This document shows positions 1-53,958 of a stretch of DNA of 53,958 bases, in pieces. Every line of letters begins with the position of its first letter. Within the stretch, counting starts at the first letter, position 1. Under the pieces are notes generated by a model. That model had not been told where the DNA came from and searched no databases. It saw only the letters and a list, made by a program, of their open reading frames with translations. The translations under genes were made by a program, and so were the position numbers. The stretch is from Acidobacteriota bacterium (GTDB lineage Bacteria; Acidobacteriota; Thermoanaerobaculia; Thermoanaerobaculales; Sulfomarinibacteraceae), in assembly GCA_024641545.1 (NCBI GenBank), contig JAHECW010000013.1:1-53958 (forward strand), read 5' to 3'.

Positions 1-404
1 CGATGGAGGACTCCTGGGACGATTCCTGGAGCGTCGGCGTGGTCGCCAATTGGATTCTCTTCGACGGGCATCGAACCCGCTCCGAGGGGGCGGTGGTCCG
101 GTCCGAGCGTGACGCCCTCATCGCGCAGCGGGCCGAGGCCGACCGGCAGATCGTACTCGAGGTCGAGACCGCCCGTCTCGATCTCGCCGCCGCCCTCGAG
201 GCGGTGCCGGCTGCCGACGATTCACACGCCGCCGCCGCCGCCCGGGAGCTGGCGTCCCGGGAACGCTACGACGCCGGACTGGCGCCGATCCAGGAGATGC
301 TCGACGCCCAGTCCGACCTCGCCGATGCCGAGCTCGAGCAGATCCGGATCCGGACGTCGGCCTGGATCTCCGCCGCCGCCCTCGACCGAGCCTGCGGCCG
401 ATGA
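1..404 (+). CDS. TolC-family outer-membrane efflux protein, C-terminal part (5' end outside window)
   Basis: This is the last ~134 residues of an outer-membrane channel for type I-like or multidrug efflux. The visible part has the TolC pattern: a barrel strand with 'SWSVGVVANWILFDG' followed by a long Ala/Glu/Arg-rich helix and a second helix with 'YDAGLAPIQEMLDAQSDL'. In TolC proteins that helix typically reads as tyrosine, a glycine turn, then a helix with an aspartate-alanine-glutamine. The first ATG in view (position 3) falls inside the domain, so the real start lies upstream. Its TGA overlaps the ATG of the ABC ATPase (ATGA at 401-404), so the genes are translationally coupled. By analogy with YbhFSR/HlyD-type loci, a periplasmic adaptor gene probably precedes it outside the window; that is inference. 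Confidence 0.85.
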   Translation, partial: MEDSWDDSWSVGVVANWILFDGHRTRSEGAVVRSERDALIAQRAEADRQIVLEVETARLDLAAALEAVPAADDSHAAAAARELASRERYDAGLAPIQEMLDAQSDLADAELEQIRIRTSAWISAAALDRACGR

Positions 405-1366
405 GCGCTCAAGCCGCACCGGCCGCCACCGCGCCGGTGGTCACCGCCCGCGAGCTCAGCCGCACCTTCGGCGCCTTCGTCGCCGTCGACCGCGTGTCGT
501 TCGAGGTCGCGCCGGGAGAGATCTTTGGCTTTCTCGGCTCGAACGGTGCCGGCAAGACCACCACGATCCGCATTCTCTGCGGGCTGCTGGCGCCGACCTC
601 GGGCTCGGCCACCGTCGCCGGCTTCGACGTGACCAGCGATGCCGCCCGCATCAAGACCAGGATCGGCTACATGTCGCAGAAATTTTCGCTCTACACCGAT
701 CTCACGGTCGATGAGAACCTGCGCTTCTGGGGCGGGACCTACCGGCTGTGGGGCTCAGAGGCCGAACGCCGGCGCGACTGGGCGATCGAGGTCGCCGGCC
801 TGGCCGCCCGGCGCCGGACCCTGGTCCGCGAGCTGCCGGGCGGGTACCGCCAACGCCTCGCCCTCGGCTGTGCCCTGTTGCACCGGCCCCCGATCGTCTT
901 CCTCGATGAACCTACCGGCGGCGTCGATCCCGAGGCGCGACGCCGTTTCTGGGATCTGATCGACGACCTGTCGGTGCAGGGGACCACGGTCTTCGTCACC
1001 ACCCATTCGATGGACGAGGCCGAGCGCTGCCACCGGGTCGCGTTGATGCACGCCGGCCGGCTGCTCGCGCTCGACTCGGTGCGCGCGCTCAAGAGGATCT
1101 TTCCCCAGGGGACGCTGCTCGAGGCCACCTGTCCGCGTCCGGCCGGGGCCCTGGAGGTGCTCGAGAGGACTCCCGGGGTCATCGAGGCGGCGTTGTTCGG
1201 CGACCGACTGCACGCGGTCTGCGAGCGCGCCGGCATGGCGCCGGTCCTCGCCCGCGCTCTCGACGACGCCGGCAACGGCCCGGCCGCCGTTCGGGCGGTG
1301 CCGCCGTCGCTCGAGGACGTCTTCATCCGCACCATCCGCGACGCCGAAGCGGGGGGCCGCTCATGA
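401..1366 (+). CDS. ABC transporter ATP-binding protein (drug/ABC-2 export type)
   Basis: This 321-residue cytoplasmic ATPase powers the two ABC-2 permeases downstream. The P-loop 'GSNGAGKT' lies near residues 46-53, the Q-loop in 'YMSQKFSLYTDLTVDENL', the signature 'LPGGYRQRLALG' near 143-154, Walker B 'IVFLDEPTGG' near 165, and the H-loop histidine in 'TTHSMDEAE'. The C-terminal ~90 residues form the extra domain common in multidrug/ABC-2 ATPases (CcmA/YbhF-like). The start overlaps the upstream stop by four bases and the stop overlaps the next start in the same way, a tight operon. Substrate cannot be read from sequence; TolC context suggests export across both membranes. Confidence 0.95.
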   Translation: MSAQAAPAATAPVVTARELSRTFGAFVAVDRVSFEVAPGEIFGFLGSNGAGKTTTIRILCGLLAPTSGSATVAGFDVTSDAARIKTRIGYMSQKFSLYTDLTVDENLRFWGGTYRLWGSEAERRRDWAIEVAGLAARRRTLVRELPGGYRQRLALGCALLHRPPIVFLDEPTGGVDPEARRRFWDLIDDLSVQGTTVFVTTHSMDEAERCHRVALMHAGRLLALDSVRALKRIFPQGTLLEATCPRPAGALEVLERTPGVIEAALFGDRLHAVCERAGMAPVLARALDDAGNGPAAVRAVPPSLEDVFIRTIRDAEAGGRS

Positions 1367-2466
1367 TTCGCCGCATCCTCGCCATGACGGTCAAGGAGCT
1401 GCTCCAGCTCAGACGCGACTGGCGCACCGCGGGGACCCTGCTCGGGATGCCCATCGTGTTGCTGCTGATCTACGGTTACGCGCTCTCCTTCGACGTCCGC
1501 GACATCCGCCTCGCGGTGGTCGACCTGTCGCACTCGCGGGCGAGCCGGGACACCGTGCAGAGCTTCCTTTCGAGCGGCTATTTCCGGCACGTCGCGACCA
1601 TCGATGACACCGAGGCCCTCGACCCGCTCTTCGACTCCGGCGCTGCCCAGGCGGCGCTGGTGATTCCGGCCGCGTTTGCCGACGACATCGCCGGCGGCCG
1701 GACGACGGAACTCAAGTTCGTCCTCGACGGCTCGGACTCGCAGACCGCGAGCACAATCCTCGGCTACGCCCGCCAGATCGTCGCCTCGCTCACTCCCGGC
1801 CTGTACAAAGTCGAGGTCGAGCCGCCGATCGGCGCCGCGCCGCTGGTCTGGTACAACCCCGATCTCAAATCGTCGATCTTTCTGGTGCCGGGGCTGGTCG
1901 CGTTCATCCTGATGGTGACGACGGTGATCGCCACCACCCTCGCCGTGGTCCGCGAGAAGGAACGCGGCACCATGGAGTCGCTGCGCGCGACGCCGCTCGC
2001 CGCCATCGAGCTGCTCATCGGCAAGACCCTGCCGTACCTGCTGGTCGCGTCGCTGTCGGCGACCGGTTCGCTGACCCTCGCCTGGCTGCTCTTCGACGTC
2101 CCGGTGCGCGGTTCGATCGGCTGGTTGGCGGTCCTCACCGTGATCTATCTTGCCGGCGGTCTCGGCTGGGGGGTGTTTCTGTCGACCCTGGCCGAAAGCC
2201 AGCAGGTCGCATTCCAGATCGCCCTGTTGTCGTCGATGCTGCCGACCCTGCTGCTGTCCGGTTTCGTCTTTCCGATCTCTTCGATGGTGCAGCCGCTGCA
2301 GGTGATCTCGCACATCGTGCCGGCGCGCTACTTCATCGCCGCCCTGCGCGAGGTCGTGCTCAAGGGCGTCGGTCCCGAGGTCTGGTGGAACGACGCCCTC
2401 GCCCTCGTCGCCTACGGCGCCGTCGTGCTGCTGCTGGCCACCATCCGCACGGTCCGGAGCCTGTGA
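1363..2466 (+). CDS. ABC-2 type transporter permease
   Basis: This 367-residue inner-membrane subunit has the ABC2_membrane_3 layout. One N-terminal membrane helix ('GMPIVLLLIYGYALSF') is followed by a ~150-residue extracytoplasmic domain, then about five more helices from 'FLVPGLVAFILMVTTVIATTLAVV' onward. The cytoplasmic coupling segment 'VVREKERGTMESLRATPL' precedes the helix bundle; this type of motif is characteristic of YbhS/YbhR/YhhJ permeases. It overlaps the ATPase gene by four bases and the second permease by one base (TGATG). The two permeases are homologous to each other and probably form a heterodimer. Confidence 0.95.
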   Translation: MIRRILAMTVKELLQLRRDWRTAGTLLGMPIVLLLIYGYALSFDVRDIRLAVVDLSHSRASRDTVQSFLSSGYFRHVATIDDTEALDPLFDSGAAQAALVIPAAFADDIAGGRTTELKFVLDGSDSQTASTILGYARQIVASLTPGLYKVEVEPPIGAAPLVWYNPDLKSSIFLVPGLVAFILMVTTVIATTLAVVREKERGTMESLRATPLAAIELLIGKTLPYLLVASLSATGSLTLAWLLFDVPVRGSIGWLAVLTVIYLAGGLGWGVFLSTLAESQQVAFQIALLSSMLPTLLLSGFVFPISSMVQPLQVISHIVPARYFIAALREVVLKGVGPEVWWNDALALVAYGAVVLLLATIRTVRSL

Positions 2467-3560
2467 TGCGGACGCTGATCAACATCCTCGTCAAGGAGCT
2501 GCTGCAGCTTCGGCGCGACCCCAAGATCCTGCCGATCCTGTTCATCGCGCCGGTGGTCCAGCTGACCATTCTCGGCTACGCCGCGACCACCGATGTCCGC
2601 CGGGTCGAGCTGGCGATCTGCGACCTCGATCGCAGCGCCGCGAGTCGGACGCTGGCCGACGCGTTCACGGGATCGAGCTACTTCCGGCAGGTGGTGGCGG
2701 TCGACTCGAGTGACGACCTCGATTTCTGGCTCGACTCGAGCCGCGCCCGCATCGCCCTCGTCGTCCCGGCGGGTTTCGCCGCCGATCGCGCTGCCGGGCG
2801 GCCGACGACGGTGCAGCTGATCGCCGACGGCTCCGACGCGATGGTCGGAACCCTCGGTCTGAGCTATGCCCAGGGCACCCTGCAGCGGGTCGCCGAGGCC
2901 GGGGGCTTTCGGCTGCCGATCGAATTGCGTCCCCAGGTGCGCTACAACCCGGATCTCGTGAGCCGGTACTTCATGGTTCCGGCGGTGCTGGCCATGATCA
3001 TCATGATCATGACGATGATGCTGTCGTCGATGGCCCTGGTTCGCGAGTCCGAGAACGGAACCATGGAGCAGCTCCTGGTCACGCCGCTGTCGCCGGGGGC
3101 GATCATCACCGGCAAGCTCGTCCCCTACGCCCTCGTCGGCACGGTCGAGATCCTCACAGCCCTGCCGGTGGTGCTGTTCTGGTTCGGCGTGCCGCTCCGC
3201 GGCTCGCTTCTGACACTGGCGGCGTTGACCGCGCCCTTCATGCTCTGCACCCTGAGCATTGGGCTTCTGGTGTCAACCCTGGCCCGCACCCAGCAGCAGG
3301 CGATGATGATCACCACCTTTGTCTTCATGATGCCGCAAATCTATCTCTCGGGTTTCATCTTCCCGATTCAGAACATGCCCCGCATCTTCCAGATGATCAC
3401 CTACGTCGTGCCCCTGCGGTACTACGTCCAGGCACTGCGCGGGGTGTTCTTGAAAGGTGTCGGCCTCGAGGTGCTGTGGCCCCAGGGCCTGGCCATGCTC
3501 GGCCTCGGCGCGGTCATCCTCACCCTCGCCCGGCTCCGCTTCCGGAGTCAGGTGGGATAG
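2466..3560 (+). CDS. ABC-2 type transporter permease (second subunit)
   Basis: This 364-residue paralogue of the preceding permease has the same topology: a first helix at 'ILFIAPVVQLTILGYAATT', a periplasmic domain, and a C-terminal helix bundle beginning 'YFMVPAVLAMIIMIMTMML'. The coupling motif 'LVRESENGTMEQLLVTPLSP' matches the sister protein. The reading frame is open further upstream, but the ATG at 2466 gives an N-terminus ('MRTLINILVKELLQLRRDP') aligned with that of the first permease and overlapping its stop by one base, so this start is chosen. It is the last gene of the export operon; a hairpin follows within 35 bases. Confidence 0.95.
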   Translation: MRTLINILVKELLQLRRDPKILPILFIAPVVQLTILGYAATTDVRRVELAICDLDRSAASRTLADAFTGSSYFRQVVAVDSSDDLDFWLDSSRARIALVVPAGFAADRAAGRPTTVQLIADGSDAMVGTLGLSYAQGTLQRVAEAGGFRLPIELRPQVRYNPDLVSRYFMVPAVLAMIIMIMTMMLSSMALVRESENGTMEQLLVTPLSPGAIITGKLVPYALVGTVEILTALPVVLFWFGVPLRGSLLTLAALTAPFMLCTLSIGLLVSTLARTQQQAMMITTFVFMMPQIYLSGFIFPIQNMPRIFQMITYVVPLRYYVQALRGVFLKGVGLEVLWPQGLAMLGLGAVILTLARLRFRSQVG

Positions 3561-3592
3561 CCGCAGTCCGGCCGCTTCTTCGACCGGCGGTG

Positions 3593-3622
3593 AAAACGGC
3601 CCGGGTTGGTCCAGGGCCGTTG
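3593..3622 (-). terminator. Hairpin between convergent genes, probable terminator
   Basis: An 8-bp perfect stem (AACGGCCC at 3595-3602 with GGGCCGTT at 3614-3621) encloses an 11-nt loop in the 67-bp gap between the convergent permease and receptor genes. On the minus strand the stem is followed by a short T run (AAAA at 3593-3596 on the plus strand), so it fits best as terminator of the receptor gene. It may also stop the efflux operon, though no T run follows on that side. Confidence 0.55.
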
Positions 3623-3627
3623 TGACC

Positions 3628-5733
3628 TCAATCGGTGCCCGGAGCCCACCGCAACCCGACACCGATCGACCGCCGGGCGGCCGGCACCGCAAGGTCGTCG
3701 GCCGACGGCAGATAGGTCTCGTCGAGAAGGTTGTTCGCGAACAGCGTCACCGCCAGGCCGTTGGACCACGAGTAATGGAGGGAGGCGGAGACGATCTCGG
3801 CGCTGGCGGTGGCGACCTCGCCGGGCCCCGGGTCGTCCATGGCGAAGCGATGCTGCCAGCGCAGGGATCCGCCCCACGGGCCGCGCGCATAGCTGCCGCC
3901 GACCGTGATGCGGTCGGCGGGGGACTCGGCGAGTGGGCCGCCGTCGTCGGCCTTGCTGCTGGTCGTCTGGCCCGCCCACTCCAGCTTGAGTCCCTCGGTG
4001 GCCTGGACGAAGCCCTCGATCTCGACGCCCTCGATGGTGCCGGAGGTCAGGTTGACGTAGGTCCGGACGCCGGGCTCGAGGTCGATCCGCTCGATGTAGT
4101 CGCGAATTTCGGTGCGGTAGACGTAGGCGGCGGCGTAGACGCGAATGCCGAAAAAGCGCACCCCGGCGTCGGTGGTCAGCGAGCGTTCCGGGTCGAGGTC
4201 CTTGTTGGCGACGACCTCGCCGCGTCCCGTCGATCCGCTGAAGTAGCGCTCCGAAAGGCCGGGAAAGCGGAAGCCGGTGCCGGCGTTGGCGACGAGCTCG
4301 AAGCCGCGGCCGAGCGGGGTCGACAGACCGAAAAACCCGGTGGCTGCGGTGTCGTCGATGGACTCCGAACCTGCGTTGCCCTGCCCGATCCAGGTCAGCC
4401 GTCCGCCGAGCTCGGCCATGACGGCGCCGAAGCTCCGCCGCAGCGAGCCGTAGGCGGCGAGCTCGTCCTCGCGGCCGTCGAGCGTGGTCGCGGTCTCCGC
4501 CTCCCCGGTCGAGAGGTCGGTGACGGTCTCGGTCGCACGGACCCCCCGGCGACCGAAGTAGTCGAGGCCGGCGCGGGCGGCGAACCTGGCCGGGAGGGTG
4601 AACTCGCGCTGCAGGTTGAAACCGAAATCGGCGGCCTGGTCCTTGACCACGCTGCGCTGGCTCGACGAGAGGTTCTCGGTGTCGAGGCTGTTGGGGTGGC
4701 CGTAAAGGTCGAGGTGCCAGACGCCGGGACGCCGGATCGAGAGCCGTCCCACCACATGCCGCTCGTCGAGATAGGTGGTGGTGCGTCCCGGATAGCGTTT
4801 GTTGGGTTTGCCGATGTCGTCGCCCCACGAGGGGATGAGGGTGAGGTCGACTTCAACGCCGGAGGCGAGCGTCCAGACCTTGTCGATGGTGGCGGAGACC
4901 TGCTCGAACTGACTCGGTAGGAGGAGGCCGTCGGGTGTCTCGGTGGGGTTCGAGGCGCGTCTGGCGAGGCCCAGCGACCACCCCGATACGTCGAGACCGA
5001 CGAGTTGATAGTTGGCGTCGCCCTCCGTCTCCCAGCCGAGCTCGGCGGTGGTGGCGTCGAACCGCCGCGGGACGGCTTCGAGCACGCCTCCGAGGGCCCC
5101 GGAGCCGTAGTACGACGAGTACGGCCCGCGGATGATGTTGACCGATCCGAGGAGCAGCGGGTCGATGAACGAAGCGGTGGCGCCGGCCCGGCGCTCGGTG
5201 ACGATCCGGGTGCCGGCGACCAGCGCCAGCACCCGCTGACCGCCGGTGCCGCGGATGGAGTAGGCCTGGAAGAGGCCGCCCTGACCGTTCTCGGCCACCC
5301 CGGGCGTCCCCTCGGCGAGCTCGACGACGCTTCTGACCGGGGCCGCTCGGTCGGCAGGCGCGATCGAGCTGGTGGCGACGGAGAGCGGCTGGATGGCTTC
5401 GCCGCCCTCCCGGTTGGCGGTCACGACGATCTCGCCGTAGGCCGCCTGTTTGGGGATCAGGGCGAACGTCGAACCGCCCTCGGCGCAGCACTCGGTTTCG
5501 AGGAGCTCGAACCGGGGGTGGACGACGCGAAGTGCGACCGGCGGATCGAGCGCGGGAAAACTGAAGGCGCCGCGGGCGTCGGTGATGCGAAATGCAGAGC
5601 CGTCGGCGAGCTCGACGCGTGCGCCCTCGACGGGGGTGTTTCTGTGGGTGACCACCTTGCCTTCGACGGCGGCCAGGATTGGGAACGCGGTGAGCATCAC
5701 CGCGAGGAACACGATCGCTGATGGGGTCCTCAT
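3628..5733 (-). CDS. TonB-dependent outer-membrane receptor with N-terminal carboxypeptidase-regulatory-like domain
   Basis: This is a 701-residue outer-membrane active transporter, probably for an iron or cobalamin complex, a glycan or a similar ligand. After a signal peptide ('MRTPSAIVFLAVMLTAFPILAA') there is a ~75-residue Ig-like CarboxypepD_reg fold ('VEGKVVTHRNTPVEGARVEL'). Next comes a TonB box-like 'GEIVVTAN', a plug domain containing 'SIRGTGGQRVLALVAGTRI' and 'IIRGPYSSYYGSGALGGV', and a long alternating beta-barrel ending in 'GVGLRWAPGTD'. The barrel includes the typical late motif 'NKDLDPERSLTTDAGVRF'. The ATG at 5733 is preferred because it opens the signal peptide and has GGAG upstream; the frame stays open to 5841. 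No TonB/ExbB genes are adjacent, and the ligand is unknown. Confidence 0.93.
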   Translation of the reverse strand: MRTPSAIVFLAVMLTAFPILAAVEGKVVTHRNTPVEGARVELADGSAFRITDARGAFSFPALDPPVALRVVHPRFELLETECCAEGGSTFALIPKQAAYGEIVVTANREGGEAIQPLSVATSSIAPADRAAPVRSVVELAEGTPGVAENGQGGLFQAYSIRGTGGQRVLALVAGTRIVTERRAGATASFIDPLLLGSVNIIRGPYSSYYGSGALGGVLEAVPRRFDATTAELGWETEGDANYQLVGLDVSGWSLGLARRASNPTETPDGLLLPSQFEQVSATIDKVWTLASGVEVDLTLIPSWGDDIGKPNKRYPGRTTTYLDERHVVGRLSIRRPGVWHLDLYGHPNSLDTENLSSSQRSVVKDQAADFGFNLQREFTLPARFAARAGLDYFGRRGVRATETVTDLSTGEAETATTLDGREDELAAYGSLRRSFGAVMAELGGRLTWIGQGNAGSESIDDTAATGFFGLSTPLGRGFELVANAGTGFRFPGLSERYFSGSTGRGEVVANKDLDPERSLTTDAGVRFFGIRVYAAAYVYRTEIRDYIERIDLEPGVRTYVNLTSGTIEGVEIEGFVQATEGLKLEWAGQTTSSKADDGGPLAESPADRITVGGSYARGPWGGSLRWQHRFAMDDPGPGEVATASAEIVSASLHYSWSNGLAVTLFANNLLDETYLPSADDLAVPAARRSIGVGLRWAPGTD

Positions 5734-5899
5734 GTCGTCTCCGTTCGTGATCGTCCGAAATCGCCCGGCGGTCTGCGGCGGTTCGAGACGAGACGCTGAC
5801 ACGGGGCGCGGATCGGGCGCGCGCGGGGCGCGCACGATCACGGTTCCGGGTCGGGTTGGATGGGTCGATGATCGCGAGGCGGCTGCCGGCCGCGCCCGG

Positions 5900-6691
5900 T
5901 CACTCGTTCCGACGACAGACGAGGAGCAGCAGCGGCAGGATGTGAACCGACGCCCGGACCTGCGCCCGGGTTCGGCTGATCAGGCCGGCGGTTTCGAGGA
6001 GAGGGGTGCGGTCCGTCGCCCCATCGGACATCCGTTGGTCGGTGGGCACGACCGCCGGCGACACGGAGAAGTGGTGGGAACGCCGCGGCTGCAGGTTCGG
6101 TGGGGTCCAGGCGGCGGCCCGCAAGCGGACGCCGCGGCCGTCCGGATCGCCTTCGGCCCAGAGCACAACGCCCGGAACCCCCGGGCGCGCCGCCTCGCCG
6201 GGCTCGATCGCGGGTGCCGGGGACGGCGCGACGGCGAGGCCGGGCGAACCCGCGGGAACCACCGAACGCCACTCCGACGGCAGGATGAACCCGACCTCCC
6301 GGCGCTCATCGCCGAAGCGCAGCATCAGCCGCACGTGGTCGGACGGAATCGGCGGCACGACGAAGTGGAAGCTCGAGCGGTCGATGTCGAGGTGGGGGGT
6401 GATCCGTACCGGCCAGGTCCGACCTCCGTCGAACGACAGAAAGGCCTCCCACTCGTGGATGCCCTCGGCCGACAGTTCGCGGTCGGCGCGCCATGCCACG
6501 GCGGCAGGTTGCCCGGCGACCAGAACCTCGCCGGCGGCCGGCCGGAGCAACTCGAACGGCGCCTCGTCGGGGGATCGAATGGTGACATCGGCGTCGGCCG
6601 CCGCGGCCGCGGCGAGCGCCCCGGCCGCCAGCAGCGTGACCAGCAGCCCGGTGCGAGGGTCGCTGCGCCTGCACGACATCACCCATCCCAT
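5900..6691 (-). CDS. Secreted hypothetical protein, Ig/BNR-like N-terminal half
   Basis: I do not recognise a family. A signal-like segment ('GLLVTLLAAGALAAAAAAD') is followed by a ~120-residue stretch resembling an Ig-like domain that speaks of imposed values and differences: 'GEVLVAGQPAAVAWRAD' and 'WEAFLSFDGGRTWPVRI', the latter with an Asp-box-like S-x-D-G-G-x-T-W. The second half is Pro/Arg-rich and probably disordered. It ends with a short hydrophobic segment ('VHILPLLLLVC'). Two starts are possible, ATG 6691 or ATG 6679; neither has a strong ribosome site. It sits 166 bp upstream of the TonB receptor on the same strand, so co-transcription is possible but unproved. Confidence 0.6.
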   Translation of the reverse strand: MGWVMSCRRSDPRTGLLVTLLAAGALAAAAAADADVTIRSPDEAPFELLRPAAGEVLVAGQPAAVAWRADRELSAEGIHEWEAFLSFDGGRTWPVRITPHLDIDRSSFHFVVPPIPSDHVRLMLRFGDERREVGFILPSEWRSVVPAGSPGLAVAPSPAPAIEPGEAARPGVPGVVLWAEGDPDGRGVRLRAAAWTPPNLQPRRSHHFSVSPAVVPTDQRMSDGATDRTPLLETAGLISRTRAQVRASVHILPLLLLVCRRNE

Positions 6692-7030
6692 CCGAGTGAA
6701 TTTAGCACGCCGGGCGAACCGGTTGAACACGTTTCCGGGCCCGGATCAATCATGAGCTGTCCGCTGCGGCCGACGATGCATCCGCCCCAGGCGTGCTTTC
6801 TCTCCCTGGTGTGCTCAACCTCCCTCCTCAGCCGCCATCGATCATCCCCCGGCACCGCTTTGGCAGGCTGACCAAGCCATCACGGCCATCACGGGAAGGC
6901 CAACGGGTTTTTCGCGGCACCGAGGTCGTGGGCACATCGGAGAACCGCCGACATGAAGTACAGTGCGATCCGGAGTCGCGGCTCGGGCCGGCAGGCGGGT
7001 TGCCGTCGATCCCCGGCCGGAGGCAGGATC
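6692..7030. other. Intergenic region between divergent genes
   Basis: The 339 bases between the minus-strand secreted protein and the plus-strand methyltransferase hold no credible gene; open frames here lack start sites and protein-like composition. It must contain the promoters of both flanking genes, but I cannot assign -35/-10 boxes with confidence. Confidence 0.5.
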
Positions 7031-7696
7031 ATGAACGACGAGTGGATCACCATCGACGACGACGAGGTCGACGACGGCACGCTGCGGTTGATGCGGCGGG
7101 GGGAGAGAGATTTCGCCATCGCCTGGGACCACATCACCCTGATGACCTCGGAGTCCAACCTCAGCGAGCTGGAGCTCGGACGGGTCCCCTGCCGGCGGCT
7201 GGTAAACCGAACCGATCCGCGGGTGCTGCTGGCCGGTCTGGGGATGGGCTTCACCCTCCGCGCGGCGCTCGATGCGCTCCCCATTGGGGCCCGGGTCGAG
7301 GTCAGTGAGCTCAACGATGTCATCGCGTACTGGTGCCGGGGACCGCTGGCGGTGCTCACCGATCATGCGGTCGACGACCCCCGGGTCGAGCTCAGCTTCG
7401 GCGACGTCGCCGACAAGATCCGCCTCGCCGCCGATGGTTCCCGGGGCTATGACGCGATCATCCTCGATCTCTACCAGGGAACCTTCGACGCCAATGACGA
7501 CCCGCATCACCCGCACTACGGCCGCGCGGCGCTCGAGCGAACCCGCCGGGCGCTGGCCCCGGGCGGGATCTTTGCGGTGTGGACGGAGGAGGCCGATCCG
7601 GGCTTCGAGCGGAATCTGCACAGGGCAGGCTTCGAGGTCGAGACGATTCGACCCGAACTCGAGGGGCCGCAGCACCTGGTCTACCTGGCGACGTAG
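7031..7696 (+). CDS. Spermidine synthase-like SAM-dependent methyltransferase fold protein
   Basis: This 221-residue protein has a Rossmann nucleotide-binding core. The glycine loop is 'VLLAGLGMGFTLRAAL', the acidic second strand is 'RVEVSELNDVIAYW', and 'YDAIILDLYQG' occupies the position of the active-site aspartate region in polyamine synthases. A late strand/turn is 'LAPGGIFAVWTEE'. Family members of this size without the N-terminal beta-domain are usually called spermidine synthase-like; the substrate is open. The ATG at 7031 is chosen because AGG lies just upstream and the protein aligns with the family from there, although the frame is open from 6953. It is monocistronic and convergent with the following secreted-protein gene. 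Confidence 0.8.
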   Translation: MNDEWITIDDDEVDDGTLRLMRRGERDFAIAWDHITLMTSESNLSELELGRVPCRRLVNRTDPRVLLAGLGMGFTLRAALDALPIGARVEVSELNDVIAYWCRGPLAVLTDHAVDDPRVELSFGDVADKIRLAADGSRGYDAIILDLYQGTFDANDDPHHPHYGRAALERTRRALAPGGIFAVWTEEADPGFERNLHRAGFEVETIRPELEGPQHLVYLAT

Positions 7697-7711
7697 CTTG
7701 CGCCGGGCCGG

Positions 7712-9184
7712 TCAACCTCCGGTCGGCCGAGACGGCGCCACCGCGAGGTAGGTCGGATCCCCGGTGGCGTTGTCGATGGTCGAAAGGTAGGCGGCGACCC
7801 GGCCTGCGCCGGCAGTGACCTCCACGACCACGACGCCGTTTTCGAGGGTCGAAAGGGGCGTCACGGTGCGCACGAGACGATTGATCTGGGTGTTCTCGTA
7901 GGGCCGCAGGTTGACGGTGCGCGAGCCGAGGACGTCGCCGGCGGCGTCGGCCACCGTGATCCTCACCGTCGCACTCTCCCCCCAGGTCTCGCAGAGCCCG
8001 AGATTCGACCGGAACTCCGCGTTTTCGGTGACACTGCCGAGCGTCGCGGAAGACGAACGGTCGAGCCTGAGCACCTGATCCGGCCCGACGGTGGGAATTC
8101 CCTGCCCGTAGGATCCGCCTTCGTCCCCGGGGGTGGAGGTTCGGGACGCCACCGAGATCCCCGTGCCTCGGATCTCGAGCGCGCCGACGCCGTCGAGCCC
8201 GAAGAGCGACAGCACGATGTTGCTCCACGCCATGGTCGAGCCGGCGTGGAGATTCAGTTCGGTTTCGAGAAACTCGAGCCCGCCGTCGACCCCCGCAGGC
8301 GTGAAGGTGAACCTGACGGGTGAGTCGAAATCGACAAGGCTGGTGACGGTGACGGAACTGGTCCAGTAGGTCGGTGCGACGCCGGGTGCGCTCGCCACGG
8401 CCGGGAGGAAGTAGGCGTCGGTGTGGTGCGTTCCACGTTCTCCAGGTGCGACATCCGAGAGTCGCAGCAGGATGGCCTGGGTCGAATTATCGACGTAGGC
8501 GACATAGGGAACGAAACAGAGGTTCGTGGAGACCTCGCCCGCGCATTGAATCATGATCAGCGCGTAGTCCTCGTCCGGAATCCCGAACGGGACCGAAACA
8601 GTGGTTTCGGTCACGCCGTAGCGATCGGTGGAAAGGGTCGCGTGCTCGCAGGTGCGGTGCGAGACGATGACCTCATAGCTCTGAGCCCTGGGGACCTCGT
8701 CCCAGCTCAGTTGGGCGGGGCTAGGGGTCTCGAAGCCGATGGGGCAGGTCTGCGCGTTGCCCTGAACCTCTCCGGTCGAGTCGAAGGGCGAACGCAACCG
8801 CATCACGGTTCGGACTCCGATGTCGACGGTGACGGTCTGGGAGGGATCGGTGATCTCGGCGGTCGAGCCGGACTGGAGATCCCCGGGATCGAAGGCGTTG
8901 CCGTTGGCCGGGTGGCTGCGGTCGACCTCGACAAAGACCGCCAGGGTGTGACCGACCGGAAGACCGGTCACGACATACGTGCTGGTCGCAGTGTCGACGG
9001 TGCCGTTGATCCGTTGAGAGGTGTCGTAGTCATAGACATGGGCCGAGAGGTCGGTGATATCGCCGAAAGCGGCCGTGACCAGCTCTCCGTCGTAGGTGAT
9101 CGTCCCCTCGACAGTGGCGGCGTCGGCGGGGCAGGTGGCCAGCACCAGGCAGATCCCCGCGGCAATCCAAGAAAGTCTGAGCAT
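7712..9184 (-). CDS. Secreted hypothetical protein with Ig-like N-terminus and C-terminal surface module
   Basis: A 490-residue exported protein with signal peptide 'LSWIAAGICLVLATCPADA'. Residues ~23-120 look like a carboxypeptidase-regulatory/Ig-like fold ('VEGTITYDGELV', 'YVVTGLPVGHTLAVFVEVD'). Residues ~150-230 resemble a fibronectin-like segment ('AQLSWDEVPRAQSYEVIVSH'). From ~265 to the end is a module also present, twice, in the 48288-51527 protein: 'TDAYFLPAVA', 'VGALEIRGTGISVASRT', 'NTQINRLVRTV' and the terminal 'GRVAAYLSTIDNATGDPT'. Function is unknown; display at the cell surface or release is likely. It lies downstream of the sigma/anti-sigma genes on the same strand (57-bp gap) and could be co-transcribed with them. 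Confidence 0.75.
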   Translation of the reverse strand: MLRLSWIAAGICLVLATCPADAATVEGTITYDGELVTAAFGDITDLSAHVYDYDTSQRINGTVDTATSTYVVTGLPVGHTLAVFVEVDRSHPANGNAFDPGDLQSGSTAEITDPSQTVTVDIGVRTVMRLRSPFDSTGEVQGNAQTCPIGFETPSPAQLSWDEVPRAQSYEVIVSHRTCEHATLSTDRYGVTETTVSVPFGIPDEDYALIMIQCAGEVSTNLCFVPYVAYVDNSTQAILLRLSDVAPGERGTHHTDAYFLPAVASAPGVAPTYWTSSVTVTSLVDFDSPVRFTFTPAGVDGGLEFLETELNLHAGSTMAWSNIVLSLFGLDGVGALEIRGTGISVASRTSTPGDEGGSYGQGIPTVGPDQVLRLDRSSSATLGSVTENAEFRSNLGLCETWGESATVRITVADAAGDVLGSRTVNLRPYENTQINRLVRTVTPLSTLENGVVVVEVTAGAGRVAAYLSTIDNATGDPTYLAVAPSRPTGG

Positions 9185-9241
9185 CGTCGGTCCCTCCTTC
9201 AGCGGTGGGCGATGAGGATGCAGCGGTCGGTGTGCCCGATC

Positions 9242-9937
9242 TCATTCCTGCGCCGGCGCCGCATCGTCAATCATGGTGGTGAATGTATCGGACGAGATCG
9301 TGCGCCCATCGGGGAGATGAGCGGTGACGCGCCAGAACACCTCCGTTGTGGAGATCGGGATCATCTCCGGGGGCAGATCGTATTCCGGGCGCGTGAGCCC
9401 CTTGACCGTGCTGAGAATCTCCAGTGCTCCGTCGGTGGCGATGAGATCGTATCGAGTCCCTTGCGGGCCGGCGCTCCACTCGAGGCGGCAGCCGGTGCGG
9501 GGAACCTCATGGGTTCTCGGAGACGGCAGAATCTTGCCGCCATCCTGCTGTCGGCGGAAGACCGGCGGCGACGGTGCGTTCTTTCGGAGCAACCACGCGG
9601 TGCTCAAGCCCACGCCGATCAGCATCGTGGCGGCGATCGCCGGCACCAGAACCCTGCGCCACGATTGCCATCGCCTCCGATGACCCGTCGGGGTCACCGA
9701 AGACGAGGGGATCCGGTCGGGAGCGATCATCTCCCGCGCCAACCGCCAGACCAGAGAGCACTCGCTGCACCGCGCGAGGTGGAGGATGATCGTCTCGTTC
9801 TCCGTTGGATCGAGCTCGCCGGCGGCGGACTCCCACAGTTCTTCCTTGTTCGGGCAGCCCCCCGGGGCGCACCACGGTTCTTCTTCAGAGAGCGCCTCTC
9901 TCAGGCGGGCGACATCCTCGTCCGCAAACGCTTTCAT
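9242..9937 (-). CDS. Membrane-anchored zinc-finger anti-sigma factor
   Basis: This 231-residue protein is the likely inhibitor of the ECF sigma factor encoded immediately upstream. The N-terminal third carries a putative zinc-binding anti-sigma motif: 'HLARCSECSLVWRL' gives the H-x3-C-x2-C signature, preceded by 'GCPNKEELWESAAGEL'. One transmembrane helix follows ('VLVPAIAATMLIGVGLSTAWLL'), and the ~110-residue C-terminus is extracytoplasmic with a fibronectin-like pattern ('CRLEWSAGPQGTRYDLIATDG', 'FWRVTAHLPDGRTI'). The start ATG 9937 overlaps the sigma gene stop (ATGA), indicating coupled synthesis. The exposed domain would be the sensing part; what it senses is unknown. Confidence 0.85.
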   Translation of the reverse strand: MKAFADEDVARLREALSEEEPWCAPGGCPNKEELWESAAGELDPTENETIILHLARCSECSLVWRLAREMIAPDRIPSSSVTPTGHRRRWQSWRRVLVPAIAATMLIGVGLSTAWLLRKNAPSPPVFRRQQDGGKILPSPRTHEVPRTGCRLEWSAGPQGTRYDLIATDGALEILSTVKGLTRPEYDLPPEMIPISTTEVFWRVTAHLPDGRTISSDTFTTMIDDAAPAQE

Positions 9938-10488
9938 GGTCTGAGCCCCTTGCCGGTGAGGCAGTCCCTGAGGTTCTTCATCCCCCTGTACAGTCGATTG
10001 TCGGCGCTCTTTTCCGAGCACCGGAGCCGCGTTGCGACCTCGGGGACCGCGCAGCCGAGCAGATGCAGGGTGACCGCCTCACGGCGTGGCGGAACCATGG
10101 TTTCGAGACAGCGGCGGATCTCCCGCCCCAATGACCGCGATAACGCGGACCGCTCAGGGTCGGCTGCCGAGCTTTGATTCCTGAGCATCTCGTCCTCCAT
10201 TCCCGTCTGTTCGCGGCGCCGGCTGCGGCGGCGGATCTCATCGACGGTGACGCCGTGGGCGGCCTTCAGGAGGTACATCGACGAGAAACCGGTTTTCCCC
10301 TCAGTTCTGTCCAGCTTTCTCAGCAACTGCAGCAGGACTTCCTGGGCGATGTCATCGGCCTGCGAGACGAGGTAGGGCGGACAGCTCCGGCCGACCGCCC
10401 GGCGCACCCTGCGGGCGAGCGCCTCCATTTCTCCGCCCTCCTCCTGCGGAGATCCCGGCGGTCGGACAGGTCGATCTTCAAACGACAT
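9934..10488 (-). CDS. RNA polymerase sigma factor, ECF type
   Basis: This 184-residue ECF sigma factor lacks regions 1 and 3. Region 2 spans about residues 25-95, with 'VSQADDIAQEVLLQLLRKLDR' as the polymerase-contacting/-10 recognition part. Region 4 is the C-terminal ~55 residues with a helix-turn-helix 'GCAVPEVATRLRCSEKSADNRLYRG'. It is paired by a four-base overlap with the anti-sigma gene, and is divergent from the TPR-CHAT gene across a 71-bp gap. Such sigma factors usually drive their own operon and neighbouring genes; a shared promoter region here would let it control the CHAT protein, which is inference. Confidence 0.9.
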   Translation of the reverse strand: MSFEDRPVRPPGSPQEEGGEMEALARRVRRAVGRSCPPYLVSQADDIAQEVLLQLLRKLDRTEGKTGFSSMYLLKAAHGVTVDEIRRRSRRREQTGMEDEMLRNQSSAADPERSALSRSLGREIRRCLETMVPPRREAVTLHLLGCAVPEVATRLRCSEKSADNRLYRGMKNLRDCLTGKGLRP

Positions 10489-10559
10489 CGAAGCCAGTTT
10501 ACTCTGATACCGAACGGATTCAGGGTCCGCCGGAGCACCTGCGGGAGGCGTCGGATACT
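10489..10559. promoter_or_regulatory. Divergent promoter region, ECF sigma operon / TPR-CHAT gene
   Basis: Only 71 bases separate the two divergent starts, so promoters must lie here or inside the 5' coding ends. GGGAGG at 10543-10548 is the likely ribosome site of the CHAT gene, 11 bases from its ATG. The segment 'ACCGAACGG' (10509-10517) includes a GAAC core such as ECF sigma -35 elements often contain, but the match is weak. Confidence 0.4.
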
Positions 10560-13415
10560 ATGGGTGCGATGGCTCTCCAACCGTGTCGTCATCAGGTGCT
10601 CGCAGCGATTCTGCTCTTGGCCGCGGCGACTGCCGGAGCGCAGGCGCCCTCTCTCGAGGAGTGCGACTCAGAGATTCGGAAGAACCCGGCAAACCCGGTC
10701 GCCTATTACTGCGTTTATCGATCGGTTCTGGGCAATGGGCGCCTGGACGAGGCGGCAACCATGCTCCGCCGGCACTTCGACGAGAATCCCGGGGTCTTCC
10801 GGATCGAGATGCTCATCGCCTGGATCGACCGGATGAGAGGCGCGGGCAATTCGGACGACCTGCTCCGGGACGCCATCGACGGGATGGAGTCGACCGGCGA
10901 CGCCCACGGTGTCGTCTACGGGGGGCTGGAATTGGCCTTTCGGCTCGGTGAGCACGGGGAATTCACCGAAGCGGAGGCCCTCCTCGAAAGGTGTGCCCGT
11001 GCGGCTGAAATAACCGGAGATCCCAAGATGGAGGCCAGAGTCTGGATCGGTCAGGCCGCTTTGGCCCAGTGGCATGCGGATTACTCGCAGTGGCTCCATC
11101 TGACACGCCGGGCGGAGCGGGTTGTCTTCCCCGATGGTCCGTACGACCTCCAATGCGCCGTCCTCGACAACCTCGGCGCCGCCTATTGGTACCTCTGTCG
11201 CTACCGAGAGGCTCTTGCCGCCTTTGAGAGGGCAGCGCAGATTCGTGAGGAGGCACATGATTTCTGGGGGCAGGCGGGGTCGGTCTACAACATGGCCCTG
11301 TGCGCCGGAAACCTCATGAGCGAAGGAGAGATGGAGATCGGCCGGTATCGGCGAATTCTCGAACAGGGTCGTGATCTGGCGATTGAGAGCGGTAACTTCA
11401 CGGCGGAGCCGGAAATGATCGTTCTCCTGGGAACGCAACTCACGGGCGAGGAGGCTCTGTCGCACTTCGATCGCGCCCTCGAGATCGCTCGCCGGCACGC
11501 AGGAATTCAAGTCGAAGTCAACGCACTGCGATTTTCGGGGATCGCCTTGGCCGAAATGGGGCCAAGGTTTCGTGAGGAAAGCGAGCGGCGTTTGCTCGAG
11601 GCCCGGGAGCGGGCCCGAGAAACCGGTCAGTATTTCCTCCTGGGAGAGTCGCTGGCCGACGAGGCCCGAGTGAAAGCATGGTGGGGGCCGCCGGAAGAGG
11701 GCATTGCAGCCCATCTGGAGACGCTGGATCTGATCGAGCGGATTCGGGCGCCCCAGGTCGGAGGCGCCATCCGGGCACAGGCGTTTTCTCATTGGGCAGG
11801 CGTCTACTACCGGCTTGCCGGGCTTCTTCTTCAGCGATCCGCATCGTCGGCGACCCCGTATGAGGATTTCGGGCTTGCGTTCCGAACCATCGAACGCTTT
11901 CGAGCGCGGGAGCTGCTCGAGACCCTCGAGGCGCCGACCCGGTTCGCTCAGACCATGGTCGACACCGCCGCATTCTCCGAGCGTGAAGAGGTGCTCGCTC
12001 GGATTTCCAGGGTCCAGCGAGCGCTGTCGGACGTCGATCTCGACACCTTGGATCGGCAGGAAGCCCTGAAGGAATTGGACGATCTCGAGGCCCTCGAGTC
12101 CGACCTCAGAGATCAGCTGCTCCGCGCATCTCCGGCATTTGCGGCCGTTCATCAACCGACGATTCCCGATCTCGCTGAGGTTCAGGCCCTCCTGGCGCCG
12201 GATCAGGCGCTGCTGTCATTTCAACTCTGGGATGGCGAACCGTCAGAACGACTCCCGCTGAATGTTGGTCGATCCTGGTTGACGCTCATCACCCGTGAGA
12301 GGGTCGATGTCTTTGCCCTCCCCGCTCGACGGGATCTGCGCGGGCGGGTCGACATTCTCGACGGCTTGCTTTCGTCGAGAGATGCGGTGGGGGGCTCGGC
12401 GGTCGAAGCATCGGTTCGACTCTATGAGGATCTGTTGCAGGAGGCTCTGGCAACCCTCCCCGCGGCGATCGGACGGCTGGTGATCATCCCGGACGACGCT
12501 CTCTTCCGCTGTCCGTTTGGGGGCCTGCGCGCCTCCGGTGACGTTGTCCCGATCGGCGGCCGTTTCGAACTCTCGATCGTTCCCTCGGCCGCGGTCTGGG
12601 TTCATCTCAAGAACAAGACCCTCGGGAGGCTTCCCGAACCACGATCGGCCGCGTTGATCTTCTTCGATCCCGCCATCGGTGATGTCGACGAGGAGCAACC
12701 CGGTTTTCGGGCCGCCGGCCCCTGGGTCGAAGGCCTCCGGCTCGCCCCGCTCCGCCATTCCGAGCGCGAGGCGCGGTCCCTGAAGCGTGTCGCCGACAGA
12801 GGCAGCGTCGTGCTCTCGGGGGCCGACGCCAGTGAACGGGCCCTGAAGGAGACACCGCTCGGGGGGTTCGGGATCATCGATCTGGTGACCCACGCGGTGG
12901 TTGACGAGGAGCAGCCCGAGCGTTCGGCCATCCTCCTGGCGCCGGGTCCCGAGGATGAGGATGGGTTCCTGCAGGTCCGCGAGATCGCCGATCTCGATCT
13001 CGATGGGCAGCTGGTGATCCTCTCGTCCTGCAGAAGCTCCTCGGGTCGAATCCTCGGCGGCGAGGGGGCGCAGAGCCTGGCCAGGGCCTTTTTGCAGGCC
13101 GGGGCGGGGGCGGTCCTGGCCAGCCTGTGGCCGCTCGAGGATCAGGAGGCTTCGATCCTGTTCAGCAGTTTCGCCAAGACACTGGGTCGCGGCGAGAGCG
13201 TCGCCGGTGCGCTGAGCGCGGCGCAACGTGCCGCGATCGACGCCGGGATGCCCGCCGCGAGTTGGGCCGGGCTTGTGGTCCTTGGAGATGGCGATCTCAG
13301 ACCGCTTCCAGCGGGTCCGAATCGGCTCTGGGTGTGGTTTCTGATCGGGATCGTCCTCACAGCCTCATACGGCGCGTTCGGTCTTGTGCGTTCACAACGA
13401 GGCGCGCGGCGGTAA
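10560..13415 (+). CDS. Exported/membrane-anchored TPR-CHAT domain protein (caspase-like protease fold)
   Basis: This 951-residue protein has an N-terminal hydrophobic export signal ('VLAAILLLAAATAGAQA'). An array of TPR-like helical repeats covers about residues 35-450 (e.g. 'ALAAFERAAQIREEAHDFWG'), followed by a charged helical linker (~470-540) and a CHAT domain (~600-905). CHAT is a separase/caspase-clan fold. The expected catalytic histidine is H778 in 'LVTHAVVDEE' and the cysteine C824 in 'LVILSSCRSSSG', 46 residues later, with the downstream 'GAQSLARAFLQAGAGAVLASLWPL' helix typical of CHAT. A C-terminal membrane helix ('WFLIGIVLTASYGAFGLV') ends the protein. Divergent to an ECF sigma/anti-sigma pair. 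Substrate and activation signal are unknown; proteolysis is inferred from the intact dyad. Confidence 0.9.
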   Translation: MGAMALQPCRHQVLAAILLLAAATAGAQAPSLEECDSEIRKNPANPVAYYCVYRSVLGNGRLDEAATMLRRHFDENPGVFRIEMLIAWIDRMRGAGNSDDLLRDAIDGMESTGDAHGVVYGGLELAFRLGEHGEFTEAEALLERCARAAEITGDPKMEARVWIGQAALAQWHADYSQWLHLTRRAERVVFPDGPYDLQCAVLDNLGAAYWYLCRYREALAAFERAAQIREEAHDFWGQAGSVYNMALCAGNLMSEGEMEIGRYRRILEQGRDLAIESGNFTAEPEMIVLLGTQLTGEEALSHFDRALEIARRHAGIQVEVNALRFSGIALAEMGPRFREESERRLLEARERARETGQYFLLGESLADEARVKAWWGPPEEGIAAHLETLDLIERIRAPQVGGAIRAQAFSHWAGVYYRLAGLLLQRSASSATPYEDFGLAFRTIERFRARELLETLEAPTRFAQTMVDTAAFSEREEVLARISRVQRALSDVDLDTLDRQEALKELDDLEALESDLRDQLLRASPAFAAVHQPTIPDLAEVQALLAPDQALLSFQLWDGEPSERLPLNVGRSWLTLITRERVDVFALPARRDLRGRVDILDGLLSSRDAVGGSAVEASVRLYEDLLQEALATLPAAIGRLVIIPDDALFRCPFGGLRASGDVVPIGGRFELSIVPSAAVWVHLKNKTLGRLPEPRSAALIFFDPAIGDVDEEQPGFRAAGPWVEGLRLAPLRHSEREARSLKRVADRGSVVLSGADASERALKETPLGGFGIIDLVTHAVVDEEQPERSAILLAPGPEDEDGFLQVREIADLDLDGQLVILSSCRSSSGRILGGEGAQSLARAFLQAGAGAVLASLWPLEDQEASILFSSFAKTLGRGESVAGALSAAQRAAIDAGMPAASWAGLVVLGDGDLRPLPAGPNRLWVWFLIGIVLTASYGAFGLVRSQRGARR

Positions 13416-13649
13416 CAGGTTCTGCCTCAATGCCCCTCCTGAGAAATCAGAGCTGAACGTCGGACGAGAGAGTCCTGTTTCCCTCTCCATGCCCCAGGGT
13501 GATCTGCAATCGAGATTGTGCTCGCAGCATTCTTCTCGAATCCTGCAGGCCGTCTGCGCGGCATCCCCCGGAATTCGACTGAGGGAAATCCGAGTCCGGG
13601 TCGATTGCATATTCAGGTGACGATCTGAGTCCGACATCGGGAGGGTGGA
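13416..13649. other. Intergenic region upstream of secreted-protein cluster
   Basis: These 234 bases follow the CHAT gene. I see no protein-like frame and no strong terminator hairpin. The promoter for the 13650-20438 cluster should be in this stretch or just after it; the AT-richer patch near 13601-13625 is a candidate. Confidence 0.4.
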
Positions 13650-13763
13650 ATGCGAAGGAGATTGGCGGCTTTGGGCGTCTCCGTGGCGGTTACCGCCAGG
13701 AAGTCGATTCTTTGTTCTTTCTCACAGGAATCGACATACAACGCAGCCGAAAGGAACACATAG
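13650..13763 (+). CDS. Possible 37-residue leader peptide upstream of the PAN-domain gene
   Basis: A short frame opens with ATG 13650 five bases after GGGAGGG (13639-13645) and stops with TAG one base before the ATG of the next gene (13765), suggesting translational coupling. The product begins 'MRRRLAALGVSVAVTA', which resembles the n- and h-region of a signal peptide, then becomes hydrophilic. A 7-bp dyad with one central base (TGGCGGT at 13684-13690, ACCGCCA at 13692-13698) lies inside it and could form an mRNA hairpin. It may be a regulatory leader, a genuine tiny protein, or chance; the ribosome site is its best support. Confidence 0.4.
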   Translation: MRRRLAALGVSVAVTARKSILCSFSQESTYNAAERNT

Positions 13764-13764
13764 G

Positions 13765-16617
13765 ATGGCACGAATATCAATCACGCTCCGTCCGCTCGGT
13801 GCGGTTCTTCTGGTCCTCATCTCCTCGGGCTCCCTCACGAACAGCGCACTGGCTCAATGGGAGACCTTCTCCGACCGTCCTGGAAACAGTTACAGAAAAT
13901 TCGTGATTGCCAGAGATGTGGAAGCCTTCGTTGCCGTCAAGCAGTGCGAAGATGCCTGTAAGAAAGAGGCTCAATGCAAGGCGTTCACCTACGTGAAGCC
14001 CGGTATTCAAGGCGGCGACGCAGTTTGCTACCTCAAAGACACCGTACCGGCAAGCGTTTCCGACAATTGCTGTACTTCAGGTGTCGTGAGGCCAGAGACA
14101 AAAGCTGACTACTGCAACAACTACTCTCTTGCTGCCCAGCTTGCCGCCAAGAACAACGTCAACTATGAATGTGACTACACAGGAGAGATGTGGTCTGACA
14201 ATTACGCGACTCACTACGACTGGTGTATGCGTGTTTCGGAGGCGGACTCAAAGAACGGGGCAGATACCAGGAACAGCCTGCTCGACCAGTGTAAGAAGCC
14301 GCCCACATCCGGAGACCTCGCTGCCTATGACGTTTGTTACGAGATCGCAAAATCCGGTGACACGGTCGTCGGTGGGGATGTCTCCTTTTATGCCATCGCC
14401 AAGAACGTCGGCCCCACGCCCTGGAGAAGCAAAGAGAAGGGCGAATACGTAGTAAGGAGCCGCGTGGGGTCTGTCTCGGCAGAAGGTAAACGTGATTTGC
14501 CGGCGTATCCCTACTGGGAGCTCGGTGTCGGAAAGACCGCAAAGCTGGAAGCGAGGACCGAACCGTATCACCCGGACAATAGATACGGGTTCGCCTGGTT
14601 ACTCCGGCACAGTGAGGATGTCAATCCTGCAAACAACGAGGACGTCGAGAGTCCGTTCGATACTTTCACCGGAGGTCTGACGGGAAGCAGGCTCGCCTAC
14701 CATCCCTGGCTCCTCGCCAACAAAGCGTGCACGAGAGTTCCCATCAAGCACCAGCCGCTCAACCTGTACTGGAACGGTACCGACTTGAACGGCATCCCGC
14801 TAAATCCGGGTTGGGGCTGGCAGCTCGAGCATTCATACGACGATCCCAGCTACTACCCGGACCTGGAATGGCTCGCGCCTCTGCTTCAGACCAGGAACTT
14901 CTACGTTCTGGGTTACCAGGTAATGAAGCTGGGCGAGGAAAGGGACTTCTCGAAGACGACGGATCAGCCGACGTTCAAGGAATACGGCGGCAACTATATT
15001 CCCGGTCCCGTGGAAATACCTGTCCCCGGTGTTTGCGGTCCGCACGTGAACTGGAAGACGCCCGTGACTTATGAGGGCCGGGTGAAATGGGCGGGCTATG
15101 ACTCGAAAGACGGCGACCTCAATTTCTATTTGTTCACGGACAACGGGTATGGGGCGGTGAAGAAGGGCTCCGACCACGGCGGTATCAAAGTGGAGTTTGA
15201 CTCCGGTGAAACCGTTGCTCATTTTCACACGCCATGGTGGGCTCAGAGGTGGCGGCAGAGTCCGAGCCCACTCGTCCCCCCGATGGGTTATGACTTTGAA
15301 GAGATCAACAACAAGGCCGCCATCGTGACGGGGTTGTGGGGCTTCGATTGCGCGCACGAGTGCGCCAGCGAGATTCATCCCGCATGGGCGATGGCGATTC
15401 GAGTCAAGGAGGACGATCCGAACGACGACGTCTGGGCCATGTTTGTTCGGAATTGGGGTAACGAGGGATTCTGCAGCGATCGTACTTTCGCGGTTTCCTA
15501 TCCCAGCCAGGGGGACCAATACGTCTACAAATTCCTGTTGCCTTGGCGCCCCGGCGCTGTGTCTGTAGCTGTCGACCCGACGACGCAGTTTCTGCAGACG
15601 GGAGATGTGGGAATGGGGGTGGTTCCTATGCCGGACAAGGGCGTCCTGGTGGAGTTTACGCTTCCATCCGCTGATCAGCAGCCGCGGATCAACGGGGAGT
15701 TGCATCTGAAGTGGACCTTTCCCCAGGGGGTGTCGCCAAGGCCCTACCCGGTGTCCAGGACGGCGGTAGACAACGCAGAGGCAGCGACCGGAGTACCTGT
15801 CTTGGAAGATACCGCCATGAACGAGAGAATCATGCAGGCGTTGCCGCCGAACGAGCGGCAGCTTTACCGGGATATTCTCCAGAACGCGAACCTGAAGGAC
15901 TCGGTTGTGACTCTTGACCTGGAGCAACCTCTGAGGTTGGTCCCCGGGGGGAGTCATGTTACTCCCAGTGCGATACCGCAGGTCGAAGCCAGGCCGGATG
16001 TCGAGAAGATGAGGCGCAAGAGGGCCGCGGTGGAAAGACTGCAGATTCGTCCGGACCTCTATCTGCAGATGCAACCGATGTTGGAGGACGTGGGCGGGGA
16101 CGCAGGTCGTCTGGCGCCGGTGACAGGAGGCATCGCCGGGGCCGGCGCACCCACGTTGGGAGGCGGTAGCCAGGGTACCGAAAAGGAGGAGTGCCAGGTC
16201 TACGCCGAAAGCGCGATGACGCAGCAGCGCGAGAACCTGGAACGGGGATGCGGTTTTCAGGGACCGGAGTGGAATCTCGAGTTTCAGGCCCATCTGAACT
16301 GGTGCCTGCACGGGGAGAACGTCAAGTACACGGCGCGAGGGACGAGGGGGCGGGAGGACGCGCTGGCGCGCTGCCGCGTCTCTGAACCCGCAGCTATCCG
16401 GCCGGAAGATCGCTGCGTCATCTACGCCCGGACAGCGATCGACCAGCAGAAGAAGAACCTGGACCTCGGCTGCGGCTTCGTCGGACCGGTGTGGAGTAAC
16501 GACCGCCAAGCCCACCATCAGTGGTGCCAGGAAGTGGACCCGGCCCTGACCGAGGCCGGCACCCTCCTCCGAGAAGTCGAGCTGCAGAAGTGCGCGAGCT
16601 CCAAGGGCTCACCATGA
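13765..16617 (+). CDS. Secreted PAN-domain protein with three Cys-37-WC modules
   Basis: This 950-residue exported protein has a signal peptide ('VLLVLISSGSLTNSALA') and then a PAN/apple-like domain (residues ~30-112) with cysteines in 'CEDACKKEAQCKAFTYV' and 'AVCYLKD'. A module of unknown family follows, Cys117 to Trp-Cys154 with His150 ('HYDWC'). Two further copies sit near the C-terminus: Cys810-Cys847 ('HLNWC') and Cys884-Cys921 ('HHQWC'). In each, the two cysteines are exactly 37 residues apart. Residues ~185-700 contain a CARDB-like part ('YAIAKNVGPTPWRSKEKGEY') and an unrecognised Trp/Gly-rich domain with 'HPAWAMAIRVKEDDPNDDVW'. PAN domains bind proteins or sugars. The stop overlaps an ATG of the next frame, but that gene more likely starts at 16701. 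Confidence 0.8.
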   Translation: MARISITLRPLGAVLLVLISSGSLTNSALAQWETFSDRPGNSYRKFVIARDVEAFVAVKQCEDACKKEAQCKAFTYVKPGIQGGDAVCYLKDTVPASVSDNCCTSGVVRPETKADYCNNYSLAAQLAAKNNVNYECDYTGEMWSDNYATHYDWCMRVSEADSKNGADTRNSLLDQCKKPPTSGDLAAYDVCYEIAKSGDTVVGGDVSFYAIAKNVGPTPWRSKEKGEYVVRSRVGSVSAEGKRDLPAYPYWELGVGKTAKLEARTEPYHPDNRYGFAWLLRHSEDVNPANNEDVESPFDTFTGGLTGSRLAYHPWLLANKACTRVPIKHQPLNLYWNGTDLNGIPLNPGWGWQLEHSYDDPSYYPDLEWLAPLLQTRNFYVLGYQVMKLGEERDFSKTTDQPTFKEYGGNYIPGPVEIPVPGVCGPHVNWKTPVTYEGRVKWAGYDSKDGDLNFYLFTDNGYGAVKKGSDHGGIKVEFDSGETVAHFHTPWWAQRWRQSPSPLVPPMGYDFEEINNKAAIVTGLWGFDCAHECASEIHPAWAMAIRVKEDDPNDDVWAMFVRNWGNEGFCSDRTFAVSYPSQGDQYVYKFLLPWRPGAVSVAVDPTTQFLQTGDVGMGVVPMPDKGVLVEFTLPSADQQPRINGELHLKWTFPQGVSPRPYPVSRTAVDNAEAATGVPVLEDTAMNERIMQALPPNERQLYRDILQNANLKDSVVTLDLEQPLRLVPGGSHVTPSAIPQVEARPDVEKMRRKRAAVERLQIRPDLYLQMQPMLEDVGGDAGRLAPVTGGIAGAGAPTLGGGSQGTEKEECQVYAESAMTQQRENLERGCGFQGPEWNLEFQAHLNWCLHGENVKYTARGTRGREDALARCRVSEPAAIRPEDRCVIYARTAIDQQKKNLDLGCGFVGPVWSNDRQAHHQWCQEVDPALTEAGTLLREVELQKCASSKGSP

Positions 16618-16688
16618 CCGGCGGTAGGGTCTCGGGCCCGCTCCGATTTTCACCGAGTCCGACTGTTGATGTCGACCAACGCATGGCT

Positions 16689-16694
16689 AGGAGG
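16689..16694 (+). promoter_or_regulatory. Strong ribosome binding site AGGAGG fixing the start of the 16701 gene
   Basis: AGGAGG lies six bases before ATG 16701, whose product begins with a clean signal peptide. Earlier in-frame ATGs at 16614 and 16683 lack such a site, so 16701 is taken as the start even though 16614 overlaps the upstream stop (ATGA). Confidence 0.8.
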
Positions 16695-16700
16695 TTGTGC

Positions 16701-19541
16701 ATGAGATTGCTCCGGCTGCTGTTCTCGGTTTCGGTTTTCCTATTTTCTGGTTGGCCTGTGAACGCCGCCTCTCCCGAGGCCTGCGACCGGTACGCCAAGG
16801 AGGCCCTCGCCCAGCTGCAGCAGGCGCAGTCGCGCGGGATCCCAACGCCGTTTCCAGCGTGGAGCGACGACTATCATCACCATTACGATTGGTGTCTTCG
16901 ACAGACGGAGGATGCCCTCGCCCAGGGCAGGGCGATTCGGCAGCGCCAGCTCGACCAGACCCAGAAGTCGGCTGATCCGCAGGCACCGGCCACAGCGACC
17001 GCCACCGCTACCCTCGTGGCCGCGCCCATCGCGAAGGCGCAACCGGGCGTAGCGCTGCAGGCAAGCTCCGGCGGCGGAGTGGTCGGTGGTTTGCAGCTCG
17101 TGTCCGGTCGTACCCCGCGGCTCCAACCAGCAGCGATCGGAGCGTTGGTATACGTGGACCGCGACTTCAGGTACACCAGCCTGCCCCAGACGTTGACCTC
17201 CGCCCGCTGCATCGCCACGGCCAACGACGACAAGTTCTGGGCGGCGGAAACGCCCTATCTGAGCTTCACCCTCGATCGCCCCGCCGCCGTCTATGTGGCC
17301 TACGATCGCCGCTATCAACAGCGACCCGCGTGGCTGCAGGAGTATCAGTCCACGGCAACGGAGGTGTCCTATAGTGCCGGCGGCACCGACATCGGCATGC
17401 AGCTGTTCAGCAAGGTCTTTCCTGCCGGCAGCGTCGTGCTCGGTGGCAACCTGGCGGCTGGGGAACGCGGCAACTTCGGCATGTACAGCGTGTTCGTCGT
17501 TGCGACCACGGCGACGCCGCCGAGCCAGCAGACGATGGCGCCGATGCCCGGTGGAAGCCGGGTTACGAGCCCCGCTCCGGCAGCAGCACAGGCTGTGGGT
17601 CAGCAACAGACCTTTCAACCGGTGGTGCGACAGGGCGCAGCCGGGCAGATCATCATTCCGGTTCTGATGCACTACGTAGAGCGTCAGATCGTTGGCGTCG
17701 GCAGCCAGGACGAGACCGATCTGTACGTTGCTCAGCAGTTTCACGCCTCGCCCGAAACGCGCGACTTTTATCTGCAACTTCTCCAGAAGTACAAGGCTCT
17801 TCCGCAAGCCCGCAAACAGCTCATGTTCGACCCGGAGGTCTTGCGGCTCACCTCCTCTCCCCACAACACCGTCACGTCGAGCGACATCGACAGAGCGTAC
17901 CGGCGGGAGACAACGTCTGCAGCGATCAGTGGTCTGAATGCACGGGAGAACGCGACGCCGCCGAGCGCGCCGGGGCGCCTGGTTGCCGTCGACAGCTCAG
18001 GAAGCAGCATGGAGCAGCAGGGAGTTGCGAGCTCTTCGACACTTGGCATCTTTCTCCAGTGGCGATGGGACCGGCCCGAACGACCCCAGGGTTTTGCCGT
18101 TTACCGCCGGATGGCGTTTGCGACCGAATTCCAGTTCCTGACCGAGGTTTCGTCGGCCGCCCTCGAGTATCGCGACAGCCCGTTGCCCCAACCCGGCGCT
18201 GCCGACGAAAGCTACTGCTACGAGGTGCGGGCGTTCGTGCGGCCACACGTCGCGGTGTCCTGGCAGGCCAACCGCATCGAATCATCGCCTTCCAATACCG
18301 CATGCAGCACCTACGGCCCGAACGCTCGACCTCTTTCGGACACGGACAACGACGGCATGGCCGATCCGTTCGACTGGTGTCCGAACGACGGCAAACCCTC
18401 CGACATGCTACGTGTCTACGGGTGTCCGGACGGCGATGCCGACGGCCTCATCGACACTACGCTCGGCGCGAACATTCCGATCCACCTGCGCGACAATTGC
18501 CCGCCGGACGAGCCGGGACTCGACGGCTACGGTCCGCGTGGCCCGCAGTGGGATCACCTGCGCGCCTTCGACCCGTTGCCGGGCTGCCCGGTGAAGTATC
18601 AGCTTCGCTGGATGGGCCTCGAGATCTACAACGACCCGGTCGACTGCACCGACCCGAACGCCCCGTACAGGTTGGGTTGCGACAGCGAGGTCGGCCTGGG
18701 CAACGAGTACGGTCAGAAGAATGAGGTCATCAACAGCGGTCAGCCGTTGCCCCCTGGGTTTGAACCGTATCTAGTTTTCGGCCTGCTCAATGGTGTCTCC
18801 ACGCAGGGGATGGCGCAGCAGTGGACCAAGAGGTGGTGCTGCGGAGAAGGCGTGAACGTCGGAGTCCTCTCCGTTCCGAGCTTTCCCCCGAAGATCGTTC
18901 AACCGAGCGGGATCGAGCCGGATAACGACTTCCGAGGAGCTGAAGATTACGACGTTGATGTGACCGTGAGCGCAAGAGGAATGCTCCTCTTTCCTGAGAA
19001 ATATGACTCTCTCTATAGTCCTGTTGATGAGCGATTCGGCCTTGTTCTGACTGCGACTCTTTTTGAGCGCGATTTCGACATGGAATATACACCTGAAAGG
19101 AACGAGACCGATGTCTTTGGTCTCATTGAAAAAGGCGCCGGTTTCATGGCGAATATTGTGAGCTGCAGCTCGACCGGCGGGCTCGGGTGCGCCAAGGCGC
19201 TGGGGGAGAAGGTGGCAGCAATGCTCACCTTCGGACTCGCCGGGAATGCCGCGGCAGATCCCGTTACGGTGAAGGACCGCGATGACGTCAGCGGGGTTGC
19301 CTCGATGAGCTTCACGTCTCAGGAGGCGGCCGGTCTGACATCAGCTCAAGGCGCGTTTGCGTTTTCTCAAGAGATTCCCGGAGACGGCTCGTATTTCGTG
19401 TCATTTCCGAAATCTCTTGTACCGCCACCTGAGCTCGATTCTCCGGCGCGATCGGTGGCGACAATGTCGGGTCGTGCCAGGTTTTGTCTGATTCGAAAAG
19501 GTCTTGAAGAATCTGAGATTGTGCAGCTGTGCAAACATTAG
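16701..19541 (+). CDS. Large secreted protein: Cys-37-WC module, fibronectin-like domain, calcium-type Asp repeats
   Basis: This 946-residue protein has signal peptide 'LLRLLFSVSVFLFSGWPVNA'. The unknown module follows at once, Cys28 to Cys65 with the ending 'HHHYDWC', again 37 residues apart. A low-complexity Ala/Thr/Gln stretch and a beta-rich region ('YRDFRYTSLP'-like strands around 'VYVDRDFRYT') come next. A fibronectin III-like domain lies around residues 415-530 ('LGIFLQWRWDRPERPQGFAVYRR', shortened here). Then thrombospondin-type-3/dockerin-like Asp motifs appear: 'DTDNDGMADPFDWCPNDG' and 'DGDADGLID'. The C-terminal ~300 residues match nothing I recognise. It is the middle gene of three tandem secreted proteins sharing the module. 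Calcium binding is inferred from the Asp repeats. Confidence 0.78.
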   Translation: MRLLRLLFSVSVFLFSGWPVNAASPEACDRYAKEALAQLQQAQSRGIPTPFPAWSDDYHHHYDWCLRQTEDALAQGRAIRQRQLDQTQKSADPQAPATATATATLVAAPIAKAQPGVALQASSGGGVVGGLQLVSGRTPRLQPAAIGALVYVDRDFRYTSLPQTLTSARCIATANDDKFWAAETPYLSFTLDRPAAVYVAYDRRYQQRPAWLQEYQSTATEVSYSAGGTDIGMQLFSKVFPAGSVVLGGNLAAGERGNFGMYSVFVVATTATPPSQQTMAPMPGGSRVTSPAPAAAQAVGQQQTFQPVVRQGAAGQIIIPVLMHYVERQIVGVGSQDETDLYVAQQFHASPETRDFYLQLLQKYKALPQARKQLMFDPEVLRLTSSPHNTVTSSDIDRAYRRETTSAAISGLNARENATPPSAPGRLVAVDSSGSSMEQQGVASSSTLGIFLQWRWDRPERPQGFAVYRRMAFATEFQFLTEVSSAALEYRDSPLPQPGAADESYCYEVRAFVRPHVAVSWQANRIESSPSNTACSTYGPNARPLSDTDNDGMADPFDWCPNDGKPSDMLRVYGCPDGDADGLIDTTLGANIPIHLRDNCPPDEPGLDGYGPRGPQWDHLRAFDPLPGCPVKYQLRWMGLEIYNDPVDCTDPNAPYRLGCDSEVGLGNEYGQKNEVINSGQPLPPGFEPYLVFGLLNGVSTQGMAQQWTKRWCCGEGVNVGVLSVPSFPPKIVQPSGIEPDNDFRGAEDYDVDVTVSARGMLLFPEKYDSLYSPVDERFGLVLTATLFERDFDMEYTPERNETDVFGLIEKGAGFMANIVSCSSTGGLGCAKALGEKVAAMLTFGLAGNAAADPVTVKDRDDVSGVASMSFTSQEAAGLTSAQGAFAFSQEIPGDGSYFVSFPKSLVPPPELDSPARSVATMSGRARFCLIRKGLEESEIVQLCKH

Positions 19542-19628
19542 AAATCGATCTGATTTTATGAATATTGTTCACGAAAGTGCTCTGAGATTCGAAATTTGAT
19601 GACGACCGGCAGTGAACTGGAGAAAAAG

Positions 19629-20438
19629 ATGTTTCGATTTCGAAAGACCCTGATCATGTTGACGCTTGGGTCGGCGTTATACCTTCTTGGCGGCGGCGCG
19701 GCTGCTGAGGTGCCGCAGACTACCGTCGTGGGAGCGATCAAGACGTCGCAGCCGGTTGCGAAACCGCTCGCCCTCGAGCCTGCGGCCGCCGCGCTCAATC
19801 CGGCTATGGCAGCGTCCGCGAGCGACAGCGCTCCGGCAACGGCTCTCACCCCGGTCGACGATGTGATCTCGGCATGCGAGCTTGTCGAGATGCGGGGCGC
19901 CGAGATCACCTTGCGCATCCACTACCGAGTCAACGCGGGCCGATCTCAGCCGATCTGGGCTGGTGCGTGGCTCTACGATGCGAACGGGCGGAGCATCGAC
20001 GCGGGCTACAAGCCCGTCGCGATTCCCGGACTCCCTGAAGGGAGCATCGACGTGATGGTCAAACTACCGGATGAAGGCGCCGAAGCAGAGTTGGTCGAGA
20101 CGTTCCTGATGGAGTCCGGCAAGCCTTCCTTCGTTTCCCGACGCTTCAGGATGCCGGGCTTTTCGGGCGGTGGAGTCGTCGCCGGGGCAGCTGAACCGCA
20201 GGCTGCGGGCGGCGAGCAGCCGACCAGCAACGAGGAGTTCTGCGAGGCGTATGCCAAGTTGGCCGTCGCGCAGTACGCGAAAGCGGTGGCTCACCATCTG
20301 CCGGACATCCTGCCGCCGGTGTGGAGCAATGACGCGGCCGGACACTATGCATGGTGCCTTGGTGAGGCGCGGGAACTGGTGGAGAGAGGAAGCGCCCTGC
20401 GACAGTCGTACCTCGAGCAGACCATCGAGACCGACTGA
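19629..20438 (+). CDS. Small secreted protein with C-terminal Cys-38-WC module
   Basis: This 269-residue protein has a signal peptide ('LIMLTLGSALYLLGGGAAA') and an Ala/Pro-rich linker. A ~95-residue beta-rich domain follows ('CELVEMRGAEITLRIHYRV', 'SIDVMVKLPDEGAEAELVE'), then the shared module, Cys205 to Cys243 ending 'HYAWC', here 38 residues apart, with the typical downstream 'RGSALRQSYLEQ'. ATG 19629 is preferred over the TTG/ATG at 19596/19599 because GGAGA precedes it at the right distance and the signal peptide begins there. It is the last gene of the cluster; a hairpin lies directly after the stop. I know no named family for the module. Confidence 0.75.
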   Translation: MFRFRKTLIMLTLGSALYLLGGGAAAEVPQTTVVGAIKTSQPVAKPLALEPAAAALNPAMAASASDSAPATALTPVDDVISACELVEMRGAEITLRIHYRVNAGRSQPIWAGAWLYDANGRSIDAGYKPVAIPGLPEGSIDVMVKLPDEGAEAELVETFLMESGKPSFVSRRFRMPGFSGGGVVAGAAEPQAAGGEQPTSNEEFCEAYAKLAVAQYAKAVAHHLPDILPPVWSNDAAGHYAWCLGEARELVERGSALRQSYLEQTIETD

Positions 20439-20439
20439 T

Positions 20440-20467
20440 GACCCCACCAGGCCTCCCCGGTGGGGTC
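20440..20467. terminator. Hairpin between convergent genes
   Basis: A 9-bp perfect stem (GACCCCACC at 20440-20448, GGTGGGGTC at 20459-20467) with a 10-nt loop begins one base after the stop of the secreted-protein cluster. No T run follows on either strand, so it is a weak intrinsic terminator at best, but its position suits transcript end formation. Confidence 0.4.
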
Positions 20468-20535
20468 GTCCCAGGCAACGTGCGCCGTTCCGTGGGCCTT
20501 GTCGTCCTCGAGCATGATGCCGACCGGGAGCGCGT

Positions 20536-21513
20536 TCAGGTCAACCGATCCGCCAGCCAGCGGGCGATGCGGTCCTCGGCCCAGAAGAAGGGGGCGAAGG
20601 GCACGCCGCCCGCAACGAAACCGACGTGGCCGCCGCGGTTCGAGATCAGCGGCGTCACCGCGGGGTTCGCCTCCATGGCTGCCTCTGGGATGGCGTCGGC
20701 GGGGAGAAACGGGTCGTCGCGTGAGTGGACGATGAGGGTCGGTACCGAGATCGCGGCGATGAACCCGGCGCTCGAGCTTCGGTGGTAATAGTCGGCGGCG
20801 CCGGCAAAGCCGTGCAGCGGTGCGGTGGCGGCGTCGTCGAACTCCCAGAAGGTCCTCGCTTTGAGAGTTCCATCGAGGTCGAGGAACCGGCCGATCTCGG
20901 GCTCTCTCGCCCGGACCTTGGCCTTGAGCGACCGCAGGAGGCGGCCGACATAGTGACGGGCGAAGCCGCGCTCCATGAAGCGCGCACCGGCCGCGAGGTC
21001 GAATGGAACCGACCAGGCCGCCGCCGCCGTGAGAGCGGCCGACGATCCGCGCTCGCCGAGGTACTTGAGCAGGACATTGCCGCCGAGGGAGACGCCGACC
21101 GCCGCGAGGCGCCGCCCGGGTTTCTGCTCGCGAAGACGGTCGACCACCCAGCCGAGGTCGGAGGTCTCGCCGGAGTGGTAGAGACGGCGCCCCCGGTTCA
21201 ACTCGCCCGAGCACGATCGGAAGTTGAGGCCGACCGAAGCGACGCCGTTGCCGGCGAGGCGGCGGGCGAGTTCGAGCATATAGCCCGACCCGGTCGAGCC
21301 CTCGAGCCCGTGGAGAAGAACCACGAGCGCGTCGTCGCGGAGTCCGGGTCCTTCGACGAACTCGAGGTCGAGGAAGTCGTCGTCGACCGTGGTCCATCTC
21401 TCGCGCCGAGACGGCAGGCCGCGCTTCGGCCGGAGCAGACGGGCGCCCAGCGTCTGCGCGTGCGGCCCGGGGAACCACCAGGCCGGTTTGAACGGTTCCG
21501 GGGAAGACGCCAT
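20536..21513 (-). CDS. YheT-like alpha/beta hydrolase
   Basis: This 325-residue cytoplasmic hydrolase belongs to the YheT/EMB8-like family. The oxyanion strand is 'LVVLLHGLEGSTGSGYML', the nucleophile elbow is 'AVGVSLGGNVLLKYLG' (G-x-S-x-G with Ser), an acid sits in 'LIVHSRDDPFLPAD', and the histidine in 'NRGGHVGFV'. The family start signature 'KPAWWFPGPHAQTL' begins just after ATG 21513, so the longer frame upstream is rejected. YheT-like proteins are carboxylesterases of poorly known substrate. It is convergent with the secreted cluster and divergent from the FHA-RDD gene. Confidence 0.93.
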   Translation of the reverse strand: MASSPEPFKPAWWFPGPHAQTLGARLLRPKRGLPSRRERWTTVDDDFLDLEFVEGPGLRDDALVVLLHGLEGSTGSGYMLELARRLAGNGVASVGLNFRSCSGELNRGRRLYHSGETSDLGWVVDRLREQKPGRRLAAVGVSLGGNVLLKYLGERGSSAALTAAAAWSVPFDLAAGARFMERGFARHYVGRLLRSLKAKVRAREPEIGRFLDLDGTLKARTFWEFDDAATAPLHGFAGAADYYHRSSSAGFIAAISVPTLIVHSRDDPFLPADAIPEAAMEANPAVTPLISNRGGHVGFVAGGVPFAPFFWAEDRIARWLADRLT

Positions 21514-21712
21514 GGCGCATTGTAGTCGGGAACGCGGACGCCCCACCGGCGCCCGCAGCGGAGAGCCCGGATCATCCTCAACCGACCTCGAGCGGGAGGT
21601 TCGGGCCCCCGAATCAGGATAGGAGTCCGGCCCGGGCGGTGGCGGGCGGTCACAGCCGAACCGGCCGATCTGCGATATTCTGGCGTCAACTGAGTTTTGA
21701 AGGGTGGACGAG

Positions 21713-22780
21713 ATGGCGATTCTCAGACTTTCCGCGACCGCCGGCGATGAGGTGCGAGAGCTTCCGTCCGACGGTGCGGCCTTGACCCTGGGTCGAGCCG
21801 AAGAAAACTCCTGGCCCCTGCAGGACGAGGCGGCTTCGCGCCGGCACGCCGAGGTCGCCCTGACTCCCGAAGGTTGGTTGATCCGGGATCTCGGGAGCAG
21901 CAACGGGACCTGGGTCAATCGAACCAGAATCGAGAGTCGTCTCCTGGTCGACGGTGACGAGATCAGGATCGGTTGCAGCACGCTCGTCTTCTCTCAGCCG
22001 AAGAGCGATGCCGCAACGGTCATGGTGGAGATGGCGACACCGGCGAGTGCGCCGCCGGTTTCCGCGGCCCCGACCCCGCCGCCCGCCCCACCGTCAAAGG
22101 TCCCGCCGCCCCCGCCTGCAGGCGGCCCCGCCCCGACGCCGCCGGTCGAAGAGCCGGCGAGCCCGTCACCCGTTGCGCGAACCGCCCCGGCCGCACCGAC
22201 CCGGTCCTCGCGACCCGAACCCAGACGACCCGCCGCGCTGACCTCGGCCCGGCGAGCGCCGGCCGCCCCTTCGTGGCAGCAGAAGCTGGAAGCGGTGGTG
22301 GAAACCTACACGTCTTGGTTGGCTGCGCCGCCCGCGACTCCGAGCGCCGCGGCCGGCGAAGCCGCCGGATTCGTCGTCCGGCTCGGGGCCTACCTGATCG
22401 ACGCGGCCATCCTCTGCGCCGCGATGATTCTGGTCATGGTCCCCGTCGGGCTGGTGTCCGCCCTGATCGGCTCGAAGATCGCAGTCATCGGCATGCTGCT
22501 CAGCCTGTTCGGCTGGGTGCTGTCGATGGTGATCGGCTTCGGTTACCTGCTGGTTCCTTGGGCCCTGGTCGGGGTCACCCCGGGCAAGAAGATCCTCGGT
22601 CTGAAGATCGTGCGCTCCGAAGGATCGGCGCCGCTCGGGTACCCCAAGGCCGCGCTGCGGGTGGTGGGGTATATGGCCAGTGGAGTCGTGTTCTGCGCCG
22701 GTTTCGTCATGGTGGCTTTCACCGAGGATCACAAGGGTCTGCACGATATGATCGCCGATACCAAGGTGGTGAAGACCTGA
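21713..22780 (+). CDS. FHA domain - RDD membrane protein
   Basis: This 355-residue protein begins with an FHA phosphothreonine-binding domain (residues ~5-95). It has the canonical elements 'LTLGRAEENSW', 'ASRRHAEV' and 'DLGSSNGTWVN'. A ~110-residue Pro/Ala-rich disordered linker follows, then an RDD domain with about three membrane helices ('LGAYLIDAAILCAAMILVMVPVG', 'IGMLLSLFGWVLSMVIGFGYLL', 'GYMASGVVFCAGFVMVAF'). The RDD signature residues are in 'GAYLIDAAI', 'GVTPGKKILGLKIV' and 'HDMIADTKVV'. FHA implies response to Ser/Thr phosphorylation; a kinase is encoded at 33154-36252, but a link is only inference. ATG 21713 with GAAGGG upstream is preferred to GTG 21704. Confidence 0.92.
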   Translation: MAILRLSATAGDEVRELPSDGAALTLGRAEENSWPLQDEAASRRHAEVALTPEGWLIRDLGSSNGTWVNRTRIESRLLVDGDEIRIGCSTLVFSQPKSDAATVMVEMATPASAPPVSAAPTPPPAPPSKVPPPPPAGGPAPTPPVEEPASPSPVARTAPAAPTRSSRPEPRRPAALTSARRAPAAPSWQQKLEAVVETYTSWLAAPPATPSAAAGEAAGFVVRLGAYLIDAAILCAAMILVMVPVGLVSALIGSKIAVIGMLLSLFGWVLSMVIGFGYLLVPWALVGVTPGKKILGLKIVRSEGSAPLGYPKAALRVVGYMASGVVFCAGFVMVAFTEDHKGLHDMIADTKVVKT

Positions 22781-22892
22781 GCCGGAAACCGGCGCCCTGC
22801 CCGTGAAGGAGCTGCACTCGTCCTGACGTTCGTTTCAGAAAACGGCTCGAGCTCCGCGTCCTCGAACTCGAGCCCGCTACCCGGGGGGTCAC

Positions 22893-24368
22893 ATGAGCCG
22901 TTTCAAACTTGGAGTCCTGACCGTCGTCCTCGTGACGGCGTCTTTCGGCGGCGTCGCCTTCGCTCAGTGGCCGACCGATCCGGCGATGCCGCTGGTGGTC
23001 GCTGATCGTACGGGACCACAGGTCCAACCGAAGATCGCGAAGATCGCGGGCGGCGGTTTCTACATCAGCTGGTTCGACAGCTCGACCGGCGGCTACGATG
23101 TCTATCTGCAGCGCCTCGATGCGGAGGGCAACGAGGTGTGGCCCCACAACGGGGTGCTCGTCGCCGATCGGGGCTTCAGCTCCACCCAGGACTACGGCCT
23201 GAGCGTCGATACTCTGGGGAATGCGCTGCTCGCGTTCCGCGATGACCGGGGACCGACAACCGAGGTCACCGTTGCCAAGATCGGTCTCGACGGCACCCTG
23301 CTGTGGGGAGCGGATGGGGTCCAGGTTTCGAGCGGAGGTCTTTTCGTCGCCGCCCCCAGGGCGACCGGAACCAGCGACGGCAACGCGGTGGTCGCCTGGA
23401 CGAGCGACGCCGATGTCAAGGTTCAGAAGCTCGATCCGGCCGGAGCGGCCCTGTGGGGCTCCGGGTTGACCTTGAGCCCGGCCGCCGGATCGTACACGGC
23501 TGCGGATCTCCACGCCGCCGAGAGTGGGACGGCGATCCTCGCGTTCACCCACATGACCGGCGGCTTTCCCTCTCCGATTCAACTCTGGACGCAAAAATTG
23601 GCGTCCGCCGATGGCGCATCCCTGTGGGGCGCGGGCCACGTCCAGGTCTATGACCAGGCCGGCGGCTCGCTCCAGATCGGGAACTTTCCGCCCTTCGTGC
23701 CCGACGGGGCGGGCGGCGCGGTCTTTGCCTGGTACACCAGCACCCCGAGCCTCCAGTGTCGCGTGCAGCGGGTCCTCGCCAACGGCAGCGAGGCCTTCGC
23801 ACACCAGGGGGTCGAGGTGTCCACCAATGCCGCCCGAATCCGGGTCAGCCCGAGCGCGGCGTTCAATCCCGTGAGCCAGGAGATCTTCGTCGCCTGGCGG
23901 GAGCAGAACCTCAACCAGAGCCAATCGGGCCTTTATGCGCAGAAGCTCGATGTATCGGGGCTCCGCCAGTGGACCGACAACGGCAGCGAGCTCATCGTCA
24001 TCTCCGGCGACGAGATCACCGATGTCACCACCCTCGCGATCGCCAACGGTGCGCAGGTCGGTTGGGTTCAATCTCCGTCGTTCGGCAACGACCCGGCCTA
24101 CGCGATCCGGATCGACGGCAACGGCGACCCGGTCTGGACACCGGCGGTGACCGAACTGTGCACCCTGCCGACTCAGACATCCGATCTCGTGGGGGTGACG
24201 GGGTCGGAGGGATTTGCGGCGTACGCCTGGAGCGATGGCGATACCGGCGTGGCCGATATCTTCGCCGCCAATCTCAACGATGACGGGAGTCTGGGCTACT
24301 CGGGGTCGGTATTCGCCGACGGGTTCGAGTCCGGCACGACCGGTCGGTGGTCACAGACGGTGCCCTGA
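22893..24368 (+). CDS. Secreted beta-propeller-like protein with C-terminal DGFESG tail
   Basis: This 491-residue exported protein has signal peptide 'LGVLTVVLVTASFGGVAFA'. The body consists of about seven to eight repeating ~50-residue blade-like units with the recurring theme Y-x-Q-[KR]-L-D/G...W: 'DVYLQRLDAEGNEVW', 'VTVAKIGLDGTLLWG', 'DVKVQKLDPAGAALWG', 'GLYAQKLDVSGLRQW'. This indicates a beta-propeller or similar repetitive beta fold. The protein ends 'SVFADGFESGTTGRWSQTVP', a tail I know from many exported proteins of acidobacterial-type genomes. Function unknown; a structural or binding role at the surface is likely. It stands alone between non-coding gaps of 112 and 88 bases. Confidence 0.8.
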   Translation: MSRFKLGVLTVVLVTASFGGVAFAQWPTDPAMPLVVADRTGPQVQPKIAKIAGGGFYISWFDSSTGGYDVYLQRLDAEGNEVWPHNGVLVADRGFSSTQDYGLSVDTLGNALLAFRDDRGPTTEVTVAKIGLDGTLLWGADGVQVSSGGLFVAAPRATGTSDGNAVVAWTSDADVKVQKLDPAGAALWGSGLTLSPAAGSYTAADLHAAESGTAILAFTHMTGGFPSPIQLWTQKLASADGASLWGAGHVQVYDQAGGSLQIGNFPPFVPDGAGGAVFAWYTSTPSLQCRVQRVLANGSEAFAHQGVEVSTNAARIRVSPSAAFNPVSQEIFVAWREQNLNQSQSGLYAQKLDVSGLRQWTDNGSELIVISGDEITDVTTLAIANGAQVGWVQSPSFGNDPAYAIRIDGNGDPVWTPAVTELCTLPTQTSDLVGVTGSEGFAAYAWSDGDTGVADIFAANLNDDGSLGYSGSVFADGFESGTTGRWSQTVP

Positions 24369-24456
24369 GGGTTCGGTCGTCGTCCTCGGGACGAAACCTG
24401 GTGAGAAGTACGGGCTAGCCGGCCTCGAAAACTTCGAGGTAGTCGATCTTGCAGCC

Positions 24457-24738
24457 TCAACCGTCCCACATCCGTTCGTAGGCGGCGAGACGCGCCTCGA
24501 CAAAGCGTCCGGCGGACGCTTCCGAGGGCAGGCCCCGGATCAGGAGTTCGCCCTCGGGCGTCCGCTCCTGAACCAGCACGCGATCGCCGAGACGGAGGAT
24601 GCGAATCGGTCCTGCGATGCCGGTGTCGTGCTCGCGAACGGTCGCGGCGCGTTCGAGAACCCACGCGAGATCGTCACCGCTGATGACGACGGCCCGACCG
24701 CCGACTTCATCGATCTTCATGAACTGCTCCGCCTCCAT
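24457..24738 (-). CDS. Small hypothetical protein
   Basis: This 93-residue protein has no family I recognise. It is acidic and compact, with strands around 'GGRAVVISGDDLAWVLERAA' and 'PIRILRLGDRVLVQERTPEGELLIRGL', and no signal peptide or membrane helix. It follows the NifX-SlyD gene after five bases; its ribosome site GAGGA overlaps that gene's stop, so the two are one operon and the product may work with it. An internal ATG at 24720, also with GGAG upstream, is an alternative start. Confidence 0.65.
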   Translation of the reverse strand: MEAEQFMKIDEVGGRAVVISGDDLAWVLERAATVREHDTGIAGPIRILRLGDRVLVQERTPEGELLIRGLPSEASAGRFVEARLAAYERMWDG

Positions 24739-24743
24739 CGTCC

Positions 24744-25625
24744 TCAGTGCGCGTGGCTGTGGGCCAGCTCCTCGGCGGTCGCATTCTCCACGTTGGCCAC
24801 CGTGATCTTGAAGACCACATCCCTGCCGGCGAACGGGTGGTTCCCGTCGAGCCGCGCGCTGTCGTCATCGAGGTGGACGATGGTGAGCGGGATCTGCCGG
24901 CCGTGCCGGTCCCGCGTGGCGACCATGGCGCCGATCTCGACATCCGGAGGGAGCTGGGTCCGCTTGACCTCGATGATCCGTGATTCGTCATGCTCGCCGA
25001 ACGCATCGGCGCAGGGGATCTCAACGGTCTTTCGGGCGCCGATTTCGAGCCCCGCTACCGCCCCCTCGAGGGCGGGCAGGAGCTGGCCGACCCCGTGGAG
25101 GTACCGCATGGGCCCGACGCGGGTCGACGAGTCGAGGAGGTTGCCGTCGCCGTCCGCAAGCTCGAACTCGAGGGTGACGATCCGGCCTTCGCGGATATCG
25201 GCCACCCCTTCGATGGGCTCGCGAACGACCTCGTGGTGATGGTGGCCGCCGCACCCGCCGCCGCCACCGCCGCAGGTCTGCGCCTCGTCGAACGCGGGGC
25301 AGCCGCCGTCGAGGAACCGTTCGACCGCATCGCGGACCGACACGGCATCCTGTTTGAAGTGGACGGCGATGCCGACCTGCTGGAATCCCGCGAGCGGGCG
25401 TTGGCCCATTCCGCCGGCGAGGAGGATCTCCACGCCCTTCTCCTTCAGCAGCTGGACCGGCGCCATGCAGCCGCCCTCGTCATGGCCGCCGTTCGGGACG
25501 ACCGTGACCTCGCCGATCTCACCACCGGAGACCTCGACCAGGGTGAAAGCGCCGCAGTGGCCGAAGTGTTCGGCGATGGTGGAATCGAGGCCTTCGGACG
25601 AATCGGACGGGATGGCAATCAGCAT
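24744..25625 (-). CDS. NifX/NifB-type domain fused to SlyD-type FKBP peptidyl-prolyl isomerase
   Basis: This 293-residue protein is a fusion. Residues ~1-112 form a dinitrogenase iron-molybdenum cofactor (NifX/NafY) domain: 'MLIAIPSDSSEGLDSTIAEHFG', 'GCMAPVQLLKEKGVEILLAGGMG', 'VRDAVERFLDGG'. A Cys/Gly/His metal-binding linker follows ('TCGGGGGGCGGHHHHE'). Residues ~140-290 form an SlyD-like FKBP isomerase with its IF (insert-in-flap) domain: 'GRIVTLEFELADGDGNLLDSS', 'LLPALEGAVAGLEIGARKTV', 'NHPFAGRDVVFKITVANV', and a His tail 'ELAHSHAH'. SlyD proteins fold clients and carry nickel. ATG 25625 is chosen by AAAGGA upstream and by the domain start; 63 upstream codons are spurious. A metal-handling chaperone is a reasonable guess. 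Confidence 0.88.
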   Translation of the reverse strand: MLIAIPSDSSEGLDSTIAEHFGHCGAFTLVEVSGGEIGEVTVVPNGGHDEGGCMAPVQLLKEKGVEILLAGGMGQRPLAGFQQVGIAVHFKQDAVSVRDAVERFLDGGCPAFDEAQTCGGGGGGCGGHHHHEVVREPIEGVADIREGRIVTLEFELADGDGNLLDSSTRVGPMRYLHGVGQLLPALEGAVAGLEIGARKTVEIPCADAFGEHDESRIIEVKRTQLPPDVEIGAMVATRDRHGRQIPLTIVHLDDDSARLDGNHPFAGRDVVFKITVANVENATAEELAHSHAH

Positions 25626-25684
25626 GGCGATCCTTTCGCGGGCTGAAATGGTACCCCTCACTCCCGATGCTGTCGAGCGCGTCG

Positions 25685-27157
25685 ATGCGAGGGCGATACA
25701 ATGAACCCCCCAGCGGTTTCCGCGCCGGGTGGGATTCGGCCGCCCGGGGTCGTCCGGCCGTGGCTGCGGGCGGTCGTCTCGGCAGCAGTGACAGGAGGGA
25801 TCGGATTCGAACAATCTTCGCTTCCGCCTTGATCGGGTGCGGGCTGTTGTCGGCCTGCGGTCCGGGTCCCGATCGCGTGGAGCCCGGCCGAGACATCATT
25901 CTGATCGTCATCGACACCTTGCGGGCCGACCACGTCGGGGTCTATGGTTCCGCCCCGCATCCGGCCACCCCCGAGATCGACCGCCTGGCTCGACGGGGCG
26001 GGTGGTTCACCGAGACCTGGTCCAGCGCACCGTGGACGCCGCCGAGCATCATGTCGCTGATGACGTCGTTGGAGCCTTCGGTCCACGGCCTCGACCTCGA
26101 GGGCGACCGGTTGGCCGAGATGGTGCCCGCCTTCCCGACCGCGGGATCGACCATGGCCGAGGTCCTTCGAAGCAATGGATACCGGACCCTGGCGGTCACG
26201 GCGGGCGGGGGAGCAGGTGAGGTTTTCGGCTTTGGCCGGGGATTCGACCGTTTTTTCCAACCTCCGGATCGCCCTTCCACCGATGTCGAGGCGGGCGTCG
26301 ATCTCGCCCTCGAGTGGCTGGAAGAAGACCGCACGAATCCGACCTTTCTGTTTTTCCACACCTATGAGGTTCACCAGCCCAACACGCACGAGGTCTTCGA
26401 CGCTGGGGCCGACCCGGTGTCAAAGGCGGTTGCCGCCTACGCGAGCGATCTCTCGGTCGCCGATCACCACCTCGGGCGGCTCTTCGCCGCGCTCGAAATC
26501 TCTGGGCGGCTGGATCGATCGGTGGTCGTGGTGACATCGGACCACGGCGAGAACCTCTACGATCGGATACTGGCCGGACGACCGGTGGATCACGGCCACC
26601 ACCTCCACGCCGAGCTTCTCAGGGTCCCCCTGGTCGTGGTCGCTCCAGGACTTATCCCGGCCGGCGGCGCCATCGCGGAACCCGCCCGCCTTCTCGACGT
26701 CCTCCCGACGGTGTGCTCGCTCGTCGGCATCAGCATGGACGAGACACCCCACCAGGGCCGCGACCTGCGACCCGTGCTGCAGGGTTGGGGCTCGGCGGAG
26801 CCGGCGCCGGAGATCTTCTCGTGGGCGCCTTTGCAGGGCCCGTCGTGGAGCGCGCTCCGCACCGGTGACTGGACCGCCATCGAATCGCCGGCGGTTTCAT
26901 CGGATCAGTGGTGGGGCGATGTCGTGGTCCCGCCTTTCGCCCTCTACGACCGGACGGTCGACCCGATCGAGGCCATCGACGTGTCCCGGGAACACCGCGA
27001 GATCGCCGTAGCGATGGCGTCGCGGTTGGCCGAGCGGAAACGGTCCAACGCGGCTCTGCGATCGGAGCTCGGAGCAGGAGACGCGATCGCCGCCGACGCG
27101 GCGGACGCGCTCCGCGCACTGGGCTATCTCGACCGCGATCCGGCGCCCGTGAAATGA
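25685..27157 (+). CDS. Putative lipoprotein of the sulfatase/alkaline phosphatase superfamily
   Basis: The product has a lipoprotein signal ('TIFASALIGCGLLSAC', lipobox LSAC) followed by a sulfatase-like domain. Seen motifs are 'DIILIVIDTLRADHVGVYG' (metal-binding Asp), 'WSSAPWTPPSIMSLMTSLEPSVHG' (nucleophile region), 'VVVVTSDHGENLYD' (metal ligands) and 'VDHGHHLHAELLRVPLVV'. The nucleophile position is Thr within 'PWTPPS', not the Cys/Ser that is converted to formylglycine in true sulfatases, so a phosphatase/phosphodiesterase or transferase activity is as likely. The start is uncertain: ATG 25685 gives a ~45-residue n-region; GTG 25760 is shorter; ATT 25805 directly after AGGAGG would give a perfect signal peptide. 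Confidence 0.8.
   Translation: MRGRYNEPPSGFRAGWDSAARGRPAVAAGGRLGSSDRRDRIRTIFASALIGCGLLSACGPGPDRVEPGRDIILIVIDTLRADHVGVYGSAPHPATPEIDRLARRGGWFTETWSSAPWTPPSIMSLMTSLEPSVHGLDLEGDRLAEMVPAFPTAGSTMAEVLRSNGYRTLAVTAGGGAGEVFGFGRGFDRFFQPPDRPSTDVEAGVDLALEWLEEDRTNPTFLFFHTYEVHQPNTHEVFDAGADPVSKAVAAYASDLSVADHHLGRLFAALEISGRLDRSVVVVTSDHGENLYDRILAGRPVDHGHHLHAELLRVPLVVVAPGLIPAGGAIAEPARLLDVLPTVCSLVGISMDETPHQGRDLRPVLQGWGSAEPAPEIFSWAPLQGPSWSALRTGDWTAIESPAVSSDQWWGDVVVPPFALYDRTVDPIEAIDVSREHREIAVAMASRLAERKRSNAALRSELGAGDAIAADAADALRALGYLDRDPAPVK
25793..25807 (+). promoter_or_regulatory. AGGAGG ribosome site six bases before an ATT codon
   Basis: AGGAGG (25793-25798) stands six bases before an in-frame ATT (25805). Starting there, the lipoprotein signal would read (M)RT followed by the hydrophobic stretch and the lipobox cysteine. 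No ATG, GTG or TTG stands at that spacing. ATT is a rare start codon (known for infC), so this is a hypothesis that competes with upstream GTG/ATG starts. Confidence 0.4.
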
Positions 27158-27214
27158 CCGACGGACGCTGGTCACCGGGTGCGGTGCGTCCCGCCGGAGC
27201 TGAAGTCCGTGGGG

Positions 27215-28627
27215 TCAGACCAGTGGCGGTTGCGGTCGGAGTCGTTCGACGAGGGCCTTTTCGACGGGCAGATTGAAGCGGCCCGAACGGCAGCGCCAGC
27301 GCGCCAGCGCCTGGATCGGCGATGCCCACCAGCGGGGTCTGCCCCACCCGAGCTGCGAGAAAAAGGCGGCCATTCGAATGCGCCGGATCGTCGTTTCGTC
27401 CACCCACGGACTCGAGGTGGTGACATAGTCGAACCGCGACCACTCTTCGAGGGTCCGGGGCAGCTGATGGCCATCGGCGACGATCTGATCGGAGATCTCG
27501 GAACCCGGGTAGGGTTTGTAGAAGAAAAACGGGGTGGTGTTTTTCCAGGACATTGACTTGAGGCGTAGAGCCAGCCGCAGCGACGCCTCCACGTCCGCAG
27601 CGTCCTCGCCCGGGATGCCGAAGATGAAAGGACAGGTGGCTGCGATTTTGTGGTCGCGGCAGCGCTCGGCAACGGTTTCGATCTCATCGAGGGCGATGTC
27701 CTTGCCGAGGACCTCAAGCATCGATGGCGAGCCCGACTCCACACCGATAAGCAGTTTCCGCAGGCCCGAGCGCGCCAGCAGGCGGAAGTCATCGTCGGTC
27801 AGCCTCGCGCCCTGGTCGGCCCGCATAGTGGCGGCCCAGGTGAAGGGCGCACCCCGGTCGATAAGCTTGGTCGCGAGCTCGACGGTCCATCGCCGGCTCG
27901 AGAAAAAAGTCTCGTCCTGGAAGTTGACGTCGTCGACCCCGTGGCGGCCGGCAAGCTCGGAGAGCTCCGCCACCACCCGGTCGAGCGGGATCGCCGAGCG
28001 TTGACGGTTGAAGACCGCCGGATCGGCGCAGAAACGGCACCGGTAGTGGCAGCCGATCGAGGTCACATAGTCGAGCTGGCGTCTTTTCTTCAGGGTGAAG
28101 TAGCGCTCCACCGGGAGCAGTGAGTAGTCGGCGGCCGGCAGCCTTTCGTAGGGTTCGAGAGGCCTCGTCGCCGTCATTCTCGGTTCGCCGTTCTCTCTGA
28201 AGGCGATGCCGGCGACACCGAAGAGATCGCCGCCTTTTGCGAAACACCCGATCAGGTCCTGCATGGATCGCTCGCCCTGGCCGCGCACCACCACATCCAC
28301 GCAGTCGGCCTCGGCGAGGACCTCGAGGGGAAACAGGGAAGGGTGCCAGCCGCCCCAGACTACGGGGAGGTCGGGGCGATGTGCCTTGACCCTGCGACTG
28401 ATCATCAACGCTTCGTCGATGGGCGCGCCGGTGAGCACGCTGACACCGAAGCAGATCGCTTCGTCGAGGTGGGGTTCGATGGCCGCCATGGGGTCGGCCT
28501 CGAGCCGGCCGTCGATGATCATCGGCCGCACGCGCTCTCGATCCGCTGCGGACGCCACCGCCAGCGGGCCGAGCGGCATGGTGAAGAAGGCGCATCGCGG
28601 TTGATAGAGCAGCAGTTTGGGGGGCAC
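27215..28627 (-). CDS. B12-binding-domain radical SAM protein
   Basis: This 470-residue enzyme has an N-terminal cobalamin-binding domain (~1-150; 'VVWGGWHPSLFPLEVLAEAD', 'VVVRGQGERSMQDLIGC') and a radical SAM core. Its cluster motif is 'CHYRCRFC' (C-x3-C-x2-C), followed by 'DDVNFQDETFFSS' and 'LLIGVESGSPSMLEVLGKD'. The architecture is that of BchE/HpnP/Elp3-like class B methyltransferases and related enzymes, typically acting on unreactive carbon or phosphinate. The frame is open to a GTG at 28678, but that codon abuts a terminator and has no ribosome site. GTG 28627 has GGAG five bases upstream and starts 'PPKLLLYQPRC', so it is preferred. It appears monocistronic; substrate unknown. Confidence 0.9.
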   Translation of the reverse strand: MPPKLLLYQPRCAFFTMPLGPLAVASAADRERVRPMIIDGRLEADPMAAIEPHLDEAICFGVSVLTGAPIDEALMISRRVKAHRPDLPVVWGGWHPSLFPLEVLAEADCVDVVVRGQGERSMQDLIGCFAKGGDLFGVAGIAFRENGEPRMTATRPLEPYERLPAADYSLLPVERYFTLKKRRQLDYVTSIGCHYRCRFCADPAVFNRQRSAIPLDRVVAELSELAGRHGVDDVNFQDETFFSSRRWTVELATKLIDRGAPFTWAATMRADQGARLTDDDFRLLARSGLRKLLIGVESGSPSMLEVLGKDIALDEIETVAERCRDHKIAATCPFIFGIPGEDAADVEASLRLALRLKSMSWKNTTPFFFYKPYPGSEISDQIVADGHQLPRTLEEWSRFDYVTTSSPWVDETTIRRIRMAAFFSQLGWGRPRWWASPIQALARWRCRSGRFNLPVEKALVERLRPQPPLV

Positions 28628-28678
28628 GGTATCTCCAGACTCGGTCTCATGTTCTCGCAACGGAGAGGCCGCGTCCAC

Positions 28679-28706
28679 AAAAAACCCGCCGGCGGCAGCC
28701 GGCGGG
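28679..28706 (-). terminator. Intrinsic terminator of the M3 peptidase gene
   Basis: A perfect 9-bp GC stem (CCCGCCGGC 28685-28693, GCCGGCGGG 28698-28706) with loop GGCA is followed on the minus strand by six T (28679-28684). It ends 24 bases after the peptidase stop and separates it from the radical SAM gene. Confidence 0.9.
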
Positions 28707-28729
28707 TGGTGATGCGGATCCGGTGCGGG

Positions 28730-30607
28730 CTATTCGGCCAGCAGCAGGCGCTCCATTTCATCGAGAATCTCGTTCCAACGCACCATCACGGTCCCGATGA
28801 CCTCGGGATCGGTGAGATCGACGCCGGCCCGCTTGATGGCGTCCATGGGGTAGACGCTGCCGCCGAGCTTGAGGCACGCCAGGTAGTCGTCGACCGCGGT
28901 GGTGTCGCCGTTGCGGAAGCGGCCTGCGATGGCCTCGCCCGCCGCGAAGGAGGACGCGTACTTCCAGACATAGAAAGTGCGGTAGAAGTGGGGGATCCGC
29001 GCCCAACCGGATTTGTAGGCCTCGTCGAGGGTCACCGCCGGGCCGTAGTAGGTGGTCCAGAGAGTGCCCCAGATCTCGCCCAGCGATGCCTTGGTGATGG
29101 GCTCGCCGCGCTCGGCCATGGCGTGGGCTGCGGTCTCGAACTCGTGGAAGAAGAGCTGGCGGAGAAAGGTGCCCGTGATGCTGTTGAGCCGGTGGTTGAG
29201 CAGTTCCAGCCTTGCTTCGGGAGTGTCCGCGCGGTCGAGCATCCACTCGAAGAAGAGCGATTCCGACGCCACCGAACCGATCTCGGCGACGAAGAGCGAG
29301 TAGTTCGAGAGGTGGTAGGGCTGCTCGGCATTGGCGAGATAGCTGTGGATGGAGTGACCCATCTCGTGGACCAGGGTGAAGACGTCTTCGAGCTTGCCGC
29401 CCCAGTTGAGGAAGAGGTAGGGGTGGGAGTTGTAGCTTCCCCAGGAGTAGGCGCCGCCCCGTTTGCCGGTGCTGGCGTAGACGTCGATCCAGCGCTCGCT
29501 GCGGCCGCGTTCGGCGACCGCGGCGTACTCCTCGCCGAAGGTCTCGGTCCAGAACGCCATCGCCATCGCCCAGCCCTCGTCAAAGGTGTAGCTTGCCTTG
29601 CCTTCGGGGACGATGGGCACGTACATGTCGTAGATGTGATAGTCCTCGAGACCGAGCACCTTCTGTCGCAGCGCGACATAGCGGTGGATGGCGTCGAGAT
29701 TCGCGTGGACCGCCGCGACCATGGCGTCGGGCACGATTCGCGGGACGTTGTCGGCGTCGAGGGCGGCCTCGAGCGACGAGGTGTAGTTCCGGGTCCGCGC
29801 GTTCCAGATGTCCTTCTGGATCGACGCTCCGAGGGTGCTCGCGAGGGTGTTGCCGTAGCCGTCGAAGGTGCTGAAGATCGCGAGCGCGGCATCACGCCGA
29901 AGCTTGCGATCGGGGTTCGAGAGGAAGGTGTAGAAAAGCGAGGGTGTCGCGGTCACCTCGCCGCCGTCGGGGCCGCTGATCTGAGGCCAGACGATGTCGG
30001 CATCGGTGAGGCTCGAGTAGGTCTGACTCGGTGATCCCTGGAGCTGAGATGACGCCGCAAGGACCTGCTCCACCTCGGACGAACGGATGTGAGCGGCAGT
30101 GCGCACGATGTCGTCGATGACATGGCGGTAGGTGGCGAGACGCTCGTTCTTCACAAACGACTCGATGGACTTGGCCGGGATCTGAGCGATCTCCGGGGCG
30201 AGAAACGAGGACGCCTCGCCGACCTTGCCGATCAGGGTGCGGGACTTCGCCTGCGTCGCGTTGGCCGCCTGGTCGCGGGTGTCGGTGTGCTGGCGTTGAT
30301 TGGCCCACACAAACGCATCCTCGGTGGCCTTCTGGATCTCGTTGAAGAGATCGAAGGCGTCGGCGAGGACGTCGGGGCTCTCGCCGAGCCGACCCCGGTA
30401 CGCCGTCAGCTTCGGCAGCATCTCCTCGACCTTTGCGACGGTGGCGTCAAAGGCCGCCTCGTCGGGCAGGATGTCGGTGATGTTCCAGCGGTAGGCAGTG
30501 GGGATGTCGTTTCGATTCTCCCACTGCAGCTGTTCGGTTTCCTCGGCCGCCACGGCGCCGGTCACCAGCGCCATCGCCGCGAGCACGCTCAAAAACCTCT
30601 TTTTCAC
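28730..30607 (-). CDS. pepF: Secreted M3-family oligoendopeptidase F-like metallopeptidase
   Basis: This 625-residue zinc peptidase cleaves oligopeptides. It opens with a signal peptide ('KRFLSVLAAMALVTGAVAA'), so it acts outside the cytoplasm, unlike most PepF proteins. The helical N-terminal lobe (~30-200) is followed by the peptidase domain with the zinc site 'LVHEMGHSIHSY' (His414, Glu415, His418) and the downstream Glu-containing helix 'SLFVAEIGSVASESLFFEWML'. The late 'GYARIP'-type active-site segment is represented by 'SGWARIPHFYRTFYVWKYASSF'. GTG 30607 has AGGAG upstream and begins the signal peptide; a much longer open frame continuing to 31567 is a shadow of the cyclase gene. Likely role: peptide scavenging in the periplasm. 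Confidence 0.92.
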   Translation of the reverse strand: MKKRFLSVLAAMALVTGAVAAEETEQLQWENRNDIPTAYRWNITDILPDEAAFDATVAKVEEMLPKLTAYRGRLGESPDVLADAFDLFNEIQKATEDAFVWANQRQHTDTRDQAANATQAKSRTLIGKVGEASSFLAPEIAQIPAKSIESFVKNERLATYRHVIDDIVRTAAHIRSSEVEQVLAASSQLQGSPSQTYSSLTDADIVWPQISGPDGGEVTATPSLFYTFLSNPDRKLRRDAALAIFSTFDGYGNTLASTLGASIQKDIWNARTRNYTSSLEAALDADNVPRIVPDAMVAAVHANLDAIHRYVALRQKVLGLEDYHIYDMYVPIVPEGKASYTFDEGWAMAMAFWTETFGEEYAAVAERGRSERWIDVYASTGKRGGAYSWGSYNSHPYLFLNWGGKLEDVFTLVHEMGHSIHSYLANAEQPYHLSNYSLFVAEIGSVASESLFFEWMLDRADTPEARLELLNHRLNSITGTFLRQLFFHEFETAAHAMAERGEPITKASLGEIWGTLWTTYYGPAVTLDEAYKSGWARIPHFYRTFYVWKYASSFAAGEAIAGRFRNGDTTAVDDYLACLKLGGSVYPMDAIKRAGVDLTDPEVIGTVMVRWNEILDEMERLLLAE

Positions 30608-30702
30608 TGTGATCTCCTCTCGATTTGAAGGACCGCGGAGGGTGCGGCCCCGGGTTGGAATGGTACTCCACCCGGCACCACGGGTGAAGGACCCGCGGCG
30701 GC

Positions 30703-31896
30703 CTATTTGCCCCTCGCGAGCCGATCCCCGGCGGCAACGACTCGATTCCTGCCCGAGCGCTTCGCCCGGTAGAGCGCATTGTCCGCCGCCGTGAGAACCG
30801 ACGCGGGGGAACGGCGGCGGGAGCTGGAGCTCGCGGTTCCGATACTGACGGTCACGGTGACACGCTTGGCGGGGCCCGCCTTTTTCTTCGGTTTGTCGGG
30901 CCTGGTTTTCGGCCGGTCCGGCCCGCGCAGGGCAAACTTGCGGTCGGCGAGGGACACCCGCAGCAGGTCGAGGTCCTCGCGAACCTCGGCCACGTCCTTG
31001 CCGGGGAAAACGATGGTGAACTCCTCGCCGCCATAGCGGTAGGCGCGACCGCCGTCGGTTCCTGCAAGGTGGTCGGCGACCATCCGCAGCACCTGATCGC
31101 CGGCGTCGTGGCCGTGGCGGTCGTTGAATTTTTTGAAGTGGTCGATATCGACCATGGCGATTGTGAAGGCGCCGCCGAGGCCTCTCATGGCCTCGTTGAG
31201 CGCGCGCCGGCCGGGAAGCCCGGTGAGCTCGTCGTGAAAGGCGAGCCGGTAGGAGTCCTCGAAGAGCCCGACGAGAAGCGTGAGTTGCGCGGCGGCGAAG
31301 AGGAGGGTCGCGGGGTCGGGACCACGGTGGCTGAGTAGGGCGGCGAGACAGGCGATGACGACCCATATCAGGCTGCCTTCGAATGAGGATCGTCGGACAA
31401 GAAACGTCGCAACGGTGACGACCGCGCAGCCGGCCAGTGCCGCCAAGGGCAGATGCGGGGTGGCGAGCCAGTCGATCGAGGCATGGTCGATCGTCCGGAT
31501 ACCCCAGCCGGTGAACAATGACTGCGATCCCAGTACGGCAAGCCAGATGACCCAAGGCGGTCGCCACAGCGGGCGGTCCCGGGTCAGGGCGAGGAGACAG
31601 AGATCGACGGAGATGAAGACGGCGAGGATGGCGCCGGCGTCGCCGTTTCCCGGGGCGGCGAGCTCGGTTCTGACCATGAAGTTCGCGCCGGCCACGACCG
31701 CGGCGGCGATCGCCAGACGGTCCCGCCGGTATCGCCAGGCGAGGATCACCAGGAGCATCGCAACGGCCTCGGCGAGGGTGTCAATGATGTCTTGGTACCG
31801 TCCCATGGGGCCGAAGGTCCCCGCCACCCAGGCGGTTGCCACCAACAACCCGCCGGTGACGACCGTGATCCGCGATGCTCTCTGCATGACCACCAT
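30703..31896 (-). CDS. Membrane diguanylate cyclase (GGDEF)
   Basis: This 397-residue protein has about six or seven membrane helices in residues 1-215, unlike a classical periplasmic sensor, then a GGDEF domain. The core motifs are 'DELTGLPGRRALNEAM', 'FTIAMVDIDHFKKFNDRHGHDAGDQVL' (too long to be complete here) and the signature 'YRYGGEEFTIVF', so activity to make cyclic di-GMP is expected. A basic Pro/Lys-rich insert ('RPKTRPDKPKKKAGPAKR') sits in the loop before 'VTVTVSIGTASS'. No clear inhibitory RxxD site was found. Start ATG 31896 or 31887; neither has a strong ribosome site. It is divergent from the acyltransferase gene and no c-di-GMP effector is adjacent. Confidence 0.93.
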   Translation of the reverse strand: MVVMQRASRITVVTGGLLVATAWVAGTFGPMGRYQDIIDTLAEAVAMLLVILAWRYRRDRLAIAAAVVAGANFMVRTELAAPGNGDAGAILAVFISVDLCLLALTRDRPLWRPPWVIWLAVLGSQSLFTGWGIRTIDHASIDWLATPHLPLAALAGCAVVTVATFLVRRSSFEGSLIWVVIACLAALLSHRGPDPATLLFAAAQLTLLVGLFEDSYRLAFHDELTGLPGRRALNEAMRGLGGAFTIAMVDIDHFKKFNDRHGHDAGDQVLRMVADHLAGTDGGRAYRYGGEEFTIVFPGKDVAEVREDLDLLRVSLADRKFALRGPDRPKTRPDKPKKKAGPAKRVTVTVSIGTASSSSRRRSPASVLTAADNALYRAKRSGRNRVVAAGDRLARGK

Positions 31897-31917
31897 TGTA
31901 GTGCCCGTGAGTGCCCC

Positions 31918-31987
31918 CCTTGATCATTGTTCGGCAGGATGTACCGAGTGGCGGCCGGGTCGGGCGGATGCCGAACAATGATCAAGG
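31918..31987. repeat. 19-bp perfect inverted repeat in the intergenic region
   Basis: Arms 31918-31936 and 31969-31987 are perfect complements (CCTTGATCATTGTTCGGCA and its reverse complement) around a 32-nt GC-rich spacer. They lie within the 306-bp gap between the cyclase and acyltransferase genes. The core CGAACAATG recurs in the neighbouring element at 32100-32108. It could be a large cruciform, an operator, or part of a REP-like element; no T run supports a terminator. Confidence 0.7.
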
Positions 31988-32072
31988 ACGGCGCGTCCGC
32001 TCGAGACCGGTCCTTCATTCTCTCGAAGCCGTCTCTAGGGCTCCGGGTTAGCAAGAGAAATCGTGCGCCGGA

Positions 32073-32123
32073 GGTGCCTGGCTCCGACATCGTTCGTCGC
32101 GAACAATGTCGCGTGCCTGGCAT
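32073..32123. repeat. REP-like element: GTGCCTGGCT - hairpin - GTGCCTGGCAT
   Basis: GGTGCCTGGCT (32073-32083) and GTGCCTGGCAT (32113-32123) are direct repeats that flank an 11-bp hairpin (32086-32096 with 32100-32110, one mismatch, loop TCG). The element at 46521-46561 has the same plan with a different stem. REP sequences mobilised by TnpA-REP (RAYT) transposases show such paired motifs; no RAYT gene is present in the window. Confidence 0.6.
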
Positions 32124-32202
32124 CGTCACGGGAAGCGCGACGAAAGGACCCCGTCGGTGACGTCCAAACCGAGTCAATGCTACGATCCGGGACGGTTGAA
32201 CC

Positions 32203-32958
32203 ATGACGGCAGACGCAGCTTCATCGACGCGAAAGGAGGGGCCGCCCGAAACGGTCTCCAAGCGACGCATGACGCCCGTGCGCCGCCTCGCCTACAGCCT
32301 CACCGCACCCATCCTCGTCGGGCTCATCCGGTTCATGTGGTGGACCTACCGTTTCGAGATCCGCGGCGATGGCGGACTCGGCGACCTCGCCGCACAGGGC
32401 AAGCCCATGGTGCTCGCCTTCTGGCACGGTGATCTCTTCATGATGCCCTGGTATCTGTCCCGGCTCACCGACCGGGGAGTCGGCGTGACCTATCTCGTGA
32501 GCCCGTCGATGGACGGCGAGTACGCGGTCAAGCTCCTCAATGTCATCGGCGGCCGGACGGTGCGCGGCTCGGCAACCCGCAGCGGCACCAAGGCCATCCG
32601 GGGGCTCTATCGGGTCATCGTCAAGCACCGGGGCTCGCCGGTGGTGACCGCCGACGGACCCAGGGGCCCGTATCACCGGTGTAAAAAGGGCGCGGTCGTC
32701 CTCGCTCAGCTCACCGATGCGAAGGTCGTTCCCCTCGCCGCCGCACCGAAGCGCGCCGTTCGTCTCAAGACCTGGGACCGTCTCTCGGTTCCGTTGCCCT
32801 TCACCCGCGTCGCCGTCGAAGTCGGTGAGCCCGTCGAGATCTCCAAGGACCTCACCGAGAGTGAGGTGGAGATCCGCCGGCAGGAGCTCGAAGCCGGGAT
32901 CAACAATCTCGGTGAGCAGGCCGCGCGACGGGTGCGATCGGCCCGTAGTCCTGATTGA
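32203..32958 (+). CDS. Lysophospholipid acyltransferase family protein (DUF374, lipid A acyltransferase-like)
   Basis: This 251-residue inner-membrane-associated protein has an N-terminal hydrophobic helix ('LAYSLTAPILVGLIRFMWWTY'), then the acyltransferase motif 'VLAFWHGDLFMMPWYLS' with the H-x-D-like catalytic pair. The DUF374 hallmark is 'VVTADGPRGPYHRCKKGAVVLAQ', and 'VPLAAAPKRAVRLKTWDRLSVPLPFTRVAVEVGEP' (shortened to its sense) forms the C-terminal substrate wall. DUF374 proteins add acyl chains to Kdo2-lipid A or related glycolipids in the inner membrane. The ATG at 32203 is the only good start in the region. It stands alone; no lipid A or Kdo gene is adjacent. Confidence 0.88.
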   Translation: MTADAASSTRKEGPPETVSKRRMTPVRRLAYSLTAPILVGLIRFMWWTYRFEIRGDGGLGDLAAQGKPMVLAFWHGDLFMMPWYLSRLTDRGVGVTYLVSPSMDGEYAVKLLNVIGGRTVRGSATRSGTKAIRGLYRVIVKHRGSPVVTADGPRGPYHRCKKGAVVLAQLTDAKVVPLAAAPKRAVRLKTWDRLSVPLPFTRVAVEVGEPVEISKDLTESEVEIRRQELEAGINNLGEQAARRVRSARSPD

Positions 32959-33153
32959 GTCCCGTCAACCCTGCGGATCGGGAAATCATCGCGTGACGGT
33001 GCGGGTTATGATGGTCGCCAAGAGTACATTGATGTTATTGATGATCGATCCATCCGGCGAACGCTCCACCGTGACGGGAACGACGAATCGAGTCGGGACT
33101 CACCATCCGCCATCCGTGAGAATCGATACCGCTCGTGACCGTAAGGTTGGTCC

Positions 33154-36100
33154 GTGATCTGCCCGGCCTGTGGTTTTGAAGGCCCGGGCGAGAAGGGCTG
33201 TTGCACCCGGTGCGGGGCCGGGTTGACGGTGCCTGACGGGCCCGCCGACGGCACCGTGGTGTGTCGCGAAGACTCTTGGAGTGGGGAATTTTCCACCCAT
33301 ACCTACGAGCACGACCACACCCTGGGTCTGGACCACGTGCCTGGCGACGAGATGGATCACACCGTGGACTCGGCCGGCCCTGGTGCTTCGTCCGCCGCAA
33401 CCGGCGGGCCGCTCGAGGTCGGTGCCGCCTTCGGCGACCGATATCGGATTGATGCGCTCCTCGGTTTCGGCGGTATGGGTGCGGTCTACAAGGCGTGGGA
33501 CACGCAGGTCGACATTCCGGTTGCGCTCAAGGTGGTCCGGACCGAGGCGACCGCCGACCCCGCCATGACCCGGCAGCTCGACCGGAGATTCAAGCGGGAG
33601 CTCCTTCTCGCCCGCCAGGTGACGCACAAGAACGTCGTCAGGATTCATGATCTCGGCGAGATCGACGGTGTCAAGTTCATCACCATGACCTACATCGACG
33701 GGGAGGATCTCGCCCACATCCAACGCCGCGAGAAAACGCTCAGCGTTCCCGATGCGCTCAGGATCCTCCGCCCGGCGCTGTCGGGTCTCGTGGCCGCGCA
33801 CGCGGCGGGCGTCGTCCACCGCGACCTCAAACCCGCCAACATCATGGTCGAGTCCGCCACCTGTGAGAGCTACATCATGGATTTCGGGATCGCCAAGTCG
33901 TCCGGGACCATCGATGTCGACTCGCTCAAGGGGACCCGGGATTCGAGCGTCAGGGCGCACGCGCACGCGATCGGTGAAACCGCCGCCGGCGGCATCGTCG
34001 GCACCCTGCAGTACATGGCCCCCGAGCAGATGAGTGCCCACAAGGAGGTCGACCAAAGGGCCGATATCTACGCCTTCGGTTTGATCTTCTACGATCTTCT
34101 GGTCGGTCGCCGCCGGATCGAGAAGGCGGCCAGCGCCATCAGTGAGTTCCACGGTCGTGTCGAGAAGGCGCCGCCACCTCCGCGCTCCATCAATGCCGCG
34201 ATTCCCGAGCCCATCGACGAGATCGTCTCGCGCTGCCTCGACCCCGACCCCAAGGCCCGGTTCCAGACCTCCGCCGAGTTGGAGGACGCTTTGAATCGCC
34301 TCGATGCCGAAGGCCACCCCCTCCCGGTCAAGCGGCTGCTCACCGGCAGGCTCATGGCCGCCGCCGCCGCTCTGCTGGTGGTGTTGGTGGGTGGAACGTG
34401 GTGGCTGGCGTCGCTGAGGGGGCCCGCCGGTGAGAGCGAACCGATCTCGGTCCTGGTCGCCGATTTCCTCAACGAGACCGGCGATGCGGCCTTCGACGGG
34501 GCCCTGGAACAGACCCTCGCGATCTCCATGGAGGGCGCGTCGTTCATCAGCGCCTTCCCGTCGGCCAACGCCCGCAAGATCGCCGAGCAAATCCAGCCCG
34601 GCAGTGTGCTCGACGAGAACATCGCTCGGCTGGTCTCCAGGCGTGAGGGCGTGAGCGTGATTCTCGTGGGCTCCATCGCCGGCGACGACGGGGGATACAC
34701 GGTCTCGGTCAAAGCCCTCGATCCCGGGGTCGATGCGGGCGGGGGCCGGCCGTTGGCGTCGGCCAGGGCGTCCGCCGGCGACAAGGATGGCGTGCTCGCC
34801 GCGGTCGCCAAAGTCGCCGCCGAGCTCCGCGGCGATCTCGGCGACTCGACGCCCAAGAGCGATCGGCTGGCGGCGGCGGAGACCTTCACCACCGCGTCCC
34901 TCGACGCCATGCGGGCCTATGCCCAGGGCCAGGATCTCTCGGTTCAGGGCAGGTTCGAGGACGCGTTGAAGTCCTACGAGGCGGCCGTCGAATTCGACCC
35001 GGAGTTCGGCCGGGCCTATGCCGGGATGGGTGTGGTCTACGGCAACCTCCGCCAGGAGGAACGGGCCGAGGAGAGCTATCAGAAGGCGCTCCAACACCTC
35101 GACCGGATGTCGGAGCGCGAACGCTACCGGACTCTCGGCGGCTACTACCTGCTGGTTTCGCACAACTACGAGAAGGCGATCGAGAACTACGAGACCCTCG
35201 TCGCGCTCTTCCCGGCCGACGGCGGGGGGCACTCCAACCTCGCCTTCGCCTATCTCAGCATGCGCAACTTCGACAAGGCGGTCGCCTCCGGCGCCGAGGC
35301 GGTTGAGCTCGACCCCAACAACGTGATCAAGCGGATGAACTACGCCATGTACGCCATGTACGCCGGCGACTTCGAGACCTCCATCGACGAGTCGAAGATG
35401 GTGCTCGAGCAGAACCCGGCCTTCGGGTATGCCAAGTTCACCCTCGGGCGTTCGGCCATGGCCGCCGGCGACTTCGAGACGGCGCGCGGCGCCTTCGACG
35501 TCCTCGGACCCGAAGGTGGGATGGGTTCGTCCCTTGCCCCCATCGGCAGCGCCGATCTCGAGATGGTCCTCGGCCGTTACCGAGCGGCCGTCGAGGTTCT
35601 CGAGCCGGCCATCGAGGCGTCTGAGAATCCGTTCGAGAAAGCCGCCATGCTGGTGGCCCTGGCCGAGGCCGATCTGGCGCGCGGCGAGGCGGATCGGGCA
35701 CGCGAAACCGCCCGGCGGGCGGTGGAGCTCAGCAAGCACGACAGCGTGCTCTACCTCGCCGCCCGGGTGCTGCTCTTCGCCGGCGACGCCGACGGGATGG
35801 ATGCGATCGCCGGCCAGCTCGACGACAAGCTCCAGAGCCAGACCACCGCCCTCGCCGGCCTGCTCCGCGGCGAGCGGGCGCTGCACGAGGGCTTCCTGCC
35901 CGCGGCCATCCGCGAGTTCCGCCAGGCATGGCAGGAGTACGACTTCTGGTTCGCCCACTACCTCATGGGCCGCGCCTACTTCGAGGCCGGACACTACCCC
36001 GAGGCCCTCGACGAGCTCGATCTGTGCCTCCGCCGTAAGGGCGAGATCACCGATGTCTTCCTGGTCGACAGCGCGACCCTGCGCCACTTCCCGCCCGCCC

Positions 36101-36252
36101 TGTACTGGCTCGCCCGGACCCAGGAGGCCATGGGCAGCCGGGCATCGGCGATGGAGCTCTACGGCCGGTACCTCGGGCTGCGCAAGGCGGCCGACACTCC
36201 CGATGAGCTTGCCGAGGATGCGAAGGCGCGGATCGCACCATCGCAGGGTTGA
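33154..36252 (+). CDS. Transmembrane Ser/Thr protein kinase with zinc ribbon and C-terminal TPRs
   Basis: This 1,032-residue Hanks-type kinase starts at GTG 33154. The N-terminus holds a zinc ribbon (Cys-x2-Cys in 'MICPACGFEG' and 'CTRCGAGL') and a His/Asp-rich linker. The kinase domain (~98-370) has a glycine loop 'LLGFGGMGAVYKAWD', lysine in 'VALKVV', catalytic loop 'HRDLKPANIM', 'DFG' metal site, and 'MAPEQM'. The activation segment between DFG and APE is long (~45 residues). One membrane helix ('LMAAAAALLVVLVGGTWWLASL', ~400-421) separates it from an extracytoplasmic region with a FlgO-like 'ISVLVADFLNETGDAAFDGALEQ' (as part) and about ten TPR-like repeats (~590-1000). Signals or partner proteins presumably bind the TPRs. 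Monocistronic. The FHA proteins in this window are possible readers, by inference only. Confidence 0.95.
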   Translation: MICPACGFEGPGEKGCCTRCGAGLTVPDGPADGTVVCREDSWSGEFSTHTYEHDHTLGLDHVPGDEMDHTVDSAGPGASSAATGGPLEVGAAFGDRYRIDALLGFGGMGAVYKAWDTQVDIPVALKVVRTEATADPAMTRQLDRRFKRELLLARQVTHKNVVRIHDLGEIDGVKFITMTYIDGEDLAHIQRREKTLSVPDALRILRPALSGLVAAHAAGVVHRDLKPANIMVESATCESYIMDFGIAKSSGTIDVDSLKGTRDSSVRAHAHAIGETAAGGIVGTLQYMAPEQMSAHKEVDQRADIYAFGLIFYDLLVGRRRIEKAASAISEFHGRVEKAPPPPRSINAAIPEPIDEIVSRCLDPDPKARFQTSAELEDALNRLDAEGHPLPVKRLLTGRLMAAAAALLVVLVGGTWWLASLRGPAGESEPISVLVADFLNETGDAAFDGALEQTLAISMEGASFISAFPSANARKIAEQIQPGSVLDENIARLVSRREGVSVILVGSIAGDDGGYTVSVKALDPGVDAGGGRPLASARASAGDKDGVLAAVAKVAAELRGDLGDSTPKSDRLAAAETFTTASLDAMRAYAQGQDLSVQGRFEDALKSYEAAVEFDPEFGRAYAGMGVVYGNLRQEERAEESYQKALQHLDRMSERERYRTLGGYYLLVSHNYEKAIENYETLVALFPADGGGHSNLAFAYLSMRNFDKAVASGAEAVELDPNNVIKRMNYAMYAMYAGDFETSIDESKMVLEQNPAFGYAKFTLGRSAMAAGDFETARGAFDVLGPEGGMGSSLAPIGSADLEMVLGRYRAAVEVLEPAIEASENPFEKAAMLVALAEADLARGEADRARETARRAVELSKHDSVLYLAARVLLFAGDADGMDAIAGQLDDKLQSQTTALAGLLRGERALHEGFLPAAIREFRQAWQEYDFWFAHYLMGRAYFEAGHYPEALDELDLCLRRKGEITDVFLVDSATLRHFPPALYWLARTQEAMGSRASAMELYGRYLGLRKAADTPDELAEDAKARIAPSQG

Positions 36253-36712
36253 ACCGCAAAGAGCGCGAGGGCATCACCGCCGTCGCGGTCGGTGGAGCAG
36301 AACGGGAAGTCGCTGACGCTGGCTTCCCGTGACGACTCTGAGGCGGGCCCTGAAGGAGCCGCCTACGGTTGTATTTGAGCCCTGCCTTCCGGGCCGTCCG
36401 TTGTGGTGCGGGCGTCCCGCCTGCAGGATTCCGTTGCGTTTTGGCACCAACCAGCAATGATGCGGGAAGGGCAGCGGCTTCCTTCGGCTCCGGCCTTCCG
36501 GGTCGCCTCCGGCGGCCTGTTTCGCTGCCGGGAGAGATGCACCGGGAGGTTGTGCCGCGAGGGTTGCCCGGTATGACAATGTGCGGGACGGGGCGCAGAG
36601 CCGGCAGGCTTCTGGGGCACATCGTCAAACCCGGCGCGCCCCGGGGCAGGCTTGTTCCCGCGTGCTCGCAACGGTGTCGTGGTCGCTACCCCTGCCCCTT
36701 GGCCCCTGCACG
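36253..36712. other. 460-bp non-coding region, possibly a degraded dispersed element
   Basis: No credible gene is present on either strand. The stretch carries short dyads, for example GCGGG-CGT-CCCGC at 36408-36420 and a GGAAG...CTTCC pair near 36309-36327. Its translations ('CGAGVPPAGF', 'AGGTPAPQ') look like the spurious frames that recur in dispersed intergenic elements of many large GC-rich genomes. That comparison is from memory and not tested. It separates the kinase gene from a terminator of the opposite-strand gene. Confidence 0.4.
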
Positions 36713-36744
36713 AAAAAAAAGTGGCGCCGCTGACGCGGCGCCAC
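36713..36744 (-). terminator. Intrinsic terminator of the NPFVI-repeat protein gene
   Basis: A perfect 10-bp stem (GTGGCGCCGC 36721-36730, GCGGCGCCAC 36735-36744) with loop TGAC is followed on the minus strand by eight T (36713-36720). It sits 22 bases beyond the stop of the gene ending at 36767. Confidence 0.92.
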
Positions 36745-36766
36745 CAGTTGATGATCGACGGATGGG

Positions 36767-39700
36767 CTACTGGAGCACGATGGCCAGCTTCTCACCCTGG
36801 GCGTTCCTGGTGTTGATCTGGTTCGTGGTGGGGTGGTAGATCTTCAGGAAATAGCAACCCTTCGCCTGGTTCGAAGTGTCCCAGTTGAGCTGCCAATCGC
36901 CGCCGTTGTAGCGAAGGTCGGACTGCCCCGCGTCCTCGGGCAGGTCGAGTATGGCGATGGGGGCGCCGACCGGGTTGCCTCCGGCGTCGCAGGCGGCGAA
37001 TCCGGTGGCCGTGATTTCGAGCAGGTTCGGGACGACGTAGCTGGGTACCTTCTGCCCGGTGACCGCGTCGGCGTAGTACCACTTCAGCGGCAGTGCCGAG
37101 CCGGCGTTGATCGCGACGTAGGGCCGCCACGGCGTGCTGAAGCCGATGAAGCTCCAGTTGGGGACCGGGTCGATGACGTTGATGGTGACGGTCCCCGCGG
37201 CCGAAGCGTCCGAGCCGTCGGAAACCACGAAGGTGAAACTGTCGATGCCGATGAAGCTCGGTCCGGGTGTGTAGGTGAAGGCCCCGGTGGCCGGATCGAC
37301 GACCGCGATGCCGGAGGTCGGTCCGGTCCCGAGCGCGAAGCTCACGGAGTCCCCGGCGTCAACGTCATACCCGACGAGAACGCCGTTGAGCGGCGTGTTC
37401 TCGAGAGCCTCGAAGGCGGCGTCCACGGCCACCGGCGGGTCATTTTCCGGGGTGACGTTGATGGTCACGGTTGCCGGATCGGAGTACAGGCCGCCGTCGA
37501 ATGCCCTGAACGTGAAGCTGTCGGTGCCGTTGAAGTTGGCGGCGGGCGTGTAGGTGAAGGCGCCGCCGGAGACGATGACTACCGTGCCGTTGGCTGCGCC
37601 GGTCACCGGCGAGAAGCTCAGCACGTCGCCGTCCGCGTCCGTCGCCGAGAGGGCGCCGTCGACCGGGGTGTCCTCAGCGGTCGAGACCGAACCGTTCTGC
37701 GCCACAGGCGCGTCCGCAACCGCTGTCACGGTCACGGACACGGTTGCGCCGGCGGTGAGCGTGCCGTCGCCGACCTCGACGGCGAAGGAGTCGGTTCCGT
37801 TGAGGTTCGGATTCGGGGTGTAGGTGAAGATACCGGTGCCGGCGTCGATGGTCGCCTGGCCCTCGGTGGGTGGTGTCGTGATCGAGTAGGTGAGGGTGTC
37901 GCCGTCGACGTCACTGGCGTCCATGGCGCCCTCGACGGACCCGTCCTCGTCGACCGTGACGCTGACGTTGCTCATGGTGGGCGCATCATTGACCGGGTCG
38001 ACGGTGATGGTCACGGTGGCGATGTTCGAGTCCGAAACGCCGTCGTTGGCGAGGTAGGTGAAGCTGTCCGGCCCGTTGTAGTTCGCGGTCGGGGTGTAGG
38101 TGAAGGCGCCGCTGGCGGGATCGTCGAGGGTCACGGAGCCGTTCGTCGGCTCGGTCGTGATCGAGTAGGTGAGGCTCTCGCCGGGCGTGTCGTGGGCGAC
38201 GAGGAACTCCGTCAACACCCAGTCCTCGTCGATATTGAAGGAGAGATCGTCGGCAATCGGGGCCGGGTTGATGATGGTCAGCGGGACCGCCACCCAGTTG
38301 TTGACCTCGTTCTTCTCCGAGATCTCGAGGGTGTCGTCGACATAGAGCACGAGCGAGTAGGTGCCGGGACCGATCATCGGGATGCTGAGGTCGATGGGAC
38401 CGAACGTCTCGGAGCTACCGAACGCCAGGGTCGTGCATTCCGTCGGTGTCGGAAGACTCTCGCAATCGACATTCGGTAGCGATTCGGCGATCGGTGTGCA
38501 GATCAAGAGGTCGAGGGTTTCCTTCTCCGAATTTGGAAGCGACAACAGACGATCGATCTCAGTCTCGGGACAAATGTGGAATCCGTGGTTCAGGAAACCG
38601 TTCTCCGCATTCGCATCGCCGTTACCTACGTTGTGGAGCGTCCAACCGCCGGCGGGGAAGCCGGCCAGGGTGCCGCCCGCCGCGGCCTCGACCGGTGTCG
38701 TGTTGACATTCTCAGCGACGAGATCGGGGGCGTTCGAGGCGACGTTGCAGTTGACCGGGTTGTCGGGATCGCAGGGCAGCGGCACGACCACCAGGCTCGG
38801 CGGGTCCACCAACGGGTCGTAGACCAGACCGCCTTCCACCTTGAGGTTGGTGCCGAGCTTGAACGCCCGGAGGGTGACCTTGACGTCGCTCGACGCCGGC
38901 GGCGCCTCGGTGGTGCCGTCCGGGGTGTAATCATCCGACGGCGCCATGGTGAAGGTCGAGTTGATGACGAAGGGGTTGATGACGAAGGGGTTGATCACGA
39001 AGGGATTGATGACGAACGGGTTGATCACGAACGGATTGTTGACGTCGTCTTGGGGATCCTGGATGACATTGGCCAGGATCTGCGGTTGGGCCACGTTGAC
39101 CGCGCCGCAGCCGTTGAGGCCGCCGTAGAGCGATCCCTTGTAGACGATGAGCTGGAAGGCATAGCCGGCATCGAGGTAGGCCTGGGCGTTGTCGATGTTG
39201 ATGAGCGGCAGATAGCTCGAGGCGGTGTTGCTCTCCCCGGCGGTCACCGTCCAGGTGGTGTCGGTCACCGCGGTGATCTCCCCGAGGGAGCTGTTGATGA
39301 CAAAGGGGTTGATCACGAATGGGTTGATGACAAACGGGTTGATGACGAACGGGTTGATCACGAAGGGGTTGATGACGAAGGGATTGATGACGAAGGGGTT
39401 GATCACGAAGGGGTTCGCCGCGCCGTCGTTGATCACGAAGGGGTTGATCACGAACGGATCGGTGATCTCCGGGTACTGGGCATCCTCGAAACCGTCGAGG
39501 GCGGCGACCGGCGGGTTGGCCGGATCGAGGTTGAGGGTCACCGTTCCGCTCGGGCAGTCGGGCGAGGAGCACGAGGTCGTCTGGGAAACCCGGATCTTGA
39601 TCGGTGGTGTGGCCCAGTCTTCGACATAGACCATCAGCGCCGTGCCGGAATGGGCGAAAATCTCGATCTCGCCCGAGTCGTTGTCCGGGTTGTTCCGGAC

Positions 39701-41956
39701 AAATGACGCTCCATTGAAGCCTTCGGTGATCTCGATGAAATAACTCTGCGTGTCGCCGGTCTCATTGCTGATCGAGATCGGGAACCCGCGCTGGAACCCG
39801 AGCTGCTTGTAGCTTGTCGGCGCGCTCAGCACGAGCCCGGCATCGACCTTGGAAGTCAGGACATCGGTGTTGCGCGAGCCGGCGTTTTCGCACTGGTCGT
39901 CGAACGGGGTGGTGTAGAACTGGTATCCCTCCCACTCGTAGGGTCCCGGCGGCGGGATGAGGTGGCGGTTGTCGGCGAAGATGGAGTGGAAGCCCTGGTA
40001 GGGCACGTCGCCGGCGCCCGTCGCCCAGCGCCAGGCCCCGTCGTCGAAGGTGAACTGGGCCAGGGGCGCAAGGTCCACATAGTCGCCGATGAAGGGCGAG
40101 GTCCCGGCCGCCGATTGCGGCGCGTTGACCCGGTTGACCTGGCGGATACAGGGAGGATACGGGTCCTCGCCGGGATCCGGCTCGCCCGAATCGGGGCTGC
40201 ACGGTGAGTTCACCGCCGCAACGTCGGTGAAGTCCTCACCGTCGGAGAGGTCGGCGCCGGCGCGGATCGGGTAGCGCGAGACCTGGGTCGTCGACCCCGG
40301 GTTCAACAGGTCGCCGGTGGCCGGGTCGAGCAGCGCCGCCCGGAGGTCGAGCACCCGGTCGTAGCCGCTGATGAAGACCGCAGAAGCACCTGTGTCGGCG
40401 TCGGATTCGATCGACTCTGCGTAGGTTCCGGATCCATAGTTGTCGATCCGGCCTCGTGATTCGTAGTAGGCGAGCATGAGCCGGCCGCCGCCGAAGCTGA
40501 GCTTGGGCATGACCTGGGGTCCGGACGAGCGTTCCTCGAAAAGGGTGCCGAAACCGGGTTTGGGCGCCGCGCCGGTGTCGCGATCGGCCATGTCTACCGC
40601 GAGTCGATTTCCTGGGTTGCCGTGAATGTCGGTCCAGCTGTTGCCGCCGTTGTTCGAACGAACGACGACGATCCGCGGCGATCCGCCGTCAAGGGGCTTC
40701 TTGAAGGTCAACTCATCGTCAGGGTCGATCCCGACCCGCTCCTGCCAGGCCGCGAAGAGCGTGCCCTGATCGGTCACCGCGGCGGTGGGGAAGCCGTTGG
40801 AGCGGAAGGCCACCTCGGGGAAGCCGTAATTCGGTGTGGCGCTGAGCGGCGCGCCGGTGGTCGAAATCGTCGGCTGGTCGAACGCCGCCATGGGCACCAT
40901 GGTGCCGGTGACGACGACCGGTTTGCTCCACTTCCTGCCGTAGTCGGTGGACTTGACCATGAGGATCGCGTCCGGCGCCCAGAAGTGGCGCCAGATCATG
41001 TAGATGGTTCCGCCGCCGGTGGTGGTCGGTTTGCCGCCCCTCGGGTCGACGGCGAGCGCCGAGCCCTGGTTCTGGTTGTAGGGCGGATTGAGCTTTTGCG
41101 GCGTGAAGGTCACGCCGCCGTCGGTGGAACGAGCGAAGCTGACCTTGCTCTGGAACTTGCCGTCCTTGTCGAGGCCGTTGAAGGTCGAGTAGCTGACGTA
41201 GACCCGGTCGGCGCAGAGGTCCGCGTTGGGCTCGCGGAAGATGTCGACCTCGATGTCGGGCTTGTCGAGGAAGTAGCCGTTGGTGGCGTTGTTGCCCGAC
41301 TCGACGACCGTCATTCCCCGATAGACGATGGAGTCGCCGCCCTCGTTGTTGTTGAGATCCTGATAGCGGGCGACGACGAGCTTGCTCTCGTGGCCGCGGG
41401 TGAAGGCCATGAAGACGACGTAGAACTTGCCGCACGGACCGGGCGCCACCACCGGGTCGGTGGCGGCCTGGAGGCCGCGGACCGGTGCTGCGAGCGATGC
41501 CGGCGAGGCGTCGAAAGGCCCGCCGGGCAGGAACGCGCCGCTCCAGGTGAGCCCGCCGTCATACGAGCGGCTCATCCCGACCCACGCCTCGGCCGCGGCC
41601 ATCGGCGGCAGGTGAATCTCGGGTAGCGAAATCCACGAGGCGGCCATCATGATGGTCCGCGCCGTGGTGACCAGCGCGACCATGGTCTCGGTCTCGCCGA
41701 GCCCGACGTCGTCGGCGATGTCAACCGCCCGGTAGTCGTTGAAGAACGCAACGAGGTGATCGGGGTTGCGGGTCGAGGCGGCGATGGAGGGTTCCACCTG
41801 GCGCTGGAGGTAGCCGTCGCCCTTGAGCTCCCAGTCGGGATCGTCGTTCGGAAAGACGACCGGGAGCACGTTGATGTTCTCCCCGGCCTGCTGCGCCGTG
41901 GCCGGGGCGGGCACCAGCGCCAGAACCGCCAGCACAAAAATGATAGTGAGTCTCAT
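36767..41956 (-). CDS. Giant secreted protein: Asp-box region, NPFVI pentapeptide arrays, CARDB, cadherin-like repeats, PxKF-like end
   Basis: This 1,729-residue exported protein has signal peptide 'RLTIIFVLAVLALVPAPATA'. Residues ~25-740 look like a sialidase/BNR-type propeller, with Asp boxes such as 'SYDGGLTWSG', 'STDGGVTFTP', 'STDYGRKWSK' and 'SNNGGNSWTD'. Residues 834-888 hold ten PFVIN units plus one DGAAN variant; residues 975-999 hold five more. A CARDB-like domain follows (~1070-1228; 'LYVDDTLEISEKNEVNNWVAV'), then four ~93-residue cadherin-like/VCBS-type repeats (~1229-1602; 'GAFTYTPTANYNGPDSFTYL'). The end resembles a PxKF domain ('YNGGDWQLNWDTSNQAKGCY'). ATG 41956 has GGGAGG upstream. 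Likely a surface or released binding protein; the role of the pentapeptide arrays is unknown. Confidence 0.88.
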   Translation of the reverse strand: MRLTIIFVLAVLALVPAPATAQQAGENINVLPVVFPNDDPDWELKGDGYLQRQVEPSIAASTRNPDHLVAFFNDYRAVDIADDVGLGETETMVALVTTARTIMMAASWISLPEIHLPPMAAAEAWVGMSRSYDGGLTWSGAFLPGGPFDASPASLAAPVRGLQAATDPVVAPGPCGKFYVVFMAFTRGHESKLVVARYQDLNNNEGGDSIVYRGMTVVESGNNATNGYFLDKPDIEVDIFREPNADLCADRVYVSYSTFNGLDKDGKFQSKVSFARSTDGGVTFTPQKLNPPYNQNQGSALAVDPRGGKPTTTGGGTIYMIWRHFWAPDAILMVKSTDYGRKWSKPVVVTGTMVPMAAFDQPTISTTGAPLSATPNYGFPEVAFRSNGFPTAAVTDQGTLFAAWQERVGIDPDDELTFKKPLDGGSPRIVVVRSNNGGNSWTDIHGNPGNRLAVDMADRDTGAAPKPGFGTLFEERSSGPQVMPKLSFGGGRLMLAYYESRGRIDNYGSGTYAESIESDADTGASAVFISGYDRVLDLRAALLDPATGDLLNPGSTTQVSRYPIRAGADLSDGEDFTDVAAVNSPCSPDSGEPDPGEDPYPPCIRQVNRVNAPQSAAGTSPFIGDYVDLAPLAQFTFDDGAWRWATGAGDVPYQGFHSIFADNRHLIPPPGPYEWEGYQFYTTPFDDQCENAGSRNTDVLTSKVDAGLVLSAPTSYKQLGFQRGFPISISNETGDTQSYFIEITEGFNGASFVRNNPDNDSGEIEIFAHSGTALMVYVEDWATPPIKIRVSQTTSCSSPDCPSGTVTLNLDPANPPVAALDGFEDAQYPEITDPFVINPFVINDGAANPFVINPFVINPFVINPFVINPFVINPFVINPFVINPFVINSSLGEITAVTDTTWTVTAGESNTASSYLPLINIDNAQAYLDAGYAFQLIVYKGSLYGGLNGCGAVNVAQPQILANVIQDPQDDVNNPFVINPFVINPFVINPFVINPFVINSTFTMAPSDDYTPDGTTEAPPASSDVKVTLRAFKLGTNLKVEGGLVYDPLVDPPSLVVVPLPCDPDNPVNCNVASNAPDLVAENVNTTPVEAAAGGTLAGFPAGGWTLHNVGNGDANAENGFLNHGFHICPETEIDRLLSLPNSEKETLDLLICTPIAESLPNVDCESLPTPTECTTLAFGSSETFGPIDLSIPMIGPGTYSLVLYVDDTLEISEKNEVNNWVAVPLTIINPAPIADDLSFNIDEDWVLTEFLVAHDTPGESLTYSITTEPTNGSVTLDDPASGAFTYTPTANYNGPDSFTYLANDGVSDSNIATVTITVDPVNDAPTMSNVSVTVDEDGSVEGAMDASDVDGDTLTYSITTPPTEGQATIDAGTGIFTYTPNPNLNGTDSFAVEVGDGTLTAGATVSVTVTAVADAPVAQNGSVSTAEDTPVDGALSATDADGDVLSFSPVTGAANGTVVIVSGGAFTYTPAANFNGTDSFTFRAFDGGLYSDPATVTINVTPENDPPVAVDAAFEALENTPLNGVLVGYDVDAGDSVSFALGTGPTSGIAVVDPATGAFTYTPGPSFIGIDSFTFVVSDGSDASAAGTVTINVIDPVPNWSFIGFSTPWRPYVAINAGSALPLKWYYADAVTGQKVPSYVVPNLLEITATGFAACDAGGNPVGAPIAILDLPEDAGQSDLRYNGGDWQLNWDTSNQAKGCYFLKIYHPTTNQINTRNAQGEKLAIVLQ
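38960..39034 (-). repeat. Five tandem 15-bp units encoding PFVIN
   Basis: Exactly five 15-bp units (75 bp) encode residues 975-999 of the giant secreted protein. Units differ mostly at third codon positions (GTC/GTG for Val, AAC/AAT for Asn) yet the peptide is unchanged, which points to selection on the protein and not to recent slippage. Confidence 0.95.
39293..39457 (-). repeat. Eleven tandem 15-bp units encoding ten PFVIN and one DGAAN
   Basis: Eleven in-phase 15-bp units (165 bp) encode residues 834-888. Reading along the protein there are two PFVIN, one DGAAN, then eight PFVIN. Synonymous differences are scattered between units. The second array (38960-39034) is 86 residues further on in the protein. 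Confidence 0.95.
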
Positions 41957-42030
41957 CTCCAACCTCCCGCGCCCCCCGAGTGATCTGTCTGTTCGTTTGA
42001 TTTGCATTTGAGCGGATGATAGCACGGGAG

Positions 42031-42054
42031 TCAACCATTCGCGTCCATGGTTGA
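42031..42054. promoter_or_regulatory. 8-bp inverted repeat upstream of the giant secreted protein gene
   Basis: TCAACCAT (42031-42038) and ATGGTTGA (42047-42054) are perfect complements across an 8-nt spacer, 75-98 bases upstream of the ATG at 41956. On the minus strand TTGACT lies at the inner edge of the arm, so a regulator bound here could overlap a -35 box. The surroundings are markedly AT-richer than the genes. Confidence 0.45.
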
Positions 42055-42091
42055 ACAATTATGCAAAATTTCAGTCGACGGTCGTCATTTT

Positions 42092-44881
42092 TCAGCGCAA
42101 CAGCAGCCACAGCACCGACGCGGAGTACGCCACGAAGACGACGGGAATCGCGCGCCGACCGATCCGGGTCCAGAAGGTGCTGCCCCTGAAATTGACCTGG
42201 CCGAGCGAGATCAGCGCCAGCGCAAGACCGGCGAGCACGACAAAGACCTGGAGGGCGGCCAGCAGGCTGAACTCGAGGGTCGGCCAGCCCTGGAACCACG
42301 ACGGTGGGGCGATGGTCACGCTGGCCTGGTCGAAAAACGCGACGTTGGCGAGCTGCCCGGTCATCAGCGCGGCCCAACCCAGGATCATCAAGGTCATGGT
42401 GATCCTGATTATGATCTCGGTGCGTCGGTGGCTGACTGCGAGCGCCATGATCACCTGGTGGAGCGAGACGCCGGCCACGAAAACCAGGATGGTGAGCACG
42501 CTGAATCGGACCGGGTCGTGGAGCACCTCGAAGGCGCGGGCCGCGACCCAGGCGAGGGCGAGGAGGGTCACGGTGGTGGCGAACAGGGCGAGGTCCTTGG
42601 CGCCTGCGTCGAGCCGCCAGGTGGCCGCCAACGGCGGTCTGATCTGGAGGTTCGCCGAGTGGTGGGGACAGGCGTGGAGACAACCGAAACAGAGCTTGCA
42701 GCGGTAGGCCTGTTTACCTTCCAACGGGTGGTGAAAGACCGGACAGCCCGAGAGCTCGGGGGTCCCCTTGTAACAGACGTGGGTCGTGCATGACGAGGCG
42801 CAGACGCTCGGTCTCGCAGTCAACTGGAGCGGCGACGCCGGCGCGAGAACGGTGCCGAGCCGGCCCAGGGGGCAGAGGTGGCGGCACCAGACCTCCCGCT
42901 TGAAGAACACCCCGAAGCCCACCGCGAGGGCGATGAGGACGACGAGGAGCAGGCCCGACGCCACCGGATTGACGAGCAGGTCGTAGACGCGCTCCGCCCA
43001 GACGATGAGGGCGAAGCCGACGATGGCCAACCAGGGTCCGTGCTTGACGACCCAGTTCGGCGGCGGGCGATCCGTCGTGCGTGCCTTCTTGGCCAGATTG
43101 GCGGCGGTGGAGAGAGGACAGATGGTGCACCACACCGGACCGGCGAGGAAGAAGAGGGCAAACACGGTCGGTTCCCAGACCGACCAGATGAGGCTGTTGG
43201 CGATGTTGCCGGCGTGGGTCAGGGGAAACGCCATGCAGAGCACGATGACGGCGGCGAAACCGGCCAGCGCCGACGCCCGCAGCACCGGCAGGCCGCTGCG
43301 CGCGAGCAGCCGCTGCATGAGCGGCGTGGCGGTGATGTCGACGCCAGGCGGAAGCGAGTCTTCGCCGACGCCGCCGAAAATGTGTTCGGAGAGGATCTCG
43401 GGTCCGTCGGCGACCCGCACGGCGAGATCGATCACTTCGCGCAGCTCGGCGACGTTGCGTCGCCGGTAGGTCAGCGACAGCAACGCCTGACGGGCCCCTT
43501 CGGTGATGGTCGGCGGATCCGAGCCGTACCGTTTGAGGAACTCTTCGGCCAGCGGCATGATGTCCTTGGGCCGCTGGACCAGGGGCGGCAGGCTGATCAC
43601 ATCGTCGCAGGCATCGGTGATGGACGAGACCAACCCGTCGCGGTTCTCTACCGGCGGCGATGCCTCGCGGGCGGTCAGAATGACTCGGGTGTCGGGGAAC
43701 GATCCGGGGATGCGATCCTTGTTTCGCATGAGGAACGAACCGAGCAGCTGTTGCACCGAGGGCAGGAGACGGTCGGCGCCGCGCAGCACCAGGGTGCCGC
43801 CGTGGGCGAGTTGAACGCCGCCGCTCGAGTGGTCGCGGGTCGGCAGGCTGCCCCCGAGATCTTCCCCCAGGATGAGCTCGGCCGCCCTTCCCGGGGCGAG
43901 GTCGCGGCAGTTGACGGCGATGAGCGGACCGGACGCCCGCGCCGAATCATCGTGAATCAAACGGGCGGCCAGGGTCTTGCCGGTTCCGTCCTCACCCAGG
44001 AGCAGGAGCGGGCTGATCGAAAGAGCGGATTTCTTGATCTGCTTTCCGATGGTCTTCGAACGGGCGGAGACCGCCACGAAGGTGTCCGGATCATTGTCGC
44101 CCTGGACGAGTCGGGCGATGGCTTCCTTGTCCCGTTGTGAATCGAGAGCATCGGCGGTCGCCTTGTGGACGTTGCGGGCGATGCCGCCGAGCATCTTGCG
44201 CCTGAGCGAGGCCGACTCCTGGAGCGCCGAAGGAAGGGACGCGCCAGGGTAGCGCAGCAGCCGCACATCGGTTACGGCGATGGTGTCGACCGCGGCACCC
44301 CCCTTGGCGAAGACGGATTCGGCGCCGAAGATGCCGCCCTCCCCGAGCCGCGCCAACGGAGGACGACGGGTCTCGCCATCGCCGAGTGAGAGCTCCACGA
44401 CGCCTTCGATCACGACGTAGAAATATTCCTGCTGCTCACCCCGGCGGACCACTACATCGCCCGAGCCGAAGCAGACCTCCTCGCCGGCGGACCGGAGAAA
44501 ACCCACCGTGGCGGGACCGAGCAGGACGGACTCGCCGGAGCTCAAGGCATCGTCGGGATCCGGCTGAGGTGAGACCTTGCGGGTCGGTACGGGTTCAACC
44601 GACAGCTTCAACCCACCCAGCTTGAGTTCCGTCCTGCCTTGGACAAGGACCTCGCGTTCGATTCGTTTGCCGTCGACGCGCGTCCCGTTGGTCGACTGGA
44701 GGTCCTCGATGGTCAGGCCGCGATCGCTGACCTCGAATCGGGCGTGCCGGCGCGAGACCGTGGGGTGGTTGACCACCAGATCGACATCCGGTGCGCAACC
44801 GAGAATGTGGGTTCCGCTCCCGAAGCGGAGATCCGTGTCGCTCTCCGTCGAATGGCCCCACAGACGCCAGGTCGTCTCCAC
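42092..44881 (-). CDS. FHA - cyclic-nucleotide-binding - AAA+ (sigma-54-activator-like) - NapH/NosR-type polyferredoxin membrane fusion
   Basis: A single 929-residue chain joins four parts. An FHA domain (~8-95) has 'PTVSRRHARFEV' and 'DLQSTNGTRVDG'. A cNMP-binding domain follows (~115-220; 'GDVVVRRGEQQEYFYVVIEGVVEL', in part). An AAA+ domain (~270-510) has Walker A 'GEDGTGKTLAARL', but the usual GAFTGA loop is absent and Walker B reads 'GGTLVLRGADRL', without the Asp-Glu pair. The membrane half (~535-929) has about eight helices and Fe-S motifs 'PVWCTICPLS', 'VWCRHLCPLGRLG' and 'RCKLCFGCLHACPH' (a 4Fe-4S ferredoxin site). NapH/NosR-type membranes pass electrons across or within the inner membrane. 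GTG 44881 has GGAGGAGG upstream. No DNA-binding helix-turn-helix follows the AAA+ part. Confidence 0.88.
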   Translation of the reverse strand: METTWRLWGHSTESDTDLRFGSGTHILGCAPDVDLVVNHPTVSRRHARFEVSDRGLTIEDLQSTNGTRVDGKRIEREVLVQGRTELKLGGLKLSVEPVPTRKVSPQPDPDDALSSGESVLLGPATVGFLRSAGEEVCFGSGDVVVRRGEQQEYFYVVIEGVVELSLGDGETRRPPLARLGEGGIFGAESVFAKGGAAVDTIAVTDVRLLRYPGASLPSALQESASLRRKMLGGIARNVHKATADALDSQRDKEAIARLVQGDNDPDTFVAVSARSKTIGKQIKKSALSISPLLLLGEDGTGKTLAARLIHDDSARASGPLIAVNCRDLAPGRAAELILGEDLGGSLPTRDHSSGGVQLAHGGTLVLRGADRLLPSVQQLLGSFLMRNKDRIPGSFPDTRVILTAREASPPVENRDGLVSSITDACDDVISLPPLVQRPKDIMPLAEEFLKRYGSDPPTITEGARQALLSLTYRRRNVAELREVIDLAVRVADGPEILSEHIFGGVGEDSLPPGVDITATPLMQRLLARSGLPVLRASALAGFAAVIVLCMAFPLTHAGNIANSLIWSVWEPTVFALFFLAGPVWCTICPLSTAANLAKKARTTDRPPPNWVVKHGPWLAIVGFALIVWAERVYDLLVNPVASGLLLVVLIALAVGFGVFFKREVWCRHLCPLGRLGTVLAPASPLQLTARPSVCASSCTTHVCYKGTPELSGCPVFHHPLEGKQAYRCKLCFGCLHACPHHSANLQIRPPLAATWRLDAGAKDLALFATTVTLLALAWVAARAFEVLHDPVRFSVLTILVFVAGVSLHQVIMALAVSHRRTEIIIRITMTLMILGWAALMTGQLANVAFFDQASVTIAPPSWFQGWPTLEFSLLAALQVFVVLAGLALALISLGQVNFRGSTFWTRIGRRAIPVVFVAYSASVLWLLLR

Positions 44882-45179
44882 GACTCGACCTCCTCCAACG
44901 TCATCACCGCAGGCGCATGTCCAAGTCCATGGAATCCCGATGAACAACTCAGTTCGGGTGCGCAACCTTGTTCATCGTCGCCGTTTCTACTTTTGGATTG
45001 TAACGGAATTCGTGAATGGCGGGCGGGTTGAACGCGAATTCCATCTGTAAATGAGATGGATGGTCAAGATCGGATTCTCGCTTTGCGGCGATCCTGGCGG
45101 CCATGGCGGTTGGAAGAGGCCGCAGCGACCGCAGAGGCCTCTTCGAAGATACGCCGCCACCGCCCGGAGAGCTCCGCCG
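44882..45179. other. Intergenic region upstream of the fusion gene
   Basis: These 298 bases lie between the stop of threonine synthase and the start of the fusion protein, both on the minus strand. No gene is visible. A GAATTCG...CGAATTC pair (near 45007-45040) and a CCATCT...AGATGG dyad (near 45042-45060) could be regulatory or end the threonine synthase transcript; neither has a T run. Confidence 0.35.
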
Positions 45180-46418
45180 CTACGAAGCGAGCCTCTTCAT
45201 GACGGCGTCCATCGTCGGTGCGATGGGTGCGGGCATCTCGAGCGCCCGCCCGGCCGCAGCGACGTCCTTCAAACCGGATCCGGTGATCATGAGGACCACT
45301 CGTTCGTCGCGATCGACCAGCCCTTCGTCGAGGGCGGTGTCGAGACCGGCGAGGGCGGCGGCGGCGGCCGGCTCGGCGAAGACGCCGGTGAGTCGGGCGA
45401 GACGGGGGATGGACTCGAGGATGGCCTCGTCGCTGACGATGACACCCGCGCCGCCCGACGCGCGGACCTCGCGGAGGCAGAGGCCGGCGTTGCGCGGCGC
45501 CTCCACCGTGAGGCTGTCGGCGACGCTGGCGGCGCCCCTGACCGGCACGATCCCGGCCGCGCCGCTGCGCAGGGCGGCGGCGATGGCGGCGGTTCCTTCC
45601 GGCTGAACCACGATGAGGCGTGGTCGGCGCGTGATGAGCCCCGCCGCCTCGAGATCGGCAAAACCCTTGGCGAGCCCGGCGGTGATGACTCCGTCGCCGG
45701 CGGTCACGACGACGGCATCGGGCGCCTCCGGCGCCATGGCGGCGGCGATCTCGAGCGCGGCGGTCTTCTTGCCCTCGATGGTGAAGGGGTTGAAGGCGGT
45801 GTTGCGGTTGACCCAGCCGAACCGCTCGCAGGCGAGCAGCGAGAGCTCGAACGCGTCGTCGTAGGTTCCCGCCACCGGCAGCACTTCGGCGCCGTAGCTC
45901 AGCATCTGGATCAGCTTGGCGGGCGGCGCTCCGGCCGGGACGAAGACCACCGCCCGCAGACCGGCCGAGGCGGCGACCGCGGCGAGCGCGGTGGCGGCGT
46001 TGCCGGTGGACGCGGCTGCGATGGTGTCGGCGCCGGCTTCGAGCGCTTTGGCGACGACGAGCTGCGAGGCGCGGTCCTTGGTCGAGCCCGACGGGTTGCG
46101 GGTGTCGTCCTTGAGCCACAGGCGGTCCATCGCCAACTCACGCCGAAGTTCCGGTGCTTCGATCAGCGGCGTGTCTCCGACCGGCAGGGGAGGGAGGTAA
46201 CGAGGATCGTCGATGGGCAGGAACGCGGTCAGAAATTCCGCCGACCCGGGCCGCGCGTCGGGCCAGCGGGTAGGGAGATCTTCGATGACGATCTCGAGCA
46301 CCCCGCGCGTGACCCCACCCGGCAGCTGGTTCTCCGAACACGATGGGCAGACATAGAGCCCCGGACGCTGGTCGAGTTCGAGCCCGCACTCACTGCAACG
46401 AAAACGGAACCGAGCCAT
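45180..46418 (-). CDS. thrC: Threonine synthase-like PLP enzyme
   Basis: This 412-residue fold-type II PLP enzyme makes threonine from O-phosphohomoserine. An N-terminal zinc-ribbon-like segment ('FRCSECGLELDQRPGLYVCPSC') is followed by 'LPVGDTPLIEAPEL', the PLP lysine Lys114 in 'NPSGSTKDRAS', 'AASTGNAATALAAVAASAGL' for substrate phosphate binding, and 'GSGLKD' near the end. The zinc-ribbon start is common among threonine synthases of the shorter class. ATG 46418 begins the ribbon; the frame is open further upstream without protein-like content. No thrA/thrB neighbour is present. A related activity, such as another beta-replacement enzyme, cannot be excluded. Confidence 0.87.
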   Translation of the reverse strand: MARFRFRCSECGLELDQRPGLYVCPSCSENQLPGGVTRGVLEIVIEDLPTRWPDARPGSAEFLTAFLPIDDPRYLPPLPVGDTPLIEAPELRRELAMDRLWLKDDTRNPSGSTKDRASQLVVAKALEAGADTIAAASTGNAATALAAVAASAGLRAVVFVPAGAPPAKLIQMLSYGAEVLPVAGTYDDAFELSLLACERFGWVNRNTAFNPFTIEGKKTAALEIAAAMAPEAPDAVVVTAGDGVITAGLAKGFADLEAAGLITRRPRLIVVQPEGTAAIAAALRSGAAGIVPVRGAASVADSLTVEAPRNAGLCLREVRASGGAGVIVSDEAILESIPRLARLTGVFAEPAAAAALAGLDTALDEGLVDRDERVVLMITGSGLKDVAAAGRALEMPAPIAPTMDAVMKRLAS

Positions 46419-46463
46419 GGGTCGATTGTAGCTGGGTAGCCACCGTGAACGCGATGGGAGCGG

Positions 46464-46561
46464 ATGCCAGGCTCCGTACCTTCGATCGAGATTTGACGAA
46501 ACACGAGAGAACGCGGGAAGGGTGCCTGGCTCTCTTTTCGCTGCGAAAAGGTGCCTGGCAT
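46464..46561. repeat. REP-like elements: inverted single copy and GTGCCTGGCT - hairpin - GTGCCTGGCAT
   Basis: ATGCCAGGCT at 46464-46473 is an inverted copy of the motif. GGTGCCTGGCT (46521-46531) and GGTGCCTGGCAT (46550-46561) are direct copies that flank a perfect 7-bp hairpin, CTTTTCG (46534-46540), loop CTG, CGAAAAG (46544-46550). It occupies the gap between the lyase and threonine synthase genes and matches the build of 32073-32123 with an unrelated stem. Confidence 0.65.
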
Positions 46562-46577
46562 CCCCTCCCATCGCTTC

Positions 46578-48104
46578 TCAAGTCGCGAGGGGTCCGATTT
46601 CGTTCTCGACGGCTTTGAGGATCTCGAGCTTGGCGACGGCTTCGGCCATGGCGTTGTGGTCACGGTGGAGCGGCCGGTCGATGTCGAGGAACTCGACCCG
46701 GTTGCGCACCGCGGTTTTCCCGGCCAGGGTGCCGCGTCCCGGGGTGAAATCGCGGAAGTCGAGCGCCTGGGCGGCGGCCATGAGCTCGATCCCGAGCACG
46801 CCGCAGGCGGTATCGAGGATCTGCCGGGTCTTGAGCGCCGAGTTGAAACCCATGGAGACGAAGTCCTCCTGATCGGCGGCGGCGGGGATCGACTGGATAT
46901 AGGCCGGCGCCGAGAGGATCTTCTGCTCGACGATCTGCATGTCGGCGGTGTACTGGCTGAGCATGAGCCCGGAGAACATCCCGGCGCCCCTGGTCAGAAA
47001 CGGCGGCAGCCCGGCCGACAGCGCCGGGTTGGTGAGCCGGTTGAGGCGGCGCTCCGAGAGGACGCAGATCATGGTGATGGCGGCGCCGAGGGTGTCGAGC
47101 GGCAGGCTGACCGGGGTGCCCTGAAAGTTGGCACCGGTGAGGACGACCTCATCTTTGGGGAGAAAGATGGGGTTGTCGCCGACCCCGTTGGCCTCGATCT
47201 CGAGCTGCGACCTGGTCCACCGCAGCTGGTCGCGGGCGGCGCCGATGACCTGCGGGGTCGAACGCATGGAGTAGGCGTCCTGGACCTTGACCTTCTCCTT
47301 CCCGGTGAGGAGATCCGAACCGTCGAGGACCTTGCGGATGTTGTCGGCCGAAACCACCGCGCCGGCGAAGCCGCGCAGCCGGTGAAGCCGGTTGTCGTAG
47401 GGCTTCATGTTGGCCTTGAGGGCCTCCAGCGTCATGGCGGCGGCGATCTCGGCTTGCTTGAGCCAACGCTCGGCGTCGTAGACCGCGAGGCAGCCGACGG
47501 CGGTGGTCAGATTCGACCCGTTGATGGTGGCGAGCCCGTCGCGGGCCTGGAGGCCCGGCACCGGAATCCCGGCGGCGGCGAGGGCGTCGGCGCCGTTCAT
47601 CCGTTCGCCCTTGTGGAAAGCCTCGCCCTCGCCCATCATCAGAAGCGCGATCTGCGACATCGGCGCGAGGTCGCCGCAGGCGCCCACCGAGCCCTTGCGG
47701 CAGACCACCGGGGTGACCCCGGCGTTGAGCATCGCGATCAGGGTGCGCGTGATCTCGGGCCGGCAGCCCGAGTGGCCGTGGGCGTGGACGTTGACTCTGA
47801 GCAGCATGGCGGCGCGGACCCAGTCGGCGGGACAGGGCTCGCCGATCCCGGCGGCGTGGTTGTAGATGAGGTACTTCTGGAACTCCCGGACCTGCTCGTC
47901 GGTGAGGACCACCTCGGAGAACTCGCCGATCCCGGTGTTGACGCCGTACATGATCTCACCGGCCGCGATGCGGTTTTCCAGAAAGGTGCGGCACGCGACG
48001 ATGCGCGCGAGGGCGTCCGGGTGGAGCTTGACGGTCTCGCCGCGGCGGGCGACGGCCTCGATGTCTTCGATGGTGAGCTGGGCGCCGGTGATGGTGACGG
48101 CCAC
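46578..48104 (-). CDS. hutH: MIO-type aromatic amino acid ammonia-lyase (histidine ammonia-lyase-like), Ala-Cys-Gly active site
   Basis: This 508-residue enzyme belongs to the histidine/phenylalanine ammonia-lyase family, which removes ammonia from an amino acid using a 4-methylidene-imidazol-5-one cofactor formed from Ala-Ser-Gly. Here the loop is 'GSVGACGDLAPMSQ', with Cys143 at the serine position, plus the family hallmarks 'YGVNTGIGEF' and 'NGVGDNPIF'. A Ser-to-Cys change at this position of Pseudomonas HutH is known to remain compatible with cofactor formation, so activity is plausible. GTG 48104 has AGGAGA six bases upstream. No hutU, hutI or hutG is adjacent, so histidine is the default but not proven substrate; tyrosine/phenylalanine aminomutases are alternatives. 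Confidence 0.88.
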   Translation of the reverse strand: MAVTITGAQLTIEDIEAVARRGETVKLHPDALARIVACRTFLENRIAAGEIMYGVNTGIGEFSEVVLTDEQVREFQKYLIYNHAAGIGEPCPADWVRAAMLLRVNVHAHGHSGCRPEITRTLIAMLNAGVTPVVCRKGSVGACGDLAPMSQIALLMMGEGEAFHKGERMNGADALAAAGIPVPGLQARDGLATINGSNLTTAVGCLAVYDAERWLKQAEIAAAMTLEALKANMKPYDNRLHRLRGFAGAVVSADNIRKVLDGSDLLTGKEKVKVQDAYSMRSTPQVIGAARDQLRWTRSQLEIEANGVGDNPIFLPKDEVVLTGANFQGTPVSLPLDTLGAAITMICVLSERRLNRLTNPALSAGLPPFLTRGAGMFSGLMLSQYTADMQIVEQKILSAPAYIQSIPAAADQEDFVSMGFNSALKTRQILDTACGVLGIELMAAAQALDFRDFTPGRGTLAGKTAVRNRVEFLDIDRPLHRDHNAMAEAVAKLEILKAVENEIGPLAT

Positions 48105-48287
48105 GATGATTCTCCTGGTGCCGGCTCGGGGCGCGCGAGCGAATGCCCCGAGTCGTCTCGGGTTGATCGCTCCCACCCACCCCGCAGCAACCGGCGGTCC
48201 ACCACGGCCCGCGCGATCCGCGTGGCTCGATTATCGCGCGATCTCGGGCGCCGTCAAGGACCCGGCGGGCAGCTCACCGGGTCCGGG

Positions 48288-51200
48288 TCACGGAGTGCAC
48301 GGCCCGTCGCACGGTTCGAGGAGCGCCGGTTCGAAGTCGGCGTCATCGCGGTCGTGGTAGTAGCTCGCGCTGCAGGCGCCGTCGTCGATGTCGTAGCCGT
48401 AGGGGCCGGTGTAGTAGACGACGCCACCGCCCGGGCTCGACCGGGCGGCGTGGAGCCAGCCGACCCGCTGGCTGCCGTCCGGCGATTTGCCGGCTGAGCG
48501 CGCGAAGCGCGCGGTGGCGTCGCTCGCGCCGACGGTGCCGGTCGCCGACCAGCGTGCGCGACCGAGTGCGGCCGGGGCGCTCGGGTCGGCGGCGAGCTCG
48601 CCGTCCTCCTGGATGAGGTGGAACGCCTCGTGCTCCGTCTGCCAGGCGCCGCCGCAGTCGCGCACCCGCAGGTCGGCGCGGTAGAACTCGGCCGACGGAA
48701 TGTTCACCCCGTAGCCGCCGTCGCAGCGGTCGCTGAAGGTGATCGTCCGCGGCTCGCCGTCGACGGTCACCGTGATCGAACCGCCGACGGGGAAGAGCTC
48801 GCAGAGGCGGGTGTCGAACTCGAGGCTTCCGGTGATGTCGGAGCCGACGCCCTTGACCGGAGACGACAGCGTCACCGTGCCGGCGACCTGGTCGCCGTCG
48901 ACCTGCGCGAGATCGAGATCGAGGGCGACGCCGTCGACCACCGGGGCGCGGCCGTCGATGGCGAAACCGTCGAGCGAGAGCTCGACCCGGCCGGAGAGGT
49001 CACCGCCGCTCGGGTCGAGGCCGATGAGCGAGACCTCGAGCCGGCCGCTCGTCGACATGCCGGACGAGATCCCGGTCCCGGGGCCGAAATCGGCCACGAA
49101 TCCGGTCGACGTCCGGACGAACCGGTCGGAGACCTCGGTCGCCATTGCGTCGATGGTGGCCTCGAGATCGGGGCTGCGAAGCGTCTCGAAGAAGGCGGCG
49201 GGTGCGAGACCCGACGGACCGAGCACGTCGAGGACCGAGTTGAAGGTGGTCACCACGCCGGCCGGCTTCGGCCGCCGGGTGACGACCGCGTCGACGGTGA
49301 TCGGGTCGCCGGTGCGGTTGTCCACCACCGATGCCTGGGCGTGGAAGAAGCCCCAGGGCGAGCTCGTGGTCACGATCGCGTAGCCGCTCTCCACCGCCTC
49401 CTGGGTGACGCGCTCGAAGACCCGGTCGATCTGCTGGTACTCCCAGCCCTCGAGGGTCGTCGTGAAGCTGCCGAGCGAGCCACCGTCCGCGCGGAACAGC
49501 TCGATCGAGAAATCGGAGCTGCGGGTCGCGTTGTTGACGAGCACCAGGTTGGTCCGCGAGCCGGTCTGCAGACCCGGATCGTGCGCCAGGTGTGGCAGCA
49601 GCGCCTGCTCGCCGATCACCACGCCTTGGGTCCAGGGCACCGGCGCGAGGAACTGGCCGAAGGTGGCGCCGGCGGGCAAGCCCTGCGGGTTGCCGGCTTC
49701 GAGAAGGTTGTAGGTCCGGCTCGACGCCGGGATACCGCCGCCCGACAGCCGCAGCGCCGCCGCGCCGTCGGTGGCGAAGAGCGACTCGAGGACGTCGTCG
49801 AAACGAAGCGTCCGACCGGTTTGGATGACCACCGTTTCGGTCTCGGGCTGGAGGTTGGCCTGGCCGCGGCGCAACAGCTCGATGGTCGTGAAGATCGGCG
49901 GCCGGTCGGGGTTGGCGATGGCGAGGTCGGTGCGCCAGTTGGTGCCGGCCGCGCCGCGGACGTGGGCGGCGGCCGGGATCGTCAGGGTCTCGTTGATCGG
50001 GGTCTCGCTCACCACCGAGCGCCGCGACGCCGGGATCGCCACCGGGTCGCCGGTGAGGTTGTCGACCACCGACGCCATGGCGAGCACCCGGCCGCCCGGC
50101 GTCACCGGCCGGACCACGGCCGAGCCGCCCGCCACCGCCCCCTGGGTGACCGACTCGAAGACCCGGTCGAGCTGGTCGTACTCCCATGGCTCGAGATCGG
50201 TCGAGACGGTGCCGAGCGGCGAGCCGTCGTCGAGCCTGAGGTCGATCTCGACGGTGGTCGGCGTGGCGCCGGCGTTGACCAGGATGAGATTGGTCCGGTT
50301 ACCCGCGGAAAGCGACGGGTCGTGGCTGAGCTGGATGAGGTCGCCGGCGTCGCCGGACGGGATCGCGTCGTCGGCGGCGAGCGCCGGGATGAACTGGCCG
50401 AAGCTCGAGCCTTCCGGCAGGCCGAGCGGGTTGCCGGGGCCGAGCAGGTTGTAGGTTCGCGACGTCACCGCCACCGCTCCCGAGCCCGCCGTGATCCGCA
50501 GGGCGGCCGCGCCGTCGGTGGCGAAGACGCCGTCGAGCACGTCGCCGAGGAACTCGCCCTCGCCGGGCTCGAGGAAGCGAACCACGGTCTCCGGCTCGCT
50601 GTTGGCCTGACCGCGGACGAGCAGGGCGATCTCGTAGGCGGCGTCGATGGTGCCCGGGTTGACCACCATGACATCGGTCCGCCAGCGCGTGCCGGCCGCG
50701 CCGGAGACCCGCGCCGTCGCCGGGATGACCACCGTCTGGCCGGCGGCGGCGAGACCGCGCTGCCCGGTCTCGAGCGTGGCCGGGCCGGCCTCGAGGATCT
50801 TGGTCGATCTCGCTGCGGCGGCCATCCGCTCGAGCGCCTCGCGGCCGGTGAGCCCGACCAGCGACGCGGGCTCGACCGCGGCGCGCAGCGCCCGCAGCCG
50901 CATCGCCAGCTCGGGTTCGGCAGCCGCCACCAGTGAGTCGGCGAATCTTTCCGCACTGGCAACCATCTCGCCTGTGATGAGGTTGTCAGGGGGCTCGAAT
51001 GACCGCGATGGCGCGGTCACGGGAGACCACGACGTCACGACGGGAACGGCGCTCATGAGGAGTGAAGGCCTCGATTGAACGAGGTCTTGAATCTCGCCCT
51101 CAAGTGCGGCGAGATGAGACGCTGTTTGGGTGGTTGCGAGAACGCTGGTGTAGATTGCGACCGAATCCCGGCATTGTCCGGGGGGGTCGGGTGGCTCGGG

Positions 51201-51527
51201 CCACGTGGCACACGGGTTTCCAGGACCATAAACAAGGAATAGGCACGAACTGCAAGTGCAATCATCGTCCAAGGGGTTGAGATAGCAATTCGAACCGCAC
51301 CCGTCGAGTGCGATCACGCACGCTACTACGCATACCGCAATCGAGATTCTCGACCACCTGCCATTGGAATTTGTTCCCGTTTTCACGTCGTCTTTGCCCA
51401 GGCGGCATCCTGACCGTGGTCGAACGCCGGCTTCGGCGCCAGCAATGGCGTGGCAGTGCGCAGCTCTGTCAACTGCTCCATCAGGTGGCCAATAGGGAAT
51501 TCCGGTGAATCGAAGGCGCTTCGACAT
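48288..51527 (-). CDS. Large secreted or lipid-anchored protein with duplicated ~230-residue surface module
   Basis: The protein is up to 1,079 residues. Two starts compete: ATG 51527 with GAGGAGA well placed upstream, and GTG 51386, which would open directly onto a lipoprotein-like signal ('ISIAVCVVACVIALDGC'). The body carries two copies of a module: 'ATARVSGAAGTRWRTDVMVVN' (part)... 'VVDNLTGDPVAI', then 'AAAHVRGAAGTNWRTDLAIAN' (part)... 'VVDNRTGDPITV'. Each contains 'FATDGAAALR', 'SRTYNLL' and 'SHDPSLSAGNRTNLILVN' or its cognate. A diverged third copy ends the 7712-9184 protein. The C-terminal ~250 residues have 'HEAFHLIQEDGEL' and conserved Cys. Function unknown, probably cell-surface structural or binding. 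Confidence 0.8.
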   Translation of the reverse strand: MSKRLRFTGIPYWPPDGAVDRAAHCHAIAGAEAGVRPRSGCRLGKDDVKTGTNSNGRWSRISIAVCVVACVIALDGCGSNCYLNPLDDDCTCSSCLFLVYGPGNPCATWPEPPDPPGQCRDSVAIYTSVLATTQTASHLAALEGEIQDLVQSRPSLLMSAVPVVTSWSPVTAPSRSFEPPDNLITGEMVASAERFADSLVAAAEPELAMRLRALRAAVEPASLVGLTGREALERMAAAARSTKILEAGPATLETGQRGLAAAGQTVVIPATARVSGAAGTRWRTDVMVVNPGTIDAAYEIALLVRGQANSEPETVVRFLEPGEGEFLGDVLDGVFATDGAAALRITAGSGAVAVTSRTYNLLGPGNPLGLPEGSSFGQFIPALAADDAIPSGDAGDLIQLSHDPSLSAGNRTNLILVNAGATPTTVEIDLRLDDGSPLGTVSTDLEPWEYDQLDRVFESVTQGAVAGGSAVVRPVTPGGRVLAMASVVDNLTGDPVAIPASRRSVVSETPINETLTIPAAAHVRGAAGTNWRTDLAIANPDRPPIFTTIELLRRGQANLQPETETVVIQTGRTLRFDDVLESLFATDGAAALRLSGGGIPASSRTYNLLEAGNPQGLPAGATFGQFLAPVPWTQGVVIGEQALLPHLAHDPGLQTGSRTNLVLVNNATRSSDFSIELFRADGGSLGSFTTTLEGWEYQQIDRVFERVTQEAVESGYAIVTTSSPWGFFHAQASVVDNRTGDPITVDAVVTRRPKPAGVVTTFNSVLDVLGPSGLAPAAFFETLRSPDLEATIDAMATEVSDRFVRTSTGFVADFGPGTGISSGMSTSGRLEVSLIGLDPSGGDLSGRVELSLDGFAIDGRAPVVDGVALDLDLAQVDGDQVAGTVTLSSPVKGVGSDITGSLEFDTRLCELFPVGGSITVTVDGEPRTITFSDRCDGGYGVNIPSAEFYRADLRVRDCGGAWQTEHEAFHLIQEDGELAADPSAPAALGRARWSATGTVGASDATARFARSAGKSPDGSQRVGWLHAARSSPGGGVVYYTGPYGYDIDDGACSASYYHDRDDADFEPALLEPCDGPCTP

Positions 51528-51634
51528 ATCGGTGTCTCCTCAACGGTTCACTGCCTGGGCCAGAGTTGATTTTCGAACATGATTCGAGTGGCTTTCACCA
51601 TAACTGATTTGAGATACGGAATCAATACTGAAAT

Positions 51635-52078
51635 AGAGGCGAGCCTGCCTTGAGGTCGAGGAGGTCAAGAAGAAACCTGATTCATCGGCCTCGCCGCAGC
51701 GATCGTCAGGCCATGAATCCGAGCAGGAAGAGCAGGATCCGGGATCCTTCTGGGACCGCACCGTGGGCGAACACGAGCTTGCGGTCGAAGTCGACACCTT
51801 CGAAATGCTCCGCTCAGGTCTTCGTGATGCATTGAATGACTCACGACTCATGAATCAGGACCGCATGCCGTCTGCGGAATTTCTCCTTGCCCTCCGATGC
51901 TCTCTGACCCAGATCCACGAGGGCGGTCGGAGGGCCATCCTTGGGCAGAGACGAGGACTCGGGGAACGGCGCCCATCCCACGATCGAGAGTGATGTTGAG
52001 CCGACCATCTCGGTCGGGGCTCTCGGCGACGACGCGAAGGTCCGAGAGATGCTTTCCGAGGATGGAGATCAAGGTTGA
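51635..52078 (+). pseudogene. Frameshifted remnant of an unrecognised gene
   Basis: From 51635 a stop-free frame reads as ordinary protein, with acidic 'SSGHESEQEEQDPGSFWDR' then 'GEHELAVEVDTFEMLRSGL' and 'EFLLALRCSLTQIHEGGRR'. It degrades near 51943, where the +1 frame continues as 'DSGNGAHPTIESDVEPT' and 'ALGDDAKVREMLSEDGDQG' to TGA at 52078. Together this gives ~145 residues of credible composition broken by one frame change. There is no clear start codon with ribosome site at the front. It could be a decayed gene, a sequencing indel in a real gene, or chance; no family is recognised. Confidence 0.45.
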
Positions 52079-52151
52079 AAGGTTCGAGGCGAAAATGATG
52101 TTTGCATGAGCACAGGGTGAACGCTGACATTTCAGGAAGAAAGGAAGAAAC

Positions 52152-52514
52152 ATGAAAAAGACAACCGGGCAATGTCACTGCGGTGCGATTCGGTATGAAG
52201 TCAACGGCGACTTGACGGGCGTCATCAACTGCCACTGCGGCGATTGCCGACGCTGGCACGGCAACTTCTCAGCCTACGCGGTGGCTCGGCTCGAGGAATT
52301 CCACTTCACGCGCGGCGAGGACAAGCTCGTGTGGTACGAGTCATCGGAAAAGGCGCGCCGGGGATTCTGCCCGGATTGCGGATCGAGCATTTTCAAAGAC
52401 AACAAGGACGGCAAAACCATCGTGCTCTCCGTGGGCGCCCTTGATGCACCCACCGGGATGTCTCATCTCAAGGACATCTTCACCGACTCAAAGGGCGACT
52501 GGTACGAGCTCTGA
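52152..52514 (+). CDS. GFA family zinc protein (glutathione-dependent formaldehyde-activating enzyme-like)
   Basis: This 120-residue protein has the complete GFA/CENP-V zinc fold: 'GQCHCGAIRYEV' (Cys-x-Cys), 'NCHCGDCRRWHG' (Cys-x-Cys-x2-Cys), and 'FCPDCGSSIF' (Cys-x2-Cys), giving the seven cysteines that hold two zinc ions. Some members accelerate S-hydroxymethylglutathione formation, but most are of unknown substrate. The ribosome site GGAAGAAAGGAAG precedes ATG 52152. It stands alone on the plus strand, convergent with the channel/haem-binding pair. Confidence 0.93.
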   Translation: MKKTTGQCHCGAIRYEVNGDLTGVINCHCGDCRRWHGNFSAYAVARLEEFHFTRGEDKLVWYESSEKARRGFCPDCGSSIFKDNKDGKTIVLSVGALDAPTGMSHLKDIFTDSKGDWYEL

Positions 52515-52580
52515 TGATGGCAGCCCGGCCCGGGATCACAGTTGCGAACCGAGAACCCACCGGGATGGCGAGCACCAGAA

Positions 52581-52955
52581 TCACTCCTCCTGGTCGGATG
52601 GTCGATCCCGTTCGGATCTCGATTCGTAGGAGCGGTGCTGATGCGCCGCGAGCTTTGCGATGAACGCGGCGAAGACGCCGAGACCGACGAAGACGTAGAC
52701 GACCGTGAACAGCTTCGAAAGCCCGGTGGTCGGCGTCAGGTCGCCGTAACCGATGGTCGACAGCGTCATCACACAGAAGTAGAAGGAATCGACGACCGGC
52801 CAGCCTTCGACGGTGGAGTAGAAGGTCGTGCCGCTGACGATCAGGATGACCAGGACCGCGAAGATGCCCCGGAACTCCGGATCGGTGAGACTGCGAACAA
52901 ACGCGGCGACGAATCGGTAGGCCGTCATGAAAAACGAGAACATCCTGGACCACAC
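52581..52955 (-). CDS. Small two-helix potassium channel
   Basis: This 124-residue inner-membrane protein is a minimal Ion_trans_2 channel: outer helix ('FRGIFAVLVILIVSGTTFYST'), pore helix and selectivity filter 'MTLSTIGYGDLTP', then the inner helix ('LFTVVYVFVGLGVFAAFIAKL') and a short charged tail. Like KcsA-type channels it would work as a tetramer; no ligand- or voltage-sensing domain is present. GTG 52955 or ATG 52943 may be the start. It follows the haem-binding gene after six bases, so both are probably transcribed together. Confidence 0.92.
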   Translation of the reverse strand: MWSRMFSFFMTAYRFVAAFVRSLTDPEFRGIFAVLVILIVSGTTFYSTVEGWPVVDSFYFCVMTLSTIGYGDLTPTTGLSKLFTVVYVFVGLGVFAAFIAKLAAHQHRSYESRSERDRPSDQEE

Positions 52956-52961
52956 CTTCTG

Positions 52962-53315
52962 TCAATCGTGTTCGTCGATCCTGGTCGACGCTACATGAAT
53001 CGTCTGTACTAAAGGAGCGGCGCCGTCAAGCGCGCCACCGACGCGTCCTTCGCCGAAGGCATCGAGGAGGTGGCCGCGCGCCTCCTCGACATCGTGCGCG
53101 ATGAGCCACGAGACCGGCGCGACGCGGCTGTACCAGGGCCAGGTCGTCTCGTGCGAGTGACAGTCGTAGCACGAGGCTCTGAGCACCGTCGCCACCTCGC
53201 TCGGGCCGTCGAAGTCAGCGGCCACGGACGGGTTGGACCGGTCGACCGGAACGAGCTGGGTCGCGACCAGGACAACGACGAGCGCACCCGCGGCGATCAG
53301 GACTTTTCGTTTCAT
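52962..53315 (-). CDS. Haem-binding domain protein, shortened
   Basis: This 117-residue membrane-anchored periplasmic protein has an N-terminal helix ('VLIAAGALVVVLVATQLVPVDR') and a c-type haem site 'SCYDCHSHETTWPWYSRVAPVSW' in which CYDCH binds haem (Haem_bd-like). In the family the WYSRVAPVSWL...HDV.EGR.H block is followed by ~50 further residues with a Met-Pro-x-x-x-Y motif. Here the match ends at 'EEARGHLLDAFGEGR' and the remaining residues do not resemble it. The protein may be truncated or have lost its distal ligand region. GAGGGG precedes ATG 53315. It lies upstream of the channel gene in the same operon. Confidence 0.85.
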   Translation of the reverse strand: MKRKVLIAAGALVVVLVATQLVPVDRSNPSVAADFDGPSEVATVLRASCYDCHSHETTWPWYSRVAPVSWLIAHDVEEARGHLLDAFGEGRVGGALDGAAPLVQTIHVASTRIDEHD

Positions 53316-53551
53316 TCGGCACCCCTCATTGTTGAGCTCGACACTGCACCCGCATCTTCGGTGGAAGGTCCTCATTCTCAGGATGCCGAGTGACGACGGC
53401 GTAACCCTCATGGTCTCGATGATCGTTCTCTCCGGGGCCCGACAGCGAAACCGGTTTCCTGGAACGGTCGTGGTTTCTTCCCGCGTCGGCTCGGAGGCTG
53501 AGCAAGGCGGGGGGTTGCAAGACAACAGCTTGATTATTCAGGAGCTCCGAC

Positions 53552-53586
53552 CGGCCTTTTGAGCTTCAAAAGGCCGCGGTGCCTGG
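53552..53586. repeat. Perfect 11-bp hairpin followed by GGTGCCTGG
   Basis: CGGCCTTTTGA (53552-53562), loop GCT, TCAAAAGGCCG (53566-53576) form a perfect hairpin. It is followed after one base by GGTGCCTGG (53578-53586), the motif of the two REP-like elements. It lies in the gap between the haem-binding gene start and the metallophosphoesterase stop on the minus strand, so it could also terminate the latter, though it lacks a T run. Confidence 0.6.
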
Positions 53587-53591
53587 GCAAT

Positions 53592-53957
53592 CTACTTCAC
53601 CCGCGAATGCTGGTGGACGATCTTGCCTTCTTGATTGACGAAGGTCATAACCAGCTCCTCGTCCTTGACGGTGCACAGCGTGAAGCCGGGGTCCGGGCTT
53701 GAGAAGAGCGCACCCTCGAACGGAACCACCGGCCGGCTCTGTGAAGCCGAGCTGTTGACGAAGTAGTCCACCTCCGAGCCCGGCACCCGGATGTGCTGGA
53801 AGTTGTGGATGTGTCCGCTCACCATGGCGTCGACACCATTCCTGTCGAGCAGCGGCTGGAGCCGGTCCTGGAGGTCGGTGCGTTCGATCTCGACCTTCGT
53901 GGTTCCCGCGTAGACCGGGTGGTGGCCCAGGACGACCTTCCACTTCGCCTGGGAAGC
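53592..53957 (-). CDS. Metallophosphoesterase, C-terminal part (5' end outside window)
   Basis: The last ~121 residues of a calcineurin-like phosphoesterase are present. Visible metal-binding motifs are 'VVLGHHPVYA' (G-H-H-P with the histidine ligand) and 'DAMVSGHIHNFQHIR' (G-H-x-H), followed by a short beta-rich end. The pattern is that of acid-phosphatase-type members (purple acid phosphatase-like, with a fibrous 'FSSPDPGFTLCTVKDEELVMTF' tail). The frame continues without interruption to the window edge (first whole codon at 53957), so the N-terminal metal ligands are not visible. Substrate cannot be inferred. Confidence 0.85.
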   Translation of the reverse strand, partial: ASQAKWKVVLGHHPVYAGTTKVEIERTDLQDRLQPLLDRNGVDAMVSGHIHNFQHIRVPGSEVDYFVNSSASQSRPVVPFEGALFSSPDPGFTLCTVKDEELVMTFVNQEGKIVHQHSRVK

Positions 53958-53958
53958 G

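Follow-up and report, generated by a model that had tools for sequence, protein, structure and literature searches.

Two arrays of the pentapeptide NPFVI in a large secreted protein of an Acidobacteriota bacterium probably represent a proline-rich variant of the pentapeptide repeat, a right-handed beta-helix, acting as a stalk; we put the probability of this reading only slightly above one half (about 0.52). The arrays lie in a window of 53,958 nucleotides, the whole stretch of DNA that was analysed. Their relatives hold the same position in homologous proteins across the phylum, and differ largely in which five-residue word is repeated.

A secreted protein with two NPFVI arrays

The open reading frame that carries the arrays (36767..42058, minus strand) comprises 1763 codons from a TTG, and an ATG at 41956, preceded by GGAGG, reads as the likelier start. 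From this ATG the protein appears to open with a signal peptide, MRLTIIFVLAVLALVPAPATA, which is followed in order by a sialidase-like Asp-box part, a beta-sandwich, array 1, a second beta-sandwich with array 2, cadherin/Ig-like repeats and a PxKF end. The giant secreted protein of the first-pass annotation is upheld by a 1763-residue frame and by a signal peptide judged from sequence. Profile matching and an AlphaFold2 model delimit a conserved N-terminal part (39509..41836, minus strand), made up of a sialidase-like Asp-box (BNR) domain and the beta-sandwich that the model places ahead of array 1. A family profile gave matches of the N-terminal part to PDB sialidases (E 1.9e-5) that covered only a part, and the Pfam BNR_2 match was weak. 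Asp boxes can be read in the translation (SYDGGLTW, STDGGVTF, SNNGGNSW), repeated in the S-x-D-x-G-x-T-W manner of sialidase/BNR propellers.

Array 1 (39296..39460, minus strand) reads DPFVI, NPFVI, NDGAA and then NPFVI eight times, 11 units in all, while array 2 (38963..39037, minus strand) consists of five NPFVI units in a loop of the second beta-sandwich. The first-pass annotation had counted 15 PFVIN units and one DGAAN unit, grouped as 11 and 5 with 86 residues between the groups and in phase with 15-bp DNA repeats; translation agrees with the count, Tandem Repeats Finder and translation agree with the phase, and the extent given there, 38960-39457, was right within a codon. Both arrays are called as 15-bp tandem repeats (scores 121 and 189), with higher-order periods of 30 and 45 bp scoring slightly above 15 bp. 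The NDGAA unit (39416..39430, minus strand) is itself in phase and is found again as NDGAA in the same-genus orthologue and as NQGAA in the same-family orthologue.

The 86 residues between the arrays (39038..39295, minus strand) are beta-sandwich-like in the AlphaFold2 model, mostly at pLDDT 66-87 and lower near array 2. Foldseek searches with the model of a relative listed a CARDB domain (3idu) weakly for this stretch; all matches were Ig-like or beta-sandwich fragments of the flanking domains, and were uninformative for the array. Domain models place four cadherin/Ig-like (Big_9, Cadherin_4, tandem-95) repeats at 37139..38233 (minus strand) and a C-terminal PxKF-like domain at 36848..37117 (minus strand), the latter at 27.2 bits where its cut-off is 35. 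For the array-bearing Acidobacteriota protein family, neither Pfam nor NCBIfam yielded a specific model.

The gene just upstream (42092-44965, minus strand) fuses FHA, cyclic-nucleotide-binding and sigma-54-activator AAA domains, and the cysteine clusters of its C-terminal membrane part read like those of a NapH-type polyferredoxin, so that its product would be an unusual signal-to-redox fusion. A serine/threonine protein kinase with a TPR tail is encoded at 33154-36252 (plus strand), and a short 21-bp tandem repeat lies inside this kinase gene at 35654-35704.

Homologous arrays of other words across Acidobacteriota

Within the class, NPFV arrays are confined to 3 of 148 genomes: as NPFVI in the window and in a relative of the same genus (G002), the second carrier of this word, and as NPFVL in a member of the same family (G015). 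Between the arrays, near the 86-residue stretch, the NPFVL orthologue breaks into two frames (L030/L037), through either a frameshift or an assembly error. Across the phylum, 9 of 396 genomes had the wider pattern 4x(NPx[IV]x); the 30 loci fetched belong without exception to the gene family of the window protein. From a collection of 80 named loci plus class members, we obtained 64 orthologues in which a period-5 array stands between the two beta domains seen in the window protein; together they carry 35 main unit types. Orthologues of the same class have NPDVS, NQNIS and NPAVF at the homologous place, and the words among the 80 named loci include NPDIS, NPDIT, NPDIE, NPDIA, NPNIS, NPNIT and NPSIT as well as NPALL, NPAIL, NADIE, NFDLT and NANLS. 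Unit number ranges from none (L041, L060) through 2 (L113) to about 28 (L035).

Most of the 80 loci are from Acidobacteriota, and a few lie in records that carry the label of Myxococcota, Cloacimonadota, Proteobacteria or an archaeon. Three loci in records labelled archaeon (L043, titled Methanomassiliicoccales), Gammaproteobacteria (L115) and Anaeromyxobacter (L112) would reflect transfer or mis-binned contigs. No NPFV repeat was found in viral contigs, and the array protein had no match to plasmids and phages.

The arrays share the unit rule N-[P/A]-x-[I/V/L]-x. Among 962 core units, the first residue is N in 97.7% and the fourth, here called position i, is I/V/L/F/M in 96%. At i-2, 115 core units have a residue other than the one usual for their array; it is most often A, V, L, T, S or I, a choice that appears near the canonical pentapeptide set, and an aliphatic i is kept in 83% of these units. 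Departures from the rule are seen in L096, where GPGIT units just before residue 990 of the family open reading frame have Gly in place of Asn, and in L102 and L114, whose FTPKI/NTPRI-type units (basic residue at i-1, Thr at i+2) may be yet another word of this array.

In a tree built from the N-terminal part, at least 39 switches of unit type are counted, with 29 changes at i+1, 13 at i-1 and 12 at i, and near relatives mostly have a common unit. Many arrays also contain two in-phase interrupting units: one N-A-E-V-Y-like, which is the sixth unit in 20 of 38, and one N-V-x-V-A-like, which most often comes 7 units later and is followed by 7 more units. Each is flanked on both sides by the same species-specific word. 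In the sisters L076 and L091, whose N-terminal parts are 85% identical, about 14 units differ as NPNIT versus NPSIT, yet the NPDIT units and the interrupting units hold their places.

In open-licence literature, we found no papers on NPFVI or NPDIS-type repeats in the relevant sense, and none joining Acidobacteria, pentapeptide repeat and sialidase. The first-pass view that the repeat is undescribed consequently holds for NPFVI itself, but not as a stand-alone novelty, since NPFVI is one of about 35 unit types at a homologous position.

Silent drift of the DNA and selection on the peptide

The 14 NPFVI units of the window are encoded by 9 distinct DNA versions, and all 16 departures from the DNA consensus are synonymous. 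With 3.3 of the 15 sites in a unit being synonymous, this outcome has a probability of about 3.5e-11 on a star tree, or 5e-4 if the changes are counted most conservatively, as 5. A peptide maintained while its DNA drifts, as had been proposed from the letters alone, is what these 16 synonymous and 0 amino-acid changes describe. Across 63 arrays, codon diversity among identical units had a mean of 0.90 and a median of 0.88 of that expected from codon usage in the rest of the same gene, and the window stood at 1.05. Adjacent units differed by 2.44 per 15 nt versus 2.27 for distant units in the same 63 arrays, with no dependence of synonymous difference on the distance between units. Codon diversity near the expected value and the absence of distance decay argue that the uniform peptide within an array is held by selection on the peptide, and not by recent duplication or conversion.

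Codon diversity was low in the same-genus orthologue, at 0.47 of the expected value and with GTG and GTC units nearly alternating, and in L091 (0.57). These two arrays look more recently homogenised, and some unit turnover therefore happens. In L047, TCN and AGY serine codons, which one change cannot silently interconvert, are mixed within one NPSIT array. Codons of same-position units in related species were not clearly shared more than those of other units. The orthology of single units is therefore untraceable. Synonymous sites are near saturation, and sites so saturated cannot reveal how a word switch took place.

Relationship to pentapeptide repeats

The arrays can be placed among pentapeptide repeats in the register P(i-2) x(i-1) [I/V/L](i) x(i+1) N(i+2). 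One pentapeptide would form a single face of a beta-helical coil, its aliphatic residue pointing inward and its Asn-Pro placed at the corner. Neighbouring coils would stack like on like, so that selection would keep all the units of a species matched, and the word would be free to switch between lineages. The place of the array in an exported protein, with a propeller-like head on one side and Ig-like repeats on the other, makes a stalk or spacer likely: a rod that would set the distance from the sialidase-like head to the Ig-like/PxKF stem. Its length differs between species, from 2 to about 28 units.

Support for this placement comes through the homologous arrays. The NANLS array of L112 is canonical PF00805 (124.6 bits versus a cut-off of 20.2) and is nested in the tree among NPDVS/NQNIS/NPNVT arrays (SH-aLRT 99), and the NPDFE array of L040 passes the cut-offs of Pentapeptide_3 and _4. 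The array columns of a profile of 34 arrays matched solved pentapeptide proteins, namely designed beta1 (4.8e-17), NP275-NP276 (2.1e-5), Rfr32 (2.7e-5) and Alr5209 (2.8e-4), and the alignments shown keep D/N and I/L in register, although comparing period-5 with period-5 sequences may inflate such scores. The NPFVI stretch alone had no match in the PDB, and the NPFVI array reached no Pfam family, the curated pentapeptide models included.

Pentapeptide repeats have been defined by at least eight tandem five-residue units (PMC7337050), a length that array 1 exceeds with 11 consecutive in-phase units, array 2 alone having 5. Read as P-F-V-I-N, NPFVI departs from the consensus A[D/N]LXX or (S/T/A/V)(D/N)(L/F)(S/T/R)X; the wider array family has its D/N position, and NANLS and NADIE are near the rest. 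Like pentapeptide repeat proteins (PF00805/PF13599/PF13576; MfpA, Qnr, HetL, Rfr32, Alr5209), the arrays keep an unbroken five-residue phase with an aliphatic i, prefer D/N at i-1 (78%, versus 45% in canonical units of related bacteria), often have S/T at i+1, and count canonical members (L112, L040) within their family; the Gly at i+2 in L096 is also that of the canonical consensus. Unlike them, the arrays have Pro at i-2 (82%) and not Ala, Ile/Val at i and not Leu/Phe, Asn at i+2 nearly always, near-identical units and a large secreted host protein. Designed beta1 (4yc5 and relatives), the best profile match, likewise differs in its A-[D/N]-L-x-x units, which are without Pro at i-2 in the stretches shown. 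The V or I core of the arrays, unlike L/F, counts against a pentapeptide helix, as does the fact that both F at i-1 and I at i+1 of NPFVI would face solvent in it; such exposed residues could favour side-by-side association. As to proline, 1338 canonical units of related bacteria have it at i-2 in 3.2%, versus 0-1.1% elsewhere, and published substitutions of Pro at i, i-1 or i+2 abolish function (PMC2964730), so that i-2 is the best site for it. By strict features NPFVI is outside PF00805; it probably works like the pentapeptide class, to which the homologous arrays tie it.

Other repeat families are more distant. The NPDFE array matched the SV2 luminal domain (LD_SV2, PF23894) below threshold (24.5 bits versus 29), and SV2 is a eukaryotic vesicle protein, unlike the array family. 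Extensin-like (PF02095) matches were weak in 26 of 34 members, with scores seen far below the cut-off of 105, and extensins are plant wall proteins, again unlike the family; we judged the Extensin_1 matches to be compositional, probably arising from Pro every five residues. Mycobacterial PPE-MPTR repeats (Pentapeptide_2, PF01469) are secreted and have Asn every fifth residue, as the arrays do, but consist of N-x-G-x-G units without the aliphatic core rule, and PF01469 was absent among Pfam matches at E up to 10.

Structure prediction weighs against the pentapeptide helix, as does the lack of a Pfam match for NPFVI. AlphaFold2 models of the NPFVI and NPDIS arrays, built with 34-37 homologues, gave pLDDT of about 33 (range 31-43) and no secondary structure, versus 80-96 in the flanking domains; we conjecture that misregistered repeats in the alignment may lower these values. 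Nor was the four-unit period of a square coil seen among exceptions to the usual unit (lag 4 z 0.1 in mixed arrays, -3.0 in all). Of the two structures proposed in the first-pass annotation, the beta-helix-like stack is the best supported, whereas the elastic spacer is neither supported nor excluded. More tentatively, we consider it possible that the arrays are an Asn-Pro pentapeptide solenoid of an undescribed class, in which stacking of identical coils would force like units, the array word would change in concert, interrupting units would stay and synonymous sites would be free.

Alternative explanations

The low pLDDT across both modelled arrays, the variable unit number and the frequency of Asn-Pro in turns and linkers would all agree with an intrinsically disordered Asn/Pro-rich spacer between two rigid domains, its motif kept for spacing, solubility or protease resistance and not for a fold. 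Such a spacer is harder to reconcile with a strict five-residue phase in which one position is 96% hydrophobic, with purifying selection while synonymous sites are nearly saturated, and with the canonical pentapeptide array at the same place in L112. Hydrophobic words (NPFVI, NPALL, NPAVF) would moreover be unlikely to be soluble as coil, and on balance we regard disorder as unlikely. Less probable still is a solenoid of five-residue units other than the square pentapeptide helix, for example with three units per turn or as a spiral of Asn-Pro beta-turns. It would fit the I/V core and Asn-Pro corners, which are unlike the usual pentapeptide set, the lack of a known fold recognised by AlphaFold2, and a weak excess of like units in mixed arrays at lags 3 (z 2.9) and 6 (z 1.9) with none at 4. 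The lag 3 signal may however be chance, because 12 lags were tested on 9 partly related arrays, and Pfam classes L112 and L040 as ordinary pentapeptide repeats.

The arrays could also be a by-product of DNA slippage or gene conversion with no constraint on the peptide; recent gene conversion of this kind is what the first-pass annotation had named as refuting its claim. Tandem periods of 15, 30 and 45 bp and the low codon diversity of the same-genus orthologue and L091 are in keeping with such a process. The 63 arrays nevertheless retain most of their expected synonymous diversity, neighbouring units resemble each other no more than distant units do, the 14 NPFVI units of the window have 16 synonymous and 0 amino-acid changes, and the places of interrupting units are kept in many relatives. 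We therefore rejected unconstrained slippage or conversion on the codon diversity within arrays, and consider it very improbable.

Implications

Within any one species the repeat peptide of this family is strictly uniform, but between species it has been replaced by another word dozens of times. The homologous arrays, several dozen in number and distinguished largely by their word, form a natural series, with DNA-level evidence that selection, and not recent copying, keeps the words equal. This opens two questions to direct testing: which five-residue words are able to form a solenoid, words with Pro in nearly every unit included (a feature that, to our knowledge, no solved pentapeptide protein has), and how all units of a repeat come to change together.
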